This document shows positions 1-32,188 of a stretch of DNA of 32,188 nt, in pieces. Numbering within the stretch: position 1 is the stretch's first letter; each line of letters begins with the position of its first letter. The position numbers and the translations under genes are program-made. The DNA lies in contig WQWL01000023.1 in assembly GCA_009785345.1 (NCBI GenBank), forward strand, positions 1 to 32,188. Reading direction: 5' to 3'. A model generated the notes under the pieces. The model had not been told where the DNA came from and searched no databases. It worked only from the letters and a program-made list of their open reading frames with translations. Source of the stretch: Oscillospiraceae bacterium. GTDB lineage: Bacteria; Bacillota; Clostridia; Oscillospirales; Oscillospiraceae.

Positions 1-35
1 CTAAAGAAGGCAAGGAACGATACATCCAACCCTTG

Positions 36-177
36 CCCTCTTTAGAAAAGAGGGTGCCGTCCGCAGACGGCGGGTGATTTGATAAGGCAAGATTCCTTAA
101 GTTGCTTGCATTGGGCGATCGTCCTCGATCGCCCGCAAAAACAATGCAAAACCAGCAAGGCGACCGTCTCGGTCGCC
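36..177. repeat. Cluster of four REP-like palindromes
   Basis: Four perfect inverted repeats lie in a row: CCCTCTT/AAGAGGG (36-42 with 48-54), GCCGTC/GACGGC (56-61 with 66-71), GGGCGATCG/CGATCGCCC (113-121 with 126-134) and GGCGACCG/CGGTCGCC (159-166 with 170-177). The third is nested in a wider stem, TTGCATT (106-112) with AATGCAA (143-149). The GC-rich arms contrast with the AT-rich surroundings. The cluster sits 3' of the minus-strand rhomboid-like gene, so part of it could end that transcript, but there is no clear T-tract. Dispersed REP-type repeat is the best description. Nothing here looks coding. Confidence 0.6.
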
Positions 178-215
178 CCTACAAAATATGGGAACAGGTT
201 ATTGCTCTGCATCGC

Positions 216-1058
216 TTATTCAAAATGTATGTGATTGTTTATATGATCTATACAGAAGCAATGATAGCCATTACAACGAGAGCAGAAGCGGAATTCAAGA
301 TCAGGATAGTCAACATCTGTTCTTCCACAAACAGCACATTTGCGTTGATATGGCTGCGCATCTTGCTCACGCTTTGCTTGCTTTGCAGCTTTTTTGAAAT
401 TAATAACGCTGGGAGATGCTCTTGCTTTCATCGGTCTGATGTATGATAACAAATCATCACCACATATTAATATATAGTTTAATATGGCGATAACCGGCAG
501 AAATGCAGCTAATAGATGTCCTTGAATAAGATCAGAAACTATTGAAAATACAAAGAAACCTGCACTGAGGAGAGCGAGCCACTTTACCTTGACGGGTATG
601 ATGAAAAATAGTCGAAATGTTATATCAGGAAATAAGGTTGCAAATGCGAAGAATAAAGAAAGGTTCAGGAATGTCGGGTCTAATGGAGCAGTCATATCAA
701 AAGCAAACCACATTATAATACCATAAATGATGTTAAGTAGAACGCCGAATACATAAAAAATGGTGAATTTTCCGGTACCCCATTCACGTTCTAATGTGGT
801 TCCGATGAAGTAATATAAAAACAGCATAATAACGAGGAATATTAAATGATTGACAAGTGGCATAAATATCCATGTCACGAGTCTCCAAACTTGTCCCTGC
901 ATAATGAGAATAGGGTCGAAGGCAATAAACTGTAGCGCAGCATCGCTAAAAATAAACGCTACTGCTGACGCGATGACAATAAATAGCATAAGTTTGGGTA
1001 TTCCAAATCTACGATGTTTTTGACAAAATCTGTCGATTGCTTGACTAAATGCTCTCAA
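216..1058 (-). CDS. Rhomboid-like membrane protein with C-terminal zinc ribbon
   Basis: A multi-pass membrane protein of about 280 residues. The best start is the TTG at 1058, because AGGAG lies 8 nt upstream on the minus strand. A longer frame to 1193 has no ribosome binding site and reads into promoter-like AT-rich DNA. Five to six hydrophobic segments are visible. The stretch GQVWRLVTWIFMP followed by LEREWGTGKF is typical of rhomboid-family proteins. The classical GxSG of active rhomboid proteases is not present: the matching segment reads LNLSLFFAFA. A His is kept in the later segment QGHLLAAF. The tail carries CAVCG, then CSRC, then HCFC and several His, a likely zinc-binding module facing the cytoplasm. 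This is probably a pseudo-rhomboid or Derlin-like scaffold rather than a standard protease. The family assignment is good, but the function is unknown. Confidence 0.75.
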   Translation of the reverse strand: MRAFSQAIDRFCQKHRRFGIPKLMLFIVIASAVAFIFSDAALQFIAFDPILIMQGQVWRLVTWIFMPLVNHLIFLVIMLFLYYFIGTTLEREWGTGKFTIFYVFGVLLNIIYGIIMWFAFDMTAPLDPTFLNLSLFFAFATLFPDITFRLFFIIPVKVKWLALLSAGFFVFSIVSDLIQGHLLAAFLPVIAILNYILICGDDLLSYIRPMKARASPSVINFKKAAKQAKREQDAQPYQRKCAVCGRTDVDYPDLEFRFCSRCNGYHCFCIDHINNHIHFE

Positions 1059-1158
1059 AATAATCTCTCCTAATTTTATGATACCAGCCCATTGTATCAC
1101 AAATATATTATAAAATATATTAGTAACGAGAAATATTTTAAAAACACATAGAAAATAC

Positions 1159-1187
1159 TTGCAATTACGCTGTGGGTATGTTAACAT
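1159..1187 (+). promoter_or_regulatory. Candidate sigma-A promoter of rplS
   Basis: TTGCAA (1159-1164) and TAACAT (1182-1187) are separated by 17 bp, upstream of rplS and divergent from the rhomboid-like gene. The -10 region lies within the 12-bp palindrome TATGTTAACATA (1178-1189). The match to consensus is moderate, and the call rests on spacing and position. Confidence 0.4.
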
Positions 1188-1238
1188 ATCCAAGCGTGTT
1201 TATACGCATTTGCTATGGAGATTTTGAGGAGGATGAAG

Positions 1239-1580
1239 ATGGATTTAGTAAAATCGTTAAGCGAGCAGTACATGAAGCCGGAACTGCCGCCTATGAACGT
1301 GGGAGATACAGTAAGAGTCACAGTTCGTGTCAAAGAAGGTAACCGTGAACGTAATCAGGCTTTTGAAGGTACAATCATTGCAAGAAAAAATGGCGGGATT
1401 AACGAGACAATCACAGTCAGACGTATTTCATACAATGTTGGCTGCGAAAAGGTTTTTCCGGTTCATTCCCCAACAATTGTTTCAATTGATACTGTAAGAC
1501 GCGGTAAAGTAAGAAGAGCAAAACTGTATTATCTAAGAGACAAAATTGGTAAAAAAGCAAAAGTTAAAGAAAGAGTATAA
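1239..1580 (+). CDS. rplS: 50S ribosomal protein L19
   Basis: Ribosomal protein L19 of the large subunit lies at the interface with the 30S subunit. The start at 1239 is set by GAGGAGG at 1226-1232, six nt upstream. An in-frame ATG at 1215 has no such site. The 113-residue product has the usual length. It shows the family signature in order: [18 protein letters not shown], then [12 protein letters not shown], then [23 protein letters not shown] and the basic tail [19 protein letters not shown]. It is followed by a strong terminator (1629-1655) and so is probably transcribed alone or as the end of an upstream unit. The neighbours lepB, rbgA and rnhB are its usual partners in Firmicutes. Confidence 0.98.
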
Positions 1581-1628
1581 TTACTCATATTTATTACATT
1601 TGCGTAGCTTAAATTTGTATACAAACTA

Positions 1629-1655
1629 TAAAAAGGGGTATTACCCCTTTTTTTT
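1629..1655 (+). terminator. Rho-independent terminator after rplS
   Basis: A-rich left arm and GGGGT (1635-1639), a three-base loop, then ACCCC (1643-1647) followed by an uninterrupted run of eight T (1648-1655). This is a textbook intrinsic terminator 50 nt after the rplS stop. It separates rplS from lepB transcription. Confidence 0.92.
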
Positions 1656-1690
1656 ATTACAGTTTTCGTGTATAATTGTAATAATGAATC

Positions 1691-1845
1691 AAGGAGTTTG
1701 AATAAACTCAAACAAGTGCACTTACACACGCAATGATGTGCCAATTTGCTCTCCCGGCGGGAAACAGCAAATTAATGCACGAAATGACCATCCCTTATAT
1801 CATGGTTGTTTGTGACTAGGCATTGCGAAAGGAATGGTCATAAAT
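1691..1845 (+). repeat. Structured leader element, copy 1 (before lepB)
   Basis: This is a roughly 150-nt element that recurs before pcp on the other strand (13104-13254). It contains three inverted repeats: GTTTGA/TCAAAC (1696-1701 with 1708-1713); a nested stem GTGC + AATTTGC with GCAAATT + GCAC (1738-1749 with 1767-1780); and ATGACCATCCCT (1784-1795) with AGGAATGGTCAT (1830-1841), which has one mismatch here. The right arm of the last stem contains the lepB ribosome binding site AAAGGA (1828-1833), so folding would hide it. A TATAAT at 1671-1676 lies upstream, but I see no convincing -35. A short reading frame at 1737-1820 is shared in part with copy 2. The element could be a dispersed repeat or a cis-acting RNA. 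Confidence 0.75.
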
Positions 1846-2622
1846 ATGAATATAAATAACTCGACACAGAATATGAAAACCGATATTTTCAATCCTGTGA
1901 GTTACAATGAAATTATGGTGGATCATGCTATAGAGCAAGCTATGGGGCAAGGTAGTGAGTATGATGATGTTGAGTTCGAAACTGAAACTCATAGTGATGA
2001 ACAAAGTGTTGTTGAACGAGATATAGCTTACGATAACAGAGTAAGAAATGATTCCAAAACTATTAGTCAAAAAATGAGATTAGAACTTTATGACTGGCTT
2101 CAATGTATAGTAACAGCCGTCATTTGTGGTGTTCTAATTTTTATTTTTGTTGGCAGAACAATTGGTGTTGACGGAGTATCAATGCTATCTACGTTGAGAC
2201 ATAATGATAGAGTTATAATATCAAACTTGTTCTATACACCGAATAACGGTGACATTATTGTATTCGAGTCATCATCTGAGCGATTTGAATATCCTCTTGT
2301 TAAGCGTGTGATTGCGATTCCCGGACAAACCTTGGATATGAACTTTGAAAACGGCGATGTTATTGTTGATGGCATCGTAATTGATGAACCATACATTGAT
2401 GAAATAACGACAGCGAGGCATGATTTTACAGGACCTGTTTATGTTCCAGATGGTTACGTGTTTGTTTTAGGCGATAATAGAAATCGCACAACTGACAGCC
2501 GTAGTAATGAAATTGGTCTCGTAGACACAAGGTATATACTGGGTAGAGTTATATTTGTATTAATACCGGGACAAGATTCTGAGAGTCAAAGAGATTGGTC
2601 CAGATTTGGTATACCTGAATAG
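1846..2622 (+). CDS. lepB: Signal peptidase I
   Basis: A membrane-anchored serine/lysine protease that removes Sec signal peptides outside the membrane. I place the start at 1846 rather than the in-frame ATG at 1834. The same leader before pcp and the metallophosphoesterase cannot initiate at the 1834-equivalent position. The 258-residue product has an acidic cytoplasmic tail of about 85 residues, a single membrane helix (about 87-106), then VSMLSTL with the catalytic Ser112, YPLVKRVIAIPG with the catalytic Lys153, and the signature LGDNRNRTTDSR (208-219). The usual SMxPTL has Ser in place of Pro, and the acidic N-terminal tail is much longer than in SipS of Bacillus. rbgA begins 13 nt after the stop, so the two are probably co-transcribed. 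Translation is likely influenced by the structured leader at 1691-1845. Confidence 0.95.
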   Translation: MNINNSTQNMKTDIFNPVSYNEIMVDHAIEQAMGQGSEYDDVEFETETHSDEQSVVERDIAYDNRVRNDSKTISQKMRLELYDWLQCIVTAVICGVLIFIFVGRTIGVDGVSMLSTLRHNDRVIISNLFYTPNNGDIIVFESSSERFEYPLVKRVIAIPGQTLDMNFENGDVIVDGIVIDEPYIDEITTARHDFTGPVYVPDGYVFVLGDNRNRTTDSRSNEIGLVDTRYILGRVIFVLIPGQDSESQRDWSRFGIPE

Positions 2623-2635
2623 AGGAATAACAATA

Positions 2636-3496
2636 ATGCGCGAAGAAATGACAATACAATGGTTTCCCGGACATATGACGAAAGCTCGCAGGATGATGCT
2701 TGAAAATATTAAGCTAATCGATGCTGTTTGTGAAGTCATTGATGCGAGAATACCAATATCGAGTCGTAATCCGGATCTTGATGAAATGACAGCCGGAAAA
2801 CCCCGTCTTATAGTATTAAACAGAACGGACCAGGCAGATTCAGAGCTTACAAAGAAATGGGCTACACACTTTAGAGAAATCGGTGCGGAATGCTTGGAGA
2901 CTGATAGTCAAAGTGGAAAAGGAGTAGGGGCATTTCCAGCAGCAGTACGCAAACTTCTTTCTGATAAGCTAGAACAATATGCGCAAAAGGGTCAAAAAGG
3001 TAGACAACTTCGCTTAATGGTTGTTGGAATTCCAAATGTAGGGAAATCATCGTTCATCAATAGAGTGGCAAAACGTAAAGTTGCGCAAACATCAGACAGA
3101 CCTGGTGTTACTAAGGGGAAACAATGGATTAATATTGGGAATGGAATAGAGCTTCTGGATACACCAGGTGTTCTGTGGCCTAAATTTGAAGACCAAACAG
3201 TTGCAGAAAATTTAGCATTTACCGGAGCAATTCGCGATCAGATAATGGATGTAGAGACACTTGGTGCAAACCTCATGTTAAGGCTACAGGAGGAGTATCC
3301 ACAGCGTATTATTGAACGTTATAAAATCCAACCGGATGCCGGATTGAATGGATTTGATTTACTTACACTAGCTGCAAAAAGACGAGGATTTCTTGTTTCA
3401 GGCGGAGAATATGACTTAGAGCGCATGGCAATTATATTACTAGACGAATTTCGGGGAGGTAAGCTTGGCAGAATAACTTTAGAACGAGAGGTATAG
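2636..3496 (+). CDS. rbgA: Ribosome biogenesis GTPase RbgA (YlqF)
   Basis: A circularly permuted GTPase needed for late assembly of the 50S subunit. The motif order is permuted: G4 as NRTD (62-65) comes before G1 GIPNVGKSS (131-139) and G3 DTPG (175-178). The N-terminal TIQWFPGHMTKA is a hallmark of the family. In-frame extension to a TTG at 2606 overlaps lepB, while AGAGG at 2621-2625 supports ATG 2636. The 286-residue length and the position between lepB and rnhB match the Bacillus arrangement. G4 has Arg in place of the usual Lys (NKxD), a conservative change. Confidence 0.96.
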   Translation: MREEMTIQWFPGHMTKARRMMLENIKLIDAVCEVIDARIPISSRNPDLDEMTAGKPRLIVLNRTDQADSELTKKWATHFREIGAECLETDSQSGKGVGAFPAAVRKLLSDKLEQYAQKGQKGRQLRLMVVGIPNVGKSSFINRVAKRKVAQTSDRPGVTKGKQWINIGNGIELLDTPGVLWPKFEDQTVAENLAFTGAIRDQIMDVETLGANLMLRLQEEYPQRIIERYKIQPDAGLNGFDLLTLAAKRRGFLVSGGEYDLERMAIILLDEFRGGKLGRITLEREV

Positions 3497-3547
3497 GAAT
3501 AGCATTTTTTATAAGATGCAGAGCAGTGATTCAAAGGAGACAAGCAC

Positions 3548-4156
3548 ATGGATTTATGGAATATTGAACGGGAATTAGTTGCACAAGGTAATGTAGCTGT
3601 TTGTGGTGTTGATGAAGCAGGAAGAGGTACTCTTGCCGGTCCTGTTTATGCAGCTGCAGTTATACTGCCATATAAAGTTGTCATTCCAAAATTGAATGAT
3701 TCCAAGCGTCTTTCGGAAAAATGGCGCAATGAATTATATGATGAAATCGTTTTTAGAGCTGAAGCTTATTCAATTTCATATGCAAATCACAAGGAAATCG
3801 ACGAACTAAACATTTTGAATGCTACTTTTTTAGCAATGAATCGCGCAATTGAAGCACTAGATGTTAAACCCTGCATATCTCTGATTGATGGAAATTTGAA
3901 TTCTGGAATTGAACATACCAGCAAATGCGTTATAGGTGGTGATGGAAAGTCTGCGTCTATTGCTGCGGCATCAATACTTGCAAAAGTGGCAAGAGATAGA
4001 TATATGAGTGAAATGGCAAAAAAACATCCAGAGTATGCTTTTGAAAGGAATAAGGGGTATGGTACAAAGCTTCACTTTGAGAGGTTGAGAGATTTTGGAC
4101 CATCTGCTATACATAGAAGAACGTTTCTAAAGAGACTAAAGACTGTTATGAATTAA
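3548..4156 (+). CDS. rnhB: Ribonuclease HII
   Basis: RNase HII cuts the RNA strand of RNA-DNA hybrids and removes ribonucleotides misincorporated in DNA. The N-terminal VCGVDEAGRGTLAGPV carries catalytic Asp22 and Glu23. Further conserved acidic positions are seen in LIDGN and in the later AKVARDRYM segment. KGYGTKLHFERLRDFGPSAIHRRTF is the typical C-terminal motif. At 202 residues the length is normal. AAAGGAG lies 8 nt before the ATG. The gene continues the lepB-rbgA unit and is followed after 7 nt by yraN. Confidence 0.97.
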   Translation: MDLWNIERELVAQGNVAVCGVDEAGRGTLAGPVYAAAVILPYKVVIPKLNDSKRLSEKWRNELYDEIVFRAEAYSISYANHKEIDELNILNATFLAMNRAIEALDVKPCISLIDGNLNSGIEHTSKCVIGGDGKSASIAAASILAKVARDRYMSEMAKKHPEYAFERNKGYGTKLHFERLRDFGPSAIHRRTFLKRLKTVMN

Positions 4157-4163
4157 CACTAAT

Positions 4164-4538
4164 ATGAACAATATTGATCCAAGGAAAAGAGGGAAATGGG
4201 GCGAGGGAATTGCTCGTGACTATTTACGCAAGAATGGATATCACATTGTTGCAACCTCTTTTCGTTCGCGTTTTGGAGAAATTGATATTATTGCGAAGCA
4301 ACATAACTACATTGTGTTTGTTGAAGTAAAAACTAGAAAGAATGCAAACTTTGCTCATGCAAAGGAATTTGTAGGTAATGCAAAACAACGCAAAATTATT
4401 TCAACGGCGAATTATTGGATAATGAAAAACAATACCGACATGCAGCCGCGTTTTGACGTAATCGAAGTTTATGCGAAGGATGGAGAGTTAACTGTAACAC
4501 CGGATATAAACCATATCGAAAACGCATTCGGAATATGA
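4164..4538 (+). CDS. yraN: UPF0102 (YraN) nuclease-like protein
   Basis: A small protein of the YraN/UPF0102 family with a restriction-endonuclease-like fold. Its precise role is unsettled. The signature is clear: KWGEGIARDYLRKNGYHIVA, then RFGEIDIIAK, then IVFVEVKTRKN. This matches the E...GEID...EVK pattern of PD-(D/E)XK nucleases. It is 124 residues, as expected. No ribosome binding site is visible and the start lies 7 nt after the rnhB stop, so translation probably depends on coupling to rnhB. The rnhB-yraN pairing is common in bacteria. Confidence 0.93.
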   Translation: MNNIDPRKRGKWGEGIARDYLRKNGYHIVATSFRSRFGEIDIIAKQHNYIVFVEVKTRKNANFAHAKEFVGNAKQRKIISTANYWIMKNNTDMQPRFDVIEVYAKDGELTVTPDINHIENAFGI

Positions 4539-4563
4539 ATGTTAATGATGAGGGAGAAGACAT

Positions 4564-6066
4564 ATGCAATATCAAAGCACAAGAGGTGCCGGATGTAGTA
4601 AATACACATCAGCAGCGGCAATATCGCAGGGACTGGCAAGTGATGGCGGGTTGTTTGCACCCGATTCTTTTCCAACTCTTACTCAAAATGATATAAATGC
4701 ACTTATTGAAAAATCATACAGTGAACGGGCTGCATATGTGATGAGTTTATTCTTAGCAGATTTTACATTGGATGAACTAAATCAATTTTCAAAAAGCGCA
4801 TATAGCACGAATAGAGATAATGGATTCTATAATGATGCTATAGCTCCTCTTTATAAATTTAATGATAATACTTATTTTCTAGAGTTGTGGCATGGGCCGA
4901 CTTGTGCATTTAAAGACATGGCATTACAAATAATGCCGCGATTGCTAATAAAATCTTTGGAAAAAGTCGGTGAGTCGCGAAATGTCTGCATTCTCGTAGC
5001 AACATCAGGAGATACAGGGAAAGCGGCACTTGAAGGATTTTGTGATATTCCGGGTACAAAAATCATGGTGTTTTACCCTAATGATGGTGTGTCTGAAGTT
5101 CAAGAGTTGCAAATGACATCACAGCTTGGTAGCAATGTTAATGTCGTAGCAATAGAGGGTAATTTTGACGATGCACAGACCGGTGTGAAAAACATCTTTG
5201 CGGATAAAGAATTCTGTGAAGAAGTCGATAAAATGGGATATATTCTATCGTCAGCCAACTCGATTAATGTTGGTCGTTTAATTCCTCAAGTTGCATACTA
5301 TGTTTCGTCATATTGTGATCTGGTAAAAAACGGTGAAATAGAAATCGGAGAAAAAATAAATTTTTGTGTACCAACAGGTAATTTTGGCAATATACTGGCT
5401 GCATATTATGCCGAAAGAATGGGATTGCCGATAAATAAGTTGATATGTGCATCTAATAGTAATGATGTATTAACACAGTTCATTACCACAGGTGTTTATG
5501 ATAAAAATCGGCCGTTCTACACAACAGTATCACCATCAATGGATATTCTGGTGTCAAGCAATCTTGAAAGACTATTGTTCGAATTATCCGGAAAAAATGG
5601 TGATGTTGTATCGTCGTACATGTCCTCGCTTTCAGCTGATGGAATATACAGTGTGGATGAAAAAGTTCGTTCAGAGCTTAATCGTATCTTTGATGCGGGA
5701 TACTGTAGTGAAGATGATACGAAGAAAACCATAAAAGACACATTTGATAAACATGGATATTTAATAGATACGCACACAGCAGTAGCCTACAAAGTGCTCA
5801 ACGATTACATCTCAAAAACAGGTGACGATAGAATAACTGTGGTTGTTTCAACAGCCAGTCCCTTCAAGTTTTGTGAAGCTGTTCTGGAATCTCTTGGGAA
5901 AAAAGTCATCAGTAACGGTATTGACTTGATTTACGAATTATCTGAAGAAACAGGTTGTGATGTTCCTGCTCCTTTGGATTCGTTGAAAAATTGTAAATCG
6001 CGTTTTAATGATATTGTTTCTGTGAGCGAAATGAGCGATGTAGTAAAGGAATTTGTCGAGAAGTGA
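4564..6066 (+). CDS. thrC: Threonine synthase
   Basis: A PLP-dependent enzyme that converts O-phosphohomoserine to threonine and phosphate. At 500 residues it belongs to the long form found in many Clostridia and Proteobacteria. The N-terminal YQSTRG and the PLP site WHGPTCAFKDMALQ (Lys117) are diagnostic. ATSGDTGKAALEGF forms the phosphate-binding loop and NSINVGRLIPQ is also characteristic. GGGAGAAG precedes the ATG at 4564. It begins 25 nt after yraN and could be co-transcribed. No other threonine pathway gene lies in the window. It ends about 100 nt before the metallophosphoesterase. Confidence 0.96.
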   Translation: MQYQSTRGAGCSKYTSAAAISQGLASDGGLFAPDSFPTLTQNDINALIEKSYSERAAYVMSLFLADFTLDELNQFSKSAYSTNRDNGFYNDAIAPLYKFNDNTYFLELWHGPTCAFKDMALQIMPRLLIKSLEKVGESRNVCILVATSGDTGKAALEGFCDIPGTKIMVFYPNDGVSEVQELQMTSQLGSNVNVVAIEGNFDDAQTGVKNIFADKEFCEEVDKMGYILSSANSINVGRLIPQVAYYVSSYCDLVKNGEIEIGEKINFCVPTGNFGNILAAYYAERMGLPINKLICASNSNDVLTQFITTGVYDKNRPFYTTVSPSMDILVSSNLERLLFELSGKNGDVVSSYMSSLSADGIYSVDEKVRSELNRIFDAGYCSEDDTKKTIKDTFDKHGYLIDTHTAVAYKVLNDYISKTGDDRITVVVSTASPFKFCEAVLESLGKKVISNGIDLIYELSEETGCDVPAPLDSLKNCKSRFNDIVSVSEMSDVVKEFVEK

Positions 6067-6091
6067 GTATACTAATCCCTATTTAAAATTG

Positions 6092-6173
6092 TACCATCCT
6101 TGTGGTCTGTTTTAAACAGGAATAGTATTAGCTTATTTTGTTACTGACTTTAGTAAAGGACTGGTCATATTTT
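6092..6173 (+). promoter_or_regulatory. Degenerate leader element before the metallophosphoesterase
   Basis: The 3' part resembles the element before lepB and pcp: TTGTT (6138-6142), two bases, TGACT (6145-6149), then AAAGGA (6155-6160), one base, TGGTCAT (6162-6168) and ATG at 6174. Upstream, ACCATCCTT (6093-6101) can pair with AAGGACTGGT (6156-6165) with one bulge, again covering the ribosome binding site. The 5' hairpins of the full element are missing. Homology to the full copies is likely but not certain. Confidence 0.45.
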
Positions 6174-6866
6174 ATGGCTCTTTTTGCAATAGGTGACTTA
6201 CATCTGTCGCTGAGTACTGAAAAACCAATGGATGTTTTCGGTGGCGAATGGATAGATTATGTTGATAAAATAAAAGCTGGATTTCAGCGAATGGAATCTG
6301 ATGATGTATGTGTATTATGCGGTGATATTTCATGGGGAATGAGTCTGGAAGATAGTCTTGCAGATTTTCAATTTATTGACAACCTACCCGGAAAAAAGAT
6401 TATACTCAAAGGAAACCATGATTATTGGTGGAATACTGCAACAAAGATAAAAAACTTCTTTGATGCAAATAATATTACCAGTATCGATATATTACATAAC
6501 AATTGTTTTTTCTATAATGACACAGCCATCTGTGGTACTCGCGGTTGGATGTCGGATGATGAATGCAGCCTTGAACAAAACAAAAAAATCTCTGACAGAG
6601 AGGCAATACGTCTACAAGCATCGCTGCAAACTGCTAAAGATGCTGGTGAGACAATATGTTTCTTTCACTATCCGCCACGATTTAGAAACACGATTTGCTA
6701 TGATATTATTTCGCTAATGAATGAATATAATGTTAAAAAATGTTATTACGGACATTTACACGGTGATGGACATCGTTTTGCAACCCAGGGATTGGTAGAT
6801 GGGATAGAATATGGTATGGTATCTGCGGATTTCTTGAACTTTGTTCCGTACAGGATCATGGAGTGA
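6174..6866 (+). CDS. Calcineurin-like metallophosphoesterase
   Basis: A 230-residue soluble phosphoesterase with a two-metal centre. The metal-ligand motifs appear in order: GDLHLS near the N-terminus, LCGDISWG, LKGNHDYWW, FFHYPP and GHLHGDGH. The set D-x-H, GD, GNHD, H and GHxH is complete, so the enzyme should be active. The substrate cannot be told from sequence. I choose ATG 6174 (MALFAIGDLH) over 6138, because the extra residues are encoded by the leader element. The stop overlaps the start of the following hydrolase, so the two are co-translated. Confidence 0.9.
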   Translation: MALFAIGDLHLSLSTEKPMDVFGGEWIDYVDKIKAGFQRMESDDVCVLCGDISWGMSLEDSLADFQFIDNLPGKKIILKGNHDYWWNTATKIKNFFDANNITSIDILHNNCFFYNDTAICGTRGWMSDDECSLEQNKKISDREAIRLQASLQTAKDAGETICFFHYPPRFRNTICYDIISLMNEYNVKKCYYGHLHGDGHRFATQGLVDGIEYGMVSADFLNFVPYRIME

Positions 6867-8299
6867 AAATGAGAGCCAACAAAAGAAGTAAAGGGAAAGT
6901 CGGCATAATAGTATTTGTACTCATTGTACTTGCTATTATTGCGGGCTTCTTTTTATATTTTATCGTTAATAGAGATGTTAGTCCGGAATCTGTTGAAGAA
7001 CCACCTGCAATCCAACCTGGCATATCCGATGAGCTGGAGTTCGATATGCCGGAGTACGATTTATTTGAAGAGGAATTTCAAGGGAACGAGGAGGATACAG
7101 AGCCTGAAATAACACCTGAGCCGGAACCAACACCTGAACCGGAAGCAGATGTTGAAATTGCAATTCCACCCGAAGATACAATTATATCTGTGGCAACTGC
7201 TGACCCGGAACTATTTAATGAATTAAATTTGATTGCAGCAAATTTCAATGCCACTGCAGTTAGTATGATTTTGTACGATGGCAATACAGCGACATACTTT
7301 ACATATGAGTTTGGATATGCCGACGTTAGAGCGAGACGACCCGTAGATGTTGATACAGTATTTCGTGTAGCGTCGTTGGCGAAACTAACGACAGTCATAT
7401 GCACAATGGTTTTGGTCGATCAGGGACTCATAGATTTGGATGAGGATATATCTGTGTATTTAGGATATGATGTTATAAATCCATATTTTCCTGAATCGAC
7501 GATTACAGTAAGAATGCTAATGCAACATACATCATCAATCTATGAATCTACTGCATTCAGAACAGCAACGGGCGGAAGATCGTCCGACACGATGCGCTCA
7601 TTATTGGAAAGAGGAACATCTTTCTTAAAAGAAGAGCCGGGTACATACTTTGAATATAGTAATTTTGGATATGCCATACTTGGTGCGATTAATGAGCTGG
7701 TTTCCGGAAAAACCATGGACAGCCTCGCACGCGAAGTGTTGTTTGAGCCACTAGGTATAGATGCGGCGTATGTATCGAGAAATTTATATGACACAAATAG
7801 GATTGCTCAAATATACAATAATAATCATGATGTAAGAAGATCGGTTCAATCAATGTTAGCAACAGGTGAATCGGGGGTACTAGGTCGTGATATGCACTTA
7901 GCGCAGGGAAATCTATTTATCAGCGCGATTGATTACGCAAGAATTCTGGCAATGCTTGGAAATGGCGGGCAATTTCGTGATGTTAAGGTGTTATCAAGTG
8001 AAGCTGTAAGTGAAATACATGAGGCAAATTTTGAAGTTCTTGAATATGGATATATGCAAGGGCTTGCGGTGCGCTATTCATATGGAGATATCTTACCGGG
8101 GATTGGGTTTCATTGGCACACAGGTAGTGCATTCGGGGTGTTTGCACAGTATCTATATATAGCAGATGCGAGTACGAATCGTGGGATTGTCGTTGTAACA
8201 ACAGGTGCAACAACTGATCGCGAAGGGAATGGTATGATAAGTGTTTGCACGCAACTATCACGAGCAATGTGGGAGCGCCTGAGTGTTTTGTTTGATTAA
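6863..8299 (+). CDS. Membrane-anchored serine hydrolase of the beta-lactamase/class C family
   Basis: A 478-residue extracytoplasmic hydrolase. The basic N-terminus is followed by one membrane helix (about 13-35), then an acidic, Pro/Glu-rich linker (about 40-100) with repeated PEPEP units that should span the wall. The catalytic domain has SLAK (Ser171, Lys174), YSN (265-267) and a late HTGSAFG in place of KTG. This is the pattern of D-aminopeptidase, esterase and low-molecular-mass PBP relatives rather than true beta-lactamases. The GTG at 6863 overlaps the preceding stop. ATG 6869 has GGAG five nt upstream and is an equally good start. The role could be peptidoglycan or D-amino-acid peptide processing, but the substrate is unknown. 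Confidence 0.85.
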   Translation: MKMRANKRSKGKVGIIVFVLIVLAIIAGFFLYFIVNRDVSPESVEEPPAIQPGISDELEFDMPEYDLFEEEFQGNEEDTEPEITPEPEPTPEPEADVEIAIPPEDTIISVATADPELFNELNLIAANFNATAVSMILYDGNTATYFTYEFGYADVRARRPVDVDTVFRVASLAKLTTVICTMVLVDQGLIDLDEDISVYLGYDVINPYFPESTITVRMLMQHTSSIYESTAFRTATGGRSSDTMRSLLERGTSFLKEEPGTYFEYSNFGYAILGAINELVSGKTMDSLAREVLFEPLGIDAAYVSRNLYDTNRIAQIYNNNHDVRRSVQSMLATGESGVLGRDMHLAQGNLFISAIDYARILAMLGNGGQFRDVKVLSSEAVSEIHEANFEVLEYGYMQGLAVRYSYGDILPGIGFHWHTGSAFGVFAQYLYIADASTNRGIVVVTTGATTDREGNGMISVCTQLSRAMWERLSVLFD

Positions 8300-8304
8300 A
8301 CGTA

Positions 8305-8338
8305 AGGGGCTGTTGCAAAAAATGATGCAATAGCCCCT
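8305..8338. terminator. Hairpin between converging genes
   Basis: AGGGGCTGTTGCA (8305-8317) pairs with TGCAATAGCCCCT (8326-8338) over 13 positions with one G-T pair and an 8-nt loop. It lies six bases after the stop of the plus-strand hydrolase and 14 bases after the stop of the minus-strand S15 gene. It can serve both strands. The T-tracts are weak on either side, so efficiency is uncertain. Confidence 0.7.
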
Positions 8339-8351
8339 GTGCAGAAATGAC

Positions 8352-11300
8352 TTAATCGTATTCATGCTCGGGAATTATACCGCTGTATTGATAGTTTTCA
8401 TCGTAGTCTTCGAAGGTTTCTGCCTCTTCTATATTGGCAGCATCGGTGCTTGTATCGTCAATAATAACCTCCTCGTTAGCGTCTCGATGCACATTCAAAG
8501 GTACGCTACCCTCTATACTGCTTCCATAGACATGAGCAAGGTTAGTTCTTGCACGTACTGCAAACCGTCCCTCATTAACGATGGTTCCATAGTTACGCAC
8601 AGTTGAGTTCGTTACATTTTCTACCCATCCATAGTTCGTCAATGTACCGCTAGCTGCCACGACAATTGTGCCGCCTGATGATGTTGAACCTTGGTTATTC
8701 ACTCTGCCATCCTCAGCCACTACGAGATTACCTTCTATGACCAGTGTTGCATTTTGCTGCACGTTTAGCACAGTTGTTACTGTCAATGTTCGACCTTCAG
8801 GTATCACAAATGGGCTTTGATGCGCAAAAATCCCTAGATTGCCCGGGGTTGTTGCAAGTATTACATCCCCTTCTTCAAGCATCCTTGCCAGTGCATTAGG
8901 GCTTGTTCCGCTGAATACCTGAGGAATCACCGCAGCCTCGAGCAAAGAAACAAGCAAAGGTTGCTCGACGAGCACCAGATGTGCTGCAACTCCAAATGGC
9001 AGAGCATCAAATTCATCCAAAGCGGCTTGTATGTCTGGTTTGTCCACAAGGCGCACCGTGTTAACATTTAAATTCAATACTCTGGCGTGTGTAGCCCTGA
9101 AAGCATCAGCTTCTCCAAGTTCCATTTCGACCAATGCTTCCAACAATGAGCGAACCAAAATGAGTTCATCACGCATGTAGTTCTTTATTCCTATATGCAG
9201 ACCGTTAAAGAATGACCATGTTCTCCAGATTGCGACTCTATCAGAGGTTTGCACAGCTTCGGGAGTCATTCCCAGTAAACGCACTACACATGCGGGAGTA
9301 ACTCCGGCATGAAGAGCTGCACTGGCAGTTCCCAAGCCTGCGTTAGTGTTGGGAGCCATGAGAGTACCGCCCACTCCACCTATTCCAGTGTTGAACTGAC
9401 CTGTTGCTCTAATGGAGTTAGCTCTTCTGAGAAATTCGTCTGCCGTCATTCTCTCAAGTACCTCGATAATCTTGATAATCTCGGTTTGGAGAAGCTCTCT
9501 GACTTCTATTGGCTGATCCTGATATGCATCCCATGCCCGTACTGCCGCCAGTCTGTCGTGGCGCGTCACAGCATCAATGTCAATTGTTAGGATTTCACCA
9601 TGAGCTGCTCTGTATGCTTCCGCTACTTCAATAGCCGCTTCAGTGCTCAAAGGTGTCCTCAGAACCGGTGCTCCTGTCGGGAGGGCTTCAGTCAGTGGTA
9701 GTTCGATGAATGAGCCTGGGCCAAGTCTCACATTGACAGCCGGAGGATCAAGATTGATTGTACCGTAGCGATAGTCATTGGTGAAAACATACACAGCCAG
9801 TTGTGAGCCTGCACGGAAAATATAATGGTTGGCATGCATAGGTACTGTATATGTGTAAAATACGCCTGGTTGAATGTTCTTTGTTTGGTAATAAAATGGT
9901 GCTGTCATGCCCGTAGCCGCTGTAATCTCAGGGCTCACATAAGTTAATCCGCTCGGATTCGGATTTGTCAGGTTGATCTGAGCGCGTGACATAATGAAGT
10001 AATCCTCAGAGAAACCTTGACGGGTAGTTCTTGGCGTAAAGCGACTCGGCACGCCATTTCTTGTGCCTATTGCGAATGCATTACCGTTATTCTGAGTACT
10101 CGTAAACGTTTGACCACCATCGACACTTGATGTGAGATACGTAAATCCACGAATTGGATAAACCTCACCGAGGTCAACAATCGCTACAGAAACTGTACCC
10201 CTTGCCTGGTCAGATGCGAGTTCAAGTGTAACGACCGGGGTGCCTGTCAAAAGAACATCTGTCTCAAATGGCGCAGTAACAAAAGCGAGACGCGCGTTGC
10301 TGTGCTCTTCAAATGCTGCGGTTCGGAGCATTGTATCCTGCCAGATGTTACCCATGATCTGATCTCTGCCCTTACGACGTGTACGTGGTACACCTCCCGG
10401 AGCGTTCAAGTTATTGCCGCCGCCGGCGTATCTGTCGACCATATTGGCACCGCCACCGCCACCGAGAGGTGGCTCTTCCCATGTCAGTCTTGCATATACA
10501 CTTCTGCGAAGAGGATCGGTAATAGTGGGCATTACGGTTGCTTCAGGCGGAGTTGGCGTTAGTGTGCCACCGCGTGCTGCCACAGTCGAGTTGAGATAAT
10601 ATCTTCTAACTGTGTCAGAACCATCGTCATTCATCATCATTGGCCATGTGTCAAAAGCATCCCAGTCGCCTGTTACAGTGTCGACTGCCCACACGTTCGG
10701 AACAGATGGGCACATAATATCATTCTGAAGACCCCAGACCCAATATTCATTCCAACGACCCCAAATTTGATTAATGCTCATGTGTCCTGTGACATGTGGA
10801 ATTTGGTGTTCAGATTGTAAGAGATTAATTGTGTTAGCACTTGTATGTTGTTGGTGATAAATGAACATTTTAACCGGATAATCTGGATTTTCCCTTACTA
10901 GGGCACGCCAGAACATGTCAGCTTGAGACATCTCCACGTTATAGTCCATTGTCGGCTGTTGGATAAGAATACCAGCTGTCATCTGTGGGACATCAACTAG
11001 GTAGTTGCTTGTATCCCAAAAAGCATTATAAGCACCTGAAAGGCGTTCTTCGATAAGATCGTAACAGCGTGTAAGGTCAAGAAAATTGTTCAACAGCCTT
11101 TGCTCCACTGGATTAGTCGCCATTGCAACCGACGGGGCTACATTGTATGAACCTATCCAGTTTCTGCCTGAACCTTGCTCTTGAACTGATTGGAAAACAC
11201 CGCCGTTATTACGATTATATTGATACGCGGAGGCCAAAGCTGCTATCGGCATGATTGCTTTAAGACCTGAATATCCTGTAGTGGCAGCCCCGATCGGCAG

Positions 11301-12416
11301 AGTGCCCGGATATGATGTCCCCGTTGAGGACATGTTGCCGTTAGACCAGTCCGCCACGACTTCATTAGTGGCAGCCCAGTCTGTAAATGCCTTGACCTCT
11401 CCGTTGAGCCATTTAGCAATAGCGACAGTGAGTATGGACTGCTCAACATCGCCACTGCGTGAACTACCTTGATTGAAACCACGATCACCAGAATCTTCCG
11501 GCACAAGGGTATTGCCAACCATACCGTTGAAGGTTGCTGACTGTATGTGTGCAAAACCTACAGCGTGGAGTGCTGCGGGACTTTGTGCTGCTGCTCCGGT
11601 GAGGCGCCTTGCCGGGGCAACTTCTCTGTCACCGCGTGTAGCTGGAACTATCATCACACAACCGCAGTCATCTATGTATTTCCACTGCTCGCCTCCCCAT
11701 ACGTCGGCTGCAGGGAACTCATTGTTGGCATGTCCCCATTGCCATGATCTGGGCTTTCTGGATTGGACATTTTCTGCATATGTGTAATGCGTTGTGTCTC
11801 CTTCAATACCGCGTACTGGCATTCCATATGTGCGCAGTCTCACTTGATGCTGCTGCGGTACTGTGAGTTGTCTCGATCCGGCTGCCGGCCAGATAAAGCC
11901 GTCTTCCGTGAGATCTGCCAATTCAAACTCTTCTACCCATGTGTTGAAATGATGATTTTCACAGATAGTTTCGATTGCTGTCCCTGTATATGGACTGATT
12001 GCCAACGAAACGGGAACTCTAATCTGATCCGATCCCGGTCCCGACACTGCCGGACGGTTAATATGGACTCTAATTAAGTCGCGCTGCCCGTCATTATCCG
12101 TGTCCGTCGGAACCTCAATAAAGACGTATTCGCTGATTCTATTAGCTGCAGCTGTAACGGCAGGTGTTGCGGATAAACTCTTTGTTTCGGGATTATACAC
12201 CAAATAGCCAAGGTTTATAGCATGTTGGAGGGATGATTGCCCTGCCGCAGGTTCACCTTGCCCAACAGTACCGTTCCATTCGGTAAAGCCATCGCGGATC
12301 GGAACGATTGGGGATTCCTGTGCTGCCACACTGATGACTGGCATCATTGTCATAACAATACTCAGAATGAGTGTAACTACTACACCAAAACGCCATATAC
12401 GTTTTCTTTTGCTCAT
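8352..12416 (-). CDS. Large secreted S15 (Xaa-Pro dipeptidyl-peptidase-like) protein
   Basis: A 1354-residue exported protein. AGGAGG lies 10 nt before the ATG. A signal peptide occupies residues 1 to about 32 and ends VISVAAQ. The alpha/beta-hydrolase domain has GTSYPG with nucleophile Ser368, then MDYNV with Asp491, then YHQQH with His524. These three fit the PepX-type S15 triad. A beta-sandwich C-terminal to it (about 690-910) is expected for the family. Residues about 930-990, 1036-1098 and 1103-1162 are three related helical repeats that resemble FIVAR-like modules of surface proteins. About 1200-1310 is a repetitive, beta-helix-like Asn/Thr/Gly-rich stretch, and the last 40 residues are very acidic. 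No LPxTG motif or lipobox is visible. Likely role: releasing Xaa-Pro dipeptides from peptides outside the cell. It follows pcp by 42 bp and should share its transcript. Confidence 0.85.
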   Translation of the reverse strand: MSKRKRIWRFGVVVTLILSIVMTMMPVISVAAQESPIVPIRDGFTEWNGTVGQGEPAAGQSSLQHAINLGYLVYNPETKSLSATPAVTAAANRISEYVFIEVPTDTDNDGQRDLIRVHINRPAVSGPGSDQIRVPVSLAISPYTGTAIETICENHHFNTWVEEFELADLTEDGFIWPAAGSRQLTVPQQHQVRLRTYGMPVRGIEGDTTHYTYAENVQSRKPRSWQWGHANNEFPAADVWGGEQWKYIDDCGCVMIVPATRGDREVAPARRLTGAAAQSPAALHAVGFAHIQSATFNGMVGNTLVPEDSGDRGFNQGSSRSGDVEQSILTVAIAKWLNGEVKAFTDWAATNEVVADWSNGNMSSTGTSYPGTLPIGAATTGYSGLKAIMPIAALASAYQYNRNNGGVFQSVQEQGSGRNWIGSYNVAPSVAMATNPVEQRLLNNFLDLTRCYDLIEERLSGAYNAFWDTSNYLVDVPQMTAGILIQQPTMDYNVEMSQADMFWRALVRENPDYPVKMFIYHQQHTSANTINLLQSEHQIPHVTGHMSINQIWGRWNEYWVWGLQNDIMCPSVPNVWAVDTVTGDWDAFDTWPMMMNDDGSDTVRRYYLNSTVAARGGTLTPTPPEATVMPTITDPLRRSVYARLTWEEPPLGGGGGANMVDRYAGGGNNLNAPGGVPRTRRKGRDQIMGNIWQDTMLRTAAFEEHSNARLAFVTAPFETDVLLTGTPVVTLELASDQARGTVSVAIVDLGEVYPIRGFTYLTSSVDGGQTFTSTQNNGNAFAIGTRNGVPSRFTPRTTRQGFSEDYFIMSRAQINLTNPNPSGLTYVSPEITAATGMTAPFYYQTKNIQPGVFYTYTVPMHANHYIFRAGSQLAVYVFTNDYRYGTINLDPPAVNVRLGPGSFIELPLTEALPTGAPVLRTPLSTEAAIEVAEAYRAAHGEILTIDIDAVTRHDRLAAVRAWDAYQDQPIEVRELLQTEIIKIIEVLERMTADEFLRRANSIRATGQFNTGIGGVGGTLMAPNTNAGLGTASAALHAGVTPACVVRLLGMTPEAVQTSDRVAIWRTWSFFNGLHIGIKNYMRDELILVRSLLEALVEMELGEADAFRATHARVLNLNVNTVRLVDKPDIQAALDEFDALPFGVAAHLVLVEQPLLVSLLEAAVIPQVFSGTSPNALARMLEEGDVILATTPGNLGIFAHQSPFVIPEGRTLTVTTVLNVQQNATLVIEGNLVVAEDGRVNNQGSTSSGGTIVVAASGTLTNYGWVENVTNSTVRNYGTIVNEGRFAVRARTNLAHVYGSSIEGSVPLNVHRDANEEVIIDDTSTDAANIEEAETFEDYDENYQYSGIIPEHEYD

Positions 12417-12458
12417 TGTCGATAACCTCCTATTATAATTAATGCTGGAAAATTAGTA

Positions 12459-13103
12459 TTAGTGTGTTTCGCCAGCGAGACCTGAAATGTCCTTTTCGTA
12501 TTTGCATGTCGCTTCTATTGCATATTCCAAACCTTTTGCAATTGTTTCTGCGGACATTGCGGGAGTTCCATCTGGTCTGTCTACAACTTGCTCAGTCGCA
12601 AATGGTACATGTATAAATCCGCCACGTATCTTGGGGTACTTGGTCTCAATTAGGTGTAGCAGTCTGTACATGATGTCATTACACACGAACGTTCCTGCCG
12701 TGTATGATATGCTTGCCGGTATTCCATTTTCTTTTATCGTTTTCACGATTGCCTTTACCGGAAGTGATGAGAAATACGCCGATGAACCACCATTGATGAT
12801 TGGTTCATCGGATGGCTGCTGATTTTCGTTATCCGGAATTCTGGCTTCAGCCAAATTTACTGCTATTTTTTCAATCGACATGACTGACCTGCCACCTGCT
12901 TGACCGACACATATTACTGCATCCGGCGAGTGTTTTTCTATCAATTGTTCCAGAATTACACCACATTTTCCGAATACAGTAGGAACTTCCTCTTTTACTA
13001 TTTCTGTCCCGGCTACTTTATCAGGAACCAGTTTGACTGCTTCAAAAGCAGGATTTATTTTGTCCCCACCAAATGGGTCGAATCCTGTGACTAAAATTTT
13101 CAT
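12459..13103 (-). CDS. pcp: Pyroglutamyl-peptidase I
   Basis: A cytosolic cysteine peptidase (family C15) that removes N-terminal pyroglutamate from peptides. The 214-residue product starts MKILVTGFDPFGG. The catalytic set is intact: Glu78 in SIEKIAVN, Cys141 in AGTFVCND and His165 in GGFIHVPF. The start at 13103 is preceded by AAAGGA with a 13-nt spacer, because the gene is fed by the structured leader element (13104-13254). The C-terminus is typical for the family. Its place beside DUF969/DUF979 repeats an arrangement known from streptococci and other Firmicutes. Confidence 0.96.
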   Translation of the reverse strand: MKILVTGFDPFGGDKINPAFEAVKLVPDKVAGTEIVKEEVPTVFGKCGVILEQLIEKHSPDAVICVGQAGGRSVMSIEKIAVNLAEARIPDNENQQPSDEPIINGGSSAYFSSLPVKAIVKTIKENGIPASISYTAGTFVCNDIMYRLLHLIETKYPKIRGGFIHVPFATEQVVDRPDGTPAMSAETIAKGLEYAIEATCKYEKDISGLAGETH

Positions 13104-13254
13104 ATATTATGACCATTCCTTTCCCAGTGCTCTGTCACAAAACAACCATGAATGAGGAATGGTCATTTCGTGCATTAATTTGCGGTTTCCCGTAAGGAGA
13201 GCAAATTGGCACATTCCCACGTAAGTTTGAATTTATTCAAACTTGTTTCTCCTT
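13104..13254 (-). repeat. Structured leader element, copy 2 (before pcp)
   Basis: Read on the minus strand, this copies the lepB leader nearly base for base from GTGCCAATTTGCTCTC through AAAGGAATGGTCATA. It ends two bases into the pcp start context. Inverted repeats: AAGTTTGAAT/ATTCAAACTT (13223-13232 with 13235-13244); the nested AATTTGC/GCAAATT stem; and a perfect 12-bp stem AGGAATGGTCAT (13155-13166) with ATGACCATTCCT (13109-13120, plus-strand reading). The arm next to pcp contains its ribosome binding site. An AAGGAG (plus-strand positions 13249-13254) directly abuts the M29 stop. The two copies differ by two compensating single-base indels and scattered substitutions. Confidence 0.78.
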
Positions 13255-14247
13255 TTACCAAATATCAGGTTCTGCGACAACTATCACGCCATCTTCCATT
13301 ATTACTCGATTGTCTGCGTATATGCTCGGTTCACGAAATACTATGTCAAAATGTCCGTTTGCCTCAAATTCGCCGCCCAACGCATGATTTCGCCCAAAGC
13401 CAATGTGTGCTGTTCCGTACGCGGATTCATCCTCTATATAGCATCGTCCGTCACACTTAGAATAAGTATTTAGACCAATACCAAATTCACTCACATTGTA
13501 TATCCGTTCATCGGAGAAACTTTTTAAGTACTCATCGAGTGCCATTCCAAACTCATTTTGCTCAATATCTACAATTCTTCCTGAATCTAAGCGTATGCTA
13601 AATGGAGTTTGAACCTTACCGAGGTATCCGAGTGAACCATCGACAATCCCAACACCTGAACTTTGATCTTCTTCAACAGCCACATATACTTCGAAGCTTG
13701 AGGATGTAAATCCTTTGTTGTCTTTTGCTCTGCCGTTGAAGTATGATCCTTTGCGACCTATCTTACGAAATCTTAGATCAGTGCCACTACGTGTTTTGAG
13801 ATGTATATATGTCGATTCATTGATGTACTTAAGCAACATTTTTGCCATGAAACGGGCTTTGTCGGTATTCATCGTCAAAAATTTGTATTCCAAAATAGAT
13901 CGTCCGTCATTTGTTGCCATCGGAAGCGACAGAAATCTTGAGCCGGAGCGCACAGCCTGCTTTACAACTTCTGTTGTAACCAACGAGTAGTGCGTTGCAC
14001 CAATGATGATGCTATGGTTTTGCATGAGTACGGCGAGTTCATCAAAATACGGTGACAAATCTTGTGAGTACTCTCCCGGCACTACACGTATTTGTATGTT
14101 GGCACCGAGTGCCTGTGCGTATTTACTAACTTCCTTCATCTCATCGTGGTGTTGAAGATCAGTTATGATAAGCATGGATTCACCGGGTCGTACCTGCATC
14201 CATTTGTCAACAACGATTGAAACACCTCGTCTAAAATTTTTGTTCAT
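13255..14247 (-). CDS. M29-family metallo-aminopeptidase
   Basis: A 330-residue relative of the leucyl aminopeptidase/aminopeptidase T family (COG2309, M29). The C-terminal half holds the metal-ligand pattern: Glu in SEFGIGLN, Glu residues in CYIEDESAYG, then TAHIGFG, GGEFEANGHFD with His and Asp. It is shorter than thermophilic AmpT (about 410 residues), as is usual for this sub-branch. I start at ATG 14247 (MNKNFRRG). The longer frame to 14268 reads into the hairpin arm. It lies between DUF979 and pcp, so a role in intracellular peptide trimming is a reasonable inference. Some COG2309 members act on non-peptide ring substrates, so the substrate is open. Confidence 0.82.
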   Translation of the reverse strand: MNKNFRRGVSIVVDKWMQVRPGESMLIITDLQHHDEMKEVSKYAQALGANIQIRVVPGEYSQDLSPYFDELAVLMQNHSIIIGATHYSLVTTEVVKQAVRSGSRFLSLPMATNDGRSILEYKFLTMNTDKARFMAKMLLKYINESTYIHLKTRSGTDLRFRKIGRKGSYFNGRAKDNKGFTSSSFEVYVAVEEDQSSGVGIVDGSLGYLGKVQTPFSIRLDSGRIVDIEQNEFGMALDEYLKSFSDERIYNVSEFGIGLNTYSKCDGRCYIEDESAYGTAHIGFGRNHALGGEFEANGHFDIVFREPSIYADNRVIMEDGVIVVAEPDIW

Positions 14248-14255
14248 ATGCACCC

Positions 14256-14303
14256 ATGGTAGCCACATTATTTCTGGACAGTTTCTTGGTGTGTGGCTAC
14301 CAT
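14256..14303. repeat. Inverted repeat carrying a 16-bp motif shared with the window's right end
   Basis: ATGGTAGCCACA (14256-14267) and TGTGGCTACCAT (14292-14303) are perfect 12-bp arms around a 24-nt loop. The loop contains TTATTTCTGGACAGTT (14268-14283), the reverse complement of 32069-32084. It sits between the DUF979 stop and the M29 start. It has terminal inverted repeats like a very small non-autonomous element, but no target duplication was recognised. It may also act as a transcription attenuator in the operon. Confidence 0.65.
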
Positions 14304-14325
14304 AAGCCTTTCTATAGTAATCTAA

Positions 14326-15369
14326 TTATGCATGTCCAAACCAGCCTGCGTTATAGAACAGGATCATAAATACGATTTGGAAAAGCAATACAGGTAGAGC
14401 GATGTAGATTTGCTGTTTGATGACACCGTAGTTGCTCTTCATATCGAGCATTGCCACAGGCACGATGTTAAAGTTAGCAGCCATGGGGGTCATAAGAGTT
14501 CCGCAATAACCGCTTGTGAGTGCCAGCATGCCTATAACAACCGGGTTTGCGCCGTGAGCCAGTACGAATGGGAAACCGATGCCCACAGTCATGACGGTAA
14601 TAGCAGCGAATGCGTTACCCATGATCATCGTAAAGATAACCATTCCCAAGGCGTAGACTATAATGCCGACAGGCACGTTACCATAGGGTATTATACCGCC
14701 GACCATGGTTGCGATAACATCTCCAACACCGGCGGCTGTGAAGATTGCACCGAGAGAAGCAAGCAGCATCGGAAGCATACAAAGTGGACCTATCATGCTC
14801 AAAAATCGTTCAGAATCTTTCATGAATATATCGGGTGTGTTCTTTCTGTCATAAACTATCAGCATTACAATTGCTACAATGACACCCACGCTTACGCCTA
14901 CTAGTGCAGCTTGTGACAGGGTAGGTAGTGCTGACTCATTTGAGAACAACAGAGCGAATAAGATTGCAAAAATACCCATCGAGAACGCCGGTAGAAATAT
15001 TTTCATGCCGATTTTATCTGATTGTTTTTTTGTTTGCTCCGAAGAGGGAGCATTTGTTTTGCCGATTTTCACCTTGCGGAAGACAGCCGGTACTGCCATT
15101 GTGAATATCAAAAGACCGTTAATTAGAGGCGGTAAATATCTTCCGGTGGCGAGCACAATACCGAGTGCGCCCCAGAAAACAGCAGTGCCTATTGAGGCAG
15201 CATTTTCTTTGTCTTTGGCGTTTTTGACAGCCGCGTAAATACAGATGAGACCCATAATGATGAAGACTATTTCAAGTAGCTTCAGACCAAGATTAATATC
15301 CGGGTTACCAAACCATGCAAAAGGACTGACCCATTCCCAGTTAATTACCCAATTCCAATCAAAATTCAT
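14326..15369 (-). CDS. DUF979 membrane permease-like protein
   Basis: A 347-residue integral membrane protein with about 9-10 hydrophobic segments. The conserved ending is seen in LTSGYCGTLMTPMAANFNIVPVAML, which is typical of DUF979 and recalls ion-transporter-superfamily carriers with re-entrant loops. GGAGG lies 9 nt before the ATG. The start overlaps the DUF969 stop by four bases (ATGA), so translation is coupled and the two probably form one complex. In streptococci the pair sits next to pcp. Transport of pyroglutamate, or of another product of peptide breakdown, is a plausible but untested role. Confidence 0.88.
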   Translation of the reverse strand: MNFDWNWVINWEWVSPFAWFGNPDINLGLKLLEIVFIIMGLICIYAAVKNAKDKENAASIGTAVFWGALGIVLATGRYLPPLINGLLIFTMAVPAVFRKVKIGKTNAPSSEQTKKQSDKIGMKIFLPAFSMGIFAILFALLFSNESALPTLSQAALVGVSVGVIVAIVMLIVYDRKNTPDIFMKDSERFLSMIGPLCMLPMLLASLGAIFTAAGVGDVIATMVGGIIPYGNVPVGIIVYALGMVIFTMIMGNAFAAITVMTVGIGFPFVLAHGANPVVIGMLALTSGYCGTLMTPMAANFNIVPVAMLDMKSNYGVIKQQIYIALPVLLFQIVFMILFYNAGWFGHA

Positions 15370-16118
15370 CGCTTACCGCCTCCATCCTTTTGTTTAGAAA
15401 CGCTTTTTTTACTACTAGATTTTGACGCGCCTGAACCGTAATATTTCTTCATCATCTTACGATCTCTGATATAGTAGACAACTATTGCCGTAAGAACCGC
15501 AAAGATGGCAACGGGGATCGAAATAATCACCAAATCCAGCAACTCGACATGAATCGGCGTTTCAAGGTTTGCCAGTGTGCTTTGAACTAAGAGACCTCCG
15601 GCTCCACCTACGAAAAGAACCTGGCAGAAGAACCATGCTATGTTCTCTATACCGCCACCCATGCCTTTGAGTGTTTCAAGATGTTTTTCATTCATTTTCT
15701 TGCCCTTAGCTTCAACCGCACCTTCCATCATTGGCATGACAACCGGGCGCACGAAGCCAGCAACACCGCCAAAACTCACGTTAAAGGCGGCAAAAATGCT
15801 TCTCATTATGCCATATGCACCGAGCACCATTCCGGGTGTCGAGCCTTTGACTTTTGCAATTAATTTTGCGGCAGATTCTCTCAGACCATTTCTCTCCAGT
15901 GTTCCGATTACGAGCATGATCATTATAAAGATAGCCATAGGTCGGTTTCCGACAAAAGTGCTACCCAGAGTTTCCAACATGTCAACGGGTCCTAAACCGC
16001 CCACAAGAGCTGTTACAATCGCGGCGAGCATGATAATCAATATAGCGTCTAACTTAAATGCAAATCCTAGTATGACAATCAATACGCCTACAAGGGTTAT
16101 AATTTCAGAAAATCCCAT
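15366..16118 (-). CDS. DUF969 membrane protein
   Basis: A 250-residue integral membrane protein with six or so hydrophobic segments. The segments around RPMAIFIMIMLVIGTLERNGL and FNVSFGGVAGFVRPVVMPMMEGA match the DUF969 family, which is nearly always found beside DUF979. The C-terminal tail is Lys/Ser-rich and cytoplasmic. AAGGAGG lies about 13 nt before the ATG, a long spacer. A second, unused AAGGAGG lies further upstream near 16185-16191 with no start codon in reach. It is the first gene of the DUF969-DUF979-M29-pcp-S15 run and starts 182 bp after the M14 stop. Confidence 0.87.
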   Translation of the reverse strand: MGFSEIITLVGVLIVILGFAFKLDAILIIMLAAIVTALVGGLGPVDMLETLGSTFVGNRPMAIFIMIMLVIGTLERNGLRESAAKLIAKVKGSTPGMVLGAYGIMRSIFAAFNVSFGGVAGFVRPVVMPMMEGAVEAKGKKMNEKHLETLKGMGGGIENIAWFFCQVLFVGGAGGLLVQSTLANLETPIHVELLDLVIISIPVAIFAVLTAIVVYYIRDRKMMKKYYGSGASKSSSKKSVSKQKDGGGKR

Positions 16119-16291
16119 ATTTGCTAATAATCCTCCTTAATTTTAATTTTGCATAGTTTTGTGATTCTTTGCGAACGTGAGTTTTTACCTCCTTACTAAC
16201 ATATTTTTATTTTGCAGCAAGGGTACAGTATCACCCGTGTCCCTAACCGTCTTGTATCTGGTATAGTGGTTTCAAAGAGCGGGATATTCAT

Positions 16292-16316
16292 ACTAATCGT
16301 TTAGGGCGCGATTAGT
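16292..16316. other. Palindrome overlapping the M14 stop codon
   Basis: ACTAATCG (16292-16299) and CGATTAGT (16309-16316) form a perfect 8-bp stem across the stop codon (16301-16303) of the minus-strand M14 gene. There is no T-run after it on the minus strand, so it is a poor intrinsic terminator. It may allow readthrough into DUF969. Confidence 0.4.
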
Positions 16317-19300
16317 GGTCTTTGTCTGTAATACGATTTGGAGATGCCTTCTGCTGTTTGAATTTTACTGTCTTCAAATACACATTTACTGTCTCTGAGC
16401 ATCCTTATTATATTGATATCATGTAGCATATGTGTGCGTGCACACATTTTAAGATAATCTCCTTGAGCCGTTTCATCTGTGATTTCACTAGTATATGCGA
16501 CTGTAGTAATCCATGGGAAGCGTACTGATGGATAACGATGATTTGGATCAAAATCAAAGCTCATCCACACATTAATCATATCTCTATAGTATTTTGCCGG
16601 AAAAAGGCGTGGCATCCATCTGTTGGCGTACTTTGCAAATCGGTCTGTGAGATCTTTATTGATACTTACGAGCTTATCGTCACTGTGTATTACATCGGCA
16701 ACAATTTCCTCGATTTTTTTTGCAACAATCAGATTGTCTTTATAGCATTCTTCCTTGACGGTCCAAAAGCAACCGTACAGTAGTGAGCGTGGCAGCCAGA
16801 ATCCCTTGTATGATGGGGAAGTGTAACCTGAGAACTGTTGCGCCCATTCGTGTGTCGGGACGCCGTGATTATCAACGATGATATCAGGTAGCCAGCCACA
16901 CCATATTCTCGTCAGGCACATTGCCTCTGTATGTAGTGTGTCATCTTTGAAATGCTCATGATAGAACTCTTTACCTATTGCGTTGAAGCGGGCAGTATGT
17001 AGTATCCATGTCGGGTTATCTTTTTGCAATTCATAGTGAATAGCTGCACCGTCTGCATTTTCAAATGGCACTACGACGATGTTCAGCCGTTGAGTGATGT
17101 GTTCAAATTCACTGTTAGTCAACAATTCTTTTATAAGCATGAACGCAGCATTTGTTGCAGACGGCTCATTGGCGTGATGTCTGGCATTCACGAAGAGAAC
17201 GGGGTTTTGATTTATAAGTTTTGTGCGCGATACATAACCTTTGTGCTCTGTGAGAAATTCAATAGCATATATATCCCTGCCCAGATATGATTCTCCGGAT
17301 ATGTATACCTCTATTTTCGATACTCGCTTCAGCTGTTCAATGATGGCTATGTATTCTTCATAGCCAATCATTACGTCTTCAAGAATATCAATATCCTCAA
17401 TGCACAAATCTTTTGGTGGCTGCAATGCTTCTGATATACTGACACTCAGGCGCTTTAACTCCATTTCTTCATAAACTTCAAACTGTAACTGGGAAATACT
17501 CTTGAACTTATGTTCGATCGAAAGTTTACGTTCGGAAAGCAATTTGGTAAAACTTGTAAGAATTGGTGCAATAGATTTTGGGGCTTCAACTTTTATGACT
17601 GGACTTAATTTTCCGTTGATCCATTGTATCTTGCGGATGGTGGTTGAGATGTCCTTTCTATTTAGCGTGGGTCTGATGCTGTAATCGCCAAAATCGATTG
17701 CCGGTTCAAGTCCATGCTGATCGTAGAGAGTGAACTTGAAATATGGCTTGCCATATTTCTTTTTTATTACCGGCAATATGAGTCCCGGGGCATCAAATAT
17801 CTCTCCAGCGGTCATATTGCCGTATACTTTGAAGAAATCAAGTCCGACAAAGTATATGTCTTCGTGCAAAGCATCAATTGATGATAGCAAATCCTCGCGA
17901 GTGTCTAGTTTTTCATTCGGTTCGCTCAGTTGTATGTCAAGCCGCATCTGAGCAAAGAAGGGTTGATCAGCAGTGGTCGGTCTTCCCTCCGTTTTTTTCT
18001 GACAGAAACTATGACAATAAGGCAGCACATCTTCCTGATATATCCGCCACACGTGCTCGACATCCGTTTCAATACGTTCAGAAATCACCTCTTTGCCATT
18101 GATGGCGACCCAAATCCATCCCGTTCCCGGATGGACTTTGCCCATTCCCGGATAGGCATCTATGTAGTTGCGCTCATGCGCATATGCTTTGTATTTTTCT
18201 TCACACAGCTTCTCACCGTCAGATTTTGCTACCACTTTGTACGTCGTGTCGTCATTGCCTTTGTATTCTGAAAAGACGATGTTCTCACGCGGGATGTTAA
18301 GCTCTGCAGAGAGAATATCATCAATGGGATAAAGTTCTTGTAAATATCGTATAGGCAGGTCGAACCACTTGTCTTCATCGTCTGTTTTAATATTGTCATA
18401 TGTCGGCACCGCGCCATCCTCGTCTTGCCAGTCAGTTACGCCCGGAGCCAAAAAAGGTTTGAAAAATATCTCGATTTCATCGATTTTTTTACAGCAGCGC
18501 AACTTTGGCATGATGATTTCTTCAAGCCAACTGAAACCCTGCTTGTATGCGCAAATGACCCGGGATGACAAAAGCTCTGCACCTTTTCTTTTCACAATTT
18601 CTGCAAACTCTTCATTGAGCTTTGCTCTGCTTTCCTTATCTTCGCTGAGCACCGCTAACAGCTCAATTTTGTCACCGGGCTTAACATGCGGCCACAGTTT
18701 TTCGTCAAGTACACCCTTGCAGACATCTACTTCCCAAGGTATTTCATATTCCTTTTCGTGTACCTTCTTTAGATCTTTGTACCCTTGAAATTTAGCTGGG
18801 GAGTAGTCTTTGAGAATTTCTGCGGTTACTTCATTGATTTTTGGGCTAAAATAGCAACTTGTGTCGGTTGTGATTTCATTTTTCATGTGCTCGATATGTG
18901 CCAATTGACCATCTACCGTTCTCATGCAAAGACCATCGGTCAGCTCGTTTAAAATATCAAGCCAACGTGTTCCGGGCTTTTGAAGCGGAAATTCCTCACA
19001 AATTGTCGCCACAAACTCTACCAGATCAGTGCCGCTGCCTGAGATGACAAAATGACGTCCATCATCATCTTCTTCTAAACTCAATGAACATTCAGCACTG
19101 TCGCGGAGTATGAACAGGTTGTCTTCACCTGTGTCCGCAGTCGTAATTGGATATCGCGCAATAGTTGTTTCCATGCCGAATCTGGCAGCAAAACTACACA
19201 GCGCTGATAGTTGAGCATTGCTGACTTCTGTGGGCAAAAGGATTTTTGAGTCCAATCTATCGGGTAACAGGTCATCGTTGTCGTCAATCAAAATGTAATC

Positions 19301-19714
19301 TTTGTCAAACAGACTCTCTAAACCTTTTTCTTGCCTCTTGTCAAACGGTTCAATAGGTACATTTTCCGCTATTCGGAAGTCATGGTGTGCGATACCTTCA
19401 TGTGTTCCTGTCTGATAATTTTTAGAGAGTTGAAGAAAATTATCGCATAAATATTCATATGCATTCCGCACTGAATTTTCGCTTGCAGAGATTCCGACTG
19501 TTACTAAATTGTTCATAGCTTCAACATGGAAGTGGTCATCCATATTCTCATTGATTATGAAGCAAAGTATATCGTCCGGTAAATCTCTATCTGAGGTAAA
19601 TAGAGGGAACTCCATGGCCACCGATTTAAATCCGATATAATGAGACAATTCTATTGCCAGCTTGCTTGTGAAGTATGTTGTTTTATCTATCGATATAAAG
19701 ATTTTATGATACAT
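16301..19714 (-). CDS. Very large M14-family zinc carboxypeptidase-like protein
   Basis: A protein of 1137 residues. I start at 19714 (MYHKIF), where GGAGAGGGTGGGAAG directly precedes the ATG. Frame extension to 19822 runs through the promoter. The M14 domain lies in the C-terminal third. SYLGRDIYAIEF comes first, then ARHHANEPSA with zinc ligands His847 and Glu850 (HxxE), and DNHGVPTHEW with probable third ligand His950. A likely catalytic Glu lies in TSEITDETAQ (about 1077). The first 790 residues carry no domain I recognise, apart from alternating alpha/beta segments and several acidic stretches. There is no signal peptide, so it is cytosolic. It probably removes residues from peptides imported or trimmed by the neighbouring enzymes. 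It has its own promoter with an overlapping palindrome. Confidence 0.8.
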   Translation of the reverse strand: MYHKIFISIDKTTYFTSKLAIELSHYIGFKSVAMEFPLFTSDRDLPDDILCFIINENMDDHFHVEAMNNLVTVGISASENSVRNAYEYLCDNFLQLSKNYQTGTHEGIAHHDFRIAENVPIEPFDKRQEKGLESLFDKDYILIDDNDDLLPDRLDSKILLPTEVSNAQLSALCSFAARFGMETTIARYPITTADTGEDNLFILRDSAECSLSLEEDDDGRHFVISGSGTDLVEFVATICEEFPLQKPGTRWLDILNELTDGLCMRTVDGQLAHIEHMKNEITTDTSCYFSPKINEVTAEILKDYSPAKFQGYKDLKKVHEKEYEIPWEVDVCKGVLDEKLWPHVKPGDKIELLAVLSEDKESRAKLNEEFAEIVKRKGAELLSSRVICAYKQGFSWLEEIIMPKLRCCKKIDEIEIFFKPFLAPGVTDWQDEDGAVPTYDNIKTDDEDKWFDLPIRYLQELYPIDDILSAELNIPRENIVFSEYKGNDDTTYKVVAKSDGEKLCEEKYKAYAHERNYIDAYPGMGKVHPGTGWIWVAINGKEVISERIETDVEHVWRIYQEDVLPYCHSFCQKKTEGRPTTADQPFFAQMRLDIQLSEPNEKLDTREDLLSSIDALHEDIYFVGLDFFKVYGNMTAGEIFDAPGLILPVIKKKYGKPYFKFTLYDQHGLEPAIDFGDYSIRPTLNRKDISTTIRKIQWINGKLSPVIKVEAPKSIAPILTSFTKLLSERKLSIEHKFKSISQLQFEVYEEMELKRLSVSISEALQPPKDLCIEDIDILEDVMIGYEEYIAIIEQLKRVSKIEVYISGESYLGRDIYAIEFLTEHKGYVSRTKLINQNPVLFVNARHHANEPSATNAAFMLIKELLTNSEFEHITQRLNIVVVPFENADGAAIHYELQKDNPTWILHTARFNAIGKEFYHEHFKDDTLHTEAMCLTRIWCGWLPDIIVDNHGVPTHEWAQQFSGYTSPSYKGFWLPRSLLYGCFWTVKEECYKDNLIVAKKIEEIVADVIHSDDKLVSINKDLTDRFAKYANRWMPRLFPAKYYRDMINVWMSFDFDPNHRYPSVRFPWITTVAYTSEITDETAQGDYLKMCARTHMLHDINIIRMLRDSKCVFEDSKIQTAEGISKSYYRQRPLIAP

Positions 19715-19743
19715 CTTCCCACCCTCTCCACTTTGCGAAATGC

Positions 19744-19794
19744 TTATATTCAAATTGTTTTGAATATAATACACTATTAAATATACAAATACAA
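19744..19794 (-). promoter_or_regulatory. Promoter of the M14 gene with overlapping palindromic operator
   Basis: On the minus strand TTGTAT (19789-19794) and TATTAT (19766-19771) are separated by 17 bp. A perfect 11-bp inverted repeat TTATATTCAAA/TTTGAATATAA (19744-19754 with 19759-19769, 4-bp centre) overlaps the -10 and the start region. A dimeric repressor bound there would block RNA polymerase. The regulator is unknown, and no regulator gene lies nearby. Confidence 0.6.
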
Positions 19795-19851
19795 GAAGAA
19801 ATATGTGTGTAACCAATTGCAATCTCTACAATTAGCGCTTATACAGAAATT

Positions 19852-20118
19852 CTGAGAGAGAGGGAATATTTATTCGTGTGATTACTTGTGTTGGCAATAG
19901 CGAAGAAGCATAGTCGAAAGTATGGAAAACTATCAAAGTGGAGAATCAACACTATTGAATAATTTGCATTTTGAAATAGCGACTCGTTTTTTGCGAGTCG
20001 CTATTTCGCTATCTTGTGTTCAAGAAAAAACCGGAACACTACATGTGGTATATCTAGTGATTGCAAGGGTTTTCGCTGGCAATATTGTAAAAATTATTAG
20101 CGAAAATCCTTGTTTTTT
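19852..20118 (+). ncRNA. Candidate small RNA or orphan leader upstream of mraZ
   Basis: A possible plus-strand promoter, TTGCAA (19817-19822), 17 bp, TATACA (19840-19845), predicts a start near 19852. A good terminator ends at 20118, only two bases before the mraZ -35. The enclosed stretch of roughly 267 nt has a perfect 13-bp hairpin (19974-19986 with 19994-20006, arms AAATAGCGACTCG and CGAGTCGCTATTT) and no convincing gene. It does not match a known RNA that I can recognise. The 72-codon frame inside has no ribosome binding site. Confidence 0.35.
20064..20118 (+). terminator. Intrinsic terminator just upstream of the mraZ promoter
   Basis: CAAGGGTTTTCGCT (20064-20077) pairs with AGCGAAAATCCTTG (20099-20112), 14 positions with one non-Watson-Crick pair, followed by six T (20113-20118). 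It shields the dcw cluster from upstream plus-strand transcription. The 21-nt loop is longer than usual. Confidence 0.65.
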
Positions 20119-20119
20119 C

Positions 20120-20148
20120 TTGACATTAAAGTGGGGCTAAAGTATAAT
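20120..20148 (+). promoter_or_regulatory. Strong sigma-A promoter of the dcw cluster
   Basis: TTGACA (20120-20125), a 17-bp spacer and TATAAT (20143-20148) make a perfect consensus promoter. It lies about 75 bp before mraZ and should drive the operon mraZ to ftsQ. Confidence 0.9.
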
Positions 20149-20149
20149 C

Positions 20150-20177
20150 TGGTGAAAGAGCGTGGTGAATAGTGGAG
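20150..20177 (+). promoter_or_regulatory. Possible MraZ-binding boxes
   Basis: TGGTG (20163-20167) and TGGAG (20173-20177) repeat with a 10-bp period. A further TGGTG lies at 20150 and a TGGGG at 20132. MraZ represses its own operon through TGGGN-type direct repeats with 5-bp spacers, known from E. coli. The boxes here lie just after the start site, a fitting place for repression. The consensus match is partial. Confidence 0.4.
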
Positions 20178-20221
20178 CGAAATGTTGAATAATCCCAGAA
20201 TGTGGAAAAGGAGGGAAGCAG

Positions 20222-20638
20222 ATGACCGGAAAATATGAACACAAAATCGATGCTAAAGGTCGTTTGTTTATTCCATCCTCATTACGTGAAGAACTTGGGG
20301 AAGTATTCCATGTGACAATCTCCGTCGAAGACTGCTTAACTGCGTATTCAAATGAGAGTTGGGATCGATTTTTAGAAAAAGTTAAAGCGATGCCAATTCG
20401 CAAGCAAACAAAAATGCGCCCCTTTTTCTCAAATGCAGCAAAGTGCGAACTTGATAGTCAGGGACGTTTTCTACTTCCTCAAAAACTTCGTGACAAGTGC
20501 GGATTAGTAAAAGAAGTTACTGTCGTTGGTTCAGGAACATTCATTCAATTCTGGGATAGTGAGAAGTTCGCAATCATCGATGATCAGGAAACAACACCGG
20601 ATAACCTCGCTGAGGTTATGGACGAGCTGGATTTCTAA
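20222..20638 (+). CDS. mraZ: Transcriptional regulator MraZ
   Basis: A ring-forming DNA-binding protein of the SpoVT/AbrB-like fold. It regulates the dcw operon from its first position. The 138-residue sequence has the two family repeats DAKGRLFIPSSLRE (about 10-23) and DSQGRFLLPQKLRD (about 78-91). AAGGAGGGAAGCAG precedes the ATG. The last base of its stop (TAATG) is the first base of rsmH. Autoregulation through the boxes at 20150-20177 is likely. Confidence 0.97.
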   Translation: MTGKYEHKIDAKGRLFIPSSLREELGEVFHVTISVEDCLTAYSNESWDRFLEKVKAMPIRKQTKMRPFFSNAAKCELDSQGRFLLPQKLRDKCGLVKEVTVVGSGTFIQFWDSEKFAIIDDQETTPDNLAEVMDELDF

Positions 20639-21564
20639 TGAGTCATATACCTGTTTTATTAAATGAATGCATTGAAGGACTGAACATAAATCCAAATGGC
20701 ATTTATGTAGATGGTACTCTTGGGCGAGCTGGGCACTCTTTAGAAATATTAAAGAAACTCGACGAAGGGAAATTAATCGCAATAGATCGCGATGCTGATG
20801 CGATAGTTGAAGTACAAAAAATATTTGCAGATTATGAAGAGAAGGTCATAGCAGTACACGGGGATTTCAGAGAAATCGAGAAGATACTAAAAGATCACAA
20901 TGTTGAAAAAGTAGATGGAATGTTGTTTGACTTAGGTGTTTCTTCGCCGCAGATAGATAATGCGGAGCGCGGATTTTCATATATGCAGGATGCTCCTCTT
21001 GATATGCGGATGAATAGGATTGATTCACTATCAGCATTCGACATCATAAATAGCTGGCAAGAAGATGAGTTATCTAAAATTCTTTTTGAATATGGTGAAG
21101 AGCGATTTTCTAGATCGATAGCACGTGTGATAGTGAATGAGCGCACAAAGAATAAAATCAACACCACATTTGAATTAAACGAGTTAATATACAAGGCAAT
21201 CCCTGCTGCAGCAAGACGCAAATCTAGTCATCCGTCGAAACGTTGCTATCAGGCACTGAGAATAGCTGTCAATGATGAGTTAAACTCAATTGTGAGTATG
21301 TTGGTAGCAGCACCATCACTACTAAGGTTGCATGGAAGGTTATGTGTAATCAGTTTCCATTCACTTGAAGACAGGTTAGTGAAGAAAGCATTTGCTGCAG
21401 GTGCAAAAGGCTGTACATGTCCGCCGGATATACCAATATGTGTTTGTGGTGAGAAACCAACATTGAAATTAATAACACGAAAACCCATCATTGCAAGTAA
21501 TGATGAAATGACAAATAACCCAAGATCAAAAAGTGCAAAACTAAGAATAGCAGAACGCATATGA
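20638..21564 (+). CDS. rsmH: 16S rRNA (cytosine-1402 N4) methyltransferase
   Basis: A SAM-dependent enzyme that methylates N4 of C1402 in 16S rRNA at the ribosomal P site. The 308-residue protein has HIPVLLNECIEGL at the start, the SAM loop YVDGTLGRAGHS, then FDLGVSSPQ and DAPLDMRM, all diagnostic for RsmH/MraW. ISFHSLEDRLVK lies near the end. The ATG overlaps the mraZ stop by one base, so translation is coupled. Confidence 0.97.
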   Translation: MSHIPVLLNECIEGLNINPNGIYVDGTLGRAGHSLEILKKLDEGKLIAIDRDADAIVEVQKIFADYEEKVIAVHGDFREIEKILKDHNVEKVDGMLFDLGVSSPQIDNAERGFSYMQDAPLDMRMNRIDSLSAFDIINSWQEDELSKILFEYGEERFSRSIARVIVNERTKNKINTTFELNELIYKAIPAAARRKSSHPSKRCYQALRIAVNDELNSIVSMLVAAPSLLRLHGRLCVISFHSLEDRLVKKAFAAGAKGCTCPPDIPICVCGEKPTLKLITRKPIIASNDEMTNNPRSKSAKLRIAERI

Positions 21565-21603
21565 TCAAGGGAAATGTTGTAACCAAAAGAAAGGATGTCG
21601 ATT

Positions 21604-22146
21604 ATGGAAAGTAATGCAAGAGCACTGAGTAATTATAATTATGGTACTGTTGCTCCGACAATCCAAGCAATGGTTGAAGCAGAAACCAGAAGATTACATG
21701 CGCCGCCAAAAAGAGTGACTACCGCTAGAGAACGTCCTCGTAGAATAGAAAAACCAAAAGTTGCCACAGCAGAAAAGGTTGCACCCAAAATTTCAGTTTT
21801 TGCTATTTTTGGAACAGTTTTTGTTTCAGCACTAATGATATTGGTAGTTTTAGCTCAAATTAACTTTAATGAAACGGCTGCAGAAACTGTAAGGCTGAAT
21901 GCTCATATAGCTCAACTCGAACAACAACACAGAGCATTAGAGTTGTCCCTTGAACGTGCTGTTGATTTAAGAACCATCGAACACTACGCAAGGGATGTGC
22001 TTGGTATGTCAAGACCTGATGTTGTAAATTCAGTTGCAATAACTAGTGCACCAAGAGATACAGCAATAGTTATTCAGGTTAAAGAAGAAAGTGGGTTGGA
22101 TAGGTTTGGATATTTCATAATGTCGCTGCTGGATTATTTTAGGTAA
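21604..22146 (+). CDS. ftsL: FtsL-like divisome protein
   Basis: A bitopic membrane protein of 180 residues. AAAGGA 8 nt upstream favours ATG 21604 over 21595. A basic cytoplasmic region rich in Arg precedes one membrane helix (about 60-82). A coiled-coil segment (about 85-120, AAETVRLNAHIAQLEQQHRALELSLE) and the ending RTIEHYARDVLGMSRPD, typical of FtsL/DivIC proteins, follow. In the divisome it bridges FtsQ/DivIB and the FtsW-PBP synthase. Its position between rsmH and the PBP gene is canonical. The sequence is too divergent to confirm beyond topology and context. Confidence 0.82.
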   Translation: MESNARALSNYNYGTVAPTIQAMVEAETRRLHAPPKRVTTARERPRRIEKPKVATAEKVAPKISVFAIFGTVFVSALMILVVLAQINFNETAAETVRLNAHIAQLEQQHRALELSLERAVDLRTIEHYARDVLGMSRPDVVNSVAITSAPRDTAIVIQVKEESGLDRFGYFIMSLLDYFR

Positions 22147-22189
22147 TGTTTAATATTTGCAAAATTACATTACAGAGAGGAGAAGCGAC

Positions 22190-24580
22190 ATGTCCGGTGG
22201 AGTGAGAGTTGGCGGAGAAAATAGGAGAAGAATAAGAAACGAAAAGATTCCAAGAGCGACATCAGGTGCAAAGACCGGTGCTGCTAGGGGTAGGGGAGAG
22301 CAAAAAATCAGTAGAGCGTTACTATTTCGCACACTATTTTTGTTGGCGGTGTGTGGAATAGTTGCATTTGTTATTCTGGCCGTTAGACTATATGATGTTC
22401 AAATAACAAATAACTCATATTTTCAATCGCGTACGCTAAGTGCTCAATTACGGGAAACGTCACTTGCATATTCACGCGGAACAATTTATGACATAAACGG
22501 TAGAATACTTGCTATGAGTGGACCTGTAGAAAATGTTTTTATCAGTCCGCTTGAGCTTGAATTACATGAGCAAGATGTGAGATTTATTGCTGAAGGTTTA
22601 TCATATATACTGGGCGTTGACTTTGGTATGGTGGTGGAAAGAGCCGGGAGAAGCTCGTCTCAATACCAAATTATTAAACGTAGAGTAGAAAAAGCCGAAG
22701 CCGATAGAGTACGAGAGTTTATTAGAGAGCACAGCTTAAGAGGTGTACATTTTGAACCTGCGACACAACGCTACTACCCAAATGACACCCTTGCAAGTCA
22801 TGTAATCGGATTTGTCGGAACAGAAAACACCGGTCTTGATGGAATCGAGCACAGGCTTGATGCCCACCTTACAGGCGTCAGCGGTAGGATGATTAGACTC
22901 ACGAACGCCAGAGGATCAGAGTTGATGTTTGCGGGTTTTGGTGATTACTTACGTGCCAGGGATGGAAATGATATAACATTAACACTGAATATGTCAGTTC
23001 AATATTATGTGGAGAAGCATTTGGCTCAAGCGATTATTGATTTCGACGTACAAGGTGGAGCAGTTGCGATTGCTATTAATCCGAACACAGGTGAGATTCT
23101 TGCAATGGCAAATTATCCTAATTTTGATCCAAACAATTTTCTGCAACTTAGCGAAAGGGAGATGGAGCGACTCAATTACATTGAAGATGAATACGAGTTC
23201 ATTGAAGAGTATCGCGCTGCGCAATTTAGACAATGGCGCAATCAGTCTATTGCAGACTCCTATGAACCCGGATCTGTATTCAAAGTGCTAACATATGCAA
23301 TGGCTTTAGAAGAAAATGTAGCGCAGTTTGATTCGGTGTTTCATTGTACGGGTATGATTGAAGTTCAAACTCCTACCGGCGTGTCGGAAAGAAGATGTCC
23401 GCGCAGATGGGGTCACGGTTCTCAAACTCTGAATGAATCGATGTATAGTTCTTGTAATATCGCATGTATAGAACTTGCACTTAGGGTTGGTGCTCGTACA
23501 TTCTATAGTTATGTTGATGCGTTTGGGTTGTTTGACAGAACAGGGTTTAACAATGCTGTTGAAGGTCGAAGCTTGTGGTGGGATGAAAGTGTATTTTTTG
23601 ATAGAAATAATCAAACCCAGATAGCATCAGCTTCAATTGGTCAAACCTTTCAAATCACACCAATTCAAATGATAACTGCGGCTTCTGCAACTATTAACGG
23701 AGGCTATTTGATGGAGCCGTTCATTATTAGCCAGATTACTGATAGTGGTGGCAATATTGTCGAAGCTACTGAACCGACTATTGTAAGACAAGTAATTAGT
23801 GGTGAAACGTCTGCTGCTATGCGTACAATGCTTGAGGGTGTTGTAATACACGGAACTGGACGGAATGCACAAGTCGCTGGATACAGAATCGGTGGTAAAA
23901 CAGGAACATCTGAGAACATATTGCAATTAGCTGCAAGAGACGAAGACGACGATTCACCAAAAGACTATATCGTATCATTTTTTGGGTTTGCACCGGCTGA
24001 TGATCCTGAAATAGCTATATTGCTATTACTAGACAGACCTAGTCATTATACTGGAATATATATCAGTGGTGGTTCTATGGCTGCACCTGTTGTTGGTAGA
24101 ATGCTTGAAGATATCTTGCCTATGAGTCTGGGAATAATGCCGCAGTTATCCGAAACAGACTTAGCGATAATGAATATGCATGTTCCGCGTATCGCAGGAT
24201 GGAGTGTAGAAGATGCTATTATAGTACTTGAAGGGCAAGGCTTTAACTACACAGTGGTTGGTGAAGGAAGCGCAGTTGTTGGGCAACTACCTGTGCGAAA
24301 TGCATTGGTTGTTTCAGGAACAACGATAATGCTATTTACTGAGAGTGAACCTCCTAGTTATCAGGTTGAAATGCCAAATTTAATAGGTATGTCATATCAA
24401 GAAGCGAAGCAAGTGCTGGAACAAAGGGGTCTATTTATTAGAACCGGAGGAGCTCCGAGAACGGATGGAAATGCACTTGTGTCAGTACAATCGATTCCAC
24501 AGGACCAAGAAGTTTTGTATGGGTCGGTGATAGAGGTTACATTGATAAACTCGCAAATTATTGAACGAAGGATAGATTAA
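22190..24580 (+). CDS. spoVD: Class B penicillin-binding protein (SpoVD/PBP2x type) with two PASTA domains
   Basis: A peptidoglycan transpeptidase of 796 residues. AGAGGAG seven nt upstream sets ATG 22190. A basic tail and one membrane helix (about 43-66) are followed by the PBP dimerisation domain (SRGTIYDINGRILA, about 95-108). The catalytic domain has SVFK (Ser362, Lys365), SCN (421-423) and KTGT (from Lys570). Two PASTA repeats close the protein (about 655-717 and 722-795). SpoVD of Bacillus has one PASTA and PBP2x has two, so it may serve division, spore cortex or both. It is the partner of FtsW encoded downstream. Confidence 0.93.
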   Translation: MSGGVRVGGENRRRIRNEKIPRATSGAKTGAARGRGEQKISRALLFRTLFLLAVCGIVAFVILAVRLYDVQITNNSYFQSRTLSAQLRETSLAYSRGTIYDINGRILAMSGPVENVFISPLELELHEQDVRFIAEGLSYILGVDFGMVVERAGRSSSQYQIIKRRVEKAEADRVREFIREHSLRGVHFEPATQRYYPNDTLASHVIGFVGTENTGLDGIEHRLDAHLTGVSGRMIRLTNARGSELMFAGFGDYLRARDGNDITLTLNMSVQYYVEKHLAQAIIDFDVQGGAVAIAINPNTGEILAMANYPNFDPNNFLQLSEREMERLNYIEDEYEFIEEYRAAQFRQWRNQSIADSYEPGSVFKVLTYAMALEENVAQFDSVFHCTGMIEVQTPTGVSERRCPRRWGHGSQTLNESMYSSCNIACIELALRVGARTFYSYVDAFGLFDRTGFNNAVEGRSLWWDESVFFDRNNQTQIASASIGQTFQITPIQMITAASATINGGYLMEPFIISQITDSGGNIVEATEPTIVRQVISGETSAAMRTMLEGVVIHGTGRNAQVAGYRIGGKTGTSENILQLAARDEDDDSPKDYIVSFFGFAPADDPEIAILLLLDRPSHYTGIYISGGSMAAPVVGRMLEDILPMSLGIMPQLSETDLAIMNMHVPRIAGWSVEDAIIVLEGQGFNYTVVGEGSAVVGQLPVRNALVVSGTTIMLFTESEPPSYQVEMPNLIGMSYQEAKQVLEQRGLFIRTGGAPRTDGNALVSVQSIPQDQEVLYGSVIEVTLINSQIIERRID

Positions 24581-24620
24581 TTATTAATTACCAGTCAGAC
24601 CATGCATAAAATTCGCCTCC

Positions 24621-24695
24621 ATCAAGCAATATGTCCCGGATTTTTCGTTGGAATGGGTCTTACATACGCGAAAAATTCGAGACATACCGCTTGAT
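24621..24695. repeat. Long imperfect inverted repeat between spoVD and murE
   Basis: Two 27-nt arms (24621-24647 and 24669-24695) match at 23 positions, with one further G-T pair, around a 21-nt loop. The arms begin ATCAAGC and end GCTTGAT. In RNA it would form a hairpin of about 24 pairs with small internal loops. There is no T-run, so it is not a plain terminator. It could be an RNA-processing site inside the operon or a MITE-like insertion. Confidence 0.7.
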
Positions 24696-24759
24696 TAATG
24701 TTAACCTGTGACTAAACCGATTATTACTCAGTTTGAACTTAATGAAGGGATAAGTCGTG

Positions 24760-26244
24760 ATGAAACTAATAAAATTGCTTGAAAAAGTTGATGTTATTGA
24801 AAACAATTCAGATATGGAAATGGATGTTACAGGAATATGCTATGATTCCAGAATTATTCGTAGTGGTGAGCTTTTTGTTGCAATACGTGGATTCGAGACG
24901 GACGGGCATAAGTATATTGTTGATGTTGTACAAAAAGGTGCAAGTTGCATAATTTGTGAAGAAGCTCCGAGTGTTTCAATACCATACATTCTTGTAAAAG
25001 ATTCACGAAAAGCTCTTGCTACAATATCTGCTGTATGGTTTGGTTACCCGGCAACCAAGGCGAAGATTGTTGGAGTAACAGGAACAAATGGGAAAACAAG
25101 TGTAACCAATTTGATAAAGCATATCATTGAGACTTGTTCGAAAAGCAAAGTTGGTTTGATTGGAACAAATGGAAATTTCATAGGGAATAGAGAATTATCG
25201 ACAGAACATACCACACCAGAATCGTATGAAATGCAAAAACTACTAGATAAAATGGTTTTTGAGGGTTGTGAATATGTTATAATGGAGGTCTCGTCACATG
25301 CATTGCAATTAAGCAGAGTTTATGGTATAGAATATGATGTTGGTGTATTTACGAACTTGACTCCGGATCATCTTGATTTTCATGGCACAATGGAGAATTA
25401 TGCACTGGCAAAAGCAATATTGTTTGAAAATTGTAAAGTTTCTGTTATAAACACTGATGATCAATATGCATTGATAATGGCAGAGCATGCTAGATGTGCT
25501 ATAATGACATATGCTATTAATAATGTCGATGCTGATTTAGTTGGCAAAGATGTAAGGCTTCATGCGAACAAAGTTGATTTCTGTGCAGTTGCAGTTGGCA
25601 GCATCAATAGAGTGGAATTGCCGATACCCGGTTTGTTTTCAGCATATAATGCACTGGCATCAATTGCTGCAACAACATTACTTGGGTTTGACATAGACAA
25701 CATAGCACCGTCATTAAAATCATATGGCGGAGTAAAGGGGAGAGCAGAGGTTGTACCGACAGGTCATGAATACACTGTTTTAGTTGATTATGCTCATACT
25801 CCGGATGCTCTAGAGAATATACTTACAACTGCACAAGGATTTGCAAAGGGCAAGATTGTGACAGTATTCGGATGTGGTGGAGATCGTGATAAGACAAAAC
25901 GTCCGGAAATGGGGAAGATTGCAACTGAGTTATCAGATGTAACTATAATAACAACAGATAATCCCAGAACTGAAGATCCAAACAAGATAATCGATGAAAT
26001 CGTATCCGGTGTCGAAAATTCAAATGCAGTATATGAAGTCATAGAAAGCAGAAAAGCAGCAATATGTAATGCGCTTGATAAATTGGAATCCGGTGATGTA
26101 CTAATCATTGCCGGTAAAGGTCACGAAACATATCAAATATTTGGCAATGAAAAAATCCATTTTGATGATAGAGAAGTAGTTACGGAGCATTTAAAAAAAC
26201 TCCGTGTTGATGCGCGCAAGAAACCCGTAGAAGATTTGGATTAA
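24760..26244 (+). CDS. murE: UDP-MurNAc-tripeptide synthetase
   Basis: A cytosolic Mur ligase that adds the third amino acid of the stem peptide to UDP-MurNAc-L-Ala-D-Glu, using ATP. The ATP loop GVTGTNGKTSVTN lies near residue 108. The substrate region HTTPESYEMQ and the late motif TTDNPRTEDP (about 400) are clear. DNPR is the signature of enzymes that add meso-diaminopimelate rather than lysine, so a direct-linked mDAP-type wall is inferred. GAAGGGA lies 9 nt before ATG 24760, and a GTG at 24757 is an alternative. The next gene is mraY, 23 nt downstream, where murF would be expected. Confidence 0.96.
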   Translation: MKLIKLLEKVDVIENNSDMEMDVTGICYDSRIIRSGELFVAIRGFETDGHKYIVDVVQKGASCIICEEAPSVSIPYILVKDSRKALATISAVWFGYPATKAKIVGVTGTNGKTSVTNLIKHIIETCSKSKVGLIGTNGNFIGNRELSTEHTTPESYEMQKLLDKMVFEGCEYVIMEVSSHALQLSRVYGIEYDVGVFTNLTPDHLDFHGTMENYALAKAILFENCKVSVINTDDQYALIMAEHARCAIMTYAINNVDADLVGKDVRLHANKVDFCAVAVGSINRVELPIPGLFSAYNALASIAATTLLGFDIDNIAPSLKSYGGVKGRAEVVPTGHEYTVLVDYAHTPDALENILTTAQGFAKGKIVTVFGCGGDRDKTKRPEMGKIATELSDVTIITTDNPRTEDPNKIIDEIVSGVENSNAVYEVIESRKAAICNALDKLESGDVLIIAGKGHETYQIFGNEKIHFDDREVVTEHLKKLRVDARKKPVEDLD

Positions 26245-26267
26245 AAAAAGTAAAGTTGAGAAAATGA

Positions 26268-27254
26268 ATGATAGTATATTTAATAATTTCACTTATTGTG
26301 TCATTTGCAGTTACTGTAGGAATAGGATTAGTCCTTGTTCCGGCACTGAGACGTATGAAAGCGGGTCAATCGATACGCGAGGACGGTCCTGTTTGGCATA
26401 ACAAAAAAGAGGGAACACCGACAATGGGCGGAATAATGTTCATCGGTGGAATTACTGTAGCAGTATTGGCGGTAGGCTTTCGTGAAATGCTTGAAGGTAG
26501 ATTTGGTCATATTGCGATACTTGTTTTTGCACTCGTGTATGCGGGAATCGGTATGTTCGACGATTATTGTAAACTAAAGAAGAAGCAAAATCTCGGACTT
26601 ACTGCAAGACATAAGTTTATACTGCAACTTATGGTGGCGCTCTCATTCGTTTTGATAATGCATTTACAAGGCAACTTAACAACAGAACTGTATGTGCCAT
26701 TCTTTAGCGTGATGCTAAATATTCCGTGGCCAATATATTATATTTTTGCAACATTTGTAATCATAGGAACAGTAAACTCTGTAAACATCACTGATGGCGT
26801 AGACGGTTTGGCATCCGGTGTAACTGTTCCCGTTGCCATATGTATAATGGCGCTTGCATTTGTTTGGGGACATACAACCGTCGGAATATTTTCCGCGGCA
26901 CTTTTAGGTGGGCTTATTGCATTCTTGATTTTTAATTTTTATCCGGCAAAGGTATTTATGGGCGACACAGGCTCGCTGTTTCTAGGTGGTGCAGTATGTG
27001 CACTTGCATTTGCAATGGATATACCGTTATTGCTTATAACATTAGGATTCGTGTATTTTGTAGAAACAATGTCAGACATTATTCAAATTGGATATTTTAA
27101 ATTAACGAAGGGTAAGAGAGTTTTCAAAATGGCTCCACTGCATCATCATTTTGAAATGTCAGGTTGGAGTGAGTATAAGGTGTTTGCTGTATTTACAACT
27201 GTATCTGCGATTTTCGCTGCAATTTCGTTCTTTGGTGTGTTTCGAAGCTATTGA
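26268..27254 (+). CDS. mraY: Phospho-MurNAc-pentapeptide transferase
   Basis: An integral membrane enzyme that transfers phospho-MurNAc-pentapeptide to undecaprenyl phosphate to make lipid I. The 328-residue protein has ten hydrophobic segments. Conserved motifs are present in order: DDYCKL after the second loop, TVNSVNITDGVDGLASG, FMGDTGSLFLGG and LHHHFE. It has no strong ribosome binding site. Its start lies 23 nt after murE, so reinitiation is likely. MurF and MurD, which normally flank it, are absent here. Confidence 0.97.
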   Translation: MIVYLIISLIVSFAVTVGIGLVLVPALRRMKAGQSIREDGPVWHNKKEGTPTMGGIMFIGGITVAVLAVGFREMLEGRFGHIAILVFALVYAGIGMFDDYCKLKKKQNLGLTARHKFILQLMVALSFVLIMHLQGNLTTELYVPFFSVMLNIPWPIYYIFATFVIIGTVNSVNITDGVDGLASGVTVPVAICIMALAFVWGHTTVGIFSAALLGGLIAFLIFNFYPAKVFMGDTGSLFLGGAVCALAFAMDIPLLLITLGFVYFVETMSDIIQIGYFKLTKGKRVFKMAPLHHHFEMSGWSEYKVFAVFTTVSAIFAAISFFGVFRSY

Positions 27255-27319
27255 TGACTACTAATAGTTAGTGTCGTTTTGCAACAAAGGTATGAAAGAG
27301 TAAAGGGATGGTCATATTC
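27254..27319 (+). promoter_or_regulatory. Short leader before ftsW with a site-masking stem
   Basis: AAAGGG (27302-27307) is followed by ATGGTCATATTC and the ATG at 27320, as in the lepB, pcp and metallophosphoesterase leaders. ATGACTA (27254-27260, starting on the last base of the mraY stop) can pair with TGGTCAT (27309-27315) over seven positions including one G-T. The 5' hairpins of the full element are missing. This is weaker than the other copies and could be chance. Confidence 0.35.
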
Positions 27320-28678
27320 ATGAATAGAAGGACTCTGAATAAAAATGTTAATATGATGAACAATGAACAAGTTCGTAAAGAGCCTGAAGTTAGTTTCAAC
27401 TGGGACGAGCGTGATTTATCTGATGAGCTTATCGAGCCTAAGAAAAGAGGTCCGGGTGTTGATAAGCCAATGTTGGTAATAACTCTTGTTTTACTGATAA
27501 TCGGAGTTATCATGGTTCTCTCAGCGAGCTTTGCTCGTGGTTTGTATTTGCATGGTGATCCACTTAGGCTGTTTTCCAGACAATCTATATTTGCTGTAAG
27601 TGGCGTGGCATTAATGTTTGTTGTATCTCGTATTAGTATTAAAACAATAAGTCGATGGTCAATTCAATTATTGCTGGTATCGGTCGTTTTGTTGGTCTTG
27701 GTGCTATTCATTGGCATAAGGGCAAATGGTGCAACCAGATGGATTGGTATAGGTGGCGAAACAAGTATTTTGACATTTCAACCGTCAGAAATTGCAAAGC
27801 TTGCAATTGTGCTTGCATTTGCACAAATGATATGCAAATTTGGTAAAGTCAAGATGAGCACATTTAAATTTGGCGTTATGCCTTTTGCAACAATTGCCGT
27901 AATAATGATTGTGCTTCTTAGAATGCAGCCCCACCTCTCAGCAATTATCATTATTACAGCTCTGTCTGCAATAATGATGTTTGCCGGAGGGACACGTATT
28001 AGATGGTTTATAATCGCTGTAGCAATTTTGATTGCAATGGTAAGTGGATTTATATTTTTTCAAGTAAGAGCCGCTGCTCCAGATATGCAAGTAAGTGACA
28101 TGAATATTGAAACTGTAAGAGAAAATTTCGACATCAGAGATATGGGACATGGTGGAAGACGAATTACAGCATGGCTGGATCCTGATGCTGACCCACTTGT
28201 CGGTGGTTTTCAAATAAGGCAATCATTAAACGCAGTTGGTTCCGGTGGCTTGCTTGGGGTTGGTCTAGGACAAAGCAGACAAAAGCATTTATATTTACCT
28301 GAAGAGCATAATGATTATATATTTGCTATTGTAAGTGAGGAGTTAGGATTCGTTGGAGCGATGCTTATATTAATGTTATTTGCATTACTAATAATTCGTG
28401 GGTATTGGCTTGCAATAAATGCAAATGACAAATTCAGTTCGTTAATTACAATTGGAATTACAAGTTTGCTTGCCATACAGGTATTCTTAAATGTTGCCGT
28501 TGTAACAAATCTATTACCTGCGACCGGAATATCGTTACCGTTTTTTAGTTCCGGTGGTACAGCACTGTGGCTTCAACTAATACAAATTGGTATAGTATTG
28601 TCAGTATCTCGTGAAATTCCTGTTTATACTGAAGAAGAAACACGCAAAATGTTAGTGAAAGAAAGAGTTGCATCATGA
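27320..28678 (+). CDS. ftsW: FtsW/SpoVE-type lipid II glycosyltransferase
   Basis: A SEDS-family peptidoglycan polymerase that works with the class B PBP encoded upstream. The start at 27320 gives 452 residues. The in-frame ATG at 27308 abuts the ribosome binding site and is unlikely. A cytoplasmic tail of about 50 residues precedes ten hydrophobic segments. Signature stretches are GHGGRRITAWLDP, QSLNAVGSGGLLGVGLGQS, YLPEEHNDYIFAIVSEE with the conserved Asp, and LPATGISLPFFSSGGTALW near the end. The last four bases (ATGA) overlap the murG start. The same family includes SpoVE and RodA, and the dcw context favours FtsW/SpoVE. Confidence 0.94.
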   Translation: MNRRTLNKNVNMMNNEQVRKEPEVSFNWDERDLSDELIEPKKRGPGVDKPMLVITLVLLIIGVIMVLSASFARGLYLHGDPLRLFSRQSIFAVSGVALMFVVSRISIKTISRWSIQLLLVSVVLLVLVLFIGIRANGATRWIGIGGETSILTFQPSEIAKLAIVLAFAQMICKFGKVKMSTFKFGVMPFATIAVIMIVLLRMQPHLSAIIIITALSAIMMFAGGTRIRWFIIAVAILIAMVSGFIFFQVRAAAPDMQVSDMNIETVRENFDIRDMGHGGRRITAWLDPDADPLVGGFQIRQSLNAVGSGGLLGVGLGQSRQKHLYLPEEHNDYIFAIVSEELGFVGAMLILMLFALLIIRGYWLAINANDKFSSLITIGITSLLAIQVFLNVAVVTNLLPATGISLPFFSSGGTALWLQLIQIGIVLSVSREIPVYTEEETRKMLVKERVAS

Positions 28679-29802
28679 AAGTGATATTTGTTTGTGGTGG
28701 AACATCTGGGCATATTAATCCTGCACTTGCAATTGCTGAAGAAATGAAACAGCGAATACCATGTGAAATACTGTTCATAGGTGCAGATAAGCCACTTGAA
28801 AAACGTCTTGTACCAAGTGCAGGATTTCGATTAGAGAATATACAAATGAGTGGATTGAATAGAAGTATAAAGCCACGAAACATTATTCATAATGTAAAGG
28901 CAATACTGAAACTCATAAAAGCAAACATAAAGTCTACAAGAATTATAAAAGGATTTATGCCCGATGTTGTAATAGGAACAGGCGGATATATTTGTTACCC
29001 CGTGTTGAAGAAAGCTTCAAAGTTTGGCATATCGACTTTTGTTTTAGAGCCAAATGCATATCCGGGTCTAACTGTGAGAATGCTTGCTCCTATAGTTGAC
29101 AAGATATTTGTGACATACAGAGGTATGGAGAAGAAATTTAAACGATCAGGTGATGTTGTTGTCTTCACAGGCACGCCTCTTCAAAGTCAATTTGTCGATG
29201 GGGCAGAGGTAATATCAAGTAGCAACTCAACAAATATAAGCAGAAAGCCACTTGTTGTATCGTACTGGGGGTCATTAGGCGCATCAGGAATGAATGAAAT
29301 GATGACTCAGTTTATTAAACGAAACATCAAAGAAAATAAATTCAATCACATTCATGCAACTGGTGTAAACGACAGTAAAGAAAAATTATTGGAATCATTA
29401 AAAGGTGAGGGAATTGAAACATTAAGAGAGCCTTTAATTGATATAAGAGAATATATTGAAAATATGCCAACCGTTATGAATGACGCGACCATTGTTTTAT
29501 CAAGAGCTGGAGCGTCGACTGTGGCAGAGTTAACCGCACTTGGAAAACCTGCAATATTAATTCCATCTCCCTATGTTACTGATAATCATCAGGAGGAAAA
29601 TGCGAAGCAGTTGCAATCAGCAGGTGGAGCAATAATGATAAAGGAAAGTGAATGTACAGGTGACAAACTTTTTGATATGACAGTATCGATAATCAATGAT
29701 AATGCAAAGTTGAAAGAAATGGCAGCTGTACAAAAATCTCTATCCGTCAGAGACGCAGCTGAGAAGATTGTTGACATTGTTATGTGTACAATTGCAAAAT
29801 AA
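28675..29802 (+). CDS. murG: UDP-GlcNAc:lipid I transferase
   Basis: A peripheral membrane glycosyltransferase (GT28) that adds GlcNAc to lipid I to make lipid II. The 375-residue protein starts with FVCGGTSGHINPALAIAE, the nucleotide-loop signature. It has IGTGGYICYPVL in the N-domain and the UDP-GlcNAc motif LSRAGASTVAELTALGKPAILIPSPYVTDNHQEENA in the C-domain. The four-base overlap with ftsW implies coupled translation. ftsQ follows after 17 nt. Confidence 0.97.
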   Translation: MKVIFVCGGTSGHINPALAIAEEMKQRIPCEILFIGADKPLEKRLVPSAGFRLENIQMSGLNRSIKPRNIIHNVKAILKLIKANIKSTRIIKGFMPDVVIGTGGYICYPVLKKASKFGISTFVLEPNAYPGLTVRMLAPIVDKIFVTYRGMEKKFKRSGDVVVFTGTPLQSQFVDGAEVISSSNSTNISRKPLVVSYWGSLGASGMNEMMTQFIKRNIKENKFNHIHATGVNDSKEKLLESLKGEGIETLREPLIDIREYIENMPTVMNDATIVLSRAGASTVAELTALGKPAILIPSPYVTDNHQEENAKQLQSAGGAIMIKESECTGDKLFDMTVSIINDNAKLKEMAAVQKSLSVRDAAEKIVDIVMCTIAK

Positions 29803-29819
29803 TGATAGGAGAAGCCAAT

Positions 29820-30626
29820 ATGCCAACGGTCACAAAAAGACAGTTAAGTAGAACATCAATTGCGTATATAGTAATTGGTGTAGTTATGATTGCTGTAATG
29901 ACAATAATTGGTATGAGTGCTTTTATGCAAATCAGGAATATCGTTATTGAGGGTGTATCGGCATATTATGCTGAGGATATTATTGAGGCATCAGGGATGA
30001 CATTTGGCGATAATTTACTCTTTATTAGTTCACAAGAAGTTTCGCAAAATATACGTTCTGCATTGCCATTTATAAGTGCTGCACAAGTTAGTCGAATACC
30101 CCCTGATACAATAATGATTAAAGTAACAAAGAGTGTACCGGTAGCAACATTAACTGTTTCTGGAGAAGTATATGTAATTGATATCGCTGGCAGAGTATTA
30201 GATCGTGCTAGAATAGGAACGCCTTTACAGTCAGATGTTGATATAAGTGCATTAATTGAAATCCGCGGTGTTGAAATTGAAGACACATCTGCAGGCAATA
30301 ACTTGAGAGCTGCTTTTGGTGCAGAACCAAGACTTCAACATATGTTAGATATACTTGAAGCTCTAGAAAGTGAAGACTTACTAAGTGATGTATCGTATAT
30401 AGACATTTCAAACATAGTTAATGTACATTTTGGTTTTATGGAAATATATAGAGTTATTCTTGGTAGTGGTGCAAGTGGCAATACAGATTTGAGACCAACA
30501 ACTATTAGACATAATTTAGCAGGTCTGGAAATTTATGTTTTGGATGTTCAAGAAAGATTTCATAACATGTCGGGTGATATAATTTTTCCCAGAGATAGTA
30601 ATCGTCCTGAATTTAGAGCTGATTAA
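29820..30626 (+). CDS. ftsQ: Divisome protein FtsQ/DivIB
   Basis: A bitopic membrane protein of 268 residues that stabilises FtsL and the septal synthase. AGGAGA seven nt upstream sets ATG 29820. A short basic tail is followed by a membrane helix (about 14-38). A POTRA domain follows (IRNIVIEGVSAYYAEDIIEASGMTFGDNLLFI, about 40-72) and then the FtsQ-type beta domain with RIPPDTIMIKVTKSVPVATL and YVIDIAGRVLD. Its place before ftsZ is canonical. ftsA is not present. Confidence 0.92.
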   Translation: MPTVTKRQLSRTSIAYIVIGVVMIAVMTIIGMSAFMQIRNIVIEGVSAYYAEDIIEASGMTFGDNLLFISSQEVSQNIRSALPFISAAQVSRIPPDTIMIKVTKSVPVATLTVSGEVYVIDIAGRVLDRARIGTPLQSDVDISALIEIRGVEIEDTSAGNNLRAAFGAEPRLQHMLDILEALESEDLLSDVSYIDISNIVNVHFGFMEIYRVILGSGASGNTDLRPTTIRHNLAGLEIYVLDVQERFHNMSGDIIFPRDSNRPEFRAD

Positions 30627-30668
30627 CATTTTATTTGAAACAATTTGTAACTATTTGAAAGAAAACTA

Positions 30669-30697
30669 TTGACCTTGAATAAAAAAACATATAAAAT
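30669..30697 (+). promoter_or_regulatory. Sigma-A promoter of ftsZ
   Basis: TTGACC (30669-30674), 17 bp, TAAAAT (30692-30697), in the 200-bp gap between ftsQ and ftsZ. It would give ftsZ its own transcript with an untranslated leader of roughly 125 nt. Confidence 0.7.
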
Positions 30698-30721
30698 AAC
30701 GGATGATGTGCGTTTTTCTAA

Positions 30722-30757
30722 TTTAGAATTAACGAAGTTTCATACGTTAAATCTAAA
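30722..30757 (+). promoter_or_regulatory. Hairpin in the ftsZ leader
   Basis: TTTAGAATTAACG (30722-30734) and CGTTAAATCTAAA (30745-30757) form 13-nt arms with a single mismatch around a 10-nt loop. It falls between the promoter and the ftsZ ribosome binding site. There is no T-tract, so it is not a terminator. An mRNA-stabilising 5' hairpin or an operator is possible. Confidence 0.6.
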
Positions 30758-30826
30758 GAAAAAAGAGCTGTTGTGAAAATGAATAAAAACAAAAATGAAA
30801 ATAAATTAGTACGGGAGGAAGAATAC

Positions 30827-31984
30827 ATGGCGGTTTCAATTGAGAGCGCTCCTGACAATGTCGTAGTAATAAAGGTAGCTGGGGTTGGCGGAGCAGGTAA
30901 TAATGTCGTCAATAGAATGGTGTCCGCCGGAACACAAGGTGTGGAATTTATTGCTATTAATACTGACAAACCCGCACTATCTGTTTCAAATGCCGCTTCA
31001 AAAGTTCAAATTGGCGAGAAATTGACAATGGGTCAAGGTGCCGGTTCCAGTCCGGAAATTGGTAAGAAAGCAGCTGAAGAAAGCAGAAACAACATAGCAA
31101 AGTCCCTTGAAGATGCTGATATGGTATTTATCGCAGGCGGTATGGGTGGCGGAACAGGAACTGGTGCGTCTCCTGTTGTTGCTGACATTGCACGCGAAGC
31201 TCAAGCACTCACAGTAGGCGTTGTCACAAAGCCGTTTAGCTTTGAAGGAAGACGTCGCATGGAGCAGGCTGAAGAAGGCATTAAGAATTTACTGAGTAAA
31301 GTTGACTCTTTGCTTGTAATTCCAAATGATAGATTAAAGGCTGTTTCTGAACAAAAGTTAACATTTGCAAATGCGTTTGAAATTGCAGATGGTGTGCTTC
31401 ATCAAGCTGTTATAAGTATATCTGAACTAATTAAGAAAACCGGTTTTATAAATCTCGACTTTGCTGACGTAACATCAATCATGAAAGATGCCGGATATGC
31501 ACATATGGGTGTCGGACATGCAGCAGGCAAAGGCAAGGCAGAAGAGGCTGCTCGTGCAGCGGTTACAAGCCCGCTTATGGAAACATCTATTAATGGTGCT
31601 CGTGGCGTTCTGGTTAATGTTACAGGTTCATTAGATATTGACCTTGATGATGTAGAAATTGCAGCCAGCCTTGTCGCTGAAGCAGCACATCCTGATGCAA
31701 ATATTATATTCGGTGCTTCTTTTGATGAAGATATGGAAGACGAAATTAGAGTTGTGGTTATAGCGACAAGATTTGATGAGTCTCCACTACAAGCACAAAA
31801 TATTAATACTCCAAGTTCTAGGGTGTTTACTGACGATTATATTGCGAAGAAAGTAGACGACGCGTTAAAAGCTGAACCTGAGGTCAAAGCTCCACCACCT
31901 GCACCGGCTCCGGAGCCACCTCCACCGCCACCAGTTGAGGAAGATCCGTTTGACACGATATTTAAAATATTTAACTCAAAGTAG
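30827..31984 (+). CDS. ftsZ: Cell division GTPase FtsZ
   Basis: The tubulin-like GTPase that forms the division ring. GGGAGG five to eight nt upstream sets ATG 30827 (MAVSIES). A frame open to a GTG at 30773 would add 18 Lys/Asn-rich residues but lacks a good site. The 385-residue protein has the nucleotide loop [13 protein letters not shown] (about 19-31), the tubulin signature [10 protein letters not shown] (107-116) and the T7 loop [10 protein letters not shown]. The linker is a short run of Pro, Ala and Glu (about 350-372). The C-terminal peptide reads [13 protein letters not shown] and departs from the common DIPAFLR-type core. Confidence 0.97.
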
Positions 31985-32022
31985 GATAGTCTAAAATAAA
32001 TAATAGCTTGTATATATTATGG

Positions 32023-32060
32023 CGGCGAAGAACGTTTATTGCGGTCTTCGCCGTATTTAA
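32023..32060 (+). terminator. Terminator after ftsZ
   Basis: CGGCGAAGA (32023-32031) and TCTTCGCCG (32045-32053) form a perfect 9-bp GC-rich stem with a 13-nt loop about 40 bases after the ftsZ stop. It is followed by TATTTAAT. The T-tract is broken, but position and stability fit an intrinsic terminator closing the dcw cluster. Confidence 0.75.
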
Positions 32061-32062
32061 TA

Positions 32063-32188
32063 ATAAGGAACTGTCCAGAAATAACTTGTGCATTTTGCCT
32101 TGTCTTTTTGCTGCCATGCGGCACATAAAAACCTTGAAAGGCACAAGCATTACTGCGGTTTTTCTGCACCACCTGACAACAAAAATCC
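32063..32188. repeat. Probable dispersed repeat at the right end
   Basis: The stretch from 32063 begins AAGGAACTGTCCAGAAATAA. Sixteen of these bases (32069-32084) recur in reverse complement inside the hairpin at 14256-14303. Downstream, CTTGTGC (32085-32091) and GCACAAG, with short flanking matches, suggest a foldable element. The minus strand is open through this stretch, but I see no start or recognised protein. The element is cut by the window end. Confidence 0.45.

Follow-up and report, generated by a model that had tools for sequence, protein, structure and literature searches.

Results

Two structured leaders precede lepB and pcp

The window analyzed here, a stretch of 32,188 nucleotides, comes from an Oscillospiraceae genome (G000; 3.51 Mb, 237 contigs, 86% complete). 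It carries genes for a signal peptidase I (lepB) and a pyroglutamyl peptidase (pcp) on opposite strands, and each of them is directly preceded by a copy of the same structured repeat (Table 1). The initial annotation had described these leaders as near-identical. When we aligned the two copies with short flanks, we found a mean column identity of 81% and long exact blocks (e.g., GCAAATTAATGCACGAAATGACCAT), and since about 80 copies were recovered from the genome (see below), there is no doubt that the leaders are real. Both copies contain three inverted repeats (P0, P1, P2) in identical order and both end at the start codon of their gene, as had been read from the sequence. The predicted fold of copy 1 had a z-score of −2.51 (1 of 200 dinucleotide shuffles was as good) and that of copy 2 a z-score of −4.52 (0 of 200). 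In both leaders the last stem contains the Shine–Dalgarno (SD)-like motif GAAAGGA. Its arms in copy 2 (ATGACCATTCCT/AGGAATGGTCAT) pair perfectly over 12 bp and the corresponding arm of copy 1 (ATGACCATCCCT) involves one mismatch, which agrees with the earlier description. No Rfam family reached its gathering score over the whole window, and a permissive Rfam scan of positions 1600–1900 gave sub-threshold matches only (best E 0.17).

The intervals originally assigned to the leaders (1691–1845 and 13104–13254) contain the repeat, but their first bases appear to belong to the host. From our reading of the sequence, the 5′ boundary of the repeat is formed by the motif AGTTTG, which starts at 1695 on the plus strand and at 13243 on the minus strand. 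The motifs AAGGAG (1691–1696) and CTCCTT (13249–13254) look like the SD sequences of the host genes, and the variation of the last three nucleotides before the ATG resembles that of a host spacer.

Table 1. Positions of the two leaders, their structural parts, and the adjoining genes in the window
Feature	Position	Strand	Evidence and remarks
Host −10-like TATAAT upstream of lepB	1671..1676	+	Also at element-free sites (G009, G002, G011, G018), 15–20 nt before the lepB SD
Host SD AAGGAG of lepB, now 5′ of the element	1691..1696	+	Last two bases overlap the element's AG; four element-free orthologues with SD 2–7 nt before the lepB ATG
Copy 1, element (1695–1842) plus 3-nt spacer (1843–1845), before lepB ATG (1846)	1695..1845	+	CM match 1695–1848, 123.5 bits (copy in the training set of the model)
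P0 hairpin, copy 1	1695..1713	+	Covariation
P1 hairpin, copy 1 (GTGC...GCAC)	1738..1780	+	Covariation
Predicted SD-sequestering hairpin P2, copy 1	1784..1841	+	Folding, covariation
Alternative hairpin, copy 1 (1778–1791 with 1802–1814; one T fewer than consensus)	1778..1814	+	Mutually exclusive with P2 and outer P1
Element-borne SD-like GAAAGGA, copy 1	1827..1833	+	Sequence; 121/132 copies with AAAGG or GAGAGG close to the 3′ end
lepB (signal peptidase I) behind copy 1	1846..2622	+	Peptidase_S26, E 2e-31
Copy 2, element plus spacer before pcp ATG (13103–13101)	13104..13243	−	CM match 13101–13243, 161.3 bits (training copy)
P0 5′ end, copy 2 (AGTTTG)	13238..13243	−	Sequence, HMM
P1 hairpin, copy 2	13170..13212	−	Folding, covariation
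Predicted SD-sequestering hairpin P2, copy 2 (12 bp, perfect)	13109..13166	−	Folding, covariation
Putative host SD AAGGAG of pcp, 5′ of the element, just past the stop codon of the upstream ORF	13249..13254	−	Sequence; pattern over 73 copies
pcp (pyroglutamyl peptidase) behind copy 2	12459..13103	−	Peptidase_C15, E 5e-76

The ORF directly 5′ of pcp (13255–14268) encodes, by the look of its sequence, an M29-type aminopeptidase. Without the element only about 15 nt would separate it from pcp, and thus insertion seems to be tolerated inside an operon. Most copies contain an ATG of their own (ATGGTCAT; 1834–1848 in the window), which abuts the SD-like motif and, because of the spacing of 12 nt, is in frame with the downstream ATG of the gene. 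Initiation at this codon could add an N-terminal MVIxM extension, and the ORF listing starts lepB there. The P1 loop of class A copies (e.g., about 1749–1755) contains CTCTCCC, which is complementary to SD sequences of the GGAGAG type, and in the centroid fold of copy 2 this region is paired with the host SD. This motif, which is not present in the other subfamily, might mask the stranded host SD.

Copy number and distribution

A full copy of the element comprises about 140 nt, which form the three hairpins P0, P1, and P2, with GAAAGGA located within the last of them. BLAST, a covariance model (CM), and nhmmer put its copy number in G000 at about 80. When we used copy 1 without the ATG as BLAST query (40 of 116 candidates scored), we obtained at least 52 matches, at least 40 of them at E below 1e-8. 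With copy 2 there were at least 59 matches, which added more copies. The CM was built from 38 full copies and gave at least 73 matches at E<1e-3 and at least 110 at E≤10 among the 150 of 2188 first-look candidates that were scored; two matches of equal score on contig ends (C7, C219) may represent a single copy. When the fetched loci were searched with an nhmmer HMM (E<0.001), G000 had 81 distinct copies, and another 58 were distributed over 23 further genomes. With this length and this number of dispersed copies, the element is a short non-coding multi-copy sequence, as MITEs are.

Among 149 genomes, 28 (including G000) gave a match at E≤0.01, and the per-genome counts are lower bounds, with 21 candidates scored for each genome. 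Besides G000, the carriers comprise 14 genomes of the same genus (out of 18 additional ones) and one genome each from 13 further genera of the family. For seven of the 28 genomes (G008, G013, G018, G020, G039, G083, G089) the best E-value was above 1e-5 and these assignments are less certain. An exact 20-base pattern gave no match in viral contigs and a single one in a named genome collection; this match in Bacillus aerolatus is not accompanied by the rest of the element, and by our estimate about one such match is expected by chance. Distant blastn with copy 2 against plasmids and phages gave no match. In these searches the element was seen only in one bacterial family, which by our reading of its gene content resembles Firmicutes.

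Three distant copies (L116 in G075, L118 in G062, and L122 in G039) have kept the P0–P1 order and the P1 motif GCCATTTCCTCGCCCC..GGGGCAACCGGAAAT, and their P2 is quite different; L118 was judged from the alignment strands only. The distant copy of G075 is followed by no clear gene. These three copies may form a separate branch of the family or stand close to its ancestral form.

Position relative to the start codon

To describe the position of the element, we used the 132 copies with a 3′ end (7 of 139 hits that do not have one were left out). In 110 of them an ATG follows exactly 13 nt after GAAAGG, and some ATG is found 11–15 nt after this motif in 123. Since CM and HMM contain the ATG and favor copies that carry it, this set is biased to some extent. 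We therefore also inspected the 52 copies at loci that had been fetched with ATG-free BLAST queries, which were placed inside these loci by a consensus that includes the ATG. Here, the ATG was at exactly 13 nt in 39 copies and at 12 or 14 nt in 8. In the remaining five it was absent: one of these copies is truncated, one carries ATA, and each of the other three is the upstream copy in a tandem or near-tandem pair. The accumulation of copies before start codons, which the initial annotation had named as support for its interpretation, was thus observed in both sets, and a random scatter relative to gene starts was not apparent in what was examined.

An ORF of at least 50 amino acids started between −3 and +11 nt of the expected position in 120 of the 132 copies (ATG, GTG, TTG, or ATA allowed), and the ORFs found behind the copies run in the same direction as the element. 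The motif AAAGG or GAGAGG was present near the 3′ end in 121 copies. We inspected seven G000 copies without an intact ORF immediately downstream and found that some of them precede frameshifted or interrupted genes; the remaining ones may be off-target or decayed. At two loci of G000 (L160, contig C14 from about 36936; L164, contig C6 from about 21980) the ORF stops soon after the start codon of the element and other sequence follows, which at L160 lies between the element and the gene and looks like another repeat or insertion.

At position −1 before the ATG, a T was found at a frequency of 0.67 in 39 element sites vs. 0.26 in 113 native sites, suggesting a preferred (A/T)ATG target. With this bias, some of the spacer could be element sequence or could reflect a target preference.

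Insertion between the host Shine–Dalgarno sequence and the ATG

Occupied and empty orthologous sites were compared between species, among others for lepB, cysS, era, and aspS. At the element-free lepB loci of G009, G002, G011, and G018, the TATAAT is followed by the SD after 15–20 nt and by the ATG after another 2–7 nt. In the window, the gap between TATAAT and SD is 14 nt and the element lies between SD and ATG. In G009, 12 nt separate the upstream stop codon from the ATG of cysS, where G000 has a 5′-truncated copy. In G002, the upstream gene appears to overlap the start of era, another site that is occupied in G000, and aspS is free of the element in G009 and other genomes. According to these comparisons, the element has entered the sites on the 5′ side of the start codon, and at lepB it did so behind the SD of the host. 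Since all genomes compared are different species, the empty sites do not fix the junction to the base. At era, G010 carries an element of another subfamily, and G005, G004, and G007 have apparent remnants (by eye); these observations indicate that one start codon was probably hit repeatedly.

To find out how common a stranded host SD is, we started from 83 copies with an intact left end and set ten aside as tandem by pattern (L160 perhaps wrongly). A host SD match of at least 5 nt preceded P0 in 48 of the remaining 73 copies, compared with 11, 13, and 13 in control windows shifted by 22, 44, and 66 nt and a shuffle mean of 24.0 (sd 4.0). The length of the host SD showed no significant decrease with divergence (rho 0.15, p 0.20). 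When the element was removed on paper, the distance between SD and ATG was 4–14 nt in 47 of 49 copies with an SD (19 and 21 nt in the other two), which is close to the SD spacing of native genes. For comparison, 38 of 67 native starts with an SD had it at 4–21 nt (28 at 5–11 nt) and 29 at −3 to +1; we take the latter to be mainly in-element ATGs. Where copies are arranged in tandem, the second, newer copy lies directly between the 3′ end of the older one and the ATG. Among 64 copies, we found no duplicated target site that extended over 2 bp or more. A concordance of one nucleotide between the left base and W was seen in 51 of them and also follows the subfamily.

The persistence of a host SD at natural reconstructed spacing in many copies would also be expected if the element were cut out of the transcript or skipped by the ribosome during initiation, with the host SD remaining in use. 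We consider this extremely improbable. With about 140 nt the element is too short for a group I or group II intron core, no helix joining its two ends was predicted, which led us to reject both splicing and bypass, it carries a conserved SD-like motif beside the ATG, and G000 gave no match for a reverse transcriptase.

It is also conceivable that insertion is unspecific and that only insertions just before a start codon survive selection. An insertion between SD and ATG at any other distance could abolish translation and be lost, and copies elsewhere are somewhat under-seen because the CM and HMM contain the ATG. However, many copies should then be located at neutral sites (3′ intergenic, antisense) and few candidates were seen there. 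Moreover, 110 of 132 copies agree in their spacing to the base, whereas the spacing of native SDs varies by several bases, position −1 is biased, and the start codon of era carries elements of two subfamilies in two species (by eye). Survival alone is therefore a quite improbable explanation.

Conservation of the RNA structure

To explore whether the hairpins are conserved, we scored their pairs on two alignments. On 38 copies of G000, 93.9% of the cells of P0, P1, and P2 were paired, and 10 of 31 pairs showed changes on both sides (shuffle mean 2.8; slid controls 2–5). On 63 distinct rows from relatives, 93.8% of the cells were paired (slid controls 33–40%) and both-side changes were found in 30 of 31 pairs (slid controls 14–21), with 207 both-side-changed cells (shuffle mean 35.5; slid controls 25–55). 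The absolute figures lean towards this structure because the alignment of the relatives was fitted to it. These alignments indicate that P0, P1, and P2 covary strongly, and the compensatory changes that had been proposed as a check were found. In P0, the whole sequence changes between lineages and the hairpin is kept. The motif GAAAGGA in the 3′ arm of P2 is conserved.

RNAalifold predicted for the 38-copy alignment P0, most of P1, and the inner part of an alternative helix rather than P2. The alternative helix, which is not part of the CM, is incompatible with P2 and outer P1. Its 14 pairs were about 94% paired in G000, with both-side changes in 1 of 14. Among the relatives, 84.8% of the cells were paired (slid controls 32–53%), 27 cells were changed on both sides (slid 8–19), and the covariation score was 0.166 (slid 0.030–0.064). 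The number of both-side-changed pairs (10 of 15) was no better than in the slid controls (5–10; shuffle mean 6.0, 7 of 500 as high). The alternative helix is well kept, as indicated by percent paired, changed cells, and covariation score, and the compensatory evidence is weaker than for P0, P1, and P2. In the distant copies of G012, G018, and G014, all three strands change together (by eye).

Minimum-free-energy folding of 77 copies favored the state with the hidden SD (mean −42.6 vs. −37.6 kcal/mol with the SD open). Opening the SD cost 5.0 (sd 3.4) kcal/mol, compared with 3.1 (sd 2.1) kcal/mol when the upstream part was shuffled (200 sequences from 40 copies), and the mean probability of an unpaired SD was 0.24 for the 77 copies. 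The loop of the alternative hairpin could still pair with the SD. A leader peptide was considered and rejected: several copies have an open MCQ...MHEMT frame, others shift the frame or stop early in P1 (by eye), and thus it is the structure rather than the frame that looks conserved.

Downstream genes and relationships between the copies

In G000, 67 proteins encoded behind the element have a length of at least 50 amino acids, and 50 of these were scanned with Pfam. Matches were obtained for 44, which belong to about 40 different families, and six had none. The genes behind the element (names are our reading where Pfam gives only a domain) include era, cysS, aspS, a second class-II tRNA ligase, topoisomerase, ribF, hprK, scpB, ATP synthase A chain, a carboxyltransferase, lepB, moaA, queA, thiamin pyrophosphokinase, PRPP synthetase, DAHP synthase, SelA, MFS, several ABC permeases, a pilus/secretion ATPase, PilM, sortase, a histidine kinase, LytTR, and others. 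Neither Pfam nor the comparison of orthologues revealed a functional coherence. Among 120 downstream proteins (67 from G000, 53 from relatives) there was only one pair of close orthologues in which both genomes carry the element (G016/G004, 92% identity), together with five more distant pairs. The nearest relative of a copy was located in the same genome in 69 of 82 cases, whereas label shuffles gave 32.3 (sd 5.4; maximum 49 in 1000). This clustering indicates lineage-specific amplification, which is not expected of a conserved regulon.

One of the two interpretations offered by the initial annotation, a cis-acting RNA with its own regulon, does not agree with the spread of the downstream proteins over so many families. 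A vertically inherited riboswitch or protein-binding leader would account for the strong covariation, the SD inside a stem, the alternative pairing, and the fixed position before start codons. However, the genes share no common pathway, orthologues in sister species do not carry the element, the copies cluster by genome, only one close orthologous pair was found with it in both genomes, and the apical part of P1 does not show the conservation expected of a ligand pocket (by eye). Because of the element-free sites and the unrelated downstream genes, it was discarded as primary reading and appears very improbable. The other interpretation, a mobile repeat that donates a translation-initiation region, is well supported by the element-free sites, the copy number, the genome-specific clustering, the unrelated genes, and the SD within the repeat, which is presumably the one used.

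Search for a mobilizing enzyme

To identify possible mobilizing enzymes, we scanned 13 genomes each for Y1 transposases and for reverse transcriptases (PF00078); G000 is, as mentioned, 86% complete. Y1 transposase gave three matches in G000 and one each in the carriers G004 (below the cut-off), G009, and G016, none in the carriers G010, G005, G002, G006, G013, and G018, and two to three in the non-carriers G001, G003, and G011. PF00078 was matched in the carriers G006, G013, G016, and G018 and in the non-carrier G003, and no match was found in the carriers G000, G010, G005, G004, G009, and G002. Since neither family tracks the copies across the 13 genomes, mobilization by IS200/IS605 elements (including REP/RAYT) or by a reverse transcriptase was rejected. 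No autonomous (longer, coding) copy was found among the fetched stretches; two half-hits (L172 and L228 of G016) were considered as autonomous copies and look like truncations.

The hairpins might serve only the transposition of a mobile repeat as single-stranded DNA, any effect on translation being incidental. P0 and P2, which are separate palindromes and not inverted to each other, could be DNA hairpins, and the sequence of P0 is subfamily-specific, like transposon ends. However, AAAGGA is unchanged where the 5′ arm no longer matches and the motif is kept in most copies (see above), placement at the start codon in sense orientation is hard to explain without a role in translation, and the carriers G010 and G005 have no Y1 transposase. 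On balance, we regard such a DNA-only function as unlikely.

Discussion

The genome comparisons document insertion at four genes, a fixed position before the ATG, genome-wide spread, and indifference to the function of the genes. We consider it likely that the leaders of lepB and pcp belong to a mobile, non-coding (judged by eye) repeat of about 140 nt, which lies in sense orientation, normally exactly 3 nt before an ATG, brings its own SD, and forms an RNA leader with two folds. According to this model, the element would typically insert behind the SD of the host gene, and its own SD (GAAAGGA), as judged from its conservation, most likely takes over initiation. The strand GCAC-RAAATGACCAT would be shared by two mutually exclusive folds. 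In one of them it would complete P1 and P2 and hide the SD. In the other it would pair with the strand that directly follows it in the transcript (ATGGTYGTTTTGTGC), and SD and ATG would be free. The pairing potential for both folds and its conservation are apparent from the alignments, and we infer that the leader switches between them.

The alternative hairpin can form first because it is fully transcribed before the SD strand appears. Once this strand has emerged, it would compete for the same partner by branch migration, so that early loading of a ribosome would keep the gene on and a late ribosome would find the SD shut. With such co-transcriptional switching the element could land on essential genes without silencing them. 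We infer from these considerations that it functions as a mobile, two-state translational leader and that it is a lineage-amplified repeat aimed at translation starts rather than a regulon. Tentatively, we suggest that it might represent a new class of selfish elements, which would recognize an SD plus (A/T)ATG, insert at a fixed distance of 3 nt upstream, survive even on essential genes because they supply a co-transcriptionally switching, self-regulating ribosome-binding site (RBS), and rewire the translation of about 80 genes in one genome; this is quite conceivable but we do not yet favor it.

If the model is confirmed, it will be of interest how a non-coding element finds translation starts (via the DNA sequence, the transcription bubble, or the initiating ribosome on the mRNA) and how bacteria cope with a transposon that assumes control of initiation at core genes such as era, cysS, aspS, and a topoisomerase gene. 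The element would then constitute a natural portable translational switch and an example of RNA regulation that is spread by transposition and not by selection on a regulon.

In the open-access literature, to which our search was directed, we came across no family of repeats that is directed at start codons with base precision and provides a structured RBS. As a small dispersed repeat, the element has MITE-like traits, and its RNA function is predicted. The Rickettsia palindromic elements are also small mobile repeats that involve coding genes and respect the frame, but the account consulted places them in-frame inside ORFs (PMC10969869), whereas our element inserts before the start codon. The beta-proteobacterial repeat element BRE of Bordetella (about 90 bp, up to 29 copies per genome) is another small multi-copy repeat; it is mostly intergenic, overlaps ORF ends, or lies inside ORFs, and no fixed placement at start codons is described in the parts of the source used here (PMC3110155). 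BOX, RUP, and SPRITE of Streptococcus pneumoniae resemble the element as short structured repeats with tens of copies, which are partly co-transcribed with their neighbors and able to influence expression (PMC3049150, PMC10969869). They are over-represented between convergent genes, and the available portions of these papers mention neither a fixed distance to the start codon nor a placement between SD and ATG with an own SD (PMC3049150, PMC10969869). Target duplications are reported for BOX and RUP (PMC3049150, PMC10969869), and none of 2 bp or more was seen for our element. Correia elements and other MITEs are likewise small, multi-copy, presumed non-autonomous, and often located upstream of genes; Correia elements are said to carry promoters (PMC10969869), whereas our element supplies a translation-initiation region instead. 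Neither a target duplication (≥2 bp) nor a parent IS was found for our element.

In translational riboswitches and other SD-sequestering leaders, the hairpin that hides the SD and an alternative helix have one strand in common, which changes from one to the other. The element differs from them since no conserved ligand pocket and no coherent regulon were seen and since the leader itself is mobile. The riboswitch-controlled group I intron of Clostridioides difficile is reportedly a large self-splicing ribozyme that assembles an RBS on splicing. Unlike this intron, the element comprises only about 140 nt, is present in many copies, and no catalytic core was seen in it. Both are structured, are located upstream of a start codon, and control the access to the RBS, which in the case of our element is a prediction.
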